Below, in pieces: positions 1-64,000 of a DNA stretch of 64,000 bases. Numbering within the stretch: position 1 is the stretch's first letter; the number at the start of each line of letters is the position of its first letter. The DNA is taken from contig QJYB01000068.1 of the NCBI GenBank assembly GCA_003247835.1, positions 1 to 64,000 of the forward strand, read 5' to 3'. This stretch comes from Gammaproteobacteria bacterium (GTDB lineage: Bacteria > Pseudomonadota > Gammaproteobacteria > Pseudomonadales > Azotimanducaceae). Both the position numbers and the translations under genes were made by a program. The notes beneath the pieces are model-generated. The model searched no databases and was not told the DNA's origin. It saw only the letters and a list, made by a program, of their open reading frames with translations.

Positions 1-1514
1 GCCGGCCGGTCCTTCCACACCTCCCGCTCTGCACGCCGCGGATCGTTCTCCACCGAGCAAGGCACGTTGAAGATCAGCGTCGCGCGGCTTGCCGTGTCGT
101 AGGCAGGCCACTGCGGCAGTCCCGGGCCATTCGGATCTCCGCTGCGTGCGAAATTCACCCAGGCGCTGCTCATGGACCGGGCGAGCTCGTAGCGCTCCTC
201 ACCGGTACCTGTGAATGGCGAGATGTCGGGGTTGTTGAAGACGAACGGGATCTCCAGCGCGTGCGCCGACTTGAACAGCCCGCCCATGGCGTTGCTTTCG
301 AAGGTGAACAGATACATGAACACCGGCGCGCCGCCGGCGGCCACCTTCCGCTCCGCCAGCTGGATGGATCGCAGCCGCATGCCTTCGCTGCGGATGCCGA
401 TGTAGAGATCCCAGGGCGTGGCCTCGGGACGTTCCCTGCGGTAGAGCGCCAGGATCTCCCCGCGCCGGTCACCGAGCATCCTGTCCAGGCGCCGCTCCAG
501 ATCCTCCTCGCTGAGCCTGCGCCGCTTGGGATCACCGGCGGCAAAGAGCGCCGACTCGTCCTTATTGGTGCCGATCAGAATCGGCACGTTCAGAGCGCTC
601 GGTGCCGCCACCGGATCGAACGGATGCGCCGGCAGGTAGTGGCCGTCCACCACCGGCCGCAGTGACATGGCGCCGCCCGGTCCCTGGCCCGCCGTAGCCA
701 CCATGGCCTTCACCAGCTCCTCCGCGGGCAGGGTCTGCAGCTTCGCCACGTCAGAGGGGCCGAGTCCCAGCTCGTGCAGGAGCTTCGCCGCGTACTCCGT
801 CGCCGCACCGGCTTCCTGACCCTGCAGGCCGGGACCGCTCTGGATGATGGCGCGATGAAAAAGCCCTTCCGCGCACGGCATGGCGAGCAGGGTGCTCACC
901 TTCGCGCCGCCGCCGGACTCCCCGAAGATGGTCACGTTACCGGGATCGCCACCGAAGGCGGCAATGTTGTCCCGCACCCACTCCAGCGCCAGCACCGCAT
1001 CGAGCATGCCGGCGATGCCGGAACCGGCGAACGCATCGCCGGCAATCTCCGCCAGGTGCAGATAGCCGAAGACGTTGAGGCGATGATTGATGGTCACCAC
1101 CACCACGTCGCCGGAATGGGCAAGCTTTGCGCCGCTGTACCAGCCTTCCGAGCCGGAACCTTCCGCGAACCCGCGGCCGTGCAGCCAGAACAGCACCGGG
1201 CGTCGTGCCTGATCCGTGGCCGGCGTCCAGACATTCAGCGACAGACAGTCTTCCGTCAGGGGCAGGTCCGGCAGCGGCCCGATGGTTTTCTCGTCGGCCA
1301 GCCGGTTGTTACCGGCGAGCGCTCCGGCCTGCGGGCAGACCGGGCCGAACCGGGTCGCGTCCCGCACGCCCGTCCAGGGCTCAGCCGGCCGCGGTGGCTT
1401 GAAGCGATGCGCCCCGCCGGTCGGCGCGCCGTAGGGGATACCCCGGAACACCAGAACCTCTTCCTCCCGTCCGCCTTCCAGAGCGCCCAGCGTTGTCTCT
1501 ATTTTCTCCCCCAT
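1..1514 (-). CDS. Carboxylesterase type B family (3' end outside window)
   Basis: This is an alpha/beta hydrolase of the type B carboxylesterase (para-nitrobenzyl esterase) family, which hydrolyses carboxylic esters by a Ser-Glu-His triad. The frame is open from the ATG at 1514 to the window edge (about 504 residues), so only the last few dozen residues are missing. Visible family marks are FRGIPYG near the start, an oxyanion-hole HGRGF (usually HGGGF) and the nucleophile elbow GESGGG, which follows DPGNVTIF. The C-terminal region has [11 protein letters not shown] and ends in the usual ENDPRR segment. No signal peptide is visible. A good Shine-Dalgarno (AAGGGGAG) lies inside the end of the upstream hydrolase gene, one base away, so the two are cotranscribed. 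The substrate is unknown. Confidence 0.9.
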
Positions 1515-1515
1515 G

Positions 1516-3582
1516 TCAGCTCCCCTTCTGTGTCTGTCGTGTCTGTGCCGTGAGCATGAGCCGGATGATGGCTTCCGTCACGTTCGGTTCAAGTCCCTCG
1601 GTGTGCCCCTTGTCGAGCCGGACGACGTCGGCCACCACCTCACCGCCGTCGCAATCCGGAAACACGTAGACCTCCGCCGTACCCGGTCGCGGGTCCAGGC
1701 CCCAGATCGGGCTGCGGTTCTCCTGGGGTCTCGAGTCGTAGACATAGCCCGCCCCGGTATCCACCACGTCAGCGAGCCGTTGCCGCGGACCGCAGCCGAG
1801 CTGCTCCGCCCAGCGCGACGTTTCCGGCAGCTTCAATCCCTTCTCCACCGGGATCTCTTGCTCACCGGTGACGTAGACGTGCGAGAACGCACCGTCGGGC
1901 AGGTTCTCCGCGTAAGCCACCAGACGCAGCGGCCCCGGTGGCAGCGTCACCCCCGGCGGCGGTGTGCCACGGGGAATCGGCGCCCGGATCTCGCTGCGCT
2001 CCGAGCCGAGGCGGCCACCCGAAAGACTGACCCAGCCGGTCAGCCGGTCGGCGAAGAAGCCGTCGTTGATGAGCCGGTTGGCCGTCTGGCCACCCTGGGA
2101 GTGACCAGCCAGCCAGAACGCTGAAATGTTCACGTCATCGAAGCGGTCGTAGACGTAGCTGACGATGTTCTTCAGGTGCTCATCGTCGTTCTCCGGCATC
2201 CATGCCCTTACCACACCGCTCGGCGTGGCCACAATCAGCCGGTACTTGTCAGTGAAATCCATGATGGGAAAGTAGTGCCGCTCCCAGTTGCCGATGGAGC
2301 CACCACCGTGCAGGTTGAGCACGAACACCACGTTCTCGCCCGGCGAGAGATCACAGGGATAGTCCAGAAAGAAGTTCCTACCGGTGGCGAGATCCGTGGC
2401 GTTGCCCCGTTGGGCGATGACGTCCGCGGCGCAGTTAGCGGCCGGACAGTGGTATTCCGGATTGCGGCAGGCCACCCCGTCGATGGTCACAGGACCACTC
2501 AGCGCCGCATCACGGCGCGCCAGCGCCTGAATGCGCCCACCCGGCGCCGACACCATGAGCGAGACCAGCGTCTCGGTGACATGGGGCTCGAGTCCCTCGG
2601 TGTGCCCCTTGCCCATGCGGACCACATCCGCCACGACCCGGCCGTCACGGCAGCCGGGATAGACGTAGACGTCGGCCGTGCCCGGACCCGGCAGCAGACC
2701 CCAGGCCGGATTGGGCGGATCCTGCCGGGAGCCGTCGTAGACGTATCCCGCCTTCGTGTCGGTCACCACCTCCGCGTCGGTCCGCTCGTCACAGTCGTAC
2801 CAGTCCGCCAGCAGGGTGGTGTCCGGGACACCATTGGCATCCATCTCCCGCTCGCCAGTGGTGTAGATGAAGGAAATGTCCTCTGTCGGACGGGTGACGA
2901 GCAGCTCCGCGGCACGCTGAAAGCTCGCCCGCATGTCGGCCATGCGTGCCCGCGCTTCCGCGGTCTGGCTGCCGGGCGACGGCGGCGGTCCAAAGCGCTC
3001 TGCCCGGCCCGGATTGCCACCCAGGCGTCCGCCCGAGAGGCTGATCCAGCCATCGACGCGTTCGGCGAAAAACGGCTGTCGCAGCAGGCGGTTGGACGTC
3101 ATCCCGCCCTGGGAGTGACCGGCGAGCCAGAAGGCCCGGATGTTCGCGGCGCCGACCTGCTTCGTCACGGAACGGACGATGTCCATCAGGTAGCCGTCGT
3201 CCGCCTCGGTCCAGACGCGGATCGGCGAGTTGGGCGTGGCCACCACCAGCCGGAAATCGTCCACGTAGTCGAGCAGCGGAAAGTAGTGGCGCTGCCAGTT
3301 GCCGTAGGAACCACCGCCGTGCAGGTTCAGCACGAAGGTCACCGGCTCACCGACCTCGAGGTCACAGGGATAGTCGAGGAAGTAGGTGCGCCGAGTTTCC
3401 ATGTCCACCACCGGGCCCTGGTTGATGACCCGATCGGCCGGGCAGTTCTCGTCCGGACAGTGCAGGTAGGGCGGGTCCGTGCACACCGCACCATCGATCA
3501 TCAGTCGTTCAGCGGCTGCCGCCAGCGATACCGGCAATACCAGCAGTGCCGTCCACAGCAGGCGCATTCCGTCTCCCCTCAT
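1516..3582 (-). CDS. Secreted tandem-duplicated alpha/beta hydrolase (two PHB-depolymerase/feruloyl-esterase-like domains)
   Basis: The 688-residue product has a signal peptide (hydrophobic stretch 7-23) and then two homologous copies of one alpha/beta hydrolase domain, about residues 26-350 and 364-688. Each copy has the oxyanion motif LNLHGGGS followed by GNW-RHYFP, a nucleophile elbow AGHSQGG (Ser157 and Ser495) and a distal KGHTEGLEP that probably carries the catalytic His. Each also begins with a Cys-rich lead (CxxxxxxxCPxxNC) and has FLDYPCD before the core. Both copies therefore look catalytically intact. The start ATG overlaps the MarR stop (ATGA). A second ATG at 3567 with its own AGGGGAG is equally plausible and still leaves a signal peptide. 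It is probably a periplasmic or secreted esterase; the substrate cannot be read from sequence. Confidence 0.85.
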
Positions 3583-4046
3583 TGTGCTCTCCCCTTTATT
3601 TCTTCCCGACCCCGGCGGCCTTCCCGCCAGCGGTTGAATCGTTCCCGCCGGCGGTGATTCCAGGCGCGGTAGAACGGATCGAGCAGCTCGTCCGTTTCGC
3701 GCACCAGATCCTCACCGAGAAACCGTTCCAGCGCGGACTGCATGTTCCGTTCGAAGGCGTGGAACGCGGCGAGGCCGGCCTTCGTGATGCGGATGACATA
3801 GGCGCGACCATCCTGGGGATCCGGCGAGCGCTCGATCCAGCCGTTGGCTTCCAGGCGTCCGACCAGCGCGGTCACCCCCGGCTTACGCAGCTTGCTGACC
3901 ACAGTGAACTCTGCTGCCCGACGCGGTTCCTCGTGCAGGAAGTGCAGCATGTAGTACTGGCTCATGGTCATGGGCAGGCCGTCAGCTGCCCGCTCGAGCT
4001 GCTGATGCAGGTACAGGAGTGTCCTGACCAGTTGCCGCTCGCTCAC
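3579..4046 (-). CDS. MarR-family transcriptional regulator
   Basis: This 155-residue protein has the winged-helix layout of MarR: the recognition-helix stretch RKPGVTALVGRLEANGWIER, then the wing SPDPQDGRAYVIRITKAG, then a dimerisation helix. The start is GTG at 4046 behind a GGGGGGAG tract. It is the first gene of the minus-strand operon and overlaps the tandem hydrolase by the ATGA tetranucleotide, so it probably controls the two esterase genes and itself. MarR proteins are usually relieved by small phenolic or acidic ligands, which would suit an ester-hydrolysis product, but that is inference. Confidence 0.88.
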   Translation of the reverse strand: MSERQLVRTLLYLHQQLERAADGLPMTMSQYYMLHFLHEEPRRAAEFTVVSKLRKPGVTALVGRLEANGWIERSPDPQDGRAYVIRITKAGLAAFHAFERNMQSALERFLGEDLVRETDELLDPFYRAWNHRRRERFNRWREGRRGREEIKGRAQ

Positions 4047-4101
4047 CGCTCCCCCCCGGATCCGGCGTCGGGAAAGCTTAGCACATGGTTCGATGATTGA
4101 A

Positions 4102-4824
4102 CTATTCGCGTTGCGCCGGTGAATCGAGAGTCCCGGTGATGGACTTCCGCTGGGAGACCTCGATCCAGTTGCCGTCCGGATCCCGGACGAAGCTGATGTG
4201 GGCTACCTCGCCGATCCGCACCGGCGCCATGCCTTCGCGACCACCCCGGGCCAGCACCGATTCGTGAACTCCCCGCACGTCGAAGACCTGCAGCGTGATG
4301 TAGCGGTATCCCCTGGCCTGCTGGACCGGGTCCGGCACCGCGTCGCCTTCGCTGAGCTCGAGCTCGGAGATGCCGACGTCGAACAATCCCGGGCGCCGTT
4401 CCGGGAGACCGAGCGCGTCCCCATAAAAAGCACGATGCCGCTCGAGGTCCGTCACCACCATCGACAACCGGAGCTGGCGGATGCCCTCCCATCCTTCCGG
4501 AACGAGCCGCACAACGTTGCCGTCGGGATCCGCCAGCAGTCGCGGCTCGTCGAGACCGGCCCGGGCCAGATGCAGGGTCCTGAAACCGGCGGGCGGGCTT
4601 TCCGGCAGCGGGTCCCGGGCATGGTTCACCTTCAGCACGCTGTCGCCGACGGCATGCCGGTACTGCTCGAGCTGCACGCCGAGCGTCAGCATTTCGGAAA
4701 AGGGTACACCTACGTCCTGCTGCCAGAACGCCAGCGCAGGTGCGATGCGGTTGGTGAAGAGCCCCACGTCCAGGGCCGGTTTTGCCAGTTCCAGTTCGTC
4801 CTCCCACCGGCTGCGACGTAACAT
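4102..4824 (-). CDS. Two-domain VOC (glyoxalase/bleomycin resistance) family protein
   Basis: The product has about 240 residues and contains two consecutive VOC modules. The first is degenerate (LADPDGNVVRLV at its end). The second is clearer, with LSMVVTDLERHRAFYGDALGL, YITLQVFDV and the closing FVRDPDGNWIEVSQR. VOC proteins bind a divalent metal and act as isomerases, lyases or dioxygenases. I chose the ATG at 4824 (MLRRSRWEDE), not the longer open frame from 4899, because the extra 25 residues have no family character. It is transcribed divergently from the MDR oxidoreductase 77 bases away and could share its regulation. Function is not assignable beyond fold. Confidence 0.8.
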   Translation of the reverse strand: MLRRSRWEDELELAKPALDVGLFTNRIAPALAFWQQDVGVPFSEMLTLGVQLEQYRHAVGDSVLKVNHARDPLPESPPAGFRTLHLARAGLDEPRLLADPDGNVVRLVPEGWEGIRQLRLSMVVTDLERHRAFYGDALGLPERRPGLFDVGISELELSEGDAVPDPVQQARGYRYITLQVFDVRGVHESVLARGGREGMAPVRIGEVAHISFVRDPDGNWIEVSQRKSITGTLDSPAQRE

Positions 4825-4901
4825 CGGAATTCCGGGTCTGCCGGTTCCGCACCACCCGTCAGCTGGGTGACAATACCCGCCAATCTCGGGGGAGATCACG
4901 G

Positions 4902-5903
4902 ATGCGTCAAGTCACCATCAATGAACGCGGCATCGAGGGCCTCGCGGTTTCCGAAGCCGCGGATCCGGAGCCGGGCGCCGGTGAGGTGCTCATCCGCATG
5001 CACAGCACGTCGCTCAACTACCGGGATCTCATGACCGTGAAGATGGCCGGCGCGCACCAGCCTGGTCTGGTCCCCAATTCCTGCGGCGCGGGCACCGTCA
5101 TCGCAACCGGTCCGGGGGTCACGCGGGTAGCCACGGGGGATCGCGTTTCGCCCATGTTCTTCCAGAAGTGGCTGGCGGGACCGCCGACCCGCGATGCGCT
5201 CGGTTCGGCACTGGGCGGACCCATCGACGGCTGCCTGCGGGAGCTGATGGTGCTCTCTGAAGAGGGTGTCACGAAGATTCCGGACTACATGAGCTTCGAC
5301 GAAGCCGCCACCCTGCCCTGCGCCGGGCTCACGGCCTGGCGGGGGCTCATCGAGGAGGGCCGACTCACAGCCGGCGAAGTGGTGCTGGTGCAGGGCACCG
5401 GCGGGGTGTCCATGTTCGCGCTGCAGTTCGCCAAGCTGTCCGGCGCCGAGGTCATACTCACCTCGTCCTCGGACGAGAAGCTCGAGCACGGCCGGCAGCT
5501 GGGCGCCGATCACACCATCAACTACCGCAGCACACCCGACTGGGCAGCCGAGGTGCACCGCATCACCGGCGGCCGCGGCGCCGATCACATCGTCGAGGTC
5601 GGGGGGGCGAACACGCTGCAGCAATCCATCGCGGCCGTGGCGCTCGGCGGGCACATTCACGTGATCGGCGTGCTCGGTGGCTTCGTCAACGACATCAACG
5701 TGGCGGAGCTGTTCCGCACCAACGCGAAGATTCACGGCATCACGGTCGGCAGCCGGCACATGTTCGAGAACATGATCCGCGCCATGACCGTGGCGGAAAC
5801 CCACCCCGTCATCGATCGCACGTTCCCGATGGCGCAGTGCCGCGAGGCATTCGCCCTCATGGAACGGGGTGGCCACTTCGGCAAGATCATCATCCATCAC
5901 TGA
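4902..5903 (+). CDS. Zinc-independent MDR alcohol dehydrogenase / quinone-oxidoreductase-like protein
   Basis: This is a medium-chain dehydrogenase/reductase of about 333 residues. It has the N-terminal GroES-like domain (STSLNYRDLMTVKM) and a Rossmann NAD(P) domain with VLVQGTGGVSMFALQFAK followed by LTSSSDEKLEHGRQLGADHTI. The usual catalytic-zinc Cys/His set is absent, as in the quinone-oxidoreductase/enoyl-reductase branch. The start ATG at 4902 has a GGGGGAG Shine-Dalgarno. The DUF1993 gene starts 32 bases downstream and is probably cotranscribed. It is a cytoplasmic NADPH-dependent reductase or dehydrogenase; the substrate is unknown. Confidence 0.88.
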   Translation: MRQVTINERGIEGLAVSEAADPEPGAGEVLIRMHSTSLNYRDLMTVKMAGAHQPGLVPNSCGAGTVIATGPGVTRVATGDRVSPMFFQKWLAGPPTRDALGSALGGPIDGCLRELMVLSEEGVTKIPDYMSFDEAATLPCAGLTAWRGLIEEGRLTAGEVVLVQGTGGVSMFALQFAKLSGAEVILTSSSDEKLEHGRQLGADHTINYRSTPDWAAEVHRITGGRGADHIVEVGGANTLQQSIAAVALGGHIHVIGVLGGFVNDINVAELFRTNAKIHGITVGSRHMFENMIRAMTVAETHPVIDRTFPMAQCREAFALMERGGHFGKIIIHH

Positions 5904-5935
5904 ACCTTCCGTTACCTGCAACAAGGAAACTCACC

Positions 5936-6457
5936 ATGGCTATCTCGCTCTACGACATCAGCGTTGCGTCTTACCTACAGACGCTCGGCGCCGTCAGCGG
6001 CTTTCTCGACAAAGGCAGAAGTTACTGCACGGACAAAGGCATCGATCTGACGGAGATCGTCGAGACCCGTCTGTACTCCGACATGCTGCCGTTCCGCTTC
6101 CAGGTGATCTCCGTGGTGCACCACTCACTCGGCGCCATCAAGGGCATCCAGGCCGGCGAGTTCAGCCCGCCTGCCGGTTACGGCGAGCCGGACTACGACG
6201 GTCTGCAGGCGCTGGTGGCCAGCACCAGAGCGGAACTGGAAGCACTGGACCGGGAGGCGGTGAACGCGCTGGAAGACAAGGACGTGGTGTTTGCGATCGG
6301 TGACCGCCGGATGCCGTTCGTTGCCCAGGACTTCGTGCTGTCGTTCTCGCTGCCGAATTTCCACTTCCATGCCGCCACGGCCTACGACATCCTCCGCATC
6401 GAAGGCGTACCCATCGGCAAGCGGGACTACATGGGCCCGCTGCGTATGAAGCGCTAG
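5936..6457 (+). CDS. DUF1993 family protein
   Basis: The 173-residue product matches the DUF1993 pattern: an N-terminal MAISLYDISVASYLQTLGAV, a central HHSLGAIKGI and a C-terminal LPNFHFHAATAYDILR-EGVPIGKRDYMG segment. The family adopts a four-helix DinB-like fold and has no established enzymatic role. The gene follows the MDR oxidoreductase by 32 bases on the same strand, with AAGGAAAC before the ATG. There is no signal peptide and no membrane segment. Confidence 0.85.
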   Translation: MAISLYDISVASYLQTLGAVSGFLDKGRSYCTDKGIDLTEIVETRLYSDMLPFRFQVISVVHHSLGAIKGIQAGEFSPPAGYGEPDYDGLQALVASTRAELEALDREAVNALEDKDVVFAIGDRRMPFVAQDFVLSFSLPNFHFHAATAYDILRIEGVPIGKRDYMGPLRMKR

Positions 6458-6491
6458 CAGACCCGTTCAGGTTTCCGGTGCGGGAGATCGG

Positions 6492-7151
6492 TTACGACTC
6501 GCGCGCCGGATTCTTGAAACGTTCTGTCAGGGCGTTCACGTTGTCGCGGTGGGTGATCAGCACCACTTCGTCGCCCACGACGAGCGCCACCTGATCGTCC
6601 GGAATCAGCAGTTCTCCGCCCCGATACAGACAGATGATCCGCGTCCGCTTGGGCAGCTCGAGCGCCGCTAAGTCCCCGGCTTCCTTCTCGCCGGCGACGA
6701 AGGAGAACACCCGCGCTTCCTCGCGGATCATGGTGGAGAACGCCAGCGGATCCCGCCCTTCGAAGAGATCTGCGAGATGCACGCCAACAGCACGGGAGGG
6801 AATGATGGTGTCCTCCAGGCCGAGCTCCAGACAGATGTGCTCGAGCTCCGGATCATCGATCTTGGTGACGATCCGGCCGAACCCCAGGGAACGTCCCACG
6901 AGGCTCGCGATCATGTTGCTCTTGTCGTCGCCGGTCAGACAGTAGAGGACGGTGGTGTGCTGAGGATCGGCTTCCCGCAGGATGGCGGGCCGGCTGCCGT
7001 CGCCACAGATGAAGCCGCAATCGAGCTCCTGGGACAGGGATCGGATGCGCTCCTGATCCTGCTCGACGACGACCACCTCGTGCCCGCGTTTGACCAGCAC
7101 CCGCGCCGTGTTCACGGCCAGAGATCCAGCGCCTACAAATACGGCCCTCAT
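6492..7151 (-). CDS. trkA: Trk potassium uptake regulatory subunit TrkA (single RCK unit)
   Basis: The 219-residue protein has an RCK_N Rossmann domain starting MRAVFVGAGSLAVNTARVL, with VVVVEQDQERI after beta strand 2, and a C-terminal RCK_C/TrkA_C domain (FSFVAGEKEAGDLAALELPK to LITHRDNVNAL). It is one RCK_N-RCK_C unit, half the length of the duplicated E. coli TrkA and like Ktr/short TrkA subunits. It gates the TrkH channel by NAD(H) or nucleotide binding on the cytoplasmic face. The ATG at 7151 overlaps the trkH stop as ATGA. A longer in-frame extension to 7790 lies antiparallel or alternate-frame to trkH and is not real. Confidence 0.92.
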   Translation of the reverse strand: MRAVFVGAGSLAVNTARVLVKRGHEVVVVEQDQERIRSLSQELDCGFICGDGSRPAILREADPQHTTVLYCLTGDDKSNMIASLVGRSLGFGRIVTKIDDPELEHICLELGLEDTIIPSRAVGVHLADLFEGRDPLAFSTMIREEARVFSFVAGEKEAGDLAALELPKRTRIICLYRGGELLIPDDQVALVVGDEVVLITHRDNVNALTERFKNPARES

Positions 7152-8608
7152 CTGCTTTCGATCCGTCTTCCCAGCCAGGTGCGCGGGTAAAGTACCACCA
7201 GCAGCGCGAGTATTTCCAACCGGCCGGCGAGCATGTCGAGACAGAGCACCAGCTTCAGTGGTGCGGGGAGATCCGGACCGGCCACACCGGCGGAAAGGCC
7301 TACGGTACCCGTGGCCGAGACCACATCGAACAGGGCATCGAACACAGGTTCGCCACCGGCCGCCATCACCAGCCATGACAGGACGACGGTCAGCAGAAAC
7401 AGCACCGTGACGACCAGCGCCCGCTGCACGTCCTCCGGAGCAAGGCTGCGTCCGCCCAGCCGCAGGTCCGTCACGGCGTGGCTCGACATGGAGGTCCGGC
7501 GTATCACGAAGCCCACGACCCGGGTGAGCACGAGCAGACGCAGGACCTTGATGCCACCCGCCGTGGAACCGACGCTGCCACCGACCAGCATGGCCAGGAT
7601 CATGATCAGCTTTGCTGCATCGCTGACTCCTCCCACATCCAGTGTCGAAAAACCCGCGGTGGTCTGGGCGGAACCGCCCAGCAGGCTGCCGTGATACGCC
7701 GCCTGCCGCCAGCTCATACCGTCGATGTGGTGCAGGATCAGCATCAACCCCACCGCCACCACGACGACCATCACGGGCAGCGCCCACCATTCCGGATTAC
7801 CCGTGAGGGCCAGACGACGCTGGCTCGCCAGATGGAAGTAGAGCAGCAGGGGCATGGCGCCGAGCAGCGAGGCACCGATGGTAATGAACGGCGCCGCCAC
7901 GGAAGGCATGTCCGCCAGGCTGTTCTCGTAACCGGAAAAGCCGCCGGTGGAAACGGCGGTCAGCGCGTGCAGCAATGCCTGGAAGCCGTCGTCGAGAGCG
8001 AGCCAGAGTGCTGCGATGACGAAGGCGGTGAGGATCAGGTACACCACCAGGACCCGGCGTGAGTAGTGTCTGGCCGATGCCGGCAGATTCTCCGGCGTGT
8101 CCAGACCGGCCAGGCGTCGCGCTCCGGACTGCATCCGCAGCACCAGGGCGATGGAGAAAACGGCAATGCCGAGGCCGCCGTACCACTGCATCCAGGCCCG
8201 CGTCAGCTTGAGACCGGGGCTGTAGGAGAACGCCGGAGAAACGGTGCTGAGACCGGTGGTGGTAACCGCAGAGATGGACTCGAACAGGGCATCCTCGAGG
8301 GGCAGCCCTTCCCCTGAATACGGGAGCAGCATGACGAGCGACGCAAGCAGGAACGTGAGCGTGACGATGACCAGCGCCTCGTTCTCCTGCAGTTGCATCG
8401 GCGTGGCCATGCGCCGGCCCGGCAGCCAGACCACCGCCAGCAATCCCACGACGACAGCAAGATTGGTGGCCAGTCGCAGCTCGTCCAGCAGGGCCGCGCC
8501 GAGCAGGGGTACCAGGGTCAGCGCGGCGAGCGCCAGCGAGAGCCGGCTCAGGTAATAGCCCAGTACCGCGGGTCGGACGGCATAGCTCAGGGCCGCCGCG
8601 CTGTCCAT
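7148..8608 (-). CDS. trkH: Trk potassium uptake channel subunit TrkH
   Basis: This 486-residue inner-membrane protein has about ten hydrophobic segments and the fourfold pore-loop signature of the Trk/Ktr/HKT superfamily. The pore loops read VTTTGLST, AVSTGGFSG, QTTAGFSTLD and SATGTVGLS, and each keeps the selectivity-filter Gly. With TrkA it forms the low-affinity potassium uptake system. It is the first gene of a two-gene operon and trkA overlaps its stop by four bases. The neighbouring MBL hydrolase gene ends 22 bases upstream on the same strand, so readthrough from the catabolic block is possible. Confidence 0.93.
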   Translation of the reverse strand: MDSAAALSYAVRPAVLGYYLSRLSLALAALTLVPLLGAALLDELRLATNLAVVVGLLAVVWLPGRRMATPMQLQENEALVIVTLTFLLASLVMLLPYSGEGLPLEDALFESISAVTTTGLSTVSPAFSYSPGLKLTRAWMQWYGGLGIAVFSIALVLRMQSGARRLAGLDTPENLPASARHYSRRVLVVYLILTAFVIAALWLALDDGFQALLHALTAVSTGGFSGYENSLADMPSVAAPFITIGASLLGAMPLLLYFHLASQRRLALTGNPEWWALPVMVVVVAVGLMLILHHIDGMSWRQAAYHGSLLGGSAQTTAGFSTLDVGGVSDAAKLIMILAMLVGGSVGSTAGGIKVLRLLVLTRVVGFVIRRTSMSSHAVTDLRLGGRSLAPEDVQRALVVTVLFLLTVVLSWLVMAAGGEPVFDALFDVVSATGTVGLSAGVAGPDLPAPLKLVLCLDMLAGRLEILALLVVLYPRTWLGRRIESR

Positions 8609-8630
8609 CAGGCTTTTCCGGCGCCGGACG

Positions 8631-9587
8631 TCAGCGCTGCCGGTCCTTCTTCAGACGCGACATGAGCCCGAACAGGGCGGCCGCGTCCGCCGGCGAGTCG
8701 TCACCGTTGAGCCCGCGATAGATGGTGTTCACTGTTACGGCGATCCGCTCGAAGTCACCCCAGCTCTGATAGTCACCGAGGGCGATGTCGAACGCCGCCT
8801 CCTCCGCGCTGAGTCCTGCCGCGTGACGCTTGCGCGTCTCCTCGTTCACGAAGATCAGGTAGTCGCGCATCACGGCAACACCAGCCCGGTCCGTAATCGG
8901 TCCGTGGCCGGGAACCACTACGTCCACGTCGTGCTCGATGATCTGATCGCAAGCCCGGATCCAGTTGTCCACCGGACCCGCCCACATGATGGGTGTGCCG
9001 TCGACGAAGAGAATGTCGCCGGTGTAGACCACCCGGTCTTGCGGAACGTACACCAGCACGTCACCGAGCGTGTGGGCAGGACCCACCTCCACGAGATGGA
9101 CATCCTTGTCACCGACCTTCACGTCCAGCGAACCGGAGAAGGTCTTTGTGGGCATCCTCAGGGTGATGCCCGCGAAATCGAAGTCGCCGAAACAGTACTG
9201 GAAGAACTCCCCCACCTCACCCATGGAAGGTGCTGCTTCCATCATCCGCGCCATCACGGCCGGCGGCAGCTCTTCCATCTCATGGGCACCCGCCTTCGAG
9301 GCGATGATCTCGGCATTCTCGATCAGCCGATTGCCGTAGGTGTGATCGCCGTTGGCGTGGGTGTTGACCAGAGTGGTGACATCACTACCACCGATACCCG
9401 TGGCAGCACGCATGGTGGCCAGCATTTCTGCCGTCAGCTTCTCGTCGAAAAGCGTATCCACCAGCAGCGACTGATCGCCATCGACCACGAGACCCGCGTT
9501 GCTGTAGCCCCAGGTGCCGGTCGGCTGCAGGTACGCGTACTGACCGTTGCCGATCTCGTGCAGTCCCTTGGTGAATGCCCAGCTCAT
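8631..9587 (-). CDS. MBL-fold metallo-hydrolase with HxNxDH motif
   Basis: The 318-residue protein has the metallo-beta-lactamase fold: LVVDGDQSLLVDTLFD, then the metal motif THANGDHTYGN, then GPAHTLGD, VVYTGDILF and VVPGHGP. The second ligand of the canonical HxHxDH is Asn here. This is seen in a subset of MBL hydrolases and would leave one zinc site altered. There is no signal peptide. The start ATG has a GGAGGAG Shine-Dalgarno. It is the last gene of the minus-strand catabolic arm led from the operator at 14282, so it probably hydrolyses an ester, thioester or lactone intermediate of that pathway. Confidence 0.87.
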   Translation of the reverse strand: MSWAFTKGLHEIGNGQYAYLQPTGTWGYSNAGLVVDGDQSLLVDTLFDEKLTAEMLATMRAATGIGGSDVTTLVNTHANGDHTYGNRLIENAEIIASKAGAHEMEELPPAVMARMMEAAPSMGEVGEFFQYCFGDFDFAGITLRMPTKTFSGSLDVKVGDKDVHLVEVGPAHTLGDVLVYVPQDRVVYTGDILFVDGTPIMWAGPVDNWIRACDQIIEHDVDVVVPGHGPITDRAGVAVMRDYLIFVNEETRKRHAAGLSAEEAAFDIALGDYQSWGDFERIAVTVNTIYRGLNGDDSPADAAALFGLMSRLKKDRQR

Positions 9588-9625
9588 ATCTCCTCCCTTT
9601 CCCCGTCTGCTTTCCCGAAAGTCCG

Positions 9626-10540
9626 TCAGACCGGCCAGACCCGGATGAACGGCTCGACGCCGAGCGGCTGACCGTTATCAAAGCCGTGCGTCTGATGCGG
9701 CTGCGGCGGCGCCGAAGGTTTGAACCAGTAAACGGTATCGTCACCAGCCAGCGTCACCGACACGGCCCGTCGCTTGCGGTCTCGAGTGTAGTTTGGCCCC
9801 GAGCCATGCACCAGATTGAGGTGGTGAACGATGAGGTCACCGGGCTCGGAGGTGTAGGTGACGACGTCGTAGTCCTCGAGATTGCCCTCGATGTCGGGCA
9901 GCTCCTGCTGATCCGGCTCCGACTCGCCGATGCCCAGCTGATCCATGGCCATGCGCGAGACGAAGGCATTCGGCTTGTATCGTGCGGACCAGCGGTGAGA
10001 TCCGCGCACGTAGCGCATGGCACCGGAGTCCTCGGTGACCGTATCAGGCGAGATCCACAGGCTCACGACCTGATCGCCACGCAGATGGAAGTAGGGCTCG
10101 TCGGTGTGGAAGGCCGTGTACTCCCGGGTACCCGGCTCCTTCATGAAGGTCTGGTTGTCATAGAAGCTCATGGCGCTGCTGCCGGTGAGGCGGGCCGCCA
10201 GGTAACCGAGCCGCGGGTCGAACACCAGTCGGCGCAGCGCGTCGCTCACCAGCCACGAGCCTACCGTGCTGCGGAACTGACCGGGATTCTCGATGGCGTC
10301 CGAGCGGGCATCCGACAGGATCAGGTTTCCTGCACCCTGAGCTCGCATGGCTTCCGCGGTGCCGGTGATGTCGTAGTGCAACGGGTTGTCTTCCCAGCGA
10401 CCGTAGATCACCTCGTCGATGGCGTCGCCGAGCGTGCTGACCCAGTCCCGGGGCAGCATCCCGGCGAGGCGAACTACGCCGTGCTCCTGATAGGTGGCGA
10501 TCTCCTCGTCCGTGACGTCCCGCAACAGTCGCGACTCCAT
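9626..10540 (-). CDS. Phytanoyl-CoA dioxygenase (PhyH) family protein
   Basis: This Fe(II)/2-oxoglutarate-dependent oxygenase has about 304 residues. The facial-triad HxD is seen in AFHTDEPYFHLRGDQ (around residue 145) and the distal His in LVHGSGPNYTRDRKRR (around 244), with the 2-oxoglutarate-binding Arg just after it. The ATG at 10540 is preferred over 10570 because GGAGGGGAC stands directly before it. It lies between the P450 and MBL genes in one transcription unit. PhyH proteins hydroxylate acyl chains or small natural products, so it would add a second oxygenase step beside the P450. Confidence 0.87.
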   Translation of the reverse strand: MESRLLRDVTDEEIATYQEHGVVRLAGMLPRDWVSTLGDAIDEVIYGRWEDNPLHYDITGTAEAMRAQGAGNLILSDARSDAIENPGQFRSTVGSWLVSDALRRLVFDPRLGYLAARLTGSSAMSFYDNQTFMKEPGTREYTAFHTDEPYFHLRGDQVVSLWISPDTVTEDSGAMRYVRGSHRWSARYKPNAFVSRMAMDQLGIGESEPDQQELPDIEGNLEDYDVVTYTSEPGDLIVHHLNLVHGSGPNYTRDRKRRAVSVTLAGDDTVYWFKPSAPPQPHQTHGFDNGQPLGVEPFIRVWPV

Positions 10541-10601
10541 GTCCCCTCCCGTTTGACTTTCTATTGTCACTGATCGGCAGTACCGATCTGCGTGGAAGCC
10601 G

Positions 10602-11795
10602 CTAGGCGACTTCGAAGCGCACGGGCATCCGCGTCAGCCCGGAGATGAAGTTGCTCTTCAGCCACGACGGCTCACCGCTGATCTCGATGCTCGTCATACG
10701 CGTCAGCACCTCCCGGAGGATCGCGTCGATCTCGAGCCGCGCGAACCACTGGCCGAGGCAGATGTGATGCCCGCCGCCGAAGGCCAGGTGACGGTTGGGT
10801 TCCCGAGTGACGTCGAGCACGTGAGGTTTGTCGAAGGCTGCCGCATCCCGGTTCGCCGCGCCGTAGTAGAGCACCACCTTGTCGCCTTCTCGCAGCTGTT
10901 TGCCGCCGAGCTCCGTGTCGACCTTCACCGTTCGACGCATGTAGATCACGGGAGACGTCCAGCGCAGCAGCTCCTCCCGCGCCGAAGGCAGGTGGCGGTC
11001 GAGATCCGAGGTGAGCAGCGCGAGCTGATCCGGATGCGCGAGCAGCTCGTACATGCCCGTGGCGACCAGGTTACGGGTCGTGTCGCCGCCAGCATCGATC
11101 AGCAGCAGGAAGAACAGCAGGAACTCCGGATCCGTGAGCTTCCTGCCGTCGAGCTCGGCAGCCAGCAGCTTGCTCGCCAGGTCGTCGCCCGGGCTTGCAC
11201 GCTTCTCGGCGATGACACCCTGCCCGTACTCGAACATCTTCGCCACCGCCATGGGAATGGCATTCTCAGGCAGAGTCTCGGGCGCCGAGTGGATCACCTC
11301 GGTGAGCTTGTAGAGCTCGCGGCCGTCGTCGAGTGGCAGACCCATCAGGTCGGCGATCACGAAGCTCGGCATCTCACCGGCGATCTCTGAAACGAACTCA
11401 CACTCCCCCCGGTCGATGACCGCATCGACGATCTGACTCGCCAGCTCCTCGATGCGGCGGTTGTAGTGTCTCGCGGGACCCTGGGTGAACTCCCGGCTGA
11501 TGAGCTTGCGGTAAGACGTGTGCTCCGGCGGGTCCATCATCAGCATCATCTTGGCGGGGCCGGACAGATCGAGCTGACCGGGTCCGGGATCCGCGATCAT
11601 GATGGTGGGCTCCGAAGAGAAGACCTCCGCGTTACGACCGATATCGTAGACGTGCTGATAGCCGGTTATCGCCCAGAATCCCCGCCCGTCCGGTTCCTCG
11701 TGCCAGTGAACCGGCTCGTTCTCACGCAGCCAGTCGTACTGATCGTGGGGATGACCACCGGTGAAGCTGGCCGGGTCCAGCAGGTTGATGCGCAT
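10602..11795 (-). CDS. Cytochrome P450 (soluble bacterial class)
   Basis: The 397-residue cytoplasmic P450 carries all hallmark motifs: the I-helix AGGDTT (about residue 235), the K-helix EELLR and the haem loop FGGGHHICLGQWFAR with the thiolate Cys near 345. No redox partner is encoded nearby. Bacterial P450s of this shape include the steroid-, terpene- and fatty-acid-hydroxylating CYP families, but the exact family cannot be assigned by eye. The ATG has AGGGGAGAAG upstream. It sits between the HsaA-like monooxygenase and the PhyH gene, so it is probably an early hydroxylation step of the regulon's substrate. Confidence 0.92.
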   Translation of the reverse strand: MRINLLDPASFTGGHPHDQYDWLRENEPVHWHEEPDGRGFWAITGYQHVYDIGRNAEVFSSEPTIMIADPGPGQLDLSGPAKMMLMMDPPEHTSYRKLISREFTQGPARHYNRRIEELASQIVDAVIDRGECEFVSEIAGEMPSFVIADLMGLPLDDGRELYKLTEVIHSAPETLPENAIPMAVAKMFEYGQGVIAEKRASPGDDLASKLLAAELDGRKLTDPEFLLFFLLLIDAGGDTTRNLVATGMYELLAHPDQLALLTSDLDRHLPSAREELLRWTSPVIYMRRTVKVDTELGGKQLREGDKVVLYYGAANRDAAAFDKPHVLDVTREPNRHLAFGGGHHICLGQWFARLEIDAILREVLTRMTSIEISGEPSWLKSNFISGLTRMPVRFEVA

Positions 11796-11841
11796 CGGAT
11801 CTTCTCCCCTGGAAAAGGGTGAAGCTTACCCCACCCGCCAG

Positions 11842-13041
11842 TCAGGGCCTGCTGAACAGCGGCGCCTCGGACTCGAGTCGGGCACGCCCGCACTGCTCCG
11901 CGGAAAGATCCACATCGAAAACGGTATGGGCGCTCATCATCTGCACGTCACGGTTGATCCGCTGCAGCGGATGATCGAGAAAGTGCACGCTGGCGCCGCT
12001 GCCCTGCATCACCTGACGGACCACCGCCGCGCAGTCACGGACCACGTGCGCGATGGCGAGTCCCAGCTCCTGCTGCTCCATGCCGGACAGCCGGATCTCG
12101 CCCCGGGCATGCCTGTCGATGGTCTGTGCTGCCGCGCGCAGCACCGTTTCCACGGCCCGGACCTCCGTCAGCGAGTTGGCCAGCCGGATCTGAGCAGAGG
12201 CGCTCTCCTTCTGCACCTTCTTCGTGCCGAACCGCACACGCTCGCCGAGCAGCTCCCGGTAGAGACTCACCGCGCGCCGCGCTGCGCCGACCGCCGGAAT
12301 GGCTGCCGTCAGCGACAGAAACGGACGCACCGGCAGACGCATGAGGTAGGTGGCGTCGGCGCCGGCGGTCACAACCGGGGGCACCAGCAGCGACACCTGC
12401 CGATCCGGCACGAATACGCGGTCGGCAACGATGTCGCGACTGCCGGTGGCCGCCATGCCGTCCACGTGCCAGGTGTCCTCCACCGTGATGTCGGCAGGGC
12501 GCACGATGCACAGCCGCTGCACGGGCTCGTCGTCCGTTTCCACCATGGTGCTGAGCAGCACCCAGTCCGCATGGACCACACCGGTGGCGAACTTCCAGCG
12601 TCCGGTCAGCTCGTAACCGCCGTCCACGATACGGGCCATGCCGCCCCTGGGATTGACGCTGCCCGGCGCCAGGATGAAGGGCGCCGACGTGAAGATCTCG
12701 TGCTGCAGTGCCTCGTCGAAGAGTCCGAGCAGCCAGTTGTGCTCCATGTAGAAGGTGGTGATCCAGCCCGTGGACGCACAGGCCTCGCTGACGACGATGC
12801 CGATGTCCATATAGAGGTCCATGCCGATCTCGTAGCCGCCGTAGGTCTTCGGCACGAAGGAGCGGAATACGCCCGTCGCCTTCAGCGCGTCGATGACCTC
12901 GTCGTCGGGTTTGCGCTTGAGTTCCGCGTCGGCAGCTCGTTCCGCAATCAGCGGGACGACACCCTTGACCCGTTCGAGCAGGCCTTCGACGGACACCTCG
13001 GTGACACGCAGATCACCCTTCCCGCTGCGGGTCGCACTCAC
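11842..13041 (-). CDS. Flavin-dependent monooxygenase of the acyl-CoA dehydrogenase fold (HsaA/HpaB-C2-like)
   Basis: The 399-residue protein has the acyl-CoA dehydrogenase fold but the signatures of two-component group D monooxygenases. These include FVPKTYGGYEIG, SEACASTGWI, GSRDIVADRVFVPD and a C-terminal GSGASVHFLDHPLQR followed by RDVQMMSAHTVFD. HsaA, the closest well-known type, hydroxylates the phenolic A ring of 3-HSA in steroid degradation using reduced flavin from a partner reductase. No such reductase is visible in this window. The GTG start overlaps the VOC stop as GTGA, so the two are translationally coupled. The substrate is probably aromatic or phenolic, by family analogy only. 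Confidence 0.85.
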   Translation of the reverse strand: MSATRSGKGDLRVTEVSVEGLLERVKGVVPLIAERAADAELKRKPDDEVIDALKATGVFRSFVPKTYGGYEIGMDLYMDIGIVVSEACASTGWITTFYMEHNWLLGLFDEALQHEIFTSAPFILAPGSVNPRGGMARIVDGGYELTGRWKFATGVVHADWVLLSTMVETDDEPVQRLCIVRPADITVEDTWHVDGMAATGSRDIVADRVFVPDRQVSLLVPPVVTAGADATYLMRLPVRPFLSLTAAIPAVGAARRAVSLYRELLGERVRFGTKKVQKESASAQIRLANSLTEVRAVETVLRAAAQTIDRHARGEIRLSGMEQQELGLAIAHVVRDCAAVVRQVMQGSGASVHFLDHPLQRINRDVQMMSAHTVFDVDLSAEQCGRARLESEAPLFSRP

Positions 13042-13559
13042 CGGGCTTCGGTACTGGCAGGTTCCACCTTCACCCCGTTCTCCACACGAAAGCGCACCTG
13101 CGGAATGGCGTCATCCGCCACGAAGGTGCGGGTCATGCAGCAGTACTCGAGCTGCAGGCCGTTCGGATCCTCGAAGTAGATCGACTTCGACCAGCCTTCG
13201 TGATCGAACGGACCTCTGACGGCCACGCCATGTGACTCCAGCCGCGACTTGGTCGCTTCGAGATTCTCCAGGCTGTCCGAATTGAAGGCGAAGTGATACA
13301 CCCCCTGCATCAGCCCCAGCCCCTTGTTGATGCCGGAATCGAACTCCTTCGGGTAATCCTCGACCTCTTCCCCGCTCATGAAACCGATGAGCTGGCCATT
13401 GCCGATATCGAAGAAGAAGTGCTTCATGCAGCCACGCTCACCCAGCTCGACCAGGTCGGCCCGCACCAGCGGAAAACCCATCACGTCCTCATAGAAAGCC
13501 CTGGTCGCTTCCATATCCTTGGTACCGAGGTCGATGTGATTGAATCCCAGACTCGTCAT
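13038..13559 (-). CDS. VOC family protein, single-domain dioxygenase-like
   Basis: The 173-residue protein has two VOC beta-alpha-beta-beta-beta repeats. It keeps a possible 2-His-1-Glu metal site: His in GFNHIDLGT, His in GVYHFAF and Glu in NGLQLEYCC. It is closely similar along its whole length to the plus-strand VOC gene at 14883 (shared GINKGLG, GVYHFAF, HEGW-KSIYF-DPNGLQ), so the two are paralogues. It lies between the CMD gene and the HsaA-like gene in the minus arm and overlaps the latter. Ring-cleaving dioxygenase or isomerase activity on the hydroxylated product is plausible but unproven. Confidence 0.82.
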   Translation of the reverse strand: MTSLGFNHIDLGTKDMEATRAFYEDVMGFPLVRADLVELGERGCMKHFFFDIGNGQLIGFMSGEEVEDYPKEFDSGINKGLGLMQGVYHFAFNSDSLENLEATKSRLESHGVAVRGPFDHEGWSKSIYFEDPNGLQLEYCCMTRTFVADDAIPQVRFRVENGVKVEPASTEAR

Positions 13560-13606
13560 CTTCTGTTCCTCCCGTCAGTTCACTGTTTTGAAGCGGCGCG
13601 ATGGTG

Positions 13607-14224
13607 TTAAGACCAGCTCGCAACGCCACCGCCGGCAGGTACCGGCACTTCCTGGATGCGCTCACCCACGTCGTCGTATTCCAACCGCAATGCCTTGCAG
13701 CAGACGGCATGCAGGTTGTACGTCATCGTCCGGTAGGTGAGCTCGAGGATCTCTGCATCGTCCAGATGTCGTTTCAACGCTTCGAAAAGGACATCGGATG
13801 CCCGACCTCCCTGCAGTATCAGCGCATCCACCCACGCCAGCACCGCACGCTCTCTCTCATCGAATACGTCCGCGATCTGCCAGTCTCGAACCGCCTCGAT
13901 CTTGGACTCCGCAACCCCGAACCTGCGAGCTGCCTTGCAGTGCTGCGAGAACACGAAGCGGCTCCCCTGGATGAAACCCGTACGTATCAGCGCCAGCTCG
14001 CGAAGCGTTTCGTCGAGCTTAACCGGGTTCTGCTCGCCGGACATCGCAAACGTCGCATGCTCGAATACATAGGGCGACAGTGCCATCACCGTCCACCAGT
14101 TACCCGGTGTGCCCGTGGACGTTCCCGGCTCCGCGACGGGATCCCGGTCCCCGAATACCATGTCGTAAGCCCGTTTGACCCGATCGCTCGCTTCCGAACG
14201 GCTGACCTGTCTCAATCTGGGCAC
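13607..14224 (-). CDS. Carboxymuconolactone decarboxylase (AhpD-like) family protein
   Basis: The 205-residue all-helical protein fits the CMD fold, with LRELALIRTGFIQGSRFVFSQHCKAARRFGV in the centre and DDAEILELTYRTMTYN towards the end. It lacks the CxxC pair of peroxidase-type AhpD and keeps the QH...A core seen in decarboxylase or lactonase-like CMD proteins. The GTG start at 14224 follows GAGGAGGGGAC. It is the first gene of the minus catabolic arm, 57 bases from the operator palindrome at 14282, and faces the plus-strand VOC pair. The likely role is decarboxylation or lactone processing in that pathway. Confidence 0.82.
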   Translation of the reverse strand: MPRLRQVSRSEASDRVKRAYDMVFGDRDPVAEPGTSTGTPGNWWTVMALSPYVFEHATFAMSGEQNPVKLDETLRELALIRTGFIQGSRFVFSQHCKAARRFGVAESKIEAVRDWQIADVFDERERAVLAWVDALILQGGRASDVLFEALKRHLDDAEILELTYRTMTYNLHAVCCKALRLEYDDVGERIQEVPVPAGGGVASWS

Positions 14225-14245
14225 GTCCCCTCCTCGTCACCACGG

Positions 14246-14293
14246 TTGTCGCCTTCGGCGTAGATCGTATAGACTTACCTCATTGTATACAAT
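14246..14293. promoter_or_regulatory. Divergent promoter region with ATTGTATACAAT operator
   Basis: The perfect 12-base palindrome ATTGTATACAAT lies at 14282-14293 between the CMD gene (minus) and the VOC gene (plus). On the plus strand TTGTCG (14246) and TATAGA (14268), 16 bases apart, would place the operator just after the start point. On the minus strand TTGTAT inside the palindrome and TACGAT, 17 bases on, form a promoter whose -35 is the operator itself. Binding here would repress both arms. The operator is clear to see; the promoter boxes are inferred. Confidence 0.65.
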
Positions 14294-14305
14294 CCTGGAG
14301 GCGTC

Positions 14306-14869
14306 ATGGCGGATCGAGGATTCGAATATCAGGGTGTAAACCACGTTGCCCTGGTCTGCAAAGACATGAAGAAAACCGTGGACTTCTACACCCAGGTGCT
14401 GGAGATGAAGCTGGTCAAGACGCTGGATCTCCCCAACGGCAGCGGTCAGCACTTCTTCTTTGACGCTGGAAATGGAGCCACGATTGCATTCTTCTGGTTT
14501 CCCGACGCGCCTCAGGCGGCACCGGGGATCGCTTCCCAGAATTCAGCCCCGGGAACTTCCATCGCCACCGCCCACGGCTCCATGAACCATCTGGCGGTGT
14601 CGATTCCGCTCGAGAAATTCGACGAGTACAAGCAGCGACTGGAGGAAAAAGGTATACAAGTTCGGGTGATCAACCATGCGGACACGCCCGAAGGCTATAC
14701 AAAAGGGGTCACCGACAAGACCTGGATCCGCTCGATGTACTTCCGCGACCCGGACAACATCGCGCTGGAGCTTGCGGCCTACACGCGGGCCTTCGATGAC
14801 CGCGACATCCAGCACGAACCCGCGACAGAAGCGGATAGCCCGCGCTACCTGGCGCAGCGCGCGTCCTGA
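14306..14869 (+). CDS. VOC family protein (extradiol-dioxygenase-like)
   Basis: The 187-residue VOC-fold protein has candidate metal ligands His in VNHVALVCKDM, His in MNHLAVSIP and Glu in NIALELAAYTR. The motif YFRDPDNIALELA is typical of the second module of glyoxalase/dioxygenase proteins. The ATG is 12 bases after the operator palindrome and has TGGAGG before it. The following VOC gene begins 13 bases after its stop with its own AGGAGG. It heads the short plus-strand arm of the regulon, divergent from the CMD/HsaA-like/P450 arm. Confidence 0.82.
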   Translation: MADRGFEYQGVNHVALVCKDMKKTVDFYTQVLEMKLVKTLDLPNGSGQHFFFDAGNGATIAFFWFPDAPQAAPGIASQNSAPGTSIATAHGSMNHLAVSIPLEKFDEYKQRLEEKGIQVRVINHADTPEGYTKGVTDKTWIRSMYFRDPDNIALELAAYTRAFDDRDIQHEPATEADSPRYLAQRAS

Positions 14870-14882
14870 CAGGAGGATTCAA

Positions 14883-15392
14883 ATGGTACGGCTAGGTTTC
14901 AACCACATCGATCTGGCAACCATGAACATGGCCGCGACGATCGACTTCTACACCAACATCCTCGGTTTTCCCGTGGTCCGCAGCGACATCATCGAGCGGG
15001 AAACGGGCGGCTACGCGGAGCACGTGTTCTTCGATGCCGGCGGCGGTCAGATGATCGCCTTCGCCGGCCTCGAGCATCTGCAGGAAGGGGTCCCGGAAAA
15101 CCTGGACACCGGCATCAACAAGGGACTCGGCGTCCGCGAGGGTGTCTACCACTTCGCCTTCGAAGCGGGATCCGAGCAGGCCCTCCATGATCTCAAGGCG
15201 ACGCTGGAAGCTCGTGGTGTTGCCGTAAGGGGCGTCGAGGACCATGAGGGATGGTGTAAATCCATCTATTTCAAGGATCCTAACGGTCTGCAGATGGAGT
15301 ACTGCCACGTCGTGCGGGAACTGACAAAGGACGATGCCCGTCCTCAGGTCAGGTTTCGGGTCAGTGCCAAGGGCGAGAAGATTCCTCTCTGA
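14883..15392 (+). CDS. VOC family protein, paralogue of the 13038-13559 product
   Basis: The 169-residue product shares with the VOC protein encoded at 13038-13559 the features GFNHIDLAT, GINKGLGVREGVYHFAFE, DHEGWCKSIYFKDPNGLQ and a final RPQVRFRV. Possible metal ligands are the His of NHID, the His of VYHF and the Glu of MEYC. An AGGAGG lies 6 bases before the ATG. Two nearly equivalent VOC enzymes on opposite sides of one operator suggest duplication within the cluster. They could act on successive or isomeric intermediates, or form a heteromer; neither can be told from sequence. Confidence 0.82.
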   Translation: MVRLGFNHIDLATMNMAATIDFYTNILGFPVVRSDIIERETGGYAEHVFFDAGGGQMIAFAGLEHLQEGVPENLDTGINKGLGVREGVYHFAFEAGSEQALHDLKATLEARGVAVRGVEDHEGWCKSIYFKDPNGLQMEYCHVVRELTKDDARPQVRFRVSAKGEKIPL

Positions 15393-15398
15393 CGGACT

Positions 15399-16868
15399 TC
15401 AGATCGCCCTGCCGACCGGTCGGGGCTCGTCGAGCTCCGCGCGGATGCGCGCATGGGCCTCGCGGGTGAGCGTGTATCTGCTGACGCACCAGATCGCCGG
15501 AATCATCATCATCGCCAGCACCGGTCCGAACGCCACCGCGAGGTGAACCAGCGTGTCGGGTGGGATGTCTGCCGCTGTCCTGATGCCCTTGCCCACCGGC
15601 CAGTCGACGAGGTCGAGGATGATCCCGCCGACCGCCACGCCGAGACCCTGAGCGGCTTTCGTCGAGAACGAGAAGGCGCCGAAGAATATACCTGCCTGCT
15701 GTTTGCCCGAGGCGAGCAGGTGCTGGTCGGTGATGTCCGCCAGCATCGAGGCGGTCGCCACAAAAACCTGGGCGCCGAACACTGCCTGAATCAGCGCCCC
15801 GGCAATCAGACAGCCGAGCGCGAGCGTTCCGGGTTCGGGGAACCATCCGTACAGCTTCAGACCGATCAGCCCGATCTGAACCACCCCCCATCCCGCGGCT
15901 CCTATCATCAGCGCACCGCGTTTGTCGAGAAGGCGTGTCACCGGCGTGGCGATGGCATAGCCGATAAGGGTCGAAAACGCACTGACCCCGAACAGGATGG
16001 AAAGCTCCCTTGGGGTCAGCTGCCAGAAGAAGGTCTTGACGTGAAGTGACAGCGCACCAGCGACACCTGCGGTACCCAGCACGATGATGAAACCCAGCAC
16101 CAGCCAGCGGAATGACAGGTTGGCGCCCGCAACCCTAACGTCGTCGATCACATCGAGCAGCGCGAACTTCCGCTTCTGGCTCGGACGCGGCAGGAAGGGA
16201 ATCAGTGCCCGCGTCCCATGCGTGGAAAGGAGAATCACGAGGGCCATGATGACCGCAAGCACCGCCGAGAACGGCAGGTACGCGGCCGGGTTGAGCTGGC
16301 CGTTGGCGAAGGATTCCGACGCTTTGAAATAGATCCCGAATCCGACGCCGTAGGCGATCAGCATGCCCAGGGAACCGAATGCCTGCCGCCAGGCCACGAG
16401 TCTGGTGCGAGCATCGAAGTTCGGCGTGATTTCCGCCACGAGCGCAAGATGCGGTATGTGGAACAGCGTCATGGTGCCGCGGGCGAGCACCGCGAACACG
16501 GCCAGCCAGCAGAACAGCGCGAACTCGCCTTCCACCGGCGGATTGAACAGACCGAAGAACGACAGAGCGAGCGGAATGGCGGACAGGTACATGAACGGAT
16601 GCCGCCGTCCCAGCCGGGAATGCCAGCCATCGGACAGTGAACCAACCATCGGATCGGTGATGGCGTCGAAGCACAATGCGATCAGCAGCGCGAGACCACA
16701 CAACGATCCGGACAGTCCCAGCACCTGGTTGTAGTAGAACAGCAGAAAGACCGTGATAGTGGCTCCGAAGAGCCCTTCGGCGACCTGACCGAAACAGTAG
16801 ACGGATTGCACGCGAACCGATGGCAACGGTGGCGAAGTCTTACCGGTGGAAACTGCTGGCTCTGCCAT
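15399..16868 (-). CDS. MFS symporter of the glycoside-pentoside-hexuronide (MelB-like) group
   Basis: The 489-residue protein has about twelve transmembrane segments and the GPH-group loop DPMVGSLSDGWHSRLGRRHP between helices 2 and 3. The N-terminal cytosolic stretch leads into VYCFGQVAEGLFGATITVFL. The ATG at 16868 (MAEPAVSTGK) is preferred over the open frame to 16988, whose extra part is low-complexity and crosses towards the operator. An operator palindrome at 16991-17002 lies 123 bases upstream, so import through the inner membrane probably belongs to the regulon. GPH symporters take sugars, but divergent members near aromatic or steroid genes carry other solutes. Confidence 0.87.
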   Translation of the reverse strand: MAEPAVSTGKTSPPLPSVRVQSVYCFGQVAEGLFGATITVFLLFYYNQVLGLSGSLCGLALLIALCFDAITDPMVGSLSDGWHSRLGRRHPFMYLSAIPLALSFFGLFNPPVEGEFALFCWLAVFAVLARGTMTLFHIPHLALVAEITPNFDARTRLVAWRQAFGSLGMLIAYGVGFGIYFKASESFANGQLNPAAYLPFSAVLAVIMALVILLSTHGTRALIPFLPRPSQKRKFALLDVIDDVRVAGANLSFRWLVLGFIIVLGTAGVAGALSLHVKTFFWQLTPRELSILFGVSAFSTLIGYAIATPVTRLLDKRGALMIGAAGWGVVQIGLIGLKLYGWFPEPGTLALGCLIAGALIQAVFGAQVFVATASMLADITDQHLLASGKQQAGIFFGAFSFSTKAAQGLGVAVGGIILDLVDWPVGKGIRTAADIPPDTLVHLAVAFGPVLAMMMIPAIWCVSRYTLTREAHARIRAELDEPRPVGRAI

Positions 16869-16990
16869 TTCTCGGCGCCCGCTCTCCCGTTGCTGGCTGT
16901 CTGTGGCTGACGGACGACACGGGTGGACGGACGCCTGTTGCGTTGTGCACGTCCGCGTCAACCCTCGGGATGCTAACCCAGGGTCCAATC

Positions 16991-17002
16991 ATTGTATACA
17001 AT
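16991..17002. promoter_or_regulatory. ATTGTATACAAT operator upstream of the MFS gene
   Basis: This is a perfect copy of the 12-base palindrome. It lies 6 bases beyond the stop of the GntR gene and 123 bases upstream of the MFS start, on the minus strand. Its position suggests that it controls an internal promoter for the transporter, independent of GntR transcription. I see no convincing -10/-35 pair around it. Confidence 0.65.
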
Positions 17003-17008
17003 AGGTGG

Positions 17009-17656
17009 CTACTGGATTTCCTCGGCGTGATGCCGCTGATACTCCAGTCGCGCTGCCAGCACGTGCGATTTCATCAGCGCCTCGGCGCCGTCCGCAAACC
17101 GGGCGCTCAGCATGTCTGCGAGTTCCCGGTGCTCATTGGCACTCCGCAGCAGCGCCTCATGCGAGTAGTACTGGAACGTTCGCAGCACCAGTGTCGGCTC
17201 GATGAGGGTCGTCAGGATCGAGGCCAGTCGCGAGTTGCCGCTGGCCCGGTAGAGTGCAGCGTGATAGTCGGCGTTGAGCTTCGCGATCCGGTCCAGATTC
17301 GGCCTGCGTTTCGAGGCCTCCGCCAGGTGCTTCTCGGCAAGATCCTGCAGATGTGCCACTTCTTCCGCACTGATCCGTTCCGCCGCCAGACGGGCGCAGT
17401 AGCTTTCCAGAAGCACGCGAAGACCGAAGATGTCGTCGGCTTCCGAGGGTGAGAACTCGCAGACCACGACCCCCATGTGCGGCTCGGAGCGGACCAGTCC
17501 GTCGCTCTGCAGTTTTCGAAACGCCTCCCGCACGGGCGTGCGGCTGACACCGGAGAGCTCGACAATCTCCTGTTCCGTGATTCGTGATCCGGGAGAGTAG
17601 GTGCCGGCGAAGATACCCTCCCGGACGATCTGGTATGCCTTGTCTGCCGCTTTCAT
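17009..17656 (-). CDS. GntR-family regulator, FCD (FadR/VanR) subgroup
   Basis: The 215-residue protein has an N-terminal winged helix (KAYQIVREGIFAGTYSPGSRI, then SRTPVREAFRKLQSDGLV) and a C-terminal all-helical FCD ligand domain. The FCD metal-site residues are suggested by LNADYHAALYRASGN and a later HREL. FCD regulators usually bind palindromes of the yGTATACr kind and are released by small carboxylates. That matches the TTGTATACAA sites on both sides of this gene, at 16991 and 17724. It lies between the MFS gene (same strand) and the divergent TonB receptor. It is the most likely repressor of the cluster. Confidence 0.9.
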   Translation of the reverse strand: MKAADKAYQIVREGIFAGTYSPGSRITEQEIVELSGVSRTPVREAFRKLQSDGLVRSEPHMGVVVCEFSPSEADDIFGLRVLLESYCARLAAERISAEEVAHLQDLAEKHLAEASKRRPNLDRIAKLNADYHAALYRASGNSRLASILTTLIEPTLVLRTFQYYSHEALLRSANEHRELADMLSARFADGAEALMKSHVLAARLEYQRHHAEEIQ

Positions 17657-17723
17657 CGATCGTCAACCGCTGTCCGAACGGTGGACGATGCTAACAGACC
17701 GTCCAGCACATCCGGAGATTCGA

Positions 17724-17754
17724 ATTGTATACAACGCCTGGCTGTGTATACAAT
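17724..17754 (+). promoter_or_regulatory. Double operator covering the predicted TonB-receptor promoter
   Basis: Two copies of the palindrome occur here: ATTGTATACAAC at 17724-17735 and TGTGTATACAAT at 17743-17754, with centres 19 bases apart (nearly two helical turns). TTGTAT at 17725 and TACAAT at 17749 are separated by 18 bases, so the two operator copies coincide with candidate -35 and -10 boxes. Two dimers on one face of the helix would block RNA polymerase. The region also lies upstream of the divergent GntR gene and could autoregulate it. Confidence 0.65.
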
Positions 17755-17783
17755 CGGGCCCGATAGGTCTTGGGGAGATTCTT

Positions 17784-20099
17784 ATGACATCTGCACGCTA
17801 TCTGTTTGCGGTGACGGCGCTGCTCGCATCGTCCTGCTGGTTGGAAACGGCCGCTGCCGAGGAAGCGACGACGGCCCGGAAGTCGCCCACATCCACCATC
17901 GAGGAAATCACGGTTACCGCACGCCGTCTGGAGGAAGACATTCAGACCACGCCGGTCGCCGTGACGGCGGTCAGCCCGCTACAGATGGAGCGCATGCATC
18001 CGCACGATTTCGCCGACCTCAATCACATCGCGCCGAACTTCTCCATCCAGGGCAGCAGTTCCCTGTTCAGGCACTCGGCCATCGCCTTCGCCCGGGGGAT
18101 CGGCTACAACAACATCGACGGCACGCTCGATCCCAGGCTCGGCGTCTCCGTGGACGGCGTGTTCTACCTGCGCAATATCGGCGTGCTGCAGAACATGTTC
18201 GACCTGAGCGCCGTGGAGATCGTGCTCGGTCCCCAGGGTACGCTGTTCGGCAAGAACACGATCGCCGGGGTGATGAACATCACGACGCAGAAGCCCAAGC
18301 TCGATGAGTGGGAAGTCAAAGGCATGCTCCGCTACGGCAATCTTGGCCGGATCGACAGCGAGCTCGTCGCCAACCTGCCACTCGGCGAGCAGCTCGCCGC
18401 ACGCATCGCGTTTCACTCTCAGTTTGCGGATGGCCCTTACAACAACATCTATACCGATCCGGTGACGAACCGGCCAGTAGCTGGAGCTGATCCAGGCGGT
18501 GACGAAACCAAAACTGTTCGCGCTTCGCTCTACTGGGAGCCGAATGATCAGTTCGATCTCACACTGATCGGGACTATCCTTCGCAACGACAGTCCGTCGG
18601 TTGGCGGCACCAACGAAGCCCAGCCATTCTCTCTGGCCGCACTCTGGCTCGGGCACCCGGGATTTGGCTCTCCGGGCGGACCGGACAGTCGCTACACGCT
18701 GGACAGGTCCTGGCCGTCGGCCGATCCGTTCCACATGGACAGCATCACCGTGGACGCCAAGTATCACGGCAGCGGCTTTGACGTGATCTGGGTCAGCAAC
18801 TACATGCGGGACGACTCCCCCGAGAACTGGGACGACTTCACCTATGCCGGCCTCGTCAATAACTACGCCATCGTCGATCACGAGCAGTACAGCACCGAGC
18901 TGCGGATTCAGTCGGACGGCTATGATCGCCTGCAATGGGTGGTTGGTGCGTTCTACGACCACGGCTTCTACGACTACTGGCAGTCGTTCTACAACTACAT
19001 ACCCGTTCTCTTCGGTCTCTCGGCGGACCCGTCGATCACCAACCAGTGGATCTTTCAGAAGTCACACTCGCTGGCCGGTTTCGGACAGCTGGACTTTTCC
19101 CTCACCGAAAAGCTGCAGCTCAATGCCGGTATCCGCTTTCTGAAGGAAACCAAGAAATCGGAGAACTACACCGGCTTTACAGGGCCGACAACGCGGGATC
19201 TCTCTGACTGGCCGCCGGAAAACTACATCACGGCGAAAAAATCCTGGGACAAGACCACTTACCGTCTTGGGGTGAAGTACCAGTTCAACGATGACCTGAT
19301 GGCCTATGTCAGCTACTCGACGGGATTCCACAGCGGTGGCTTCAACTCGGCCGCCCAGGCTGGTGCAACGGTCGATCCTGGCGTCACCCAGGCGACCCTT
19401 GGCCCCTGGGAACCGGAAACCGCGGATTCCTGGGAGGCGGGGGTCAGGTCCCAGTGGCTCGACAGCCGGCTGCAGCTTAACCTCACTGGTTTCTGGACAG
19501 AGTACAAGGATCTGCAGTCGTTCAGTACCTACCTGGTCAATCCGGCAACCGGCCTGACGGCGGTGGGTCCGGACAACGGCGGCCAGGAGCGGGCACGCGG
19601 GGTCGAGCTGCAGGGCACGTGGGTGCCGGTCACCGGCCTGACCGTGATCGCGGCCATCGGCTATCTCGATGCGAAGTACACGAGCTTCGATACCATTCGC
19701 AACAATCAGCCGTACGATTGCGTCGAGGAAGGTTGCAAGCCGGTGCGCAGTCCCGACTCCACCGCCCGCGTCACCGGCACCTACGAGTTCGTCACTGACG
19801 TTGGCACGTTCGTTCCCACGATCACCTATTCCTGGTCCGATTCCTTCTACACGGACACCTTCAACAACCCCTACGGACGGGTCAACAGCTACGGAACCCT
19901 CGACGGCGCCATCGCCTACGAGGACCCCACCGGACGCTGGAGTCTGTCGTTGTGGGGAAGGAACATCACCAACAAACACTTCTTCACCGGTATCGTCGCC
20001 GACGCTTCCGGAAACTTCCCCGTGCCCGCGTACCAGACTCGCTACTACGCCGATCCGCGGACATACGGTCTCGAGCTGCGGGTCGCGCTCGGAGAATGA
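17784..20099 (+). CDS. TonB-dependent outer-membrane receptor
   Basis: The 771-residue receptor has a signal peptide (cleavage after about residue 28, TAAAEEA), a TonB-box-like IEEITVTARR near residue 40, a plug domain (PQGTLFGKNTIAGVMNITTQKP) and a 22-strand barrel with aromatic-rich strands. The usual terminal Phe is not present; the chain ends LELRVALGE. The ATG at 17784 follows TGGGGAGA. A double operator lies 30 bases upstream, so expression should follow the catabolic genes. It probably imports the cluster's large or hydrophobic substrate across the outer membrane, energised by TonB-ExbBD encoded elsewhere. Confidence 0.93.
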   Translation: MTSARYLFAVTALLASSCWLETAAAEEATTARKSPTSTIEEITVTARRLEEDIQTTPVAVTAVSPLQMERMHPHDFADLNHIAPNFSIQGSSSLFRHSAIAFARGIGYNNIDGTLDPRLGVSVDGVFYLRNIGVLQNMFDLSAVEIVLGPQGTLFGKNTIAGVMNITTQKPKLDEWEVKGMLRYGNLGRIDSELVANLPLGEQLAARIAFHSQFADGPYNNIYTDPVTNRPVAGADPGGDETKTVRASLYWEPNDQFDLTLIGTILRNDSPSVGGTNEAQPFSLAALWLGHPGFGSPGGPDSRYTLDRSWPSADPFHMDSITVDAKYHGSGFDVIWVSNYMRDDSPENWDDFTYAGLVNNYAIVDHEQYSTELRIQSDGYDRLQWVVGAFYDHGFYDYWQSFYNYIPVLFGLSADPSITNQWIFQKSHSLAGFGQLDFSLTEKLQLNAGIRFLKETKKSENYTGFTGPTTRDLSDWPPENYITAKKSWDKTTYRLGVKYQFNDDLMAYVSYSTGFHSGGFNSAAQAGATVDPGVTQATLGPWEPETADSWEAGVRSQWLDSRLQLNLTGFWTEYKDLQSFSTYLVNPATGLTAVGPDNGGQERARGVELQGTWVPVTGLTVIAAIGYLDAKYTSFDTIRNNQPYDCVEEGCKPVRSPDSTARVTGTYEFVTDVGTFVPTITYSWSDSFYTDTFNNPYGRVNSYGTLDGAIAYEDPTGRWSLSLWGRNITNKHFFTGIVADASGNFPVPAYQTRYYADPRTYGLELRVALGE

Positions 20100-20115
20100 G
20101 TTCGATGAGCTGATT

Positions 20116-20143
20116 CGGTTCAGCCGGGAAGCCGGCTGAACCG
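20116..20143. terminator. Hairpin between convergent genes
   Basis: A 12-base-pair perfect stem (CGGTTCAGCCGG / CCGGCTGAACCG) closed by the loop GAAG lies between the TonB receptor stop and the stop of the second GntR gene. The plus-strand side is followed by an A/T-rich stretch but no true T-run, so it is probably a modest bidirectional terminator. Confidence 0.6.
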
Positions 20144-20144
20144 T

Positions 20145-20801
20145 TCAATTAAATTCTCTGATCACGCTGTCCCTGGCCTGCAGAACGTGCTCGATCATCA
20201 GCCGTTCGGCCCGCGCGCACTGGGCCGAGACAATCGCCTCGACAATCAGATCGTGGAAGGAAACGGACCGTTGCAGTTCCACCGTGCTGAACGTGTGGTA
20301 GGTCCGCACCACCAGCGGATTGTCCGTCGTCGCATTGAGGGCTGAGGCCAGGAATGCGTTCTTGCTCGCGGTGGCGATCTCTCGATGGACTTCACGGTTC
20401 GTTTCGCTGATGAGCCGTATCCGATCGCTCGATTCACTCCCGATCGCATCCGTAAACGCCTCGCATGCCGCACGGATCCGCTCGTGATCATCCGGCGTGC
20501 TGCGTTCTGCCGCCAGGTAGGCGGCAAACCCCTCCATCCGGGCACGGAACTCGTAGATGTCGGAGACCCGCTGCGCCGTCAGCTGGTTGACGCTGGCCCC
20601 CTTATTCTTCTCGATGCTCACGACCCCGTCCCGTTCCAGCCATCGCAGCGCTTCACGCACCGGGGTGCGTGACACGCCCGACTCCGTGGCGATGGTCGAC
20701 TCGATCAGTCGCTTGCCGGGCAGATAGCGCCCCGTGAGGATCGCGCTGCGGACGAACTGGTAGGCGATCTTCGCCTGATCGCGGGACGGACGTTTACTCA
20801 A
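20145..20801 (-). CDS. GntR-family regulator, FCD subgroup (second copy)
   Basis: This protein has a winged-helix N-terminus (AYQFVRSAILTGRYLPGKRL, then SRTPVREALRWLERDGVV) and an FCD-type helical C-terminus. The layout matches the GntR protein at 17009-17656, so the two are paralogues. No ATG fits the start. I take TTG at 20801 (giving MSKRPSRDQ), because the upstream extension to TTG at 20873 adds 24 unconserved residues and abuts the operator. The palindrome at 20879-20890 lies upstream, consistent with autoregulation and control of the SnoaL genes on the other side. Confidence 0.85.
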   Translation of the reverse strand: MSKRPSRDQAKIAYQFVRSAILTGRYLPGKRLIESTIATESGVSRTPVREALRWLERDGVVSIEKNKGASVNQLTAQRVSDIYEFRARMEGFAAYLAAERSTPDDHERIRAACEAFTDAIGSESSDRIRLISETNREVHREIATASKNAFLASALNATTDNPLVVRTYHTFSTVELQRSVSFHDLIVEAIVSAQCARAERLMIEHVLQARDSVIREFN

Positions 20802-20878
20802 GTTAGGTTTGCACCGGTTGCGGGTGGCTCGGGATCCGGAAGAGGCAGCTCGCCAGCGGCTTTCGTGGGACAATGCTC

Positions 20879-20890
20879 ATTGTATACAAT
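20879..20890. promoter_or_regulatory. ATTGTATACAAT operator between gntR copy 2 and the SnoaL genes
   Basis: This perfect copy of the palindrome stands in the divergent spacer between the second GntR gene (minus) and the first SnoaL-like gene (plus, starting at 21029). It ties the SnoaL/Cache operon to the same regulon as the P450/HsaA-like and TonB genes. The remaining spacer, about 138 bases to 21029, holds nothing else I recognise. Confidence 0.65.
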
Positions 20891-21028
20891 TCTTCGGCCC
20901 CGGTCCTCGCCAGGAACTCGACGATTCGGATTAGATGGCATCCTACCGCCAATAACTTCCGCGGCACCAGATTGGAAATAGGCGTTGGATTCGTACCATG
21001 AACCACTGACGAGGAGGCCGGAGCTGGC

Positions 21029-21418
21029 ATGACGGATTCGGAACTGAGAGCGCTCTGCCACCGTTTCCTCGACGCCATCGAGCGGCAGGACTTCGAAACT
21101 GTTGCAGATGTTTACCACCCGGAACTCCGCTTCTGGGTAAACCTGACTGGCAAAGAGCTCTCCCGCGACGAGAGCCTCAGCGTGCTGCGCGAAGGTGCCG
21201 GCCGCCACCGGCGGCGGACCTACGACGATCGCACCATCAACACCTTCGACACCGGTTTTCTCGCCCGGTACACGTGCACGGTCGTTACTCACGATGGCAC
21301 GAGGACGGCGCTCTGGGCCTGCCTGGTGGCCCGGTGCCACGAGGGCCGGATCGTGCGCATGGACGAGTACCTGGATTCCGGCAAATTCGGCCGACCACCC
21401 GGGAGCACCGGCGGATGA
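21029..21418 (+). CDS. SnoaL-like / NTF2-fold protein, copy 1
   Basis: The 129-residue protein has the SnoaL/NTF2-like cone fold pattern: LCHRFLDAIERQDFETVADVYHPE, a central RRRTYDDRTINTFDTGFLARYT and a final GRIVRMDEYLDSGKF. SnoaL-like proteins are small isomerases, cyclases or dehydratases, or mere ligand-binding proteins. It has about one-third identity by eye with the next two gene products. Its ATGA overlap with copy 2 shows one transcription unit, probably driven from the operator region at 20879. Confidence 0.85.
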   Translation: MTDSELRALCHRFLDAIERQDFETVADVYHPELRFWVNLTGKELSRDESLSVLREGAGRHRRRTYDDRTINTFDTGFLARYTCTVVTHDGTRTALWACLVARCHEGRIVRMDEYLDSGKFGRPPGSTGG

Positions 21419-21846
21419 CGATGACGGATGGCGAGATCCGCGAGCTCTGCAACCGCTTCTTCGACGCTTATCAGGATCGGCGCATCGAGGAACTCGCCCA
21501 GATCTACTCGAACGACTGCATCGTCTGGCACAACGTCTTCGGCCGGGAGACCACGGGCCGTGAAAACCTCGCGGCGCTCCCGGACAGCTACCCGATGCAG
21601 CGGCGGCGGACCTACAACGACCGGATCGTCGATACGTTCGACGGGGGCTTCGTGATCCGCTACACGCTGCACGGGGTGCAGCACAGCGGCCATCAGGGAG
21701 CGCTGTGGATCTGCATCGTCGGGTTGTGCCGAGACGGCAGAATCACCCGCATCGACGAGTACATGGACTCCGGAAAATTCGCGGCCTGGCGGGGCGGCTC
21801 CCGGGCAGCCGTATATGAGGGAGAGAAAGAGGGAGGAAAGGCATGA
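21415..21846 (+). CDS. SnoaL-like / NTF2-fold protein, copy 2
   Basis: The 143-residue product is the middle of three tandem paralogues. The motifs LCNRFFDAYQDRRIEELAQIY, VWHNVFGRETTGRENLAAL and RITRIDEYMDSGKFAAW follow copy 1 in order. The WH pair in VWHN is shared with copy 3 but is WV in copy 1, so copies 2 and 3 may keep an active-site His that copy 1 lacks. The ATG at 21415 overlaps copy 1's stop. Its C-terminus is extended by a charged tail (YEGEKEGGKA). Confidence 0.85.
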   Translation: MTMTDGEIRELCNRFFDAYQDRRIEELAQIYSNDCIVWHNVFGRETTGRENLAALPDSYPMQRRRTYNDRIVDTFDGGFVIRYTLHGVQHSGHQGALWICIVGLCRDGRITRIDEYMDSGKFAAWRGGSRAAVYEGEKEGGKA

Positions 21847-22241
21847 GACAGGACTGGAACCTGCTGCAGCTCTGCGACCGGTTCTTCGACGCCATCGAAC
21901 GGGGCGACCATGAGACCCTCGAGAGCTGCTACGCACCGGAGGCGGTCGTCTGGCACAGCCACGACTGTCTCTATCAGCCCCGGGCGGAGAACCTGGCCAT
22001 GCTCGAGGCCGGTATGAAGCGGAACAAGAAGATGCGCTTCAGGAACCGTCGCGTGCACCCGTTCGAAGGGGGCTTCGTGCAGCAGCATACGCTGCACATC
22101 ACCACGGAGAACGATTTCGAAGGGAAGATGGACGTCTGTTTCGTCGCCTACGTGCGCGACGGCATGATCTCAAGGATCTACGAGTACTTCGATACGGGCC
22201 AGATCGACAGATTTCTGGGGCCCACCAGCGGCCGGGGTTGA
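21843..22241 (+). CDS. SnoaL-like / NTF2-fold protein, copy 3
   Basis: The 132-residue product is the third SnoaL-like paralogue: LCDRFFDAIERGDHETLESCYAPE, VVWHSHDCLYQPRAENLAML, RRVHPFEGGFVQQHTLH and SRIYEYFDTGQ. An ATGA overlap couples it to copy 2, and GAGGAAAG lies before its ATG. The chain of three related small enzymes suggests either a hetero-oligomer or successive steps on one substrate. The Cache/channel-like gene begins 9 bases after its stop. Confidence 0.85.
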   Translation: MRQDWNLLQLCDRFFDAIERGDHETLESCYAPEAVVWHSHDCLYQPRAENLAMLEAGMKRNKKMRFRNRRVHPFEGGFVQQHTLHITTENDFEGKMDVCFVAYVRDGMISRIYEYFDTGQIDRFLGPTSGRG

Positions 22242-22250
22242 GCAGAGAGA

Positions 22251-24335
22251 TTGCGCCACGCCAGCCTGCTCCATGGCCTGCTGATCACCGGCGCAGTCGC
22301 GCTGACGGGCTACCTGCTCGTCGACTACGTCAACTACGAACGGGATCGGGACCAGCAGAGCATAGAGCTGGGGCGGGAGGCCGGTGTCCGGGTTGCCGAC
22401 GCACTGGATGCTCAGCTGTCCGCGATTTCTGAGCGCGCCGTCCGTTTCGCAGCCGGGCTCGGCACGATCACCGACGAGGAAACGCTACTCGGCAGCATCC
22501 GCGAGGAAAGTCTGTCACTGCCCCTGCTGCTCGGCGTGACGGTAGCTTACGAGCCGGGGCGCTTCGCCGGCAAGGATCGCTTCGCGCCGTTCTTCAACAA
22601 GAGCCGCGATGAGTTTCAGTTCGTGGAGGATACCTACGACTACACCTCGCCGGAGCTCGACACCGCCCGCTGGTACACGGAAGTGGTGGGCAGCGGCGAA
22701 CCGGGCTGGTCCGACCCCTACTTCGCCGAAGCAGCCAGAGAGATGGTGGTGGACTACGGCGTGCCGCTGCGCAATCCCGACGGCGATCTGATCGGCACGG
22801 TGGACTATACGATTTCGCTCAGTGACTTCACGCGCATCGTCGATGAGCTGGCGGTGGGTGAGTCGGGATACGGATTCACCTTCGAGCCCGATGGCGCCAT
22901 CGTCTCCCACCCGGACCCGGACTATCTGATGCAGAACGTCTATCAGATCCGGGATGGCAAGGATGAAGCCATCGTCGCCAGGATGCGCAGCGAGCCCGAA
23001 GGCGTGGTCCAGTATCACAGCACCTATACGTACCGCTATTCCTGGTTCTTCTTCAGGGCACTCGAATCCACCGGCTGGAAGAGCGTGCTGGTCTTCGCCG
23101 AAGACGACCTCCTCGGCGCTTCGGATCAGGGCCGCAGAAAGAAGATCCACATCGCCATGGGCGTCGGCCTGCTGCTGATCACGGTGCTGGCATTCGTGTT
23201 CCGCATCGAGCACTACGACCCGCCCCGGTTGTGGTGGCTGGTCGGCACTGTATCCCTCGTCATCGTCGGCAACGTCGTCACCATCTGGTACCTGAACCTC
23301 TCCACAGATTTCTCGCTGCTCAACAACGAGCAGGAGCGGATCGTCAATGGCACGGTCAGGAACCGCTACATCAAGGCCTACGACGACGAGCTGTACCGGC
23401 TGACCCAGACCCACTACCACAGGGTGCCCACCGGTATCTTCATCGAGTCCGTCGAGCTGACGTCCTTCGAAGCCAGCGTCATCGGCAGGCTCTGGATGAA
23501 GTACCCCAAGACGCTCTACGAAACCACGCCACCGGCCTTCTACATGCCCGACGTCTCCTCACTGGAAGCCCGCGGGCTGAACAGCGAGCTGATCTCCGAG
23601 GTGGATGCGGGTGACTACGTGCTGGTGACCTGGCGATTCCGGGCGCTGCTCGAGCAGCATTTCAGCTACCGGCAGTTCCCGTTCGAGCAGAATGACATCC
23701 GGCTGACCTTCCTTTATCCCGATCTCGACAGCAATGTGCTGTTCGTGCCGGACCTGGAGAGCTACGAGATCATCAATCCATCCACGCGGCCCGGGATGAA
23801 CCCGTCCATAACGATGCCCTCTTCCGAGATCATCTCGTCGTTCTTCACGTTCGATGATCAGGACTACCAGACGAGCTTCGGCAGCAGCAGTCCGCTTGCC
23901 AGCCATCCGGTGCTATCGTTCAACCTGGTGGCGAAGCGGATATTCGTGAATCCCCTGATCGCCAACATCATCCCCATCCTGATCGTCGCGCTGATCATGT
24001 TCATCGTGCTGTACGTCTCATCGAAGAACAGTGATGACAGATCCGGCATGACGATCATGAACGTCATCCAGAGCGCTGCCGGCCTGCTCTTCATTCTCGT
24101 CCTCGCGCACGTCAACGAACGCAACCGGATTCAGACCCCCGAGATCGCCTACATCGAGCTCTTCTACTTCTCGATGTACGTGCTGATCACACTGCAGTCC
24201 TGCCTCCTGGCCGCGCTGTTCCGCGGCGCCGAATGGAGGATCTTCGATTTTCACGACAATCTGGTGCTGAAGCTCCTCTTCTGGCCGCTGCTGCTGTCAA
24301 CGTGGTACGGCCTGACCTTGATCCGCTTCTACTGA
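22251..24335 (+). CDS. Cache-domain sensor fused to a pentameric ligand-gated ion channel-like segment
   Basis: The 694-residue membrane protein starts at TTG (22251) after GAGCAGAGAGA. TM1 spans about 8-26. A periplasmic dCache-like domain spans 30-290, with WYTEVVGSGEPGWSDPY at 141-157, VPLRNPDGDLIGTVDYTISL at 171-190 and GYGFTFEPDGAIVSHPDP at 206-223. TM2 is 300-318 and TM3 328-348. A second outside, beta-rich domain (about 365-560) contains FPFEQND at 476-482, resembling the FPFDxQ of the Cys/Pro loop. Four hydrophobic segments close the chain (about 566-590, 600-620, 632-655, 668-692). The first carries a central NIIP as in channel M1. No cytoplasmic HAMP, kinase or cyclase domain follows. 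By comparison it is a ligand-gated channel with an added sensor domain; the channel half is inferred from motif order. Confidence 0.7.
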   Translation: MRHASLLHGLLITGAVALTGYLLVDYVNYERDRDQQSIELGREAGVRVADALDAQLSAISERAVRFAAGLGTITDEETLLGSIREESLSLPLLLGVTVAYEPGRFAGKDRFAPFFNKSRDEFQFVEDTYDYTSPELDTARWYTEVVGSGEPGWSDPYFAEAAREMVVDYGVPLRNPDGDLIGTVDYTISLSDFTRIVDELAVGESGYGFTFEPDGAIVSHPDPDYLMQNVYQIRDGKDEAIVARMRSEPEGVVQYHSTYTYRYSWFFFRALESTGWKSVLVFAEDDLLGASDQGRRKKIHIAMGVGLLLITVLAFVFRIEHYDPPRLWWLVGTVSLVIVGNVVTIWYLNLSTDFSLLNNEQERIVNGTVRNRYIKAYDDELYRLTQTHYHRVPTGIFIESVELTSFEASVIGRLWMKYPKTLYETTPPAFYMPDVSSLEARGLNSELISEVDAGDYVLVTWRFRALLEQHFSYRQFPFEQNDIRLTFLYPDLDSNVLFVPDLESYEIINPSTRPGMNPSITMPSSEIISSFFTFDDQDYQTSFGSSSPLASHPVLSFNLVAKRIFVNPLIANIIPILIVALIMFIVLYVSSKNSDDRSGMTIMNVIQSAAGLLFILVLAHVNERNRIQTPEIAYIELFYFSMYVLITLQSCLLAALFRGAEWRIFDFHDNLVLKLLFWPLLLSTWYGLTLIRFY

Positions 24336-24403
24336 AGCGCGGCACCGTGGAGTCATCCGGCCGAAGTGTGTGATGATGGCCCGGCACACACTGGGGAGAT
24401 GCC

Positions 24404-25453
24404 ATGAAGCTGGGTACGGGCATAGGCGGCTGGCCGGATACGGCCGGACCACAGGCGAAGAAGGCGGAAGAAAACGGTTACGATTTCGTCAGCTGCGGCG
24501 AGCTCGCGCACGATTCCATGCTGACGATGGCGCTGGCCGCCAGCCAGACCGAACGGGTCGGGTTGCACACGTCAGTGACCATTGCCTTTCCGAGGAGTCC
24601 CATGGTCCTCGCCATGGAAGCCTGGGACATCCAGCGTCTTTCCAGAGGGCGGTTCAACATCGGTCTCGGCTCTCAGGTGAAGGGACACAACGAGCGTCGA
24701 TTCGGCGGCAGCTGGAGCGCGGCGGCACCGCGCATGAAGGAATACATCCAGATGATGAAGGCCATCTGGGACAGCTGGCAGAACGGCACGAAAGCGGACT
24801 TCATCGGCAAGCAGTACCGCTACACGCTGATGACACCCAACTTCAATCCGGGACCGATCGACTTTCCCCGGCCGAAAATCTTTCTCGCTGTGGTCGGGCC
24901 CGCCATGGCAAGGGTCGCCGGTGAGGTTGCCGACGGCGTGCTGCCCCACGGCGGCATCATGACCGACAAGTACATGCGCGAGGTGCTGCTCCCCAACGTC
25001 CGGATCGGTCTCGAGCGCTCGGGTCGCACGTGGGACGACATCGAGATCGCGGCCAGCGGCTATCTGGCGCTGGGTGAGAGCGACGACGAGATCCGCGCGA
25101 GCCTGGACCGCTACCGGCAACCGTTGTCGTTCTATGGCTCCACCCGCAGCTATCACCACGTGCTGCGGCTGCATGACCTCGAGGATCTGGGCATGCGTCT
25201 GCACAAGCTGTCGCTGGACGGGCGCTGGCAGGAGATGCGCGAGATCATCACCGAGGACGACCTTCGGAAGCTCGCCGAGACCTGCACCTATGACGACTTC
25301 CCGGAATTCGTCGCCAGCAGACGCGAGTACGCATCGCAGATGGGCTTCACCATGCCGACCGAGACCGACGCCCAGAAGGACAGGGCCCGCGAGGTCATGA
25401 TGCGGCTGCAGGCGACCACGACCTCCGGCGTGCCTGCCGGTCTGGAACTCTGA
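24404..25453 (+). CDS. LLM-class flavin-dependent oxidoreductase
   Basis: The 349-residue TIM-barrel protein belongs to the luciferase-like monooxygenase superfamily: [52 protein letters not shown] and [23 protein letters not shown]. Closest in character are the F420-type LLM members, although a Gram-negative host more often supplies FMN. The ATG follows GGGGAGATGCC. The L-threonine aldolase gene starts 5 bases after its stop, so both are in one unit. The substrate is unknown. Confidence 0.85.
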
Positions 25454-25457
25454 CACG

Positions 25458-26483
25458 GTGAGTGCGATCGACTTCCGCAGCGACACGGTCACCCGCCCGA
25501 CACCGGGCATGCGGGAGGCCATGCTGCAGGCGGAGCTGGGCGACGATGTCTATGGGGAGGATCCCACCGTCAACGCGCTCCAGGAGAAGGCGGCCGATCT
25601 GTTCGGGATGGAGGCTGCCCTGTTCTGCGCCAGTGGCACCATGACCAATCAGATCGCCATCAACGTCCACACCCGCCCCGGCGATGAAGTCATCTGTCAC
25701 GAGCTTGCCCACATCTACGTCTATGAAGGTGGCGGCATCATGGCGAACTCCGGGGCATCGGTGCGGCTGATCGGCAATGCGGACGGCAGCATGACCGCAG
25801 CACAGGTCGAGTCAGTGGTGAACCCCGACGACGCACACCGTCCACGCAGCCGTCTGGTAGCCATCGAGAACACGAACAACCGGGGTGGCGGCAGCTGCCT
25901 GCCCATCGATGATCTGCGCGCCATCGGTGAGACGGCCCGGCGCCACGGGCTCGCCTATCACCTCGACGGCGCGCGACTGTTCAACGCGCTCGTCGCCACG
26001 GGTGAGACGGCCCGGGATTACGGCGGGCTGTTCGACTCCATTTCCATCTGTCTGAGCAAGGGGCTCGGCTGCCCGGTAGGGTCACTGCTCCTCGGCGAAC
26101 GCGATTTCATCCGCCAGGCTCACCGCGTCCGCAAGCGTTTCGGCGGTGGCTGGCGTCAGGCGGGTATGCTGGCCGCAGCGGGCATCTATGCCCTGGACCA
26201 TCACATCGACCGTCTCGCCGAGGACCACGCCCGGGCAGCCCGTCTCGGCCGTCACCTCGCCCAGCTGCCTTACGTGGTGAGCGTTCGTCCCGTGCAGACG
26301 AACATCGTCGTCCTGGAGCTCGACAGTCCCGAACGGGCCCGGCACTTCATCCGCGCGCTGCGCGATGCGGGTGTGCGCGCCTCACATACCGGTGGCTGCA
26401 TCCTGCGCATGGTCACGCATCTGGATCTCTCCGACGCCGACATCGACCGGACCTGCGACATCCTCTCCCGGCTCGACGTCTGA
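25458..26483 (+). CDS. ltaE: Low-specificity L-threonine aldolase
   Basis: The 341-residue fold-type I PLP enzyme cleaves L-threonine or L-allo-threonine to glycine and acetaldehyde. Visible signatures are [50 protein letters not shown] (168-173) and the PLP lysine in [13 protein letters not shown] (Lys201). The start is GTG at 25458. Its final 102 bases overlap the 3' end of the convergent AstE/AspA-like gene. Length and motif order match the family, so the assignment is firm, although related beta-hydroxy amino acids may be the real substrate. Confidence 0.93.
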
Positions 26484-27530
26484 GCGTTCCTCCGTTGGTG
26501 CAGCGGTACCGCCCTCACCGATGTGGAAGAGCGCATACCCGGACAGCACCGGCTGCGCGACCGCCAGACCGATGATCTCTCCCGAGCGGTGGGCGAGCGC
26601 CGGTGTCAGGACATCCGTCAGCGGGTCGACCACGTACCCGATCTTCTGACCTCTGGTGACCCGATCGCCGAGATCCGCCTCCGGGAAGAAGAATCCCGCC
26701 TTGCCAGCCGGCACCCGCGACCAGGTGGAGCCGCGGAAGATCCGATCGGCCGGGATCAGCACCGGTTTGCCCTGTAGCATGCCGAGAAAACGCATGACGC
26801 TGCGCACGCCCTCGACGCCGGGCTCGATCTTGTCGGGCTCGAAGCGCATGGGTTCGCCCGCCTCGTAGATGATCGCCGGGACGCCTGCCTCCACCGCTTC
26901 GCGGCGCAAGCTGCCGCGGGGTCCCTTGCCGGCGATGATGATGCCGCCGCTAAAATGGCGGGCCAGCTCGAAAGACCGCGCGTCGTCCACGTCCACACGG
27001 ATCTGCGGCGCATTCGTGCGGTGAAACGACGCCGTGTGCAGATCGACCAGCGCATCGCAGTCACTGACCACGTGCGTAAACAGTGCATCGGCAATGATGG
27101 ATGCGACGCTGCCCCTGCTGGATCCCGGGAAGTACCGGTTGAGATCCCGCCGATCCGAGAGGTAGCGGGAGCCGCTGCGGAATCCGTCCGCATTGAGCAT
27201 GGGCAGGGTGACGAGCGTGCCGGCAAGCGCCTTGGGATCGGTGCCCACGAAGACGCGCCGGGCCACCTCGACCCCGTTGATCTCGTCCCCGTGTATGCCG
27301 GCCGTTACGCACAGAGTAGGACCCGGTCGGGCACCTCTCGCCACGAAGACGGGAATGTTCAGCAGCGACGCCTGATAGGTAGTGTCCGGAATGAAGGGAA
27401 ACCGTGCGGACGAACCTGGCTCGATGCTGCGGCCGACGACCTCCAGCGGTCCCCAGTCGGCTGGTGTGGCCGCCAGGCCCATCGGGACAGAAATCAGCCA
27501 CATCATCACCAGCCAGATCCATCTGCTCAT
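26382..27530 (-). CDS. Exported succinylglutamate desuccinylase/aspartoacylase (M14-like) family protein
   Basis: The 382-residue zinc deacylase has a signal peptide ([21 protein letters not shown]). The zinc ligands are seen in [10 protein letters not shown] (His80, Glu83) and DLHTASFHR (His165), with DLNRYFPG and a YEAGE that probably supplies the catalytic Glu. The C-terminal half adds a barrel-sandwich module ([14 protein letters not shown]). The start ATG at 27530 follows AAAGGAG. The stop lies 102 bases inside the convergent aldolase gene, so its last 34 residues are antisense-coded and rich in Asp/Glu. Export is unusual for the cytoplasmic AstE type, so a different periplasmic amide or ester is likely cleaved. 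Confidence 0.85.
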
Positions 27531-27626
27531 GTACCACTCCTTTCGACGAATACGGTGCCGCCGGCAGCAGGGCACCGGCGGAGCGATGCAGTATCATGGA
27601 CGGACAGTCACATCGAGGGGAAGAGG

Positions 27627-27998
27627 ATGGCATTCAAAGGCGTGGATCACGTGGTCGTGCGCGTGGCGGATCTGGAGTCGGCGATCGAGGGTTACTCGAA
27701 GATCCTCGGCACGGCACCCGAGCGACGTCACTCCGCCGAGCTGAAAGCGGATCAGGCGTTCTACTACTTCGACAACGGCACGTTTCTCGAGCTCATCTCG
27801 CCGACGGAGGACGGATCGCCCATCGCCGGCTCGCTGAAAAAGCTGGGCGACGGCATTCACACAGTGGCCTTTGCAGTGGACGACGCGAAGCAGACCGTGG
27901 CCGATCTGGACGGTAAGGGTGTACGGACCATCGGTGGCGCCTTCGTCCATCCTGCTTCGGCGAACGGTGTGCTGGTGCAGCTGTCGGAGCGTCGTTGA
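27627..27998 (+). CDS. VOC family protein (methylmalonyl-CoA epimerase-like)
   Basis: The 123-residue single VOC module has FKGVDHVVVRVADLESAIEGYSKILG at the start, GTFLELISPTEDGSPI in the middle and GIHTVAFAVDD with its metal-type His. The combination of an early His, GTFLELISP and a HTVAF motif resembles methylmalonyl-CoA epimerase and related small glyoxalase-like proteins. GAGGGGAAGAGG precedes the ATG. Its TGA overlaps the TTG start of the giant VWA gene as TTGA, so the two are coupled, which is odd given their different cell locations. Confidence 0.8.
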   Translation: MAFKGVDHVVVRVADLESAIEGYSKILGTAPERRHSAELKADQAFYYFDNGTFLELISPTEDGSPIAGSLKKLGDGIHTVAFAVDDAKQTVADLDGKGVRTIGGAFVHPASANGVLVQLSERR

Positions 27999-30900
27999 CA
28001 GGTCCCCGGTCGGGCTTGTACTGCCTGACCGCCCTTCTCCTGCTCGCAGCGGGCGCGCAGGGGGAAGTCAACGTCTACGAGTCCGAACCCAACGACACAC
28101 CGGAGGCTGCGACGCCCATCGCCGGCGAGGTGGCACTCTACGGCTCGATGCTGCCAGGCGATCAGGACGGCTTCCGCTGGACGGTGTCCGACGACGACGC
28201 CGGCAAACGCTGGACGTTCACGCTGTACGGCGTGCCGGGCGCCACGACGATCGCGGACCTGGTCCGGATTCAGTATGCGGACGACGGCTCGGTGGCGGTG
28301 GCGGACCGGCTCATGCAGATGGGAACCCGGGACGGGTCCGTCCCGTCGGTTCACAGGGGCCAGCTGTTCGACCCCGGTGAATATCTGATCGGCATCGCCC
28401 GTGCGGGTGGACCCGAGACTCCAGGTGGCAGCCCGTTCAGCCCGCCGTCGCTGGCCGGCGCTCTCAGCGACAAAGCGTCGCCCGCAGATGCGTCTCCTAA
28501 AACTCCGAAGGGAGCGGTGTCCGCCGCAGACGAAACCCCAGGCGCCTGGCGTTTCGTCATCCGTCAGGATTCGGTCCTCCCCATCGCTCAGCAGCCGGTG
28601 CCGGGCGATACCCGGGAGACCGCGGTCCTGCTGCGACCGGGTACGGAGCGTGCCCGCTACGAGACCGAGCTAAGGGTCTGGTACGGCCTGACCTTCACCG
28701 AGGCGCATGCCGGTCAGCGCTGGGACGTGGACGTCCGCGTTCCCATCGGCCGCCCGCTCACTGCGCGTCTGGTCGACGCGGACGGTACCGAGCTCGGCAG
28801 TCGCACCCCTGACGATCACGGGCTGATCCGGTTCGCCGACCTGGCGCCCGGGGTCACGACCTGGTTCCTCGAGTTGACCACGCCGGAGTCGGGATTCGTG
28901 CAGGCGGTGTCCAGCACGGCGGTCGGGGTGCGTGTGCAGGGCGAGGAAGCAGAGCCGAACGACGACCGCAACCTGGCCAATCGCGTGGATCTGTCGACCC
29001 CGCTCACCGGGCGGATCAGATCGGGTGAGCCGGCGGACTCGTTCACCTTCCCGATCACGGAGTCGCTGGCAGATCAGCAGCTCGTCCTCACCATCGATGC
29101 CACACCACCGGCAACCCTGCGCGCCCTGCTGACGGACCCGGGAGGCGATCAGGCTCAGTACCGGAATTACCAGACACCCATGGTCTTTCCCGATCTGGCG
29201 CTCGCTGCCGGTGACTGGGGCCTGACCCTGTCCAATACCTCCGAAGACACTACCTACACCGTCACGCTGACGTCCCAGGGTCCTCTGCCGAGCGGCATGG
29301 AGGTCGAGCCGAACGACACCATCGACCGCGCCAGCGGCGTTCCGGCCAACCTGCGGATCAAGGGACGATTCAGCGACACGGAGAGCGACTTCTTTCAGCT
29401 GCAGGTGCCCGGAGAACCGCAGCTCTGGCGGTTCCAGGCGATGGGCGACGGGCTCTTCGAGTTGGCCTACTACGATGGCGGTCTCGAGCAGCGGGCCGTG
29501 CTTCGGGTGCAGGGCGAGCAGCGGCGGCTGCGTCTCGATGACGTGTTTCTGCTGCCCGGTCGCCACTTCCTGCGCGTTTCGGGCAGGGACGGCGGTACCT
29601 ATACCCTGCTCGCCCGGCCGGTCGGCCCACCGGATCCGAACGGTGAGCTCGAGCCGAACGACGAGTTCAACATGCAGCGGCTCGCCTTCGGTCAGCATCG
29701 CACCGGGCTGCTTGCCGAAGGCGCAGACATCGACAATTACCGGTTTTTTCTCGGCAACTGGGAGCACATCCGCCTGAGCGTGACGCCACCGCCTGACGGC
29801 ATCGTCGATCCCGATCTCTACTGGTACGGCGAGCTGCTCGGTGACGGTCAGCCGGTGAGTCCCGGGGAACCGATCTCGGTGGAGGGTCTGTTCCCGCCCG
29901 GCGACTACCGGGTCGCACTGTCGCCCCGTCAGGTGAGCGACGGCGAGTACGCGCTCAGCCTGGAGCGCCTGCCCCGTTTCACCTGCCCGGCGGACTGCGA
30001 GCCGAACGGCATGGGCAGAATCTGGCTGGCGGCTCCGCTGCCCGCGGATCTGGTCCTCGAAGGTCGAACGGGAGAATGGCGGGACACCGACGTCTACCAG
30101 CTGCCCGCCTTCGAGCAGCCGACGGAACTGCTGATACGCACGGCGCAACCGGTCGGCTCGCTGGCCATCGGCCTCCACGACCAGAACCAGGATCGGTTGA
30201 CCTTCGATGCCGATCTCGGCGGCTATCGGGCGACGGTGCCCGCGGGCGGACCCTACCGGCTAGAGGTCGACGCCGGTGGGCAACGCTACCGGCTCAGCCT
30301 CGACTTCCCCAACGGCGCGCTCACACCGGTGAGCGGATCGCCGGACGCCGAGCTCACCCTGTCGCTCACGAATGATTCGGTCTCGGCCTACCGGAGTGAC
30401 GGTCAGCAGGTTCATGGAACGCTCGAGATTGCCAACCGGGGCAGCGAACCGCTGCCGCTCGATCTCGAGTCCGCATCCAGTGATTACCGGTGGCACGCGA
30501 TGCTCGATGAGAACGCGGTAACGGTGCCGGCCGGCGGTCGGCTTTCGGTACCCATCACCGTCGAGGTGCCCGCTGACGCCTGGGCCGACCGACCGGTGCG
30601 GATCAGTGTGGGTGCCCGCGACGCATCCGGTCGGCAGACACAGACGTGGTCCGAGCTCGCGGTCAGTCGTGATCTCGCCAGCGTCGAGCCCCACCTCTAC
30701 TGGCCGATTCCGGACGCGCTGCGGGGCGGGTTCAATGCCGCCTGGCTGCCCTTCGGCGCGACGCTCGATGACGAGTCGATCCCCGGTATCGATATGCTGC
30801 GCGACGGCCTCAACTTTCCGGACATCAGCATGGCGTGCTGCGGCGCCTATGGCTGGACGGAGGCGGAGCAACCCGTCTTCACGCTGGATCTGCCGGGAGA

Positions 30901-33379
30901 CGAGCCGCTGCCGGTGGCCGGTATCGCCCTGGACCACTTCGGCACGTCGAGCCCCTACGACAACGTCCGCGAAGCAGCGCTGCTGCTTTCCCAGGACGGC
31001 GTCGAGTTCCGCGAGGTGCTGCGCTTCGAGACCGAGGCCATCGAAACGGAACAGCACTTCGCGCTCGAGACACCGGTGCCTGCCCGCTTTGCCCGCCTGG
31101 TGGTGCACAGCACCTTCGAGGATCCCCGCTACCAGCGGTTGTCCGCCGCCGAGTGGAAGGTGATTCTCGAGCCCGGCTTCGACCTGTCCCACGGCGAGGG
31201 CTTCAATCTGGCGTCGCCGGCGCTCGGCGGTCATCTGGTCTGGGACGCACCGGCGGAGGCACTGCACCCTGTCCACGTTCTCGAAGACCGGGACCAGGCC
31301 GAGGCGATCACCCTGCGCGACGAGACTGTGAAGGACTACGTGTTCGCCTTCCACCAGAACCGCGCCGCCCGGATCGCCCGCATCGACTGGCTCTATCCTG
31401 ACACGCTCGACGAGAGTTCGACGACTTTCCAGACCGTGAGCCTCTCGGTCAGTCTGAATTCACCCGCCGGCCCCTGGTTGCCGATCGGCAAGCTGGATCT
31501 GTCCGGTGCCGTGTCCGAAGCGTCGCTGACACTGCCCGATGCACCCTGGGCCCGGTTCGTGCGACTGTCCGCCGAGAAACCGCCCGAAGGCTACTCGGCG
31601 TACGCGCCCGGACTCATCCGGATCTGGGAGCGACCCGGTGGCGACGACTACACGTCCGTGCTCACCGAGTGGGGCAGCATCGGTCCGAAGGCGTTCTACG
31701 AGCTCGCGACCGGACTCCATCCGGAACCCGGCCTGGTGGCGGTCGGCAACGACAGCCGCGCGAGCGCTGCGGAGCTTCCCATCGGAGAGGCGGCCCGGGG
31801 TCAGGTATCTCTCGGCACGCAGACGCACTGGTACCGGCTGATCATGCCGGAAGGGACCAATACGCTGAACCTGACCCTGAACGGCGATCCCACGGTGCGC
31901 ACGGTGCTGTCCCTCGAGGACGAAGCCGGTACGCAGATCCGGCTGCGCCGGGTCGATCAGCAGGAGCGGCTCGACGAGCACCGCTTCGAGGCGGTCGTCG
32001 ACGCCGGCGCCACCGTGTGGCTGGCGGTCAGCGAGCCGCCGCGCAACGTGGTCTTCGCCTGGGACACGAGCGCCAGCGTCAATGCCTACATCCCGCTGAT
32101 CAGAAACTCGCTGGTGGCGTTCAGCGGCCAGGTCGTGCCCGGACAGGAGGCGGTGAACCTGATGCCGTTTTCCATGCAGCCGCTGCTCCGGGACTGGTAT
32201 GGCGAGCCGTACATGCTGCAGACCATCCTCAACGACCACCGGCGCGGCAGCACGTCGAGCTCCGCGGAGTGGACGCTGATGGCTGCCGCCGAGGCGCTCG
32301 GACCGAGAGCGGGTACCAAGGCCGTGGTCGTGATCACCGATGCCGAGACGCCGGAGGAACCGGGCCTGTGGGCGGCGCTGCTCGCGACGCAACCACGCGT
32401 GTTCGGCATCGGCGTCGCCGGCAGCAGACGTCTCGAGCAGAACCTGTTCCGCGACTGGGCCAGCGTCAACGGTGGTCAGTACACGCAGCTGCGTTATCAG
32501 GGCGAGATGGAGATCGCGTTCGACCGCGCGAGCACGCTCATGCATCGGCCGGCCGGCTACACGCTGCGCGCTGCAGCCGAGTTCCGCGAGGCGCCCGGTC
32601 CGGGACGCCTGCAGGTGCTGGCAGGATCCGACCGCGGTACCGCCCGCGGTCGCGCCGTCGAGCTGATCCTGGACGCTTCGGGGTCGATGCTGCAGCGCAT
32701 GGAAGGCGAACGCCGCATCAGCATCGCCAAGGACATGCTCACGGAAGCAGTGCGCGAGCACATTCCGGCGGGTACACCCGTTGCCCTGCGCGTGTTCGGT
32801 CACCGCAAACCCAATGCCTGTGAGAGCGACCTCGAGCTGCCGCTCGGGCCCCTCGACCCGGCGGCCGCCGCCGGTGTGATCGCCGGTGTCCAGGCCATGA
32901 ACCTGGCGAAGACGCCCATCGCCGACTCGCTGGCGGCCGTACCGGGTGACATCGGCGGTGCTCGGAACGTGACGGTGGTTCTGGTCACCGATGGCGAGGA
33001 AACCTGCGACGGCAATCCGGCGGCAGTGATCGGGCAGCTCAAGGGTCAGGGCATTGCGGTGAGTCTGAACATCGTCGGCTTCGCCATCGACGATGCGGAG
33101 CTCGCAGCGCAGTTTCGCGACTGGGCGGCGCTGGGTGGCGGCCGCTACTTCGCAGCCGACGATCCCCGGGGTCTGCAGGATGCGCTGGAAGGTGCGCTCG
33201 CGCTGACCTACACGGTGACCGATCCGGGCGGCAACACCGTGGCCGAGGGCGCGGTCGGCGCGGACCCGGTGACGCTCGACCCCGGGACCTACCGGGTGCG
33301 CGTGAACTCGGGATCGGGGAAGATCTTCGAGGCGGTGGTCGTGGAGGGAGGCCGCGACGTGACGTTGACTGTCGACTGA
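27995..33379 (+). CDS. Giant exported multidomain protein with PPC-like repeats, discoidin-like domains and two VWA domains
   Basis: The 1794-residue protein starts at TTG (27995), overlapping the VOC stop, and has a signal peptide cut after about residue 23 (AAGAQG). Five EPND/EPNG motifs (near residues 30, 319, 438, 552 and 669) open beta-sandwich units of the pre-peptidase C-terminal (PPC) kind. The middle (about 900-1230) holds two stretches resembling F5/8 discoidin-type ligand-binding domains, with RFARLVV and RFVRLS-type endings. Two von Willebrand A domains follow, with MIDAS motifs DTSAS (about 1357) and DASGS (about 1560); the second also has TDGEET. A short beta domain ends the chain. 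No protease or sortase motif is visible. An adhesion or scaffold role at the surface is inferred. Confidence 0.8.
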   Translation: MTGPRSGLYCLTALLLLAAGAQGEVNVYESEPNDTPEAATPIAGEVALYGSMLPGDQDGFRWTVSDDDAGKRWTFTLYGVPGATTIADLVRIQYADDGSVAVADRLMQMGTRDGSVPSVHRGQLFDPGEYLIGIARAGGPETPGGSPFSPPSLAGALSDKASPADASPKTPKGAVSAADETPGAWRFVIRQDSVLPIAQQPVPGDTRETAVLLRPGTERARYETELRVWYGLTFTEAHAGQRWDVDVRVPIGRPLTARLVDADGTELGSRTPDDHGLIRFADLAPGVTTWFLELTTPESGFVQAVSSTAVGVRVQGEEAEPNDDRNLANRVDLSTPLTGRIRSGEPADSFTFPITESLADQQLVLTIDATPPATLRALLTDPGGDQAQYRNYQTPMVFPDLALAAGDWGLTLSNTSEDTTYTVTLTSQGPLPSGMEVEPNDTIDRASGVPANLRIKGRFSDTESDFFQLQVPGEPQLWRFQAMGDGLFELAYYDGGLEQRAVLRVQGEQRRLRLDDVFLLPGRHFLRVSGRDGGTYTLLARPVGPPDPNGELEPNDEFNMQRLAFGQHRTGLLAEGADIDNYRFFLGNWEHIRLSVTPPPDGIVDPDLYWYGELLGDGQPVSPGEPISVEGLFPPGDYRVALSPRQVSDGEYALSLERLPRFTCPADCEPNGMGRIWLAAPLPADLVLEGRTGEWRDTDVYQLPAFEQPTELLIRTAQPVGSLAIGLHDQNQDRLTFDADLGGYRATVPAGGPYRLEVDAGGQRYRLSLDFPNGALTPVSGSPDAELTLSLTNDSVSAYRSDGQQVHGTLEIANRGSEPLPLDLESASSDYRWHAMLDENAVTVPAGGRLSVPITVEVPADAWADRPVRISVGARDASGRQTQTWSELAVSRDLASVEPHLYWPIPDALRGGFNAAWLPFGATLDDESIPGIDMLRDGLNFPDISMACCGAYGWTEAEQPVFTLDLPGDEPLPVAGIALDHFGTSSPYDNVREAALLLSQDGVEFREVLRFETEAIETEQHFALETPVPARFARLVVHSTFEDPRYQRLSAAEWKVILEPGFDLSHGEGFNLASPALGGHLVWDAPAEALHPVHVLEDRDQAEAITLRDETVKDYVFAFHQNRAARIARIDWLYPDTLDESSTTFQTVSLSVSLNSPAGPWLPIGKLDLSGAVSEASLTLPDAPWARFVRLSAEKPPEGYSAYAPGLIRIWERPGGDDYTSVLTEWGSIGPKAFYELATGLHPEPGLVAVGNDSRASAAELPIGEAARGQVSLGTQTHWYRLIMPEGTNTLNLTLNGDPTVRTVLSLEDEAGTQIRLRRVDQQERLDEHRFEAVVDAGATVWLAVSEPPRNVVFAWDTSASVNAYIPLIRNSLVAFSGQVVPGQEAVNLMPFSMQPLLRDWYGEPYMLQTILNDHRRGSTSSSAEWTLMAAAEALGPRAGTKAVVVITDAETPEEPGLWAALLATQPRVFGIGVAGSRRLEQNLFRDWASVNGGQYTQLRYQGEMEIAFDRASTLMHRPAGYTLRAAAEFREAPGPGRLQVLAGSDRGTARGRAVELILDASGSMLQRMEGERRISIAKDMLTEAVREHIPAGTPVALRVFGHRKPNACESDLELPLGPLDPAAAAGVIAGVQAMNLAKTPIADSLAAVPGDIGGARNVTVVLVTDGEETCDGNPAAVIGQLKGQGIAVSLNIVGFAIDDAELAAQFRDWAALGGGRYFAADDPRGLQDALEGALALTYTVTDPGGNTVAEGAVGADPVTLDPGTYRVRVNSGSGKIFEAVVVEGGRDVTLTVD

Positions 33380-33418
33380 CCTGGCTGGTTGGCGCTGGAC
33401 GAATCAGGGGAACGGTAG

Positions 33419-34201
33419 ATGACCATGACGCGGCAGGATGTAGTGATCGTAACCGGCGCTGGAACCGGCATCGGCCGGGCGACGGCGCTGCGCTTTGCGA
33501 CGGCGGGAGCGACCGTGATCGCCAACGGCCGACGCCGAGAGAAACTGGAGGACCTCCGTCGCGACGCGGGGGAACATCCGGGTGCCATCGTCCCGTTCCC
33601 CGGCGACGTGGGCACGCAGGAAGTGGCAGACGCGCTGATCGCCGAGGCCGGGCGGCACGGGCGCCTCGACACCCTGGTGAACAACGCCGGTGTTGGCTGG
33701 TCTTACGGGGTGGAACATCCCGGCTCCATGGCGGCGCTGGCTGACACACCGCCCGAATGGTGGCGCGAGGTGATGCGTATCAACCTGGATTCCGTGTACT
33801 ACACCTGTCACGCCGCCCTGCCCGTGCTGCTGCGCCAGGGCAACGGCAGCATCGTCAACGTGGCGAGCGGTGGTGGCCTGCGAGGGATGGCGGATGCCCA
33901 CACCTACTCGGTGACCAAGGCGGGTGTGATCAACCTCACCCGCTCGCTAGCCCGTGCCTATGGACCCAGCAACATCCGCGCGAACGTGGTGGCCCCCGGA
34001 TTCGTCGATACCGAGATGGTCTCTCCGGTGCTGGACAATCCAGCGAATCCGTTTCTCGACGACGCGCTCAGATACCAGATTTCACCGCTGGGCCGTCCCG
34101 GTCGACCGGAGGAGATCGCCGCAGCCATCTACTTCTTGAGCCAGGAAGGCACCTACTGCAACGGCGCCGTGCTGGTAGCCGACGGAGGCTCACTGGCGTA
34201 G
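33419..34201 (+). CDS. Short-chain dehydrogenase/reductase (SDR)
   Basis: The 260-residue classical SDR has the NAD(P) motif TGAGTGIGRA, NNAGVG, the catalytic Ser (VASGGG), YSVTK (YxxxK) and a C-terminal CNGAVLVADGGS. Arg residues after beta strand 2 (NGRRREK) suggest NADP(H). AGGGGAACGG precedes the ATG at 33419, 39 bases after the giant VWA gene, so cotranscription is possible but not certain. It acts on a hydroxyl or keto group of an unknown substrate. The neighbouring thiolase/DUF35 pair makes a lipid or isoprenoid acyl-CoA intermediate plausible. Confidence 0.9.
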   Translation: MTMTRQDVVIVTGAGTGIGRATALRFATAGATVIANGRRREKLEDLRRDAGEHPGAIVPFPGDVGTQEVADALIAEAGRHGRLDTLVNNAGVGWSYGVEHPGSMAALADTPPEWWREVMRINLDSVYYTCHAALPVLLRQGNGSIVNVASGGGLRGMADAHTYSVTKAGVINLTRSLARAYGPSNIRANVVAPGFVDTEMVSPVLDNPANPFLDDALRYQISPLGRPGRPEEIAAAIYFLSQEGTYCNGAVLVADGGSLA

Positions 34202-34216
34202 CGGATACCGCGCGGG

Positions 34217-34351
34217 TCAGCTGGCCGTCGTCGAGAGAAAAACCAGCACGATGGTCTCGAACAAGTCGGCGACCCCAGGTACGAACAGCACCAGCAGCGG
34301 GGTGAGCACGATCAGCGCCGCGCAGAGGATGAAGTAGTTCTTCCACGTCAT
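34217..34351 (-). CDS. Small membrane protein (44 residues)
   Basis: The short frame reads MTWKNYFILCAALIVLTPLL, continues hydrophobic and ends IVLVFLSTTAS. GGGGAG lies 8 bases before the ATG and the gene starts 3 bases after the stop of the upstream membrane-anchored protein, so it is a believable second gene of a two-gene operon. It contains one or two membrane segments and no known motif. Function unknown. Confidence 0.55.
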   Translation of the reverse strand: MTWKNYFILCAALIVLTPLLVLFVPGVADLFETIVLVFLSTTAS

Positions 34352-34354
34352 GAT

Positions 34355-34879
34355 TCAGTCTCCCCTCGGTGCCAGCTCGAACACCCACACATCGCCGGAC
34401 TCGATCATCTGACGATTGGCACCCGGCGCGTATTTCTGCCGCATCTTCGCGACGATGCCGTCGAGCTCCGGACCTCCGGTGATGCGGATGAGCCGACGCG
34501 GGTAGCGAACGCCGTTGATGCGGATCTCACCCGAGCCGTCACCTTCCACCACCTGAAAGGCCCAGTCCTTCCAGATGCGCCCCAGGAACGAGCGCATGTA
34601 GCCGGAAGGGACATAGATCTTCCCACCGCTCTCCATGATCCAGGTCCGCCGTGAGCTGACCGGATCATCGATCTGCAGCTCGATGACCTGGATGTCGTCC
34701 GTGAACGACCAGTCGGGCTCCGGGCCTTCGTATACCTCGCCGGTCGTGAACGCGCCGCCGGGAAACAGGATGGACGGGCCGTCGGCGTTGCGGTGCTCGA
34801 CACGCAGCGTGACCAGGGCCGCCGCGAAAACAACGACCAGGACGCCAACGATCTGCACAAGGATCTTCAGTATTTTCAT
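34355..34879 (-). CDS. Membrane-anchored protein of unknown function
   Basis: The 174-residue product has one N-terminal hydrophobic helix (ILVQIVGVLVVVFAAALVTL) and then a periplasmic beta-rich domain: FTDDIQVIELQIDDPVSSRR, GKIYVPSGYMRS, RINGVRYPRRLIRITG and a final GDVWVFELA. I do not recognise the family. The domain's order of strands and the R-R-T-W/KIYVPSG features recall split-barrel flavin proteins, but no cofactor motif is clear. The ATG at 34879 follows GGGAGAGGGG; the longer frame to 35128 crosses the divergent promoter region. It is cotranscribed with the small membrane protein downstream. Confidence 0.75.
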   Translation of the reverse strand: MKILKILVQIVGVLVVVFAAALVTLRVEHRNADGPSILFPGGAFTTGEVYEGPEPDWSFTDDIQVIELQIDDPVSSRRTWIMESGGKIYVPSGYMRSFLGRIWKDWAFQVVEGDGSGEIRINGVRYPRRLIRITGGPELDGIVAKMRQKYAPGANRQMIESGDVWVFELAPRGD

Positions 34880-35005
34880 TCCCCTCTCCCCTGACGATGC
34901 AGCCGATGCTACCGGACCCGGTGAGAAGGTGCGAACCGGCGGGGCTGGCGGGTGATCTCCCCGGATAGTAGTTTCACCTTTTCGGGCACAGAGGAAGGAG
35001 GACTC

Positions 35006-36205
35006 ATGGGTCTCAGAGGAGACGCTGCCATCGTCGGCATCGCCGAGTATCCGCACACACGGAAGTACGACGGCGAGAGGAAGTTCACGCTCAGCCAGTG
35101 GGCGGAGCTGACCCGGATGGCCCTCCACGATGCCGGCCTCGAGCCTGAGCAGATCGACGGGGTGTGCTGCTCGGACATCCGCGAAGCCGGTATGTTCACC
35201 CCCGCCACCATCGTCGAGTACCTGGGCAGGCCGGTGAATTTCGCCGAGCGTATCGATCTCGGCGGCGCCAACGCGGTGGGCATGGTCTGGCGTGCGGCCG
35301 CTGCCATCGAGCTCGGCATCTGCGACGTGGTGGTGTGCGCACTGCCATCACTGCCGACGCCACGGGATCCCAGCCCGCCACCACCCAGTCCCGAGATGTT
35401 CTTCGGCGCTTCCAGCGCCCGCTGGGGGTCACCGCAGGGAGAATTCGACATTCCCTATGGAAACCTCGCCCAGAACTGCGGCTACGCCATGATCGCCCAG
35501 CGGTACGGGGCACAGTACGGCTACGATGCCGAAGCCATGGCGAAGCTCGTAGTCGATCAGCGCACCAGCGGCGCCGCAAATCCGAACGCGGCCTTCTTCC
35601 GCAGTCCGGTGACCGTCGACGACGTACTCGGCAGCAAGGTCATCGCCGATCCGCTGCACATGCTGGAAATCGTCATGCCGGTGGCCGGCGGTGGCGCGGT
35701 GGTGCTGGCATCTCGCGAGATCGCCGAGCGCTGCAATCACCGACCGGTGCGGGTGACGGGATTCGGCGAACACCTGACGATCAAGACGCCGACCTATGCA
35801 GAAGACCTGTGCGTCACTCCCGTCGGTCCGGCGTCCAGGCAGGCCTTCGCCATGGCTGGTGTCGTGCCCGGCGAGGTGGATGCAGCCGAGATCTACGACT
35901 GCTACACCATCACCGTGCTGCTGACGCTGGAAGACGCGGGATTCTGCGCCAAGGGCGAAGGCATGCGCTTCATTCGCGAGCACGATCTGACCTTCGGCGG
36001 CGACTTCCCCCTGAATACGCACGGCGGTCAGCTGAGTATGGGTCAGGCGGGTGCTGCCGGTGGCATGACCCAGGTGGTGGAAGCGGCGAGGCAGCTGATG
36101 GGACGGGCAGATGTCCGCCAGATCGCCGGCTGCAACACGGTCTACGTTTCAGGTACCGGTGGCGTGATGAGTGAGCAGAGCGCGCTGATCCTGCAGGGAG
36201 GTTGA
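35006..36205 (+). CDS. Thiolase-fold protein, Ltp2-like retro-aldolase type
   Basis: The 399-residue thiolase-fold protein lacks the nucleophilic Cys: the usual C-x-S-G site reads ANAVGM (88-93). It keeps HGG (339-341), GCNTVYVSGTGG near the end and EIYDCYT (295-301). In the Ltp2 group this Tyr-containing motif replaces thiolytic chemistry with a retro-aldol cleavage of a steroid side-chain CoA ester. That group works only in complex with a DUF35 partner, and the next gene encodes one, overlapping by TGATG. AGGAAGGAGG precedes the ATG. The steroid or isoprenoid side-chain substrate is inferred; other Ltp-like thiolases occur in unrelated pathways. Confidence 0.85.
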   Translation: MGLRGDAAIVGIAEYPHTRKYDGERKFTLSQWAELTRMALHDAGLEPEQIDGVCCSDIREAGMFTPATIVEYLGRPVNFAERIDLGGANAVGMVWRAAAAIELGICDVVVCALPSLPTPRDPSPPPPSPEMFFGASSARWGSPQGEFDIPYGNLAQNCGYAMIAQRYGAQYGYDAEAMAKLVVDQRTSGAANPNAAFFRSPVTVDDVLGSKVIADPLHMLEIVMPVAGGGAVVLASREIAERCNHRPVRVTGFGEHLTIKTPTYAEDLCVTPVGPASRQAFAMAGVVPGEVDAAEIYDCYTITVLLTLEDAGFCAKGEGMRFIREHDLTFGGDFPLNTHGGQLSMGQAGAAGGMTQVVEAARQLMGRADVRQIAGCNTVYVSGTGGVMSEQSALILQGG

Positions 36206-36618
36206 TGATGGAAATGAAGTTCGAACGGCCCCTGCCGCAGGAAACACCCGTCACCCGGCCCTTCTGGCAGGGACTGCGGGATGGCTGCATCCGCCTTCAG
36301 CGCTGCGACGACTGCGGCCGCTGGGTGTTTTACCCGCGCAGCCACTGTCCTCATTGCCTCTCTGAGGCACTGTCCTGGCACACCGCCTCCGGCAGTGCAA
36401 CGCTGTACACCTACACCATCGCCCGGCAACCCACCGCGCCGCACTTTGCCGAGGAAGTGCCCCAGCGGATTGCGGTGGTGGAGCTCGAGGAGGGGGTGCG
36501 GCTCACGACCACGCTGGTCAACGTGGCGGATGGGGATATCCGCATCGGGATGGCCGTGAAACCGGTCTTCGACCGGTGCTCCGAGGACGTGACGCTGCTT
36601 CGCTTCGAGCCGGCCTGA
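36205..36618 (+). CDS. DUF35 OB-fold/zinc-ribbon partner of the thiolase-like protein
   Basis: The 137-residue protein has the DUF35 layout: an N-terminal helix (RPFWQGLRDGCIRLQ), a rubredoxin-like zinc ribbon with Cys34, Cys37, Cys48 and Cys51 (CDDCG to CPHC), and an OB fold (SGSATLYTYTIARQP, PQRIAVVELEEGVRL). DUF35 proteins form stable complexes with thiolase-fold aldolases and are needed for their activity. The ATG at 36205 shares its A with the thiolase stop. The convergent selenoprotein gene ends 12 bases after its stop. Confidence 0.9.
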   Translation: MMEMKFERPLPQETPVTRPFWQGLRDGCIRLQRCDDCGRWVFYPRSHCPHCLSEALSWHTASGSATLYTYTIARQPTAPHFAEEVPQRIAVVELEEGVRLTTTLVNVADGDIRIGMAVKPVFDRCSEDVTLLRFEPA

Positions 36619-36629
36619 CGCCGACGCGA

Positions 36630-37439
36630 CTACATGTTCGACCGTCCGGGGTTGAACTCGAACGGTTCCGGCCAGACATCCGGAAGGTCGACAAGCACGC
36701 CAGGCTCGGTGGCGTTTTCCGCCAGCGACAGCGCCGAACGCAGTACGTGCAGCTGCATGTCCCGATCGAAGGGCTTACCGAAAGCATTGCCCATGGGGAA
36801 GTTCACGAACAGGCTGCGCGGTGGCTTGACCTGAGCCGTGAGATCACGGCCTGTTGAGATGCACACCGTGGTGATACCCGCTGCTTCGACGACCCGGCAG
36901 ACCAGACCCACGGTCTGGTGGTCGAGGGGTCAGGCAGGGACCGCGATGAGCAGGTCCACCTCGTCTTTTTTCAGCTCCGCCACGTAGGCCGGGGCGGATT
37001 CCTCCAGCACCTTGGTGCGGTTGTAGATGCGACCCATGAAGCCGCTCCAGAACCGGGGCGCGAGGCTGCCGATCTCTCCGGCCTCGACGAGCTCACGAAG
37101 GCGGTCGATGGGAAACTGACAGTTGATGTCTCGGTCCGCATCACGATGGTCGTAGTAGCTGTCGTGAATCTGGAAATCTTTCGAGTCCGCGCCCTGCGGA
37201 ATCTCGTCGAGACGGTGGTCGTTCCTCGCCAAGGGATCGAACGCGGGCATGGCGCAGAGCGAGATGCCGCCCGAGGTGAGCATGGTCACCCGGCACTCGC
37301 TCACCGGTTTCGGGAGTGGCTGCCAGGGCGCGTCCTCGTAGACGCTCCACTGGTACGGCGGGTGGCCCATGGCACCGTAGTAAGCTGCAAGCCCCTCCAC
37401 ATAACGGATCGGTTCGGTCCGCACGGTCGCATCACTCAT
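36630..37439 (-). CDS. Predicted selenoprotein of the PrdB/GrdB (selenoprotein B) family, Sec170 encoded by in-frame TGA
   Basis: Two abutting open segments (37439-36933 and 36929-36630) are in the same frame, separated only by TGA at 36930-36932. Read through, they give one 269-residue protein. It includes PVSECRVTMLTSGGISL, FQIHDSYYDHRDADRDINCQFP, LAPRFWSGFMGRI and then VDLLIAVPA-Sec-PLDHQTVGLVCRVVEAAGI. The text on both sides of the TGA matches the glycine/sarcosine/betaine and D-proline reductase selenoprotein B family, which carries Sec or Cys at this VP-x-(U/C)-P position. A perfect hairpin follows the TGA. The ATG at 37439 has GAGGGAAG upstream and the gene ends with TAG. It is probably a cytoplasmic redox enzyme; its substrate is unknown and no Stickland partner genes lie nearby. 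Confidence 0.85.
36901..36919 (-). promoter_or_regulatory. Candidate bacterial SECIS hairpin
   Basis: On the minus strand ACCAGACC-GTG-GGTCTGGT forms an 8-base-pair perfect stem with a three-base loop whose first base is G. The loop begins 19 bases after the TGA codon. Bacterial SECIS elements lie inside the coding sequence just after UGA, with the loop about 16-37 bases away and a G at its start, so position and shape fit. The hairpin also codes for HQTVGLV, so some pairing could arise by chance. Confidence 0.7.
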
Positions 37440-37529
37440 CGTCTGCTTCCCTCTATGTCTCACTGAAGTATCGTCGTCCGCTGCACGGGATGGAAGCCCA
37501 TCACCGCACCAGGTGGTAAGAGCTTCCGC

Positions 37530-38324
37530 TCACTTCCGCCCGGTCACCAGGAACTGGGGCAGCAGCGCAAAGAAGGTCTTCTCCTCCACCGCCCGGTCCA
37601 CGTCAGCGAGGAAATCCGCAATCTCGGCGTCGTCGATCTTTCCCGAGGTTCTCGCGTAGGACGCCATGTTATAGATCACGCCCCGCAGACCGCCGGATGT
37701 GTCGGCGTTCGCTATGACCTGAACGCGGACGTCTTCAAAACCCGCGCTCCGGAACATGCCATAGAGCCGCCGGGCAATCAGCGGCGTGCGGAACGCGACG
37801 CTGGCGGCGGACATGAGTCGCGTGAAGCGCTCGCCCAGTGGTTCCAGCACGACCCCGCCCCAGTCGCTGTCACTGACGTGGACGATGCCGCCGGGTTTCA
37901 CGATCCGGTAGAACTCGCGGACGGTGGCTTCAGGATCCGGCACGTACTCGAGCACGTTCTTGCACACGACCCGGTCGACGTCGGCATCGTCCACGGGGAT
38001 GCGTTCGCCCTCCATCTGCCGTGCGTCCACCCGATCGCCCAGCCCCTGCTCGTCACAGAGTGCACGCGTCCGCGCGAGGAAATCCCGGTTGATGTCCACG
38101 GCCAGCACGCGGCCCGACGGACCGACCCTGCGCGCCAGCTCGACCGCGAGACCGCCCGGGCCGCAGCCGTAGTCGGCAACTACCTGACCGGTCCCAATGG
38201 CTGCTGGAGCAATCAGCGCTTCGTAGCCATCGCGCCACTGGAACATGGCTTCGTAGCGGGCCATGCGATCTTCCTCCACGTGGAGCCAGTGATCGCGGTA
38301 GTAAGTATCCAGTTCGTCCGGCAC
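37530..38324 (-). CDS. SAM-dependent methyltransferase (class I)
   Basis: The 264-residue protein has motif I VVADYGCGPGGLAVELA, an acidic end of beta 2 (VLAVDIN), motif II/III DADVDRVVCKNVLEYVPDP and the post-III VKPGG, so it belongs to the UbiE/Coq5-like Methyltransf_11 group. I chose GTG at 38324 because AGGAGG stands 5 bases before it; the longer frame to 38348 would place this site inside the gene. It lies immediately downstream of the patatin gene. The acceptor substrate is not evident. Confidence 0.87.
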   Translation of the reverse strand: MPDELDTYYRDHWLHVEEDRMARYEAMFQWRDGYEALIAPAAIGTGQVVADYGCGPGGLAVELARRVGPSGRVLAVDINRDFLARTRALCDEQGLGDRVDARQMEGERIPVDDADVDRVVCKNVLEYVPDPEATVREFYRIVKPGGIVHVSDSDWGGVVLEPLGERFTRLMSAASVAFRTPLIARRLYGMFRSAGFEDVRVQVIANADTSGGLRGVIYNMASYARTSGKIDDAEIADFLADVDRAVEEKTFFALLPQFLVTGRK

Positions 38325-38348
38325 GTCACCTCCTCTGCGGATTCGCAT

Positions 38349-39617
38349 TCAGTCGCATTCTGCTCCGCCCGACACAGGCAGCTCGCAATTGGGACTGGTG
38401 TTGCCCGGCTCGGGCAGGCCTTCGCACCACAACCCCCTGCCTCCGTCTGCTTCGGCCCATGTCGTGCCGAGCTGAAACAGTTCGCTCAGCCCCAGCCTTC
38501 TGTCCGTTCCGGTCTTCTCGAACGTCTCCGCCGGCAGCAGCCCGACACGATAGTCGATGCTCGCGACCTTCATTGTCCAGCCTCCCTGCTTCCGCGATAC
38601 GGCGAGTGCCTCGTCCACCTCCTCGGCAATGTCGCTGAGGTTGCTCCGCAGCAGGCTGGAAACCAGCAGATCGACCGATCGTCCCACCATGGATTCCATA
38701 CCGGGGTGAAGGCACTGACGGGGACTGACCAGCTGATTGTTGACGACGGCATAGACGGTCAGCTTTTTCGCGGCATCGGACTGCCGGGACTCGTTGACCG
38801 CCCGCGCAATGGCTTCGATCTGCTGCACGTAGATGGTGCGGGATACGCCACCATCCGCATGGTGATACGGGATGCTCCCCGCCTCCGGCATGCTGCCATC
38901 TGCAGCTACCGGAATGGTCTTGAACACCGCCGGCATCGCCGACGACGCCAGGATCAGATTGTGATAGTCACGGGTGAGATCCGCTGCCAGCACCTGGTCG
39001 CCTGCCAGCTGTGCGTCCAGGACCCTGGCCGCCCGCTCACCCAGGTTCCAGTGGCAGAACTGGCCCGTTTCCAGGTTGGTCGTGCCGATCCACAGCTGAC
39101 GCCCGCTGGCACGGTAGAGGCGGCCGGCTTCCGCGATCATCGAGGTGGGAAGCACCTCGCGGAGTGTTTTTCGCAGTGGCTCCAGCGTGTAGACGGAGTC
39201 GACGAAAGGAAAAAGCCAGCGTCTGGCCCGGACATCCCGGTTTCCCATCTCACCCCCGTAGGCCCGGGCCATCTGCCGGTAGGGATCCGTGACGTTGTCC
39301 CGGCCCAGATAGGCCCAGGTCGCCATTACGGCACCCGTGCTGATGCCTGTCACAAGATCGAATTCCGGACTGTCCCGCCAGCCTTCGAGCAGACCGGCAC
39401 CGAAGGCGCCACGGGAGCCGCCGCCGGAAAGCAGCAGAACGTTCACCTCCCGTCCCGACGTCCGGAACGCCCGGTTGCCGGCGGCGGGATCGTCCCCGCA
39501 GAATTCAGCCGCAAGGGAAACCTGCATGCCGGGCTCGGAGCTGTCGCAGACAGGGCACGGGTATGTCGTGCAGCCACTCATGATCAGGAGCACCAGGAGC
39601 AGGGTTCGGCGCGACAC
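38349..39617 (-). CDS. Patatin-like phospholipase lipoprotein
   Basis: The 422-residue product begins with a lipoprotein signal (LLLVLLIMSGC, Cys16). It has the patatin oxyanion loop GGGSRGAFGAG (65-75), the nucleophile elbow GISTG (Ser93) and the dyad Asp in HADGGVS. It is therefore a membrane-anchored Ser-Asp lipid acyl hydrolase. The start is GTG at 39617 with a weak ribosome site. The methyltransferase gene follows directly and the POT transporter stop is 19 bases upstream, so all three may be one minus-strand unit. No type V autotransporter barrel is attached. Confidence 0.9.
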   Translation of the reverse strand: MSRRTLLLVLLIMSGCTTYPCPVCDSSEPGMQVSLAAEFCGDDPAAGNRAFRTSGREVNVLLLSGGGSRGAFGAGLLEGWRDSPEFDLVTGISTGAVMATWAYLGRDNVTDPYRQMARAYGGEMGNRDVRARRWLFPFVDSVYTLEPLRKTLREVLPTSMIAEAGRLYRASGRQLWIGTTNLETGQFCHWNLGERAARVLDAQLAGDQVLAADLTRDYHNLILASSAMPAVFKTIPVAADGSMPEAGSIPYHHADGGVSRTIYVQQIEAIARAVNESRQSDAAKKLTVYAVVNNQLVSPRQCLHPGMESMVGRSVDLLVSSLLRSNLSDIAEEVDEALAVSRKQGGWTMKVASIDYRVGLLPAETFEKTGTDRRLGLSELFQLGTTWAEADGGRGLWCEGLPEPGNTSPNCELPVSGGAECD

Positions 39618-39636
39618 TGTTTGGTTCCGGTTGACG

Positions 39637-41079
39637 TCAGTGAATGCCGTGCATGAGCCGTTTCAACCGCGGCGTCATCAGCAGGATGAGCGTGCCTACC
39701 GCGCAGGGCACGAGCACCAGCAGCAGGTAGAACCCACCCAGCCCGCCGATGACGAAGGTCCACTCGCCCTGCTCGAGACGGACCGAGTAGCGGGCGATCA
39801 GACCTCCGGCGAGGTTTGCGAGCGAGAACGTGAAGAACCAGACACCCATCATCAGGGACTGCAGTCTGATCGGGCTCAGCTTGGTGACCATGGACAGCCC
39901 CACGGGCGACAGACAGAGCTCGCCCCAGGTGTAGACCACGTAGGTGATCAGCAGCCACTGCGGGCCGGCGATGCCGTCGTCACGCGCTTCCACGGCGCCG
40001 AAGACCATGGCGATGAAGGCGAGGCCGAGCAGCCAGAGACCGAGCGCGAACTTGACCGGAGTGGACGGTTCGCGATTTCGCCGACTCAGTGCCATCCACA
40101 TCCATGCGAACAGCGGCGCGAAGAAAATGACGGCCGCCGGATTGACGGCCTGGTACCAGGTCGCCGGAAACGGTTCGGCCAGCAGGCCCCAGATCGTCCG
40201 GTCGGTGGACTGGGCAGCGAAGATGTTCATGGAGCTGCCGGCCTGCTCGAAGGCCGCCCAGAACGCGATGTTGCCGACGAACGCCAGAACCAGAATGACG
40301 GCGATGCGCTGGACCTCCACCGCCGTCAGTCGTTCACGTTGGCGGACCTGGTGAGCGGCAGGCGTCGCGGTCCGCTCCGGCGGCCCGCCGATACCCTCCA
40401 GGTACCGGCCGCGGAAGGTCTGGTAGAAGATCAGACCCAGGATCATGCCCACCGCCGCCGCACCGAAGCCCCAATGCCAACCGAGCTTCTCGCCGAGAGT
40501 GCCGGCGACCAGGGGTGCGGCAAAGGCACCCACGTTGATCCCCATGTAGAACACGGTGAAGCCACCGTCGCGACGGGGATCGTTCTCGCCGTAGAGCTGA
40601 CCCACCATCACCGAGGCACAGGGCTTGAAGAAGCCGGTGCCGACGACGATGAGCACCAGCCCGGTTAGAAAACAGATGAGCGCACCGGGACCCGTCTGCA
40701 GGCTCACGGCCTGTCCTGCGCTGATCCCGAAAGCCTCGGTCGTTGCGAGGCAGATATGACCGGCGGCGATGATCGAACCGCCGATCAGCATGGACCGATG
40801 GGTACCCAGCAGCCGGTCCGCCAGCAGGCCGCCGAAGATCGGCGTCAGGTAGACGCCCCAGGTGTAGATACCGTAGAGCAGGTAGGCGGATTCCTCCGAC
40901 CAGCCGAACCCGGGATTGCCACCGGACTTCGCGCTTTCCGTGGACGCGACCAGGTAGAGCACGAGCAGTGCCCGCATACCGTAGTAGCTGAACCGCTCCC
41001 ACATCTCCGCGATGAAGAGCACCCACAGTCCGCGTGGCTGAGCGGCTCCGACGGCACCGGCATCCGTGATCGCTTGCAG
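39637..41079 (-). CDS. Proton-dependent oligopeptide (POT/PTR) transporter
   Basis: The inner-membrane protein has about twelve to fourteen helices and the PTR2 motifs EMWERFSYYGMRALLVLYL, GGLLADRLLGTHRSMLIG and GFFKPCASVMVGQLY, plus FTVFYMGINVGA. It imports di- and tripeptides with protons. The conserved N-terminus (PRGLWVLFIAEMWERF) begins before the first GTG at 41022. The frame upstream offers only CTG at 41079, which has AAGGGAGG in the right place; an in-frame TGA lies just before it. A CTG start is therefore the best reading, giving about 480 residues. Confidence 0.88.
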   Translation of the reverse strand: MQAITDAGAVGAAQPRGLWVLFIAEMWERFSYYGMRALLVLYLVASTESAKSGGNPGFGWSEESAYLLYGIYTWGVYLTPIFGGLLADRLLGTHRSMLIGGSIIAAGHICLATTEAFGISAGQAVSLQTGPGALICFLTGLVLIVVGTGFFKPCASVMVGQLYGENDPRRDGGFTVFYMGINVGAFAAPLVAGTLGEKLGWHWGFGAAAVGMILGLIFYQTFRGRYLEGIGGPPERTATPAAHQVRQRERLTAVEVQRIAVILVLAFVGNIAFWAAFEQAGSSMNIFAAQSTDRTIWGLLAEPFPATWYQAVNPAAVIFFAPLFAWMWMALSRRNREPSTPVKFALGLWLLGLAFIAMVFGAVEARDDGIAGPQWLLITYVVYTWGELCLSPVGLSMVTKLSPIRLQSLMMGVWFFTFSLANLAGGLIARYSVRLEQGEWTFVIGGLGGFYLLLVLVPCAVGTLILLMTPRLKRLMHGIH

Positions 41080-41229
41080 GACACACCTCCCTTGTCAGAA
41101 CCGCGACCTTAAGGCCACAAAGCAGCGGACGCCAGCACCGGCAATGGGCGTCCGTCCTGCCGGGGGTCGCATTCCGCAGCCATCTGGAGTTTACTGTTCC
41201 CATCGATTTCGGGTCGGAAAGGGGGGCCG

Positions 41230-42396
41230 ATGGATTTCGATGACTTCCGCGAGGATGCCGAGCAGTGGCTGACTGATAACTGTCCGGCGAGCCTGCTCGG
41301 ACGCCGGGAGCCGGTCTCCGGCGGCGGCCGTAAGGTACCCATCACGGACCCGGACAGCCAGCGGTACTTCGACGCCATGCTCGAGCGGGGCTGGACCGTA
41401 CCGCACTGGCCCACCGAGTACGGAGGCGCCGGGCTCGCCGCGGACGAGCACTATGCCCTGCGTCAGGCCATGAGCAACGTCGGCGCTCCGATGCCGCTGG
41501 CCGGCATGGGTACCACCATGATCGGACCCACCCTGCTCGAGCACGGCACACCCGAACAGAAGGCCCGCCACCTGCCGAAGATCGCCAGCGGCGAGATCCG
41601 CTGGTGTCAGGGTTACTCGGAACCCGGCGCCGGTTCGGACCTCGCCAGTCTCACCACCCGGGCGATCGACGAGGGTGATCACTACCTGATCAACGGTTCC
41701 AAGATCTGGACCTCGGGTGCCCAGTATGCCGACTGGATTTTCTGTCTGGTCCGAACGGATTTCGACGCCCCCAAGCATGAGGGCATCAGTTTCGTGCTGT
41801 TCTCCATGGATCAGCCGGGCGTCTCCGTCAAGCCGATCCGGCTGATCAGCGGCGCGTCGCCGTTCTGCCAGTGCTTCTTCGATGACGCCCGGGCACTCAA
41901 GGAAGATCTGGTCGGCAAGCAGAACCGGGGCTGGACCATTGCCAAGCGGCTGCTGCAGCACGAGCGTTCGTCCATCTCCGGCGCCATGCCCGCGACCCGT
42001 TCCGTGCCGGAGGTGGCCGGCGAGTACGTCGGCATGGCCGACGGCAGGATCGCTGATGCCGCGTTTCGCAGACAGGTCATCGACCACGAGCTGGACGCCC
42101 TGGCTTTCACGCTCACCCAGCAGCGTGCCCGCGAGGAGAATACCGACGGGCGTACCCAGACTTATGCCACCTCCATTTTCAAGCTCTGTCGCAGCGAGCT
42201 GACAGTTCGCCGCACGGAGCTCATCGTCGCCATGATGGGCACGCGGGGCGTCGGCTGGACGGGCGAACCGTTCAAGTCGGACGAGCTCGAGGAAACCCGT
42301 TTCTGGCTGGCCCGCAAGGCCGGCACCATCGCCGGTGGCTCGTCCGAGGTGCAGCGCAACGTCATTGCCAAACGCGTGCTCGGTCTGCCCGACTGA
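41230..42396 (+). CDS. Acyl-CoA dehydrogenase family protein
   Basis: The 388-residue flavoenzyme shows the ACAD layout: a helical N-domain (PTEYGGAGLAADEHYALRQ), the FAD/substrate loop WCQGYSEPGAGSDLASL, YLINGSKIWTSGAQYADW, and a C-terminal TIAGGSSEVQRNVIAKRVLG. It oxidises an acyl-CoA at the alpha-beta bond, passing electrons to ETF. GGAAAGGGGGGCCG precedes the ATG. A hotdog-like gene follows by 22 bases, so the pair probably performs dehydrogenation and hydration of one acyl-CoA. The substrate may be a branched or cyclic acyl chain. Confidence 0.92.
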   Translation: MDFDDFREDAEQWLTDNCPASLLGRREPVSGGGRKVPITDPDSQRYFDAMLERGWTVPHWPTEYGGAGLAADEHYALRQAMSNVGAPMPLAGMGTTMIGPTLLEHGTPEQKARHLPKIASGEIRWCQGYSEPGAGSDLASLTTRAIDEGDHYLINGSKIWTSGAQYADWIFCLVRTDFDAPKHEGISFVLFSMDQPGVSVKPIRLISGASPFCQCFFDDARALKEDLVGKQNRGWTIAKRLLQHERSSISGAMPATRSVPEVAGEYVGMADGRIADAAFRRQVIDHELDALAFTLTQQRAREENTDGRTQTYATSIFKLCRSELTVRRTELIVAMMGTRGVGWTGEPFKSDELEETRFWLARKAGTIAGGSSEVQRNVIAKRVLGLPD

Positions 42397-42418
42397 GCAG
42401 CCGCACAGGAGAAGACTC

Positions 42419-43291
42419 ATGAGTGAAGCATTCAGCTACCAGGAAAGCGATGGCGTGCTGGCGGGACCGGTCCGCGCCCCGAGGAACAGTGCGAGGCACC
42501 TGGGTGCCGGCAGCATTCACGACGACGCCACTGCCCAGAAGCTCGGCTTCCGGGGCGGCACCGTGGCCGGCTCGCTGCACATGGAGCAGTTTCCGCCGCT
42601 GCTGATCGCCGCCTTCGGTGATGACTGGCAGAAGCACGGCGGCATGTCGCTTTACTTCAAGTACGCGACGACGGACAACGAGCCGGTGCAGGCGTTCGTC
42701 CGGCGGCCCGGGCCCGGGGCGCAGCGCACAGAGATCTGGATGGACGACGTGAACGGCAATCGTGTGGCCGATGGCACTGCGAGCCTCGGCGCGGATGCCG
42801 GTTCCACAGTCCGTGCGCGGATCGCAGCCATGCCGACGCCCGAGGACATCCGGATCCTCGCCAACGTCTCAGCCGGCGACGAAGGCGAGCGCGTGCCGAC
42901 CCGCATCGAGCCAACGGCACTCGAGTCCCGTCTGGCGGTGATCACCGAACCGCTGCCCGCCTACACCGATGCGGCCCTGTTCGGGGCGCCCATTGCCACC
43001 CCGGCGCTTCAGGTTCAGGTGCTGCGTCCGGCCGAACGGAGCATCCTGCCGCGGAACTCGGATTTCGGCGTCGGCCTGTTCGGCGCCATCGAGCTGCAGC
43101 TGCTTGCCGGACCGGTTCTGGTGGGCCACGACTATGAAACCCAGGCAAAGGTGCTGGCGGTGGGGGAAACGCCGAAGACGGAGTATCTCTATTACGAGGC
43201 CAGCCTGTTCGAACCTGGTGGCCGCGACGCTGTCTTAACTATGGTCATGATGCTTCGGTTCATGAAAGCCTCATCCAAGCTCTGGCGCTGA
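42419..43291 (+). CDS. MaoC-like/hotdog-fold protein, putative
   Basis: The 290-residue product has an N-terminal stretch resembling the hydratase-2 motif (GSIHDDATAQKLGFRGGTVAGSLHMEQFPPLL). There Asp and His of IHDD could act as in MaoC enoyl-CoA hydratases. The remainder (FGAPIATPALQVQVLRPAERS, VLVGHDYETQAKVLAVG) resembles a second hotdog module. It stands 22 bases downstream of the acyl-CoA dehydrogenase with AGGAGAAG before the ATG. Enoyl-CoA hydration is an inference from motif and neighbour; family confirmation is lacking. Confidence 0.7.
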   Translation: MSEAFSYQESDGVLAGPVRAPRNSARHLGAGSIHDDATAQKLGFRGGTVAGSLHMEQFPPLLIAAFGDDWQKHGGMSLYFKYATTDNEPVQAFVRRPGPGAQRTEIWMDDVNGNRVADGTASLGADAGSTVRARIAAMPTPEDIRILANVSAGDEGERVPTRIEPTALESRLAVITEPLPAYTDAALFGAPIATPALQVQVLRPAERSILPRNSDFGVGLFGAIELQLLAGPVLVGHDYETQAKVLAVGETPKTEYLYYEASLFEPGGRDAVLTMVMMLRFMKASSKLWR

Positions 43292-43345
43292 AGTAAAGGC
43301 GCCATCCGGGCGAAAGAGGATCGGGCGGAATTAAGGAGCAATGAG

Positions 43346-43915
43346 ATGAAACTGAAACGGCAATACTGGATCGGCGCCGATCTGGACGAGCTGGAAGCCA
43401 TCGAGCGCGAACTCGAATCGAGTGGCACCCTGCGCGGACAGATCCACGTGCTGACGCTGGACGATACGAGCGCGGAAAATCACCACCAGCTGCACGACGT
43501 GCAGTCGCTGATGAAGAAGGATCTGATCCGCTCCGGATTACGCGGATTGGGCATCGGCCTGATCGGCGCCGCGCTGGTGCTCACCGGGGCGAAGTTCGCA
43601 GGCTGGACGGAAACCGCTGCCGGCTGGTGGCCGTTCGCGTTCCTCGCCGTCGTCGTGCTGGGGTTCGCCACCTGGGAAGGCGGGCTGTGGGGCATTCAGA
43701 CCCAGAATGCCAACTTCCAGCGGTTCGAAGAGGCGTTGAAATCCGGCAAGCACCTGTTCTTCGTCGACCTGAGAGAAGACCAGGAAGGTCAGCTCAAGGA
43801 AGTCATGGGACGGCACGGCGGCACCGAGTTTGCGGGTACCGGGTCCGCCAATCCCCACTGGATGATTCTCTGGCAGCACCGCCTGAAGAGCTTCCTGACG
43901 GAAACCATGCCCTGA
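43346..43915 (+). CDS. Conserved two-helix membrane protein of unknown function
   Basis: The 189-residue protein has a soluble N-terminal part (WIGADLDELEAIERELES, then IHVLTLDDTSAENHHQLHDVQSLMKKD), two membrane segments (about 70-88 and 95-113) and a soluble C-terminal part (FEEALKSGKHLFFVDL). It recalls a family found in Pseudomonas and relatives that is often labelled NAD/FAD-utilising without experimental basis. GGAGCAATGAG precedes the ATG. No cofactor-binding motif is visible. The following VOC gene begins 4 bases after its stop. Confidence 0.75.
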   Translation: MKLKRQYWIGADLDELEAIERELESSGTLRGQIHVLTLDDTSAENHHQLHDVQSLMKKDLIRSGLRGLGIGLIGAALVLTGAKFAGWTETAAGWWPFAFLAVVVLGFATWEGGLWGIQTQNANFQRFEEALKSGKHLFFVDLREDQEGQLKEVMGRHGGTEFAGTGSANPHWMILWQHRLKSFLTETMP

Positions 43916-43919
43916 GTCG

Positions 43920-44381
43920 ATGCCGGTCACCGGTCCGCTCAACCACATCGACATCTCGGTGGGCTATCCGGAAAGGTCGATTCCTTTCTACGACGCTCTG
44001 CTGAAGGCGCTCGGTTACCGCCGCTGGCGGATCGACGCGCCGGAGTGGGCCGGCGACCATCCGAGCCGTGCGACCTGGGGTATGCGTTACGCGGACGGCT
44101 CCCGCTTCGACATCGAGGTTCGCCCGTCCAGGGAAGGCAGCCGCGACCGCCGCTATGACCGGTACGAACCCGGTCCACATCATCTTGCCTTTCATGCAGC
44201 CAGCGAAGCGATGGTCGACCTGGTACACGATGCCGTCCGAGCGGCCGGTGGCGAGGTGCTCGATGCACCCGCCGAGTACGGTGGCCAACCTGCTTACGGC
44301 GATCAGTACTACGCGGTTTTCTTCGCGGATCCGGACGGTGTGAAGCTCGAGGTGTGCTACGTCAGCAAAGCGAATCCCTGA
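43920..44381 (+). CDS. VOC family (glyoxalase-like) protein
   Basis: The 153-residue VOC protein has LNHIDISVGYPERSIPFYDALLKALGY, GPHHLAFHAASEAMVDLVHDAV and the closing FFADPDGVKLEVCYV. Candidate metal ligands are His (NHID), His (HHLAF) and Glu (LEVCY). It starts 4 bases after the preceding membrane-protein gene. It resembles widespread proteins annotated as glyoxalase/bleomycin-resistance without known substrate. Confidence 0.8.
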   Translation: MPVTGPLNHIDISVGYPERSIPFYDALLKALGYRRWRIDAPEWAGDHPSRATWGMRYADGSRFDIEVRPSREGSRDRRYDRYEPGPHHLAFHAASEAMVDLVHDAVRAAGGEVLDAPAEYGGQPAYGDQYYAVFFADPDGVKLEVCYVSKANP

Positions 44382-44492
44382 CAGCGCCTGTCCTGAGGAA
44401 CCTCTGAACAGGAAGCTCCCTAGGTAGTTTTCCCGATTGCCGCTGCGCCGGATGGTTCGCGATCCTCGGAGACACCATAAGAGGTAACGACC

Positions 44493-44849
44493 GTGCTCCA
44501 CCCTCTGCAGATCACATGGCGGGATGTCCCCCGATCGGATGCCCTGGAAACCGACATCCGGGAAAAGTCGGAAAAGCTCGAACACTTCTACGACGGGATC
44601 ATCAGCTGTCACGTTACCGTGGAGGCGTCCAATCATCGCCATCACAAGGGCAATCTCTACCGGCTGCACATCTCGCTGGAGGTTCCTGACAAACAGATCG
44701 TGGTCACCCGCGACCCGGGGGAGAATCACGCTCACGAGGACATGTACGTGGCGGTTCGCGACGCGTTTGACGCGGCGCGCCGGCAGCTGCAGGACTACGC
44801 CAGGATCCGGCGGGGAAAGATCAAGCACCACGACGAAGGCGGCCGCTGA
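44493..44849 (+). CDS. HPF/RaiA-family ribosome-associated protein (short form)
   Basis: The 118-residue protein fits the short HPF/YfiA family: LHPLQITWRDVPRSDALETDIREKSEKLEHFY, CHVTVEASNHRHHKGNLYRLHISLEVP and DMYVAVRDAFDAARRQLQDY. Such proteins bind the 30S A/P sites and stop translation in stationary phase or stress. The start is GTG at 44493 behind AAGAGGTAA. The 110-base spacer upstream has no other feature I can name. It lies alone, convergent with the DUF502 gene. Confidence 0.87.
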   Translation: MLHPLQITWRDVPRSDALETDIREKSEKLEHFYDGIISCHVTVEASNHRHHKGNLYRLHISLEVPDKQIVVTRDPGENHAHEDMYVAVRDAFDAARRQLQDYARIRRGKIKHHDEGGR

Positions 44850-44868
44850 TCCCGCCCGCGCGGGCAGT

Positions 44869-45468
44869 TCAAGCGCCCGTCCCTCCGCCCTTCCGGCGCT
44901 GGATACCGGCGGTAAGCACAAGCCGCATCGCTTCCTCCACACCGATGTCGAGACCGACGAGACGGGAGCGGGGTATGAGCATCGTGAAGCCACCGATCTG
45001 ATAGCTGAGCGGCAGGTAGACGGCTACCTGTTCTGCCATTTCCGGCTCGCGGAGCGACACGGGTCGATTGTCCGTGACGAAGCCGATCAGGCGTGTGTCG
45101 TTGCCGAACAGATCCACACTCACCACGGAGGCGCCTTCCGCAGGCCGGCGGGAGAAGAAGTCGAAGAAGTCGGAGAGCGCGCTGTAGACTGTCTTCACCA
45201 GCGGCACGCCCTCGAACAGGCGCAGCACGGAGTTCCACAACCGGCCGATGATGAACGTCTGCACCAGCACACCTACGACGTAGATGATGACCACACCCAG
45301 CACGAAGCCGAGACCGGGCAGGTAGTACTGCTCCGGTAACAGGAAGAGAAACACCGGCCGCAGCAGCGCCTCGGTGGACTTCGCCAGCCAGATCACGATC
45401 CAGACCGTCAGTGCCGCCGGCAGCACGGCGCCGAGACCGCGCAGAAAGGTGGAGGTGATGTAGCTCAT
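44869..45468 (-). CDS. DUF502 family membrane protein
   Basis: The 199-residue protein has two N-terminal membrane segments (GLGAVLPAALTVWIVIWLA and LPGLGFVLGVVIIYVVGVLV) and the DUF502 body FIIGRLWNSVLRLFEGVPLVKTVYSALSDFFDFF, then VSVDLFGNDTRLIGFVT and YQIGGFTMLIPRS. The family is widespread, of unknown function, and often linked to envelope stress. The ATG at 45468 is preferred; a longer open frame to 45975 runs antisense through the next gene and is rejected. Confidence 0.87.
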   Translation of the reverse strand: MSYITSTFLRGLGAVLPAALTVWIVIWLAKSTEALLRPVFLFLLPEQYYLPGLGFVLGVVIIYVVGVLVQTFIIGRLWNSVLRLFEGVPLVKTVYSALSDFFDFFSRRPAEGASVVSVDLFGNDTRLIGFVTDNRPVSLREPEMAEQVAVYLPLSYQIGGFTMLIPRSRLVGLDIGVEEAMRLVLTAGIQRRKGGGTGA

Positions 45469-45540
45469 GATGCTTGCTCGATCCGCAGGGCGCGTTATCT
45501 TAGCAGAGCCGACATCGGCGACCCGATTTGGAGACGTCGC

Positions 45541-46029
45541 ATGCCACTGTCCCGAAAGCTCGCTCTCGATGACGACCAGATCGAAGAGCTCATGACGAGC
45601 TGCTGGAACTGCCGGATCGCCACCATCGGTCCGGGCAGCCGCATCAATCTCACACCCATGTGGTTCGGCTGGGCCGGCGGCAGGGTTTACATCTACGGGC
45701 GTGGTCAGAAGGTGGTGAACCTGCGGCGCAACCCCACCAGCACGATCATCGTCGATCGCAATGAGAAGTTCCCGGAGCTGCAGGCCATCATGATGCAGGG
45801 CACGGCCACCGTGCTCGAGGACGCCGACGCGGAGGCGGCGGATCCGCATCTCGCCGAAGCGAGGGCGCAGATCGGCAGGAAGTACAACGGTGGCCACGGC
45901 CAACCACAGGTTGACAATCCGCCGCCGAGCGCCGCGACAGCGCGCGGCAGCAACGGCCGCTGGATGGTTTTCCAACCGGAGTCCACGGTGACCTGGGACA
46001 ACTTCAAGCTGGCAGCCCTACGCCGCTGA
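45541..46029 (+). CDS. Pyridoxamine 5'-phosphate oxidase-like (PPOX, split-barrel) protein
   Basis: The 162-residue protein has the FMN/F420-binding split-barrel pattern: LMTSCWNCRIATIGPGSRINLTPMWFGW, GGRVYIYGRGQKVVNLRRNPTSTIIVDR and IMMQGTATVLEDAD. The size and order fit single-domain PPOX proteins that bind flavin and reduce small molecules; the exact ligand is unknown. The ATG at 45541 is 72 bases from the divergent DUF502 start, and GGAGACGTCGC precedes it. Confidence 0.82.
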   Translation: MPLSRKLALDDDQIEELMTSCWNCRIATIGPGSRINLTPMWFGWAGGRVYIYGRGQKVVNLRRNPTSTIIVDRNEKFPELQAIMMQGTATVLEDADAEAADPHLAEARAQIGRKYNGGHGQPQVDNPPPSAATARGSNGRWMVFQPESTVTWDNFKLAALRR

Positions 46030-46049
46030 GGTCATCTCGACCGCTGGAC

Positions 46050-47441
46050 TCACCAGGTGTCGCGCTGTCGCCATGCACCCAGCTTCAGTGCAGCTGCAGT
46101 CAGAGCCCCATAAACGAACATGCCGAGCGCAAGACAGACGTAGACGGCATTCAGTCCGAGTGAGAAGACGCTTACCGCCAGCATCGCACCACCGACACCG
46201 ATGACGAACCGCAAGGCAGTGGCGATGACCGGCCAGAGCACGGTTCCGGCACCCTGAGAAGCGAAGTACAGCGACAGCCCCAGGCCCTGAAAGGCGAACA
46301 GCGGTCCGACGATGTGCAGGTAGGACTCTCCCGTCGCCCAGGTTGCAGCATCTTCGGCGAAGAGCCCGAGCCACAACCCCGGAAAGACCGCGAGCAGCAC
46401 CCCGACCACCCCGGTGACCGCCGCCGCGGCAAGTCCGCCGAGCCAGCCGATCTGCTCCGCCCGCGCGAAATTACCCGCACCCACGTTGGTCCCCACCATG
46501 GCGGTCATGGCGGCACCCAGGCCGAAGACCATGGGAATGAGCAGGAACTCGAGGCGGGCGACGATGCCGTAACCGGCCAGTGCCGCCACACCGAACCCAC
46601 TGATCAGACCGTTGATCATGCCGATCGTCAATACCACGAAGATGGGCGAAAGGGCCGCCAGAGCACCGACCCGGAAGATGTCCGCAAACAGCGCGCCCTG
46701 AAGCCGTAAGCCGGAAATCTCCAGCCGAACCGGTGAGTCGCTTCGCTGCAGTCGGAACAGCAGGACGCACGTATTCAGCGATGCGACGACGAGCAGTGCA
46801 ACCGCCGAGCCGGTCAGACCCATGGCCGGTACCCCGAACCAGCCGAGCATCAGCGTTCCCGACAGCGGTATCTGCACGCAGGCGCCGAGGATCATCAGCG
46901 TGGCCGGCAGCTTCATGTTACCTATCCCGCGCAGCACGCTGTTCAGCAGGGCCATGGTCCAGACGAGCACCGCACCGCCGAACAGCACGTCGGCATAGTC
47001 GCCTGCGACGGCCGCGATGGTGTCGTTCGCGCCCAGCGCAGCGAACAGCCAGGCACCCGCGGTATGCCAGAAAACAAGGAACAGCACGCCAGCGATCAGG
47101 GCGATCACCAGTGCGTGCCAGATGAGCGCAGCGGCTCGATCCTGCCTGCCCGCACCCAGCGAACGGGCGATGGCACTCGAGACCGCACCGCCGATGGCGC
47201 CGTTGGCCAGCATCTGCATGAGCATGAGCCCAGGGAACATGAGCGCGATGGCGGCCAGCGGTACGGTGCCCAGTCTGCCGACGAAGGCGACCTCGGCCAT
47301 GCTGACCGCAGCCTGCACGAAAAAGGCCATGGCATTGGGTGTTGCCAGCCTGACCAGCAGCGGGAACGGCGGTGCGTGCAGAATCTGCTCGGAAAGGGTG
47401 GACACCGCCGGCCTCGGTGCGGTCGCTGCCTGGTCCGTCAT
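46050..47441 (-). CDS. MATE-family efflux transporter
   Basis: The 463-residue inner-membrane protein has twelve hydrophobic segments and the MATE (NorM-like) motifs LATPNAMAFFVQAAVSMAEVAFVGRLG, MLMQMLANGAIGGAVSSAIARSLGAG and MTAMVGTNVGAGNFARAEQIGW. It exports cationic compounds with sodium or proton antiport. The ATG at 47441 (MTDQAATAPR) has GGGAGAGACACC upstream and overlaps the MarR stop. The MarR gene directly upstream probably represses it. Confidence 0.9.
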   Translation of the reverse strand: MTDQAATAPRPAVSTLSEQILHAPPFPLLVRLATPNAMAFFVQAAVSMAEVAFVGRLGTVPLAAIALMFPGLMLMQMLANGAIGGAVSSAIARSLGAGRQDRAAALIWHALVIALIAGVLFLVFWHTAGAWLFAALGANDTIAAVAGDYADVLFGGAVLVWTMALLNSVLRGIGNMKLPATLMILGACVQIPLSGTLMLGWFGVPAMGLTGSAVALLVVASLNTCVLLFRLQRSDSPVRLEISGLRLQGALFADIFRVGALAALSPIFVVLTIGMINGLISGFGVAALAGYGIVARLEFLLIPMVFGLGAAMTAMVGTNVGAGNFARAEQIGWLGGLAAAAVTGVVGVLLAVFPGLWLGLFAEDAATWATGESYLHIVGPLFAFQGLGLSLYFASQGAGTVLWPVIATALRFVIGVGGAMLAVSVFSLGLNAVYVCLALGMFVYGALTAAALKLGAWRQRDTW

Positions 47442-47884
47442 GGTGTCTCTCCCGTAGCCAGCTCGCGCACGGCAACCAGCTTCGATTCCAGCGCCCGCCA
47501 TTCATCCTCGCCCAGCAGATCGAGCATCTTCCGCTGAGCCTGTCGCCAGTACCGTCGCGCTTCCCGGAACCTGCTTCTTCCCGCTTCGGTGATGGACACC
47601 AGCGTTACCCTGGCGTCCGTTTCGGACCGTTCCCGGACCGCAAGCCCCGTCTTCTCCAGTGGCTTCAGGTTCCTGGTGAGCGTGGTTCGGTCCATGTACA
47701 GATGCTCAGCGAGCGTCGACAGTGCAACCGGACCCAGGCGCTCCAGCGTACCGAGGATGGCGAATTGAGAGCGGGCAAGCCCGGCCGGGCGCATCTCTTC
47801 GGCATAGACGCGACTGACGGCCCGCGCCGTTTTGTAGAGATTGAGGCCGACACAGTGGCCGGGATTCAACAGCTCGTCGCCCAA
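47438..47884 (-). CDS. MarR-family regulator of the MATE gene
   Basis: The 148-residue winged-helix protein has ARSQFAILGTLERLGPVALSTLAEHLYMDRTTLTRNLKPLEKTG and the wing ERSETDARVTLVSITEAGRSRF. The start appears to be TTG at 47884 with GGTGGAG 7 bases before it. Its TGA overlaps the MATE ATG (ATGA), so the two form an operon in which the regulator probably senses a drug-like ligand. Confidence 0.87.
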   Translation of the reverse strand: MGDELLNPGHCVGLNLYKTARAVSRVYAEEMRPAGLARSQFAILGTLERLGPVALSTLAEHLYMDRTTLTRNLKPLEKTGLAVRERSETDARVTLVSITEAGRSRFREARRYWRQAQRKMLDLLGEDEWRALESKLVAVRELATGETP

Positions 47885-47967
47885 AAGAGTACTCCACCAT
47901 TTACGTGTATATGCACGCTATTGGGAAAAGGCTCGAGCGTCAAGCTGCAAACGGGATGCGGTGGCGC

Positions 47968-49401
47968 CTATTCGAAACCGGCGGCCCGTGCCGCGGCAGC
48001 GAACCGTTGCCGCAGCGGCTCGGAGACCATGGCGAGGGAGCGTTCGACCCGACCGACACGAAAGCCGGGGTCCTTCTCCAGCACCACGCGCTTCAGCTGC
48101 TGCGCCTGCTCGAGATCACCTGCGGCGGCAAGGTAGCTCGCGAGAAAGACCAGCGGCGTGACGATATTGGGGTTGATGGCAACGGCACGGCGCTGGTTGT
48201 CCACCGCCTCGTCGCAGTCTCCCTTCAGGAAGTAGGCGAGCGCAATCCCCGCCATGACCGACCAGGTGGAGTCACCCTGCGGGTTGATGGCCAGGGCCTC
48301 CTCGAACGCCGCGATAGCTTCCTCGTGCCGTCCGGAGAACGTGTACGCCTGCCCCAGCTCGCTGAACGCCTGGGCGTTGCTGGGGTTGAGCGTCACCGCG
48401 CGCCTGAGGTGAACGATGGCATCCTCCAGCCGGCCGCTCACCAGACGCGCGAACCCGCAGATCTCCTGTGCCGCGGAATCCGTGATGTCGAGCGCGACGC
48501 AGCGCTCGGCGGCGGCGACGAATGCGGCCATGTCTGCAGCGGGATCTGCCGACCACTGATCGAACACCCGCTGGTATAGGCCCGCGGCCTTGGCGTACCA
48601 GCCGAACACCAGGTTCGGGTCGAGCTCGATGGCTCTTTCCCAGGCTTTCGCCGCGATCGCCGAATGCTCACGGCTGCCCACGTAAATGTGCCACATGGCT
48701 CTGGAAGCCTCGTTCCAGGCAGGGAACGACCGTGCGCCGGCGTGCTCGCTGTCCTGGCGCAGAAGCTCGGGCGCCATCTGGCCGACGATCTGTCGCACGG
48801 TATCGTCCAGGAAGCCGAACAGGTCGGACGTGCTGCCGTCGAAACGGTCCGACCAGACCACCGCACCGTCCGGCACATGACTGAGTGATACCGCAACCCG
48901 GAACGAGTCTCCCGCCTGCTGGATCCTGCCGCTGACGCAGTAATGGGCATCCAGCGCAGCAGCCGCTTCAACGGCGCTCCCACCAGAAGCCAGCGCGCTG
49001 GTGATCGCCGTGTAGCCGATGACGGGAAACCACTTCCACTCACCGATCCGGGTGATGAGCTCCTCGGTGAGCGCGCGGGAAAAGTGCTCGAGGTCCTCCG
49101 GCCCTGACAGCTCGAATGGCAGCACCGCGATTGCCGGGCGGCCCCTTGAGCCCGCCAGCGACAGCGCGTCGGCGGTTTCCGACGCTGGGGAAGACCGGAG
49201 CCGGTCGTAGATGAACACCGCTTCGGTACGGTTCGAGACGTTCAGTGCGCTCATCAGCGCCTGTACATGGACCTTGACGGTGTTTACCGAAATTCCCAGC
49301 ACCTCGCTGATGTCGCGGTTGCTCAGCCCCCGACCAATGAGGTTGAGAACCTCGATCTGCCTGGGGGTCAGATCGTACTCGTCGGCGGGCGGGCTGGACA
49401 C
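47968..49401 (-). CDS. LuxR-type HTH regulator with TolB-like and TPR domains
   Basis: The 477-residue protein begins with a GerE/LuxR helix-turn-helix (LTPRQIEVLNLIGRGLSNRDISEVLGISVNTVKVHV). A TolB-like domain follows (AIAVLPFELSGPEDLEHFSRALTEELIT, SGRIQQAGDSFRVAVSL, VVWSDRFDG), as seen beside class III cyclases and OmpR-type regulators. At least four TPR units close it (AWERAIELDPNLVFGWYAKA, NPSNAQAFSELGQAYTFSGRHEEAIAAFEEALAINP). There is no receiver or kinase domain. I start it at GTG 49401; a longer frame upstream is antisense to the next gene. It probably controls that divergent secreted-protein pair. Confidence 0.85.
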   Translation of the reverse strand: MSSPPADEYDLTPRQIEVLNLIGRGLSNRDISEVLGISVNTVKVHVQALMSALNVSNRTEAVFIYDRLRSSPASETADALSLAGSRGRPAIAVLPFELSGPEDLEHFSRALTEELITRIGEWKWFPVIGYTAITSALASGGSAVEAAAALDAHYCVSGRIQQAGDSFRVAVSLSHVPDGAVVWSDRFDGSTSDLFGFLDDTVRQIVGQMAPELLRQDSEHAGARSFPAWNEASRAMWHIYVGSREHSAIAAKAWERAIELDPNLVFGWYAKAAGLYQRVFDQWSADPAADMAAFVAAAERCVALDITDSAAQEICGFARLVSGRLEDAIVHLRRAVTLNPSNAQAFSELGQAYTFSGRHEEAIAAFEEALAINPQGDSTWSVMAGIALAYFLKGDCDEAVDNQRRAVAINPNIVTPLVFLASYLAAAGDLEQAQQLKRVVLEKDPGFRVGRVERSLAMVSEPLRQRFAAAARAAGFE

Positions 49402-49488
49402 GAAGCGGGCTAGTACTTTCGGGTAATTACATCGTTTGCCGGCCGATTCTACCGTGCGAGCAGGTTTTCTGTCGTCCCGGGAGCGCCC

Positions 49489-50274
49489 ATGCAGATGGTT
49501 CAACGGTTTGATCGGCTTCGGGTCAGGCTCTTCAGATTCGCCGTCCCGGCGCTGCTGCTGGTCGGCATTTCGCCACTGGAGGCGGCGAGTATCCCCGGGG
49601 TCGGCGAGGTGCCCGAAATCCCCGCTTTTCTGCCGACCATGGAGACGGTCGCCGCCACCCAGCCGCTGCCGGTGGACGGCACCTGGCGCATACGCGAGAT
49701 CGCCAAGACCGTCCGCATCGATCGCGGCCGGATCTACGCGGTGGACAGCTGGACCCACATGTTCGTGCTGCAGGTGCAGCCGGGCATGGTCGTCGTCAAG
49801 GACTTCCAGGCGACGGGACCGGGTGAGTACGCGGGATTCGATCTGCCGCTGCAGGGCACAGGGACCTACAAGCTGACAAAGGACCGAACGCTCTCCGTAT
49901 TCGTGCAGGGGTTGCTGGGCCCTGTCAGGCTCACATTGATGCCGCTGCAACTGGACAACCCGCTGTGGCTGGATCAGGCGCTGGCCGAGGCCGGCCTCGC
50001 GCCCGCATCGCCGGCTTACGGGCAACCGGTCCAGCAGCCGCCTGCCTATCAGCCACCCGCATACCAACCGCCGGCATATCAACCACCCGCCTACCAGCCA
50101 CCGCCTCAGCAGGCACCACCGAACGCACCACCTGCTTACCCGCCACCAGGACAGCAGCCACCGGCGGCCCAACCCGTGCAGATGCCCATCACGCCGCCTG
50201 CCGATGACGGCGGCCCGGCTGTCTGCGAGCCGGTCTACCGACCGGAAACGGATGATTTCGGCTGCCCTCGGTAG
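49489..50274 (+). CDS. Exported proline-rich protein of unknown function
   Basis: The 261-residue product has a signal peptide (LFRFAVPALLLVGISPLEAAS) and a globular part (residues about 40-170) with GTWRIREIAKTVRIDRGRIY and MFVLQVQPGMVVVKDF. A C-terminal low-complexity tail contains four PPAYQ repeats and then many PP/QQ pairs. The tail is likely a surface or periplasmic spacer. The ATG has GGGAGC upstream. It is followed 19 bases later by a Cys-rich exported protein gene and lies divergent from the LuxR-TPR regulator. I do not recognise the globular domain. Confidence 0.8.
   Translation: MQMVQRFDRLRVRLFRFAVPALLLVGISPLEAASIPGVGEVPEIPAFLPTMETVAATQPLPVDGTWRIREIAKTVRIDRGRIYAVDSWTHMFVLQVQPGMVVVKDFQATGPGEYAGFDLPLQGTGTYKLTKDRTLSVFVQGLLGPVRLTLMPLQLDNPLWLDQALAEAGLAPASPAYGQPVQQPPAYQPPAYQPPAYQPPAYQPPPQQAPPNAPPAYPPPGQQPPAAQPVQMPITPPADDGGPAVCEPVYRPETDDFGCPR
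50038..50097 (+). repeat. Four PPAYQ repeats (15 bases each)
   Basis: The 60-base run encodes PPAYQ four times. The copies use different synonymous codons (for example tat/tac, cag/caa), so the repeat has been kept at protein level and is not a recent slippage product. Confidence 0.85.
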
Positions 50275-50293
50275 CCCCACTCTGGAGAGAACC

Positions 50294-51400
50294 ATGCGCC
50301 TGACCTGTCTGCTGATCGCTCTTTCCCTGGCCGTCTGGGCTCTGCTCTCCGAGCAGGCGCTGGCGGATGCAACGCCGGGCTGCGGCGCCAAGAACGAAGT
50401 GCCCTGCGAGTATGCGGAAACCCGTCGTGTGGGCCGCGCCAAGAATCTCGGCTGCAAGGGTGCAGACATCTACTGGTCGCCACTCAAGGGCGGTTGCTGG
50501 GAGTGCCCGTCGGGATACGAGCGCAACGGGCTCATGCCACTCACGGGCGATAAGGCCTGCAGGAAGGGCACGAAGCGGGCGCGCGCGCACGAGGTCAACT
50601 CCTGGTGGGGATGCCAGGATGGCGAATTTCATCGTCTCATCCCCGGCTACGGGCACGCCTGCTACACCTGCGGGACGGCGTACAAGCGCACGCTGGCGGG
50701 ACTCGAGTCGCCCAGGGCCTGCAAGGTCAGGGACGAGTATGTGTGTGATGGCAATCAGACACCACGTACGCACTACCGGAACGGCGAGCTGGTGACCCGC
50801 TGTGGCAATCCCTTCGATGCCAGGGCGAAGGCAAAACAGGCGCGCAAGGACAATGCCCATCTGATCAACGCCGCCACATCACTGGCCTGGGAGCTGGGCG
50901 GCACCACGGACACCGGACGGCAGTTCCGGGACGCGGTCGATCGCAAGGACTGGAACCGGGCGAATCGGATCGTCACCGGCACCCGTGCCTACCAGGAGAA
51001 GATCGAGCCACTCGGCCTCACCGCCACGGTCGGGGTCTACGGCGATGCATCGGTTGGTGCAGGCGCAAATGCGGAGGCTGGCATTGCGCTCGGTCTGCCG
51101 GCATTCATGCCTTACACCACCGTTGCCGTCCAGGGTATGAATCGTGTTGACCCGGGTTTCCGGATTAGCGTTTCTGCCGATGCCGGGGTTGCGGTCGGGC
51201 TGTGGTTCATCAAGCCCTCCGAGATGATCGGTCCCTCATTCGGGCTGGCTTACGGCGTCAGCGCCCTGGTGGCACCCTCCGTGACGGTGTGGTGGTCCGA
51301 TGACGGCAAGGACGACTTCATCGGCCTGCAGGTTGCGTTGGGGGTCGGCGCGGGAATCGAGTGGGCGGAGATGAACTGGGCCGTGACACAGGGCTACTGA
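50294..51400 (+). CDS. Exported Cys-rich protein with barrel-like C-terminus
   Basis: The 368-residue product has a signal peptide ending near LSEQALAD. It then has a Cys-rich region (about residues 28-170) with repeated GCxxxC and CYTCG/CWECP pairs, which suggests disulphides or metal binding. The C-terminal third (LTATVGVYGDASVGAGANAEAG, GFRISVSADAGVAVGLWF, VALGVGAGIEWAEM) alternates hydrophobic and small residues like outer-membrane beta strands. The ATG at 50294 follows TGGAGAGAACC. It probably works with the preceding proline-rich protein. The family is not recognised. Confidence 0.8.
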   Translation: MRLTCLLIALSLAVWALLSEQALADATPGCGAKNEVPCEYAETRRVGRAKNLGCKGADIYWSPLKGGCWECPSGYERNGLMPLTGDKACRKGTKRARAHEVNSWWGCQDGEFHRLIPGYGHACYTCGTAYKRTLAGLESPRACKVRDEYVCDGNQTPRTHYRNGELVTRCGNPFDARAKAKQARKDNAHLINAATSLAWELGGTTDTGRQFRDAVDRKDWNRANRIVTGTRAYQEKIEPLGLTATVGVYGDASVGAGANAEAGIALGLPAFMPYTTVAVQGMNRVDPGFRISVSADAGVAVGLWFIKPSEMIGPSFGLAYGVSALVAPSVTVWWSDDGKDDFIGLQVALGVGAGIEWAEMNWAVTQGY

Positions 51401-51507
51401 AACGCCTAGTCATCTGCGGGATGCGCGCGCCGATTGATTCCCGGCCCTGCGGCCATCTATCCGACTGAAGTCAGAATCGGACAAGCCATCCTGCTTTGAT
51501 CCGTAGT

Positions 51508-51987
51508 ATGAGGAAACCTGTGTTGCAACGTCTTGCCGTCCTGCCCCTGCTGTCCATTGTCCTGTTGGGCCCTGCCGCCACCGCGGCGACGCTCGGTCCG
51601 GGAGATGCGTTCCCTGCTTTCGAATCCACCGACCAGCACGGCGTGGCCTATACGTTCGAGCCGGGTACACAGGTGGTGCTGATCGCTTTCGAGATGTCTG
51701 CCGCCAAGGCGGCCAACCGGTATCTGGCCGCACAGCCGGCGACGTACCTGGATGACCACCAGGCCGTCTATATCGCCAACATCTATGGCATGCCGGCCAT
51801 CGGTCGGCACTTCGCCCTGCCAAAGATGCGCAAGTACCCGCAGCGCATCGTTCTGGCAGACGGTGAAGACCTGCTGTCCCCATTCCCGCGACAGGAGAAG
51901 CGCGTCACCGTGCTCGGGCTGGACGACGCCGGGATGATACGGACCGTCGGTTACTGGAATCCCGAGGAGGCGCTGGTCTTCCCGTAG
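51508..51987 (+). CDS. Exported thioredoxin-fold protein lacking the CxxC motif
   Basis: The 159-residue product has a signal peptide (LAVLPLLSIVLLGPAATAA) and a thioredoxin/peroxiredoxin-like order: LGPGDAFPAFESTDQHGVAYTF, VVLIAFEMSAAKAANRYL, IYGMPAIGRHFALPKMRKYPQRIVL and GMIRTVGYW. In the first helix, where redox members have CxxC, it reads FEMSAAKA, so it cannot act as a disulphide enzyme. The ATG at 51508 is used, not the TTG at 51496. A holdase or binding role is possible. Confidence 0.78.
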   Translation: MRKPVLQRLAVLPLLSIVLLGPAATAATLGPGDAFPAFESTDQHGVAYTFEPGTQVVLIAFEMSAAKAANRYLAAQPATYLDDHQAVYIANIYGMPAIGRHFALPKMRKYPQRIVLADGEDLLSPFPRQEKRVTVLGLDDAGMIRTVGYWNPEEALVFP

Positions 51988-51994
51988 CCCCTGC

Positions 51995-53602
51995 TCACGG
52001 ATCGATGAGCACCCCGGGGTTGAGTATGCCGCCGGGGTCCAGCGTCTGCTTGACCGCGCGCAGCGACGCCTGGAAAAGCTCGGGAACCTGACGGTCGTAC
52101 CCCGGACGGTGCATGCGCCCAACGGCATGATGATGGGTGCAGGTACCCCCGGCATCCACCACCGCCTGAGTCGCCGCATCCTTGATGTGCTGCCAGGCAT
52201 CGGGTTCGCCACCGGGCGGCGCGATACCGGAGAAGCTGTAGTACGGCGCCGGACCGTCGGGATAGACATGGGTGAACCGGCATGACAGCCGCGCGCCCTC
52301 GCCCAGCACCTCGGTGAGCGCCCGGCCGACCCGGTCACGCACGAACGCATCGAACTCGGGCCAGCGGTCCCAGGTGATGGCCGTCTCGAAGGTATCCGAG
52401 AGCAGCCCGAGGCCGTTGCCGACCCCGGCGTTGACACCGATGAACGACTGCCGCCAGGCGCCTACCGCTCCTTCACGCCCGGTGGCCTTACCGGACCCGT
52501 CGTCGATGCGGATCGCATCGTCGTCCACCTGACCGCCGAACTCCCGCGCAATCCCGACGGCGGCCTGGACATTGGGACCCTGCGGCACGTCGGCGGATTC
52601 GAAGCCGACGATGAGCAGGGTCTGCTGCCCGTCGAGAGCGGCGCTGGCCTGGGCCTCCACCGGATCCAGCAGCCGCAGATTGGCCGGCCACAGCTTGGCC
52701 TGGACGATATGCCGGGTGGCCTCGCTGCCCGCCGTCCAGGACGGGAACACCACACCGGCCGTGGCGCGATACACTGGTCGTTTCTGCAGCCGCAACCAGA
52801 CGCTGGTGATCACGCCGAGGATACCCTCCGAGCCGATCACCAGCCGGTCGGGACTGGGGCCCGCACCGCTGCCCGGCAGTCGCCGCGACGTCCACCAGCC
52901 GCGCGGCGTCAGCATACGGATCGATTCCACGAAGTCGTCGATGTGCGTGTGGTTGGTCGCATAGTGGCCTCCGGAACGGGTGGCTACCCAACCACCGACC
53001 GTCGACCAGGGAAAGCTCTGCGGAAAGTGTCTGAGGGTCAGGCCCTGAGGTCTCAGGTGGTCTTCCAGATCCGGGCCGAACACCCCTGCCTCGATACGCG
53101 CCGCCCGGGAGACGTCGTCCACTTCCAGCACCCGGTGAAATCCCGCCATGTCGATGGTCACTGCACCATTGCTGTCGGCAGGCACGTTCACACCCCAGAC
53201 CACGCTGGTCGCGCCACCATAGGGAATCGCGGCATATCCCTGGCGGTCGCACCACGCCAGCACGGCTTCCAGCTCAGCCTCGTCACGGGGCCGGGCCACG
53301 GCGTCCGGCGGGTTGTCGAACTGACCGCGCAGCGCCTTCAGCAGCTCCAGCGAGTGTCCGCCGTAGGTATGCAGTGCGCGTTCCCGGTGCGACGTGCTGA
53401 CGAAACCCGCCAGTGGCTCGGGTATTGAAACGCGAGTCGCGGTAAGCGCCACCTCCTCCAGCTTCGGCACCGGCGGCGGCACCACCTCACGGCCCAGTCG
53501 CTCGGAGACGACCCTGGCCATCCGCTCGCGTTCCGCCTGGGTGGGCTCGTCGCTGACGTTGCCCCACGTCCAGAAGCTGCGTGGCTGATTCCACACCGGC
53601 AT
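51995..53602 (-). CDS. FAD-binding oxidase, alkyl-DHAP synthase/glycolate-oxidase D-like
   Basis: The 535-residue protein has the PCMH FAD domain (PDAVARPRDEAELEAVLAWCDRQGYAAIPYGGATSVVWG, FPWSTVGGWVATRSGGHYATN, VIGSEGILGVITSVWLRL) and the C-terminal cap seen in alkyldihydroxyacetonephosphate synthase (GTCTHHHAVGRMHRPGYDRQ, DPGGILNPGV). The HHH triad is the clearest AGPS-like mark. In bacteria such proteins oxidise D-lactate, glycolate or other 2-hydroxy acids more often than they make ether lipids. The gene is convergent with the thioredoxin-fold gene, 7 bases apart. Confidence 0.88.
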   Translation of the reverse strand: MPVWNQPRSFWTWGNVSDEPTQAERERMARVVSERLGREVVPPPVPKLEEVALTATRVSIPEPLAGFVSTSHRERALHTYGGHSLELLKALRGQFDNPPDAVARPRDEAELEAVLAWCDRQGYAAIPYGGATSVVWGVNVPADSNGAVTIDMAGFHRVLEVDDVSRAARIEAGVFGPDLEDHLRPQGLTLRHFPQSFPWSTVGGWVATRSGGHYATNHTHIDDFVESIRMLTPRGWWTSRRLPGSGAGPSPDRLVIGSEGILGVITSVWLRLQKRPVYRATAGVVFPSWTAGSEATRHIVQAKLWPANLRLLDPVEAQASAALDGQQTLLIVGFESADVPQGPNVQAAVGIAREFGGQVDDDAIRIDDGSGKATGREGAVGAWRQSFIGVNAGVGNGLGLLSDTFETAITWDRWPEFDAFVRDRVGRALTEVLGEGARLSCRFTHVYPDGPAPYYSFSGIAPPGGEPDAWQHIKDAATQAVVDAGGTCTHHHAVGRMHRPGYDRQVPELFQASLRAVKQTLDPGGILNPGVLIDP

Positions 53603-53751
53603 GTCCTGTCTCCCTCGTCCCCGTCACAAGGGGCCTAGTCTAGCGCCACCGTCCGAGCCGGCTCCATTCTACGACCCGCCTGGCCATCGCTGCGAAGGTC
53701 GGTCGAAATGCCTAGAATGCGGAGCTTTCGATATCGAACGGAGGACCCGAG

Positions 53752-54450
53752 TTGGACTACGAAGAAGTTGTCAGAGGACGAAGAAGCATCCGCGGATTCA
53801 AGCCGGAGTCCGTCCCCCGGACACTGATCCGCGAGGTCATCGAGCTGGCCATGCGCGCACCGTCCTCGCTGAATACCCAGCCCTGGAACTTCTACGTCGT
53901 CACCGGCGCGCCCCTCGATCGCATCCGCCGGGGCAATACCGAGCGCAACCTGGCCGGTGTACCTGACTCCAGAGAGTTCCGTGGCCACGGCGCCTACAAA
54001 GGCGTGCACCGGGATCGGCAGAAGGAAATCGCCGGTCAGCTGTTCGAAGCCATGGGGATACCGTGGGACGACAAGGCCAAGCGTCAGGACTGGGTACTGC
54101 GCGGCTTCCGGCAGTTCGATGCGCCGGTGTCCATCGTCGTGACCTACGACAGGTCGATCCACGGCGGTGACATTGCACCGTTCGACTGCGGCGCGGTGAC
54201 CAATGCACTGGTCAACGCGGCGTGGTCGCGGGGACTCGGCTGCGTCGTCAACAGTCAGGGCATCATGCAGTCACCGGTGGTGCGTGAGCATGCCGGAATT
54301 CCGGATGACCAGGTAATCATGATCTGTATCGCCATGGGTTTTCCCGACGACGGGTTTCCAGCCAACGCCGTGGTTTCACGACGCAAGTCCGTGGACGAGG
54401 CAGTTACCTTCGTCGGTTTCGACGAGGAAACCGACAGGGAGCGCGCATGA
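53752..54450 (+). CDS. Nitroreductase-family protein
   Basis: The 232-residue FMN protein has RGRRSIRGFKPESVPRTLIREVIELAMRAPSSLNTQPW, the usual nitroreductase FMN loop. It also has MQSPVVREHAGIPDDQVIMICIAMGFPD in the C-terminal part. It reduces nitro compounds, quinones or enones with NAD(P)H. The start is TTG at 53752 with GGAGGACC upstream. The thioesterase gene follows with an ATGA overlap, so they form an operon. Confidence 0.9.
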   Translation: MDYEEVVRGRRSIRGFKPESVPRTLIREVIELAMRAPSSLNTQPWNFYVVTGAPLDRIRRGNTERNLAGVPDSREFRGHGAYKGVHRDRQKEIAGQLFEAMGIPWDDKAKRQDWVLRGFRQFDAPVSIVVTYDRSIHGGDIAPFDCGAVTNALVNAAWSRGLGCVVNSQGIMQSPVVREHAGIPDDQVIMICIAMGFPDDGFPANAVVSRRKSVDEAVTFVGFDEETDRERA

Positions 54451-54839
54451 CCGTCAACCTGATCGAGCACATGCCGTTCGCGCAGTTGCTGGGGCTGACC
54501 ATCGAGAGTGCGGACCCCAACCACGTGCGGGCAACCTTCGAGGTCAAGAGAGAGCTGTGCACGACCGGCAAGATCATGCACGGTGGCGCCATCATGGCGG
54601 TGGCCGACACGCTCGGGGCCGTCGGTGCCTATCTCAATCTGCCGGAGACCGCCAAGGCGACCACGACCATCGAGAGCAAGACGAACTTCCTCGGTGCGGC
54701 CCGCCTGGGCGCCACGGTCACGGCAGAAACCACGCCGGTACACATCGGCGGCAGAACGTCGGTCTGGCAGACGAAGCTGACCACCGACGAGGGCCGGGCC
54801 GTCGCCATCGTTACCCAGACCCAGCTCGTGCTGAGCTGA
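54447..54839 (+). CDS. Hotdog-fold thioesterase (PaaI family)
   Basis: The 130-residue hotdog protein has NLIEHMPFAQLLGLTIESAD, the active-site loop TGKIMHGGAIMAVADTLGAVGAY and TTIESKTNFLGAARLGATVTAET. This is the PaaI/YdiI pattern in which HGG leads to the catalytic acid. It cleaves acyl- or aryl-CoA thioesters. It is translationally coupled to the nitroreductase gene, suggesting detoxification or recycling of an aromatic acyl-CoA. Confidence 0.9.
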   Translation: MTVNLIEHMPFAQLLGLTIESADPNHVRATFEVKRELCTTGKIMHGGAIMAVADTLGAVGAYLNLPETAKATTTIESKTNFLGAARLGATVTAETTPVHIGGRTSVWQTKLTTDEGRAVAIVTQTQLVLS

Positions 54840-54953
54840 TCGCCGCCACGGCCCTGAGCTGCGGCGTTCAGCATGCAGACAGTTTCCGTTCATCCTCCGG
54901 TCAGGCGCCCGCTGGCATCTTGAGCTCGTCACAAGCCAAGGAGCTCAGACACC

Positions 54954-55394
54954 ATGAACAACCACACCCCCCACAAGCAGTCCCGTCCGGTCGCGCGATG
55001 GCTGGCACTCGCCGGCCTGGCGTTCGGTCTGGCGGTTCCCTTCAGCGCCAGCGCCCACGAAAGTGACAACGGTGCCGTGGAGGTCCTAGCCAGCGCGGCG
55101 GTCGCCTATGCGGTGATCGGCACGACCGTCGGCTTCGACGATCACCGCCATCACCACAGGCACTACGACCGCCACGACTGGCGCTATCGCGACGGCTATC
55201 GTGGCCGCCACGACTGGCGCTATCGCGACGGCTATCGTGGCCGCTACGGCTGGGACGATCGCGCCCACAGGCGCCAGGACTGGCACGCTTACAAGCACCG
55301 TAAATGGTCCCACGATCACAAGCGCTGGAAGGATCACGACAACGGTCGTCGCGGTCATGACGGGCACGATTACCGCGCTCGCGCCTACCACTGA
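54954..55394 (+). CDS. Exported His/Arg/Asp-rich protein with a 12-residue duplicate
   Basis: The 146-residue product has a signal peptide (WLALAGLAFGLAVPFSASAHE) and a short middle. The charged tail is rich in His, Arg, Asp and Tyr, with two copies of HDWRYRDGYRGR in a row and then HAYKHRKWSHDHKRWKDHD. The composition suggests metal or polyanion binding. AGGAGCTC precedes the ATG. A strong terminator follows, so it is monocistronic. Family unknown; RcnB-like small periplasmic proteins have a similar composition. Confidence 0.8.
   Translation: MNNHTPHKQSRPVARWLALAGLAFGLAVPFSASAHESDNGAVEVLASAAVAYAVIGTTVGFDDHRHHHRHYDRHDWRYRDGYRGRHDWRYRDGYRGRYGWDDRAHRRQDWHAYKHRKWSHDHKRWKDHDNGRRGHDGHDYRARAYH
55170..55241 (+). 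repeat. Perfect 36-base direct repeat, two copies
   Basis: The unit beginning CGCCACGACTGGCGC occurs at 55170-55205 and 55206-55241 without any difference. It encodes the duplicated HDWRYRDGYRGR. Identity at every base implies a recent duplication. Confidence 0.92.
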
Positions 55395-55416
55395 TCCAAC
55401 GTCGACAACTCCGTCG

Positions 55417-55446
55417 GGGGCACCTTCGGGTGCCCCTTCTTTTTAT
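55417..55446 (+). terminator. Rho-independent terminator
   Basis: GGGGCACC-TTCG-GGTGCCCC forms an 8-base-pair GC-rich stem with a stable TTCG tetraloop, followed by TTCTTTTTAT. It ends the gene at 54954-55394 and stands just before the stop of the convergent Gss gene. Confidence 0.93.
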
Positions 55447-55453
55447 AGGCAAG

Positions 55454-57385
55454 TCAGATCTGGTATCCGTCTTCCGGTGACGCGAAGTCCTCGAGAAACT
55501 CCTTGTCGCTGACGACCCGTAGCGCCACGATGTCGCTGTCCGTGGTGATCACCATGGAAGGATCGATCCGCACGCAGCTGCCCGCGTAAGTGCCCTCCGC
55601 AGAGAACGTGCACAGCTGCACGAAATCCCCCTCGATCAGCGGCAGCGGAAACAGCTCCTGGAACACCTGGTAGCGGCTCTCGAAGTTGCCGGTGGTTTCC
55701 TCGATGACCCGATCGTCGGCGTCGAACAGACTGATGTTGGCGCCGCAGCGGCCGACGATGGGCTTCTGGACGTATCCGTTGGCACGGATCTCATCCGTGA
55801 GCTCGTAGGCGGCCTTCAGCAGATAGCGCTGGTTGGCGAAGAGCTGCCAGATGATCGGCAGAATTGCCTTGTTGCTCGGAATGAGCGTCCACAAAGGCTC
55901 GAACACCATCACTTCCGGTCGCAGCAGGACGTCCACCAGGCGGGGCGGTTCGTCACGCTTCTCCCCGGGCCGGTATTGTGCGAGTTTCTCGTCGTCCTCT
56001 TCGCACTCCTCACGGATCTGGTCCAGTGCCGTCTCCCAGGCCCAGGTCTTCCATACCCAGCGGATGGGTGTGCCGAACGGGTCGACCACGTCTCCCGCAT
56101 CGGTCCAGGCGAGTCCCTCGACGCCTTCGAGGATCCGACTCTCGATACCCGCCGAGTCCAGCGCCTCCTTCATGAACAGCGCGTGATAGATCTCCTCCAG
56201 GTCATCGTCGATGAGGATATGCAGTACATCGTCCACCTCGCTGTCCTTCCAGGCTTCCGCGAGATCGGCCAGAAGTTGCGTGCCCGGGTCGCGCCCCACG
56301 TCGCAGCCGAAGTGCTCGGCCCACCTGCCCTGGATCTTGCCCGCATCCATGTGGCAGGACGCGGAATCGCAGTTGTACTCGTAGACCTTGAGCCCCTGGC
56401 GGGTCATGGCGAAATCAAACCGGCCGGTGATCATCTGGTTCCTTCGGTTGTTCCAGGACTGGCGGATGCGCGGCCAGATGACCTTCGGGATGTTGAACCG
56501 CTCGAGCAGTGCGTCGTCTCTCAGCACGTACTCCGTCGCGTGCAGGAACACGGCGTGCAGCTCGTTGGTGGCACGTTTGAGCTCGCCGTGGGCCGTTTCC
56601 GAGATGACGAAGTAACGGGTCTGGTTTTCAGGCCGAGCGGCGAGCTTGTGCCCGCCCATCATGGCCACGTAGGCCGCCTCGTCCGGATTCGCCACGTTCA
56701 GCCAGGAGCGTTCGCCTTGACCCGTGTCGGGCACCCGATCCGTGCGCACCTCAAAGAGCCTCGGATCCACCACCACGTCCTTTTCGGCATGGGTATCATC
56801 GTCGGTCTGCACCACCCAGCCGAGAATGGACGCATCGCCGAAGGAACAGCGCAGCCAGTAGCCCTCGTCATCGGTGATCCGGGCCGGAATCTCACGGGCC
56901 CAGTTGCGGCCTTCTCCCCAGACCCGGTGCCCCACGTTCTGCTCCGCCAGACGCACGCGGTCGGGATAAACCTCCGTCACAACCGCCACATGGCCTGTGC
57001 GCTCGAACTCGCCCCCTTCGCTCCAGATCATCAGGCAACCGGGTTCCGGATGGCGTTTCGAGCCGTTGCGGAAAGCTCTGAGCGGCAGATTCCGGCCGTT
57101 CCTCACGTCGCGGATCGTGCGCAGCTGAAAGATCTCGTAGGCCATGGCCACGTCATCGAAGATCAGGCCACGGTTTATGTACATCCAGCGGCGGGCGAAC
57201 TCTACGCACTGCCACTTGTAGCCCATGTAGATGCCGTCCAGATAGCTCCGGTACGCTGTCCGGTTCGGCAGCTTCCGTTCGTCCGCGGTCTCGTAGTCCG
57301 AGGAGTAAGCAGGGACACCGCCAGGAGCGACACCGAGCTCCGTGCCGAAGGGGGCCGGGCCATCGGAAGGGGTTTTCGAATGCAT
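55454..57385 (-). CDS. gss: Bifunctional glutathionylspermidine synthetase/amidase
   Basis: The 643-residue protein has both halves of Gss. The N-terminal CHAP amidase carries WQCVEFARRW (Cys60) and GHVAVVTEV (His132), at almost the same positions as in E. coli. The C-terminal ATP-grasp synthetase has GRFDFAMTRQGLKVYEYNCDSASC and QKPIVGRCGANISLFD. It makes glutathionylspermidine from glutathione and spermidine with ATP and can hydrolyse it again. The ATG follows CAAGGACCG. It is a single-gene unit ending at the terminator hairpin. Confidence 0.95.
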   Translation of the reverse strand: MHSKTPSDGPAPFGTELGVAPGGVPAYSSDYETADERKLPNRTAYRSYLDGIYMGYKWQCVEFARRWMYINRGLIFDDVAMAYEIFQLRTIRDVRNGRNLPLRAFRNGSKRHPEPGCLMIWSEGGEFERTGHVAVVTEVYPDRVRLAEQNVGHRVWGEGRNWAREIPARITDDEGYWLRCSFGDASILGWVVQTDDDTHAEKDVVVDPRLFEVRTDRVPDTGQGERSWLNVANPDEAAYVAMMGGHKLAARPENQTRYFVISETAHGELKRATNELHAVFLHATEYVLRDDALLERFNIPKVIWPRIRQSWNNRRNQMITGRFDFAMTRQGLKVYEYNCDSASCHMDAGKIQGRWAEHFGCDVGRDPGTQLLADLAEAWKDSEVDDVLHILIDDDLEEIYHALFMKEALDSAGIESRILEGVEGLAWTDAGDVVDPFGTPIRWVWKTWAWETALDQIREECEEDDEKLAQYRPGEKRDEPPRLVDVLLRPEVMVFEPLWTLIPSNKAILPIIWQLFANQRYLLKAAYELTDEIRANGYVQKPIVGRCGANISLFDADDRVIEETTGNFESRYQVFQELFPLPLIEGDFVQLCTFSAEGTYAGSCVRIDPSMVITTDSDIVALRVVSDKEFLEDFASPEDGYQI

Positions 57386-57520
57386 CGATCGGTCCTTGTA
57401 CGAACGTCTCGGAGTTTACTTGGATTGGCCGGATTGCCTACCCGTCCGGCAGCAAGGTTCCGTTGACCAGAGGCGCCCTCTAGAATGAGGTTAGGAACAC
57501 GCTTCACCCCTGGAGATCCG

Positions 57521-58444
57521 ATGAGCCAGCTCACGGTCGTCGCGGAAGGACTGCTCTTCCCGGAAGGCCCAATCGCCATGCCGGACGGCAGCGTCATTCT
57601 CGTCGAGATTGCCCGTGGCACCCTGTCCCGCGTCGTCGATGGTGAAGTCGAAGTCATCGCCGAGCTGGGTGGTGGTCCCAATGGCGCCGCGATCGGTCCG
57701 AATGGCTACTGCTACGTGTGCAACAACGGAGGCTTCCAGTGGATCCGGACCAGCGACGGACGGATGTTCCCGGATCTCGAGCCCGAGAACTATTCGGGCG
57801 GGCGCATCGAGGTGGTGGATCTGGAGTCCCGGCGTGTGGAGGTGCTGTACACCAACTGCGACGGGCAGCCACTGCGGGGCCCCAACGACCTGGTTTTCGA
57901 TTCCCACGGCGGCTTCTGGTTCACCGATCACGGCAAGTCGCGGCGCCGGGAAAAGGACAGGACAGGCGTGTTCTACGCCCGCGCCGATGGTTCCCGCATC
58001 CAGGAGGTCATCTTTCCTCTGGAGGGTCCGAACGGCATCGGCCTGTCACCCGACGAGACCGAGCTATACGTGGCGGAAACCCCTACCGGCCGGCTCTGGG
58101 CTTACGAGCTCGCGGGTCCCGGCAGGCTCAAAGGGGAGCGCCGTGACAAACCGGACGGTGGTCGACTGGTGCGCGGACGGCCCGGCTACTACCTCTTCGA
58201 TTCGCTGGCGGTGGATGCAAGGGGCCGAGTCTGCATCGCGACCATCATCGATGGGGGGATCTCCATTCTGGATCCCGCGGGTGGCGAGCCCGAACACGTG
58301 CCCATGCCGGACATCCTGACGACGAACATCTGCTTCGGCGGCGAGGATCTGACGACCGCCTTCATCACGCTCTCGTCCACGGGCAAGCTGGTGTCCACGC
58401 GCTGGGATACTCCGGGTCTGCCGCTCAACTACCTGAACCGGTAA
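57521..58444 (+). CDS. SMP-30/gluconolactonase-family protein
   Basis: The 307-residue six-bladed propeller protein has LLFPEGPIAMPDGSVILVEIARG (metal-binding Glu at the start), GGPNGAAIGPNGYCYVCNNGG, LRGPNDLVFDSHGGFWFTDHG and GPNGIGLSPDETELYVAET. It hydrolyses sugar or other lactones with a divalent metal in the family. TGGAGAT precedes the ATG. The tctC gene starts 6 bases after its stop, so the lactonase and the tripartite transporter form one operon, suggesting that the imported carboxylate derives from, or enters as, a lactone. Confidence 0.9.
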   Translation: MSQLTVVAEGLLFPEGPIAMPDGSVILVEIARGTLSRVVDGEVEVIAELGGGPNGAAIGPNGYCYVCNNGGFQWIRTSDGRMFPDLEPENYSGGRIEVVDLESRRVEVLYTNCDGQPLRGPNDLVFDSHGGFWFTDHGKSRRREKDRTGVFYARADGSRIQEVIFPLEGPNGIGLSPDETELYVAETPTGRLWAYELAGPGRLKGERRDKPDGGRLVRGRPGYYLFDSLAVDARGRVCIATIIDGGISILDPAGGEPEHVPMPDILTTNICFGGEDLTTAFITLSSTGKLVSTRWDTPGLPLNYLNR

Positions 58445-58450
58445 CCCGGC

Positions 58451-59401
58451 GTGCGGGTGTTCCTCGGTCTCGCCCTGCTGCTGACGGCTGTCACGGCGCA
58501 GTCTGCCGAAAGACTGCACCTGCTGATCCCGGCCGGGCCGGGCGGCGGTCTCGACAGCACGGCCAGGGCGCTGGGTAACGCCCTGCAGGCCGCCGATCTG
58601 CGATCGCCCGTTTCCTACGAGAACATGACCGGCGGCGGCGGCGGCCGGGCCATGGCCCACTTCATCGAGACCGCACCACGCCAGCAGGAAACCCTGCTCG
58701 TCAACTCCACGCCGCTCATTGTCCGCTCCCTGCAGGGACTGTTCCCGCATTCTCACCACGATGTGATTCCCGTAGCCGGATTGATCGCCGAGTTTGGTGC
58801 GTTCGTGGTGCGCGCCGACAGTCCCATCGACAGCTGGACGGCTTTTCTGACGCAGCTTCGTGCCGATCCGGCCGGGGTCAACGTCGGCGGCGGATCGGTC
58901 CGCGGCAGCCTGGATCACATCGTTCTGGCCCTGGCGCTGTCAGGTGCTGGCATGGATCCGCGACGCGTCCGCTACCTGCCCTACGATGCCGGCGGCAAGG
59001 CCATGCTGGCGCTGCTCGGTGGCGAGGCGGACGTGCTGAGCACCGGCGTCGGAGAAGCGCTCGGCTACGTCCGATCCGGCGATGTCCGTATTCTGGCGAC
59101 CACGGCGCCGGATCGGCTGCCGAACCTGCCCGACGTGCCAACACTCACCGAGCTGGGTGTGGCGTTCACCTTCGCCAACTGGCGCGGTGTGTTTGCCGCA
59201 CCCGGCACACCGCCAGACGCCGTCCGCCAGATGGAGGCGGATGTCCGCGCCGCTACCGACACCGATTCCTGGCGGCAGGCACTGCAGCGCTACGGCTGGT
59301 CACCGCTCGGCCTCTACGGTGAAGCGTTCGCACGGTATCTCGACGCTCAGGAGATCCAGCTCGAAAGCACGCTGGTCGAGCTCGGGTTCATCAGCCGCTG
59401 A
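58451..59401 (+). CDS. tctC: Tripartite tricarboxylate transporter substrate-binding protein TctC
   Basis: The 316-residue periplasmic protein has a signal peptide (VFLGLALLLTAVTAQSAE) and the TctC/Bug fold: LHLLIPAGPGGGLDSTARALGNAL, ENMTGGGGGRAMAHFIE, RYLPYDAGGKAMLALLGGEADVLSTGV. It binds a carboxylate for uptake by TctAB. The start is GTG at 58451. It is second in the lactonase-tctC-tctB-tctA operon. Confidence 0.9.
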   Translation: MRVFLGLALLLTAVTAQSAERLHLLIPAGPGGGLDSTARALGNALQAADLRSPVSYENMTGGGGGRAMAHFIETAPRQQETLLVNSTPLIVRSLQGLFPHSHHDVIPVAGLIAEFGAFVVRADSPIDSWTAFLTQLRADPAGVNVGGGSVRGSLDHIVLALALSGAGMDPRRVRYLPYDAGGKAMLALLGGEADVLSTGVGEALGYVRSGDVRILATTAPDRLPNLPDVPTLTELGVAFTFANWRGVFAAPGTPPDAVRQMEADVRAATDTDSWRQALQRYGWSPLGLYGEAFARYLDAQEIQLESTLVELGFISR

Positions 59402-59403
59402 TC

Positions 59404-59829
59404 ATGGGCTATCGGCTGTTTCTCCTTACCCTGCTGCTGACTGCCGTCGCCTACACCATCAGCGCCCGCATGATCCCGATGGATCCATGGACCGCGGCCG
59501 AGCTCGTCAACGCGCAGACGCTGCCGACGGTCTACGGGTTGCTGCTGTGTGCTGCGCTCGCCTGGTTGCTGATTCGCGGCGGTCAGCAGGCGGATCCTCC
59601 CTCACCTTACCGGGTGCTGCGCGTCGCCGGCATGCTCGGGCTGTCGGTTCTGTTCGTCTTGCTGTTCGGTCGCATCGGCCTCTGGCCGGCTCTCGGTGGT
59701 CTGATCAGCCTGTCGGCGCTCTGGCTCGGCGAGCGCCGCTGGCTGCCGCTGCTCGGACTGTCCGTGCTCGTGCCGCTGACGGGCTATCTCGGGGTAGAGG
59801 TCCTGCTCGGTCTCTACCTGCCGGACTGA
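59404..59829 (+). CDS. tctB: Tripartite tricarboxylate transporter small subunit TctB
   Basis: The 141-residue protein has four hydrophobic segments, typical of TctB (DUF1468). It starts 2 bases after the tctC stop and ends 6 bases before tctA. It is identified mainly by size, topology and position between tctC and tctA; the sequence itself is poorly conserved in the family. Confidence 0.85.
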   Translation: MGYRLFLLTLLLTAVAYTISARMIPMDPWTAAELVNAQTLPTVYGLLLCAALAWLLIRGGQQADPPSPYRVLRVAGMLGLSVLFVLLFGRIGLWPALGGLISLSALWLGERRWLPLLGLSVLVPLTGYLGVEVLLGLYLPD

Positions 59830-59835
59830 CAGGTC

Positions 59836-61305
59836 ATGTGGGAAGGGATCAGCACCGGCTTCGCCACCGCCTTCACGCTCGCAAACGTCGGCTGGGTGCT
59901 GCTCGGCTGCATGGCCGGAACCATCATCGGCATGCTGCCCGGCCTGGGTCCGATCACGGCCATCGCACTCATGATTCCCGTGAGCTACTCACTCGACCCG
60001 GCCAGCGGTCTGATCATGATGGCCGGCGTCTACTACGGCGCGGTTTTCGGCGGTTCCACATCGGCCATTCTCATCAACGCGCCTGGGGTGGCGAGCACGG
60101 TGGCGACCAGCTTCGACGGTTACCCGATGGCCCGGGAAGGACAGGCCGGACGTGCACTCGCCATCGCTGCCTACGCGTCGTTCGCTGGCGGTACGCTGGG
60201 CGCGCTGGCGCTGATGGCGTTTGCTGGTTACCTCGCAGCGCTCGCACTCGAGTTCCAGTCGCCGGAGTACAGCCTGCTCCTGCTCGTCGCCATGGTGAGC
60301 GTGGTGGTCTTCGCCGATCGCGGCGCTCGCGTGCGTTCGCTCGTCACGCTGCTGATCGGGCTCATGCTCGGCACGATCGGTACCGATCAGCTGGCGGGCA
60401 TTCCGAGATTCACGCTCGGCCGCTACGACCTCGCGGACGGGCTCAACTTCGTGCTGGTGGTGATGGCCACCTTCGCGCTTGCCGAGGCCATGCGCATGGT
60501 GCTCCTGGACGATTCCACTCCGCCCGGCCGCGTCTCGCTCAGGGAGCTGGTGCTGCCCCGTCCGCTGGTGCGTCCACTGGTGCCTGTGGTCGGGCGCAGC
60601 GCAGCGGTCGGCTTTCTAACCGGGGTGCTGCCTGGCGCCGGTGCGACGCTGGCCAGTTTCTTTGCCTATGACCTGGAGAAGCGGGTGGGCAACGGTACGC
60701 GGGAATCCGGGGTTGCCGCACCGGAGGCGGCGAACAACGCGGCGTCAACGGGCTCCTTCGTACCCCTGCTGACCCTCGGCATCCCCGGCTCCGGTACGAC
60801 TGCGGTGCTGCTGGGGGTGATGCTGAGCTACGGGCTGCAACCTGGCCCCCGCCTGTTGACCGAGCAGCCGGAGATCTTCTGGGGCGTGATCGCCTCCATG
60901 TATCTCGGCAATCTGTTTCTGCTGGCGCTCAACCTGCCGCTGATTCCGCTGCTGGCACGGTTGCTGAACCTTTCGAGCAGCCTGCTGATCCCGCTGATCG
61001 TCGCCTTTTCCCTGGTCGGCGTGTACCTGACGACGCTCAACGGCTTCGATCTCTATCTGATGCTCGGCCTCGCGGTGCTGGCTTTGCTGCTGCGCTGGTT
61101 CGACTTCCCGCTGGCACCGCTGCTGCTCGGCTTCATCCTGAGCGGGCTCTTCGAAGAGAACGTGCGCCGGACGCTGTTCATCGGCGAAGCCGGTTATTCG
61201 GAAATCCTGCAGAGGCCGGCCGTGCTCGTGCTGCTGATGCTGCTGATCGTGCTGTGCCTCGTGCCACTGCGGAAGCAAGGCGCCGATCCCATCGAGCGCC
61301 ACTGA
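59836..61305 (+). CDS. tctA: Tripartite tricarboxylate transporter large subunit TctA
   Basis: The 489-residue inner-membrane protein has about twelve helices and the TctA motifs GMLPGLGPITAIALMIPVSY, YYGAVFGGSTSAILINAPG and GVLPGAGATLASFFAYDLEKRV, then NNAASTGSFVPLLTLGIPGSGTTAVLLG. It is the transport channel driven by sodium or proton gradient. It is the last gene of the operon; the amidohydrolase gene converges 4 bases downstream. Confidence 0.94.
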   Translation: MWEGISTGFATAFTLANVGWVLLGCMAGTIIGMLPGLGPITAIALMIPVSYSLDPASGLIMMAGVYYGAVFGGSTSAILINAPGVASTVATSFDGYPMAREGQAGRALAIAAYASFAGGTLGALALMAFAGYLAALALEFQSPEYSLLLLVAMVSVVVFADRGARVRSLVTLLIGLMLGTIGTDQLAGIPRFTLGRYDLADGLNFVLVVMATFALAEAMRMVLLDDSTPPGRVSLRELVLPRPLVRPLVPVVGRSAAVGFLTGVLPGAGATLASFFAYDLEKRVGNGTRESGVAAPEAANNAASTGSFVPLLTLGIPGSGTTAVLLGVMLSYGLQPGPRLLTEQPEIFWGVIASMYLGNLFLLALNLPLIPLLARLLNLSSSLLIPLIVAFSLVGVYLTTLNGFDLYLMLGLAVLALLLRWFDFPLAPLLLGFILSGLFEENVRRTLFIGEAGYSEILQRPAVLVLLMLLIVLCLVPLRKQGADPIERH

Positions 61306-61309
61306 GTGG

Positions 61310-62455
61310 TCAGACGATGGACATCATCTCCTCGAAGTTTCTGCGATAGAAGCTATCCCACACGTCCTCGGGGAACTCGCCCATGGTGCGCTCGAAGCGA
61401 CCCTTGGGATCGTTGGTACCCTCCGGGTGGGGATAGTCACTCGAGAACATGAACAGGTCGGCGCCGCCGTCACGGATCATGCGGCCCACATCCTCGCCGG
61501 GGAAGGGCGTGAACTTCACCGCGCGACGGATGTACTCGGACGGCTTCATCGGCATGGCCTTGAGGTAGGGATCGGTCCGGCTGAAGCTCCGGTAACCCAG
61601 ATCGAGCTCCCTGAGGAACTCGGGCGCCCAGCCAGCCCCCGACTCGATGACACCACCTTTGAGCTCCGGGAACCTTTCGAACACACCGTCGTAGACCATG
61701 GCAGTCAGCCACACCTGGGGTGCGAACGACAGCATGATGTAGTCGGCAAAGCGCAGGTTCTCGCCGCCACCATGCAGATCGGGTGCCCGTTCACGGCCGT
61801 TGTTCTGGAAAGCCTTCGGCTGGGTCTTGGTGCCGGGTCCGATGTGCAGCATGAAGGGTATCTTCGTCTCCGACAGCCGTGCCCACACCGGATCGAAGTC
61901 CGGATGACCAGGTGACCTGTCCCCCGCCGGTCCGGCCGAGACCATGATGGCCCGGTTGCCGGCGGCGATGGCGGCGTTCACCTCATCGAGTGCCCGCTCG
62001 GGATTCTCGAGTGGCGCGTAGGCGACCCCGTAGAGCCGCCCGTCGTGTCTGCAGAAGGCCGCCATGGCTTCGTTGTAGGCGCGAGTACCCGCGTACAGCA
62101 CACCTTCGTCGTCGGCAGCCCGGGCAGGGCCCAGCCCTGCGGTGCCGAAGACGAGCTGACCGGAGAAACCGAACTGATCGAGCACCCGGACGCGCTCCTC
62201 CGGATCGAAAGCACCTGCAGCGATCCAGCCCTTCGGCCCCGCAATCGGGTTTTCCAGAGCAGCCGCCTCGGCAGCCGCGTCACCTTTGCGGGCCTTGGCC
62301 TGATCCAGAATCTTATCGATGCGACCGGGCTTGCGTCCGTACAGCGGGCGCAGCTTCGACTTCAGCTCCGCATCCATGAAGGGATCCAGCCACTCTCTCG
62401 TTTCCATGACGTGGCTGTCCGCGTCGTAGATCACCCGTCCGGCAGCGTAGCTCAT
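61310..62455 (-). CDS. Amidohydrolase-family (amidohydrolase_2) metal hydrolase/decarboxylase
   Basis: The 381-residue TIM-barrel protein begins YDADSHVMET (ACMSD-type D-x-D-x-H replaced by D-A-D-S-H) and has IPFMLHIGPGT, GVIESGAGWAPEFLRELD and MFSSDYPHPEGTNDP near the end. These give the His and Asp metal ligands. Members decarboxylate or hydrolyse aromatic or cyclic acids. The ATG at 62455 has GAGGGGAG before it; the GTG-led extension to 62479 is not needed. It is convergent with tctA and read from the spacer next to the TetR gene. Confidence 0.88.
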   Translation of the reverse strand: MSYAAGRVIYDADSHVMETREWLDPFMDAELKSKLRPLYGRKPGRIDKILDQAKARKGDAAAEAAALENPIAGPKGWIAAGAFDPEERVRVLDQFGFSGQLVFGTAGLGPARAADDEGVLYAGTRAYNEAMAAFCRHDGRLYGVAYAPLENPERALDEVNAAIAAGNRAIMVSAGPAGDRSPGHPDFDPVWARLSETKIPFMLHIGPGTKTQPKAFQNNGRERAPDLHGGGENLRFADYIMLSFAPQVWLTAMVYDGVFERFPELKGGVIESGAGWAPEFLRELDLGYRSFSRTDPYLKAMPMKPSEYIRRAVKFTPFPGEDVGRMIRDGGADLFMFSSDYPHPEGTNDPKGRFERTMGEFPEDVWDSFYRRNFEEMMSIV

Positions 62456-62537
62456 CGGTCTCCCCTCACTTCTCACCATTAGTAGAACGGGATTATATTA
62501 ACGGTGGCTGCAGGAAATGCAAACGTACACGGATCGA

Positions 62538-63155
62538 TCAGTTCTTTTTCGGGGCTGTGCCGTAGCGTTTCTGCAGTGCCTGCCAGCCGCCGACGATGAA
62601 CTCCGTCCAGACTTCCACCGTCCGTTCGATGTCGATGTTCTGATGGCGCAGATAGCGCATGGAGTGGATGGGCGCATTGACGACCATGGTCACGGCAATG
62701 ACCGCCACGTCCTCCGGCACGCCGTAGTTCTTCCCCAGGACGTTCACGAAGTAACCCGTGGTGCTGGAGCGCGAGGAGCGATTGCCCTTCTGCGCCAGAT
62801 CGGCAACATCGGGGTCCGACGAGAGCAGACGCAGAATAGGCCCGTGATCGTTGTAGTAGTGCAGGGCCTGCTCAACGGTGCCACGAATGATCCGTTCAAC
62901 CGGGATTTTTTCCGGAATGGTGTCGAGTCCGCGACCGCGCAAAGCACCGAACTCCCGATCCAGAATGGCCTTGAGCAGTGCTTCACGTCTCGGAAAGTAC
63001 TTGTAGATCAGCGCCTTGCTGATGCCTTCCCGGTCGGCAACCTGCTCCAGCGTGACCCCGGAGTGGCCCAGCTCCAGGATGAGCTCGACCGCCGCGTCGA
63101 CAATAGACTGCCGTCGCGCCTCGGGAGACATCCGTCTGGCTCTGGGTCTGCTCAT
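62538..63155 (-). CDS. TetR-family transcriptional regulator
   Basis: The 205-residue protein has the TetR N-terminus SPEARRQSIVDAAVELILELGHSGVTLEQVADREGISKALIYKYFPRREALLKAIL and a helical C-terminal ligand domain. The start ATG is 64 bases from the divergent SDR start, so it probably represses that gene and perhaps the amidohydrolase. The ligand is unknown. Confidence 0.9.
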   Translation of the reverse strand: MSRPRARRMSPEARRQSIVDAAVELILELGHSGVTLEQVADREGISKALIYKYFPRREALLKAILDREFGALRGRGLDTIPEKIPVERIIRGTVEQALHYYNDHGPILRLLSSDPDVADLAQKGNRSSRSSTTGYFVNVLGKNYGVPEDVAVIAVTMVVNAPIHSMRYLRHQNIDIERTVEVWTEFIVGGWQALQKRYGTAPKKN

Positions 63156-63219
63156 CTCTCTATGGCCTATACTGCCAACGAACCGCGGACTATTGCCAGA
63201 TCGGATTTAGGGGAGAAGC

Positions 63220-63954
63220 ATGGGGAGACTCGATGGAAAGGTCTGCCTGATCACGGGCGCCGCGCGGGGTCAGGGCGCGGCAGAAGCCAGACTGTTTGCA
63301 TCGGAAGGTGCCGAGGTATGGCTCACCGACGTGCTTGATGCCCAGGGTGCCGCGGTCGCGGACGAGATCGGCGGTCACTATCGGCACCTGGACGTCCGTG
63401 ACGAATCGGCCTGGACAGACCTTGTGCAGGAAATCAGCGGAACGTCCGGGCGGCTGGACGTACTCGTCAATAACGCGGGCATCTTCGATACCGGACGTCA
63501 CTTTGAGATCGACGCGGTCGCCTTCCAGCGTGTCATGGACGTGAACTGCCTCGGTGTGTTCCTCGGCATGAAGGCGGTCTCCCCGGTCATGCGCGAGCAG
63601 GGTAGCGGCTCGATCATCAACATCTCTTCCCTGGCCGGTCTGACGGGTGGCGTCGGTGCATTTGCCTACACCACGTCTAAGTGGGCTGTGCGTGGCATGA
63701 CCAAGGCTGCCGCCGCGGAGAACGGACGCCGCAACGTGCGGGTGAACTCGATCCACCCCGGGCTCATCGACACCGACATGCTGCACCAGCTGCCCGGATC
63801 GCAGGACGAGGCACGCCTGACACGCCGGATCCCGCTCGGCCGTGCCGCGCAGGCGGAGGAGGTTGCCAGCCTGGCGCTCTTTCTGGCCAGCGACGAGAGT
63901 TCCTACTCCACGGGCGCGGAGTTCGTCATCGACGGCGGTCTGAACGCGCTCTAG
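63220..63954 (+). CDS. Short-chain dehydrogenase/reductase (SDR)
   Basis: The 244-residue classical SDR has TGAARGQGAAEARLFASEGA (TGxxxGxG), NNAGIFD, the catalytic Ser (NISSLAG), YTTSK and TGAEFVIDGG. Asp after beta strand 2 (LTDVLD) suggests NAD(H) preference. GGGGAGAAGC precedes the ATG. Its layout recalls the 3-alpha/20-beta hydroxysteroid-dehydrogenase-like SDRs, but substrate cannot be read. It is divergent from the TetR gene. The last 46 bases of the window after it hold nothing I recognise. Confidence 0.92.
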   Translation: MGRLDGKVCLITGAARGQGAAEARLFASEGAEVWLTDVLDAQGAAVADEIGGHYRHLDVRDESAWTDLVQEISGTSGRLDVLVNNAGIFDTGRHFEIDAVAFQRVMDVNCLGVFLGMKAVSPVMREQGSGSIINISSLAGLTGGVGAFAYTTSKWAVRGMTKAAAAENGRRNVRVNSIHPGLIDTDMLHQLPGSQDEARLTRRIPLGRAAQAEEVASLALFLASDESSYSTGAEFVIDGGLNAL

Positions 63955-64000
63955 TGCAGGCAGGCAAGAGACCGGACAGCCCGGCGTGAACCACGTTCAG

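Follow-up and report, generated by a model that had tools for sequence, protein, structure and literature searches.

The gene at positions 22251 to 24335 of the window, that is, of the whole 64,000-nucleotide stretch of DNA that was analysed, encodes in a single polypeptide a Cache sensor domain and the core of a pentameric ligand-gated ion channel (pLGIC), which are separated by a conserved transmembrane hairpin and have descended as one unit. We consider it probable that the product belongs to the pLGIC superfamily of prokaryotes and forms a homopentameric channel for cations or anions in the inner membrane, gated or modulated by the ligand of its Cache domain. The Cache-pLGIC architecture is not new, having been described by computer analysis in 2004. 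What the present analysis adds is the conserved TM2-TM3 hairpin between Cache and channel, a Cache-less branch that retains TM3, a channel subfamily recognised by neither Pfam nor NCBIfam, and a Cache domain that, in the clade of the window protein, carries none of three published ligand motifs. Bacteria use Cache domains as one of their commonest kinds of extracellular sensor, and in animals pLGICs act as the fast receptors for neurotransmitters. With both in one protein, it can be asked directly if a sensor of the chemoreceptor type is able to gate a channel, and the role of pLGICs in bacteria can be addressed equally directly. The family is practical for this, as it offers a single gene and natural Cache-less variants for comparison.

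Layout of the gene and identity of its two halves

21029-21418, 21412-21846 and 21843-22241, + strand: three tandem SnoaL-like genes directly upstream (PF12680 in all three)
22251..24335, + strand: Cache-pLGIC fusion gene, 694 aa, TTG start, with full-length orthologues
22251..22337, + strand: TM1, continuous with the stalk helix at the N-terminus of the Cache domain (residues about 1-29; helix 2-70 in the full-length model)
22338..23123, + strand: dCache_1 domain, predicted periplasmic (residues about 30-291; PF02743, PF22673 and PDB matches)
23124..23300, + strand: TM2-TM3 hairpin (helices 292-317 and 324-350 in the full-length model, with a short turn predicted to be cytoplasmic)
23301..23939, + strand: pLGIC ectodomain (residues 351-563; linker helix and beta sandwich), with the Pro-loop FPFEQND at residues 476-482 and a family-conserved PDLxxY segment at residues 500-505
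23940..24332, + strand: four-helix channel domain M1-M4 (residues 564-694), with Pro575 in M1, and M2 at about 602-626 with His620 and Arg624

The TTG start codon lies nine bases past the stop of the nearest SnoaL-like gene. As three orthologues (L002, L003 and L005) are likewise 694 aa long and align from residue 1, the start at this TTG is supported. A full-length model built with 13 sequences (mean pLDDT 78.6) contains helices at residues 2-70, 292-317 and 324-350, a beta ectodomain at 390-563 and four terminal helices at 566-588, 602-626, 633-657 and 671-693. On this model the topology reads, in order, as TM1, periplasmic Cache, TM2, a short cytoplasmic turn, TM3, periplasmic ectodomain and M1-M4, so that seven transmembrane helices per subunit are predicted, three of them in addition to M1-M4. 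An earlier description made from the sequence alone (the sequence-only reading) had given this open reading frame of 694 residues, with a Cache-like domain between two helices, a third helix, a beta-rich domain and four terminal hydrophobic segments, and both Pfam and the full-length model bear this layout out.

In the Cache part, Pfam returned PF22673 at 46.4 bits (cutoff 27) and dCache_1 PF02743 at 45.4 bits (cutoff 45). A Pfam scan of the whole protein matched nothing besides Cache, and an NCBIfam scan gave no match to any part of it. Among PDB entries, Cache chains matched with E values down to 1.1e-13 to 1.5e-13 (9hvj, 1.1e-13), followed by PctB and PctA at about 1e-9 and the histidine kinase sensor 3lib at 5.5e-8. 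In this whole-protein search of the PDB the significant matches were Cache domains only, and the channel half is thus probably missed by routine annotation.

The C-terminal 373 residues were considered through a profile (A1), in which they are aligned with 15 relatives from public genomes. Searched against the PDB, A1 found GLIC, both as plain chains and within chimeras, with E values from 3.5e-7 to about 4e-5 over the ectodomain and M1-M3, and the 60 matches listed are all of these two kinds. The AlphaFold2 model of A1 (mean pLDDT 82.9, pTM 0.73) placed GLIC and GABA-A subunits at the top of a Foldseek search, with E about 1e-12, and was aligned to GLIC by VIA-align with Z 20.8 and an rmsd of 2.6 A over 277 residues; GluCl, GlyR and GABA-A reached Z of about 20, the fold matches covering model residues 64-373. 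A1 also retrieved pLGICs fused to a PBP-I sensor (E about 1e-14 to 1e-11), one of which (L033) gives marginal, sub-threshold matches to PF02931 and PF02932. None of 16 family members matched the Pfam channel models, and a genome-wide search with PF02931 found no match in the window genome, but none in control genomes either, and so carries no weight as evidence. Since other bacterial pLGIC relatives likewise score under the Pfam cutoff, the missing channel match reflects the sensitivity of the models.

The hallmark motifs noticed in the sequence-only reading, FPFEQND in the ectodomain and NIIP in M1 (residues 572-575), are indeed present, and their prolines are conserved across the family: Pro477 of the Pro-loop in 30/30 members and Pro575 of M1 in 31/31. 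Position 479 holds an acidic residue (D or E) in 27/30, and an Arg precedes M1 at position 563 in 28/31. This conservation across relatives argues that the Pro-loop and M1 motifs are not due to chance. Taken together, the A1 matches, the fold of the A1 model, the PBP-I-fused relatives and the conserved hallmark residues identify the C-terminal half as a genuine pLGIC core, from a subfamily that has diverged. The proposal of a Cache domain joined to a pLGIC module with no cytoplasmic output domain is thereby upheld by profile search, fold comparison, homology to PBP-I-fused pLGICs and conservation in relatives; among the matches listed, the profile search assigned the C-terminal half to a channel family and to no non-channel family.

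Relatives, descent and genomic surroundings

Full-length orthologues with 62-64% identity are found in four other genomes, namely two Pseudomonadota MAGs (one Halioglobus and one Gammaproteobacteria) and two Myxococcales MAGs. The gene is present as one copy each in the window genome and in these four close relatives, which fits a homomer. A search with the full protein gave no match in three genomes of the same genus and 32 others of the same family, and more distant Cache-pLGICs are spread over many families. Within the window clade, identity amounts to 63-65% in the Cache domain, 62-64% in the ectodomain and 69-74% in the channel domain.

All aligned relatives that bear a Cache domain possess the TM2-TM3 hairpin. 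Short relatives, about 385 aa in length, start at TM3; they are devoid of Cache, TM1 and TM2 and keep the ectodomain and M1-M4. In a midpoint-rooted maximum-likelihood tree of the channel core of the 31-row family, the subfamily forms one group (support 100/100), and the short forms are a single clade (99/96) joined to Cache-bearing lineages at moderate support (84/93). Cache and channel have thus been inherited together through the 31-row family, with Cache-less forms in one clade only. The simplest reading is one old fusion followed by a single loss of Cache, with TM3 retained as an anchor, the direction of this change being an inference on a midpoint-rooted tree.

No neighbouring gene is common to the window and the four orthologues, and the orthologues share no neighbours among themselves apart from one weak 30% match, which suggests a stand-alone gene that has spread horizontally. 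A recent foreign origin was considered and set aside, as composition gives no sign of it: the GC3 of the gene is 0.85 versus 0.78-0.86 in neighbouring genes. The three upstream SnoaL_2/DUF4440 genes overlap each other by a few bases; they are probably a local duplication and are possibly co-transcribed with the channel gene. The idea that SnoaL or GntR neighbours might recur did not hold, neither being found beside the four closest relatives, and they were rejected as functional partners. Further along the window, at 27995-33379, the ORF listing contains an ORF of 1794 aa whose N-terminus is signal-like and which has repeated 'EPND' segments and, toward the C-terminus, an apparent von Willebrand-type sequence.

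In two other branches, Cache-fused and short channel genes form part of, or adjoin, clusters for extracellular contractile injection systems (eCIS). In one genome (G256, C51; L084:535-18000 and L052:49-9887), genes for a sheath, two tail tubes, a spike, gp25, baseplate J, a tape measure and an Afp15-like AAA ATPase are followed in the same run by those for a TPR protein, a Cache-pLGIC, a canonical pLGIC, a methyltransferase, a short pLGIC and an eCIS_core protein. Similar arrangements occur in L056 (G127:C19), L058 (G184:C51), L083 (G297:C1) and L054 (G261:C81), and in L057 (G378) a short pLGIC gene adjoins an eCIS_core gene. The three pLGIC-type genes of L052, Cache-fused, canonical and short TM3-anchored (4049-6166, 6194-7294 and 8068-9240), lie within 5.2 kb, an arrangement that suggests heteromeric channels or a channel set tied to one eCIS. 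In G297, the canonical pLGIC beside the Cache-pLGIC (L083:5891-6994, - strand) appears split into two successive ORFs (212 and 139 aa), and is perhaps broken or bears a sequencing error. A tape-measure gene occurs in 7/274 class-sample genomes, five of which also carry a channel of the family, compared with a family match in 13/369 sampled genomes overall (approximate Fisher p 2e-6, for two samples that differ slightly and genomes that are partly related). A search of part of the eCIS literature found no mention of channels and no published link between the two. The window genome, which is 88.8% complete, and the four orthologue genomes yielded no CIS tape-measure gene; the window gene was accordingly rejected as an eCIS part, and the eCIS association does not explain the window protein. 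For a physiological role, the eCIS-linked branches may offer the more promising starting point.

The Myxococcota sample holds a further arrangement. In L072:1393-3735 (+ strand), the pLGIC core comes first and a SBP_bac_5 solute-binding domain (PF00496, E 7.9e-30) follows after M4; L073:1-2433 (- strand) has a similar layout as judged by eye. This inverted order would put the sensor at a periplasmic C-terminus.

Sensor, predicted pore and possible gating

Three ligand motifs published for dCache domains were compared with the window protein: dCache_1AA for amino acids, consisting of R126 and D173 (PctA numbering) with aromatic residues (PMC10104139); dCache_1AM for amines, defined by a conserved Asp equivalent to PctA D173 or PctD D235; and dCache_1PU for purines, consisting of F167 and D169 (McpH numbering; PMC11245519). 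In the alignment with PctA, the aromatic residues W128, Y129 and Y144 recur in the window clade, and R126, D146 and D173 are not conserved. Assignment by the amino-acid motif failed as R126 is replaced by A or T and D173 by T, S or A, assignment by the amine motif on the same replacement of D173, and assignment by the purine motif because the residues aligned to it are D168 and G170 (S in L002). With R126, D146 and D173 absent, the window clade thus shows none of the amino-acid, amine and purine motifs; instead, it has a conserved Asp at each of residues 168 and 185 of the window protein. The Asp at the D173 equivalent is retained in the distant Cache relatives L006, L012, L014, L015, L017, L018 and L019, and ligand specificity therefore appears to have changed inside the family while the channel did not. 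The Cache domain of the window clade may bind something unusual, or nothing.

In M2, the most conserved face consists of residues 602, 606, 610, 613, 617, 620 and 624. This face would coincide with the pore-lining positions -2', 2', 6', 9', 13', 16' and 20' if Glu623 is aligned to GLIC 19'; the periodicity of conservation is not significant (p 0.13), and a three-residue gap in the HMMER alignment to GLIC fits on either side of M2, so that a second register is allowed. Ion selectivity was accordingly not read from M2, as the register is uncertain and the face analysis favours one register only at this p value. The predicted face is largely hydrophobic (I606, A610, L613 and V617) with an outer His/Arg ring: His620 is found in 30/31 and Arg624 in 31/31 members, and these residues may form rings at the outer mouth of the pore.

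In the mechanism that we favour, each subunit would carry a periplasmic dCache domain on its own pair of transmembrane helices, with a third helix ahead of the channel ectodomain. A small molecule bound at the Cache domain would open, close or tune the channel, and coupling would probably pass through the stalk and the TM2-TM3 hairpin, packed against the outer helices of the channel, together with contacts of neighbouring periplasmic domains. The sole output would be ion flux and the resulting change in membrane potential. Chemoreceptor Cache domains usually work as dimers, which is at odds with a five-fold symmetry and weighs against a pentamer; likewise, the loss of the canonical ligand Asp (PctA D173) in the window clade counts against gating by a Cache ligand. 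A more specific version, that the ligand signal reaches the pore via the membrane-embedded hairpin and not by periplasmic stacking, and that the window clade senses an uncharacterised class of Cache ligands, is offered tentatively and may well prove wrong; to our knowledge, such a hairpin-type gating route is seen in no pLGIC structure.

It is rather unlikely, though worth weighing, that the Cache domain does not gate at all. It could instead concentrate ligand or aid assembly or localisation, the channel being gated by its own ectodomain in the manner of GLIC and DeCLIC, for example through protons or divalent cations. The clade of short relatives, which keeps TM3, ectodomain and M1-M4 in the absence of Cache, is in line with this, and protons could be sensed by His620, a conserved residue close to the outer end of M2. 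Moreover, a bacterial pLGIC can be gated with no domain added to it, and calcium commonly inhibits members of the family (PMC9897478). However, this deep family has kept the fusion with Cache in its other branches, and within the window clade the Cache domain and the ectodomain are conserved to much the same degree, both of which count against this view.

That the pLGIC-like half is non-conducting and serves as a membrane scaffold or a conformational relay for a partner seems improbable. The mostly hydrophobic M2 face with its His/Arg ring would be compatible with such a role, and no electrophysiology was found in the literature; but closed pLGICs normally have hydrophobic pore gates, conservation is highest in the channel domain, a cytoplasmic domain is lacking, and the four orthologues have no conserved partner gene beside them. 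Finally, it is hardly credible that the fusion is an assembly or gene-prediction artefact of a metagenome-assembled genome, as its patchy distribution, with the empty same-genus and same-family genomes, might suggest, since the same full-length order in four independent genomes refutes an artefact, distant Cache-pLGICs exist in many families and the GC3 matches that of the neighbours.

Comparison with known systems

The closest precedent for a Cache-gated or Cache-modulated channel is the third bacterial ART-LGIC architecture of Tasneem, Iyer, Jakobsson and Aravind (Genome Biol 2004, PMC549065), an MCP-N/Cache domain fused to the core module, which was reported in Methanosarcina, Cytophaga hutchinsonii and Microbulbifer degradans and for which that paper proposes a chemosensory role with allosteric interplay. 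Full-text searches, largely of journals outside subscription, retrieved no later paper on a Cache domain with a pLGIC and nothing relevant on dCache with a ligand-gated ion channel. The sequence-only reading had known of no well-characterised protein with this domain order; the order itself turns out to have been described in silico, and conductance data or laboratory tests were found for no Cache-pLGIC in the literature searched. Experimental work on such channels may thus be lacking. The window protein has the 2004 architecture, with MCP-N/Cache N-terminal to the pLGIC core in one polypeptide, and like those proteins it combines an N-terminal Cache-type sensor, a pLGIC ectodomain and four transmembrane segments in a predicted homopentameric chemosensory channel. 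As far as their description goes, it differs from them in its TM2-TM3 hairpin, which is unmentioned there, and its branch is without Pfam or NCBIfam channel matches.

GLIC, the proton-gated channel of Gloeobacter violaceus (3eam, 6zgk), is the best profile and structure match of the C-terminal half and shares with it the ectodomain and M1-M4 fold, the Pro-loop, the M1 Pro and the pre-M1 Arg. At about 15% identity to GLIC, the window protein adds three transmembrane helices, the Cache domain, a linker helix and the conserved PDLxxY. The PBP-I-fused pLGICs (L033, L036 and L032) likewise have an N-terminal small-molecule sensor on a distantly related pLGIC core, whereas their sensor is a Peripla_BP_6 domain and no hydrophobic hairpin is apparent before the ectodomain. 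The added N-terminal domain of DeCLIC is not known to be a Cache domain or to be separated from the ectodomain by transmembrane helices. DeCLIC (Desulfofustis; PMC9897478, PMC12664993) nevertheless resembles the window protein as a bacterial pLGIC with an extra periplasmic domain, which in DeCLIC modulates gating. On the sensor side, the chemoreceptors PctA and PctB and the histidine kinase sensor 3lib share the Cache fold, with W128, Y129 and Y144 of PctA retained; they differ from the window clade in R126, D146 and D173, and in the window protein the output is a channel rather than a methyl-accepting or kinase domain.

Follow-up and report, generated by a model that had tools for sequence, protein, structure and literature searches.

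A UPLD-type PrdB/GrdB-like gene with a predicted selenocysteine codon and a putative link to methylation genes

The window, a 64,000-nucleotide stretch of gammaproteobacterial DNA, contains on its minus strand a gene related to those for selenoprotein subunits of amino acid reductases. The features considered are as follows.

36630..37439, minus strand: UPLD-type PrdB/GrdB-like selenoprotein gene, predicted to encode 269 amino acids with Sec170
36930..36932, minus strand: in-frame TGA, with a predicted selenocysteine reading; the same codon is TGA in 57 subfamily members and Cys in 5
36921..36932, minus strand: codons of the motif U-P-L-D, with Asp in 62/62 subfamily members at the place where UxxC has its partner Cys
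36901..36919, minus strand: SECIS-like hairpin with an 8-bp stem and the loop GTG, with covariation across 88 sequences
37530..38348, minus strand: SAM-dependent methyltransferase gene MTg4, UbiE/ArsM-like, directly upstream of the selenoprotein gene on the same strand
34952-36205 and 36202-36618, opposite strand and convergent: an Ltp2-like thiolase gene and a ChsH2-type OB-fold gene

Directly upstream of MTg4 and on the same strand, 38349-39617 (minus strand) encodes a patatin-like phospholipase whose N-terminus is of the lipoprotein type. Farther away, the plus strand at 27995-33379 holds a 1,794-amino-acid open reading frame whose product is apparently secreted, with repeated domains and VWA-like stretches.

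The reading frame of the selenoprotein gene begins at an ATG at position 37439, preceded by GAGGG about 10 bases upstream, and ends at a TAG at 36632-36630; an alternative GTG start at 37463 would give a product of 277 amino acids with Sec178. Consistent with an earlier note made on this DNA, the TGA at 36932-36930 was the sole break in the frame, and a standard gene caller stops there and would split the gene, as that note had expected. In the read-through product the residue lies in the context VDLLIAVPA-U-PLDHQTVGLVCRVVEAAG. The note had also read the two flanks as one protein, and comparison with the TIGR04483 PrdB profile bore this out: the piece before the TGA matched profile positions 17-144 (E 1.6e-24), the piece after it matched the successive positions 152-231 (E 8.3e-10), and the joined product matched with an E value of 1.7e-40.

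Among 58 related genomes, 10 orthologues (59-79% identical) each carried a single in-frame TGA, as did most of the remoter family members among the matches listed. When 84,980 species genomes were scanned, 53 loci came up. Within the subfamily defined by the PLDHQ motif, the codon at position 170, where the earlier note had proposed to look for Cys or Sec, was TGA in 57 members and a Cys codon in 5, with no other state. The interchange of Sec and Cys at this one codon (n=62) extended over Pseudomonadota, Myxococcota, Actinomycetota, Acidobacteriota and Hydrogenedentota. The five Cys forms made up one derived group on the tree (support 90/81), and thus replacement by Cys within the subfamily was probably one event rather than five. 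Homologues with an ordinary stop followed by unrelated sequence, which the note had named as counterevidence, were not what the comparison gave, as the sequence downstream of the codon was conserved and Cys was its sole alternative state.

The hairpin lies just downstream of the TGA. Its stem, ACCAGACC/GGTCTGGT, is formed by pairing of positions 36919-36912 with 36908-36901 around the loop GTG, and 18 nucleotides separate the TGA from the loop. Folding of the single sequence gave a weak signal (z -1.6) and a minimum free energy that was not extreme, and 8% of synonymous recodings had a stem of at least 8 bp at the same site. In the window's sequence taken alone, the hairpin could therefore be partly a by-product of the encoded peptide, and the weakness of the single-sequence statistics leaves the comparative data alone as decisive for the SECIS reading. 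Across 88 Sec genes, 93.0% of cells were paired compared to 85.4% in shuffles, double-sided changes were found in 58 cells compared to 18.6 in shuffles, and the covariation score was 0.247 compared to 0.109 after shuffling, with 0/500 shuffles as high. The covariation signal was destroyed when the pairing partner was slid by 1 to 3 columns. Moreover, 57/57 Sec members of the UPLD subfamily retained the A-U pair 36914/36906, and it was disrupted in each of the 8 Cys forms, of which 5 belong to that subfamily and 3 to other branches. The perfect 8-bp hairpin with a G-first loop 18 bases from the TGA, as the earlier note had described it, was thus upheld both by the sequence and by covariation.

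Decoding of UGA as selenocysteine would depend on dedicated machinery, and the earlier note had proposed a search for selA, selB, selC and selD. The search succeeded for selD, which was found on contig C56 of the window's genome (362 bits, over the cut-off). This selD (L118:5824-6744) is itself TGA containing and would encode a Sec SelD with the motif CG-U-AAK. In the window's own assembly (88.8% complete, 129 contigs), neither selA nor selB had a match over the cut-off, and no tRNA-Sec gene (selC) was found, the candidates being Leu, Gly, Ser, Trp and Cys tRNAs; all own-genome matches to the selA, selB and tRNA-Sec models fell below the cut-off and were rejected. Full-length selB was present in 4/4 other genomes of the genus and in 36 of the 58 genomes overall. 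In one relative (G003), two genes are followed in order by selA, selB and tRNA-Sec (L115 8222-12029). In the window's genome this stretch found its counterpart on contig C85, with 75-84% DNA identity; the alignment ended at base 19522, where C85 itself ends, within the first of the two genes that precede selA. Because C85 runs out at the locus where G003 carries them, selA, selB and selC of the window's genome most likely lie in the assembly gap at the contig end.

Reading the TGA as a normal termination codon, as an error of sequencing or as the mark of a decayed pseudogene would fit the lack of selA, selB and selC in the assembly and the standard caller's end at this codon, but has a negligible chance of being correct: 57 sequences, spread over five phyla and many assemblies, carry TGA at the same codon with the 3′ sequence conserved, Cys is the only alternative there and the hairpin covaries. 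We conclude, from sequence comparison, that the locus almost certainly encodes one polypeptide made of two profile-consecutive halves, with UGA decoded as selenocysteine.

To which family the product belongs was considered from motifs, model scores and phylogeny. The earlier note had assigned it to the PrdB/GrdB family with Sec (or Cys) before Pro, and both the residue pattern and membership in the broad superfamily held; assignment to PrdB or GrdB proper did not, given the UPLD motif, a TIGR04483 PrdB score of 138.9 bits for the joined product, below the curated cut-off of 300, and the absence of partner genes. The joined product scored 24.3 bits against Pfam GRDB (PF07355), over the gathering score of 22. 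The UxxC motif was absent from the product, in which UPLD takes its place, and UxxCxxC was likewise absent. In a 130-member alignment, the residue at U+3 was Asp in 62/62 sequences inside the UPLD subfamily and Cys in 68/68 outside it, the latter comprising UPVC paralogues, the UPNC, UPIC and UPLC groups, clostridial PrdB (UGTC) and GrdB (UGTC). The UPLD sequences were monophyletic (support 100/100, branch length 1.18) and came from Pseudomonadota (alpha, gamma and a burkholderial Cys form), Myxococcota, Actinomycetota, Acidobacteriota and Hydrogenedentota, the names being those of metagenome-assembled genome titles, such that single bins may be misnamed. With high confidence, the UPLD sequences constitute a distinct, separate subfamily of the GrdB/PrdB superfamily.

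Other members of the superfamily occur in the same bacteria. Besides the UPLD gene, the window's genome carries a UPVC-type gene for a PrdB-like selenoprotein at C10:35196-35948 (L131), and up to six PrdB-like matches per genome were seen in this bacterial family. At five loci a UPVC paralogue lies 1-8 kb from the UPLD gene (L083:262-1062, L075:17409-18212, L079:15490-16293, L080:15979-16782 and L114:14741-15544). The UPNC, UPIC and UPLC Sec subfamilies (L149-L159) are PrdB-like and separate on the tree from both the UPVC and the UPLD branches.

Partner genes were sought with PF04723 and PF09338, models for further components of glycine and proline reductases; PF09338 is the family that covers PrdA, the pyruvoyl partner. 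Neither had a match in 37 of the 38 genomes searched, the window's (89% complete) included. The exception, G018, had a set of GrdA, GrdB and GrdE genes, and therefore the search works in this lineage. That set (C195:54990-58110; L160, L125 and L126) contains TGA codons, is glycine- or betaine-reductase-like and was the only such set in the family. As the earlier note had placed the gene away from any glycine or proline reductase operon, so neither model had a match anywhere in the window's assembly.

The strongest resemblance is to PrdB of clostridial D-proline reductase, with homology over residues 44-261 and Sec in the same column. PrdB carries UxxC according to reviews (PMC9312934, PMC13188914). 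A true PrdB would have UGTCHR, a PrdA partner and more than 300 bits, whereas the product here has UPLDHQ and 139 bits and no PrdA was found. The possibility that the gene nonetheless encodes the selenoprotein subunit of D-proline reductase, paired with PrdA, draws on TIGR04483 as the best family model and on about 35% identity to clostridial PrdB. We regard it as very improbable, as the score is far from the cut-off, UxxC is missing, no PF09338 (PrdA/GrdE) gene occurs in the genome or in 36/37 relatives searched, and prdB of Terrisporobacter sits with prdC and prdA, to which nothing at the window's locus is comparable. The GrdB, GrdF and GrdH subunits of glycine, sarcosine and betaine reductases (PF07355, TIGR01918) share the Sec column and the Pfam GRDB match; in contrast to them, the gene here lacks UxxCxxC, encodes 269 amino acids compared to 431-435 in the models and has no GrdE or GrdA in its genome. 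Because it lacks UxxC, scores under the cut-off and has no PrdA, GrdE or GrdA partner, the predicted product is a member of the GrdB/PrdB superfamily that is neither PrdB nor GrdB proper.

Two further groups resemble the UPLD proteins. According to the available text of two reports, the record of TGA-containing "PrdB" genes in marine bacteria goes back to 2005, with 42 from the Sargasso Sea and 235 from GOS (PMC1088965, PMC2398784). They are abundant, PrdB-like and found outside clostridia, and the UPVC paralogues described above fit them; that text describes them with UxxC and does not set a UxxD branch apart (PMC1088965, PMC2398784). Alphaproteobacterial proteins named "glycine/sarcosine/betaine reductase selenoprotein B family protein" in RefSeq (L129, L130) belong to the same superfamily and are of similar length with Cys at the Sec site, but they read CPVC or CPIC, keep the partner Cys and fall on another tree branch than UPLD. 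As far as the available text of the marine PrdB and selenoprotein literature goes, the UxxD branch, its breadth, the absence of PrdA and the link to methyltransferase and short-chain dehydrogenase/reductase (SDR) genes appear to be new.

An AlphaFold model of the 277-residue form had an alpha/beta fold (mean pLDDT 91, pTM 0.90) in which Sec178 lies between a strand (171-175) and a helix (179-194). In the model the Sec is thus predicted at a strand end and helix N-terminus, the typical position of a nucleophile. A sequence search of the PDB gave no meaningful solved relative and a PDB fold search of the model gave nothing below E 0.001. The best fold matches, LacI-type alpha/beta domains (VIA Z 8.2), were not interpretable and were set aside.

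The genes around the selenoprotein gene were compared across orthologous loci. MTg4 matched a Pfam methyltransferase family, with ArsM and UbiE as the nearest NCBIfam models and none over its cut-off; it is possibly cotranscribed with the selenoprotein gene. MTg4 (52-78% identical) was the direct upstream neighbor on the same strand in two further loci (L024, L025), lay two genes upstream in G004 and, at 53% identity, was directly upstream in a myxococcotal locus (L091). A second methyltransferase of the Methyltransf_2 type, MTg3, and an SDR adjoined the gene in several orders in G001, G003, G004, G012, G019 and L068-L070; the window's genome has both of these genes together on contig C42. The nearest solved relative of MTg3 was DsyB (E 2e-35). 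The MTHB-binding residues of DsyB/DSYB are Tyr97, Gln101, Tyr129, Tyr142, Gln146 and His291 (PMC10989797). Of these, 2/6 are kept in MTg3, and its identity as DsyB was rejected on that ground. The SDR was closest to a citronellol-catabolism dehydrogenase.

A first test of methyltransferase enrichment (p 3e-5) was set aside as seed biased, because its profile had been built from the adjacent genes. In a test that used loci outside those that built its profile, a methyltransferase lay within 1.5 kb of 7/10 orthologues in relatives, compared to 1/19 UPVC paralogues and 0/31 control loci taken from the window's genome and relatives, a comparison that ignores shared ancestry. MTg3 was present in 10/11 genomes with the selenoprotein gene compared to 3/47 without it (Fisher 5.7e-8), and inside the bacterial family only, the co-occurrence gave Fisher 8e-6; both values likewise ignore shared ancestry. 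Many UPLD orthologues, the nearest ones included, had no adjacent methyltransferase, and gene order varied. On balance, we favor a functional link of the selenoprotein with the methylation genes.

Two other gene associations were seen at orthologous or related loci. An operon with a luciferase-like monooxygenase or a TauD dioxygenase recurred in a limited set of loci, most of them alphaproteobacterial, and was rejected as a candidate. The gene for SelO, a protein adenylyltransferase, adjoins a PrdB-like gene in two Alphaproteobacteria (L072:10891-12402 and L129:4881-6353), one with Sec and one with Cys.

The earlier note had pointed to the Ltp2/DUF35 genes as a steroid-type context. They do adjoin the selenoprotein gene, and a role in degradation of steroid or other side chains together with the Ltp2-like thiolase and the ChsH2-type OB-fold protein would follow from that proximity. 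Both genes, however, are on the opposite strand and convergent, and neither formed a conserved neighbor cluster in about 50 orthologue loci; it is the SAM methyltransferases and the SDR that recur. We consider a steroid role highly improbable.

One way in which the protein could act is as follows. The SelB/tRNA-Sec system would decode the UGA, guided by the hairpin just downstream. The Sec selenolate would then attack an electrophilic small molecule, a product or substrate of the linked SAM methyltransferase and SDR, to give a selenium-substrate adduct. Asp at U+3 would stand in for the partner Cys, perhaps in acid/base catalysis. As there is no internal partner Cys, the adduct or selenenyl form would need to be resolved by an outside thiol, and a pyruvoyl partner (PrdA/GrdE) would take no part. 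In its details this selenolate/Asp chemistry is speculative.

In the main alternative, the protein would serve in thiol/selenol redox or repair reactions of a general kind, for example against peroxides or electrophiles, and the methyltransferase link would be incidental. A redox function is presumed for most uncharacterized prokaryotic selenoproteins (PMC9312934), many loci had no conserved partner gene, and SelO is encoded beside the selenoprotein gene in L072. An invariant Asp in place of the partner Cys counts against a classic dithiol cycle, however, as does the co-occurrence with one methyltransferase (10/11 versus 3/47) against an incidental link, and we find the redox alternative possible though rather doubtful. 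Taken as a whole, the data make the following explanation likely: the UPLD gene encodes a genuine selenoprotein, decoded by SelB and tRNA-Sec, which probably works on its own as a selenolate enzyme in metabolism linked to methylation.

In the sea, PrdB-like proteins belong to the most common selenoproteins, although their name comes from a clostridial amino acid reductase. The present analysis splits off a branch unable to use the known UxxC/PrdA chemistry, the genes of which are cut at the TGA by standard annotation, and gives that branch a testable partner set of two methyltransferases and an SDR. Our tentative proposal is that the UPLD proteins may be stand-alone selenoenzymes of largely uncultured bacteria from at least five phyla, in which an invariant Asp stands where a resolving Cys would be, a pyruvoyl partner is lacking and the substrate would be a methylated (O-, N- or S-methyl) metabolite, a chemistry undescribed for GrdB/PrdB relatives. 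The UPLD branch is an entry point to the role of selenium in these uncultured bacteria.
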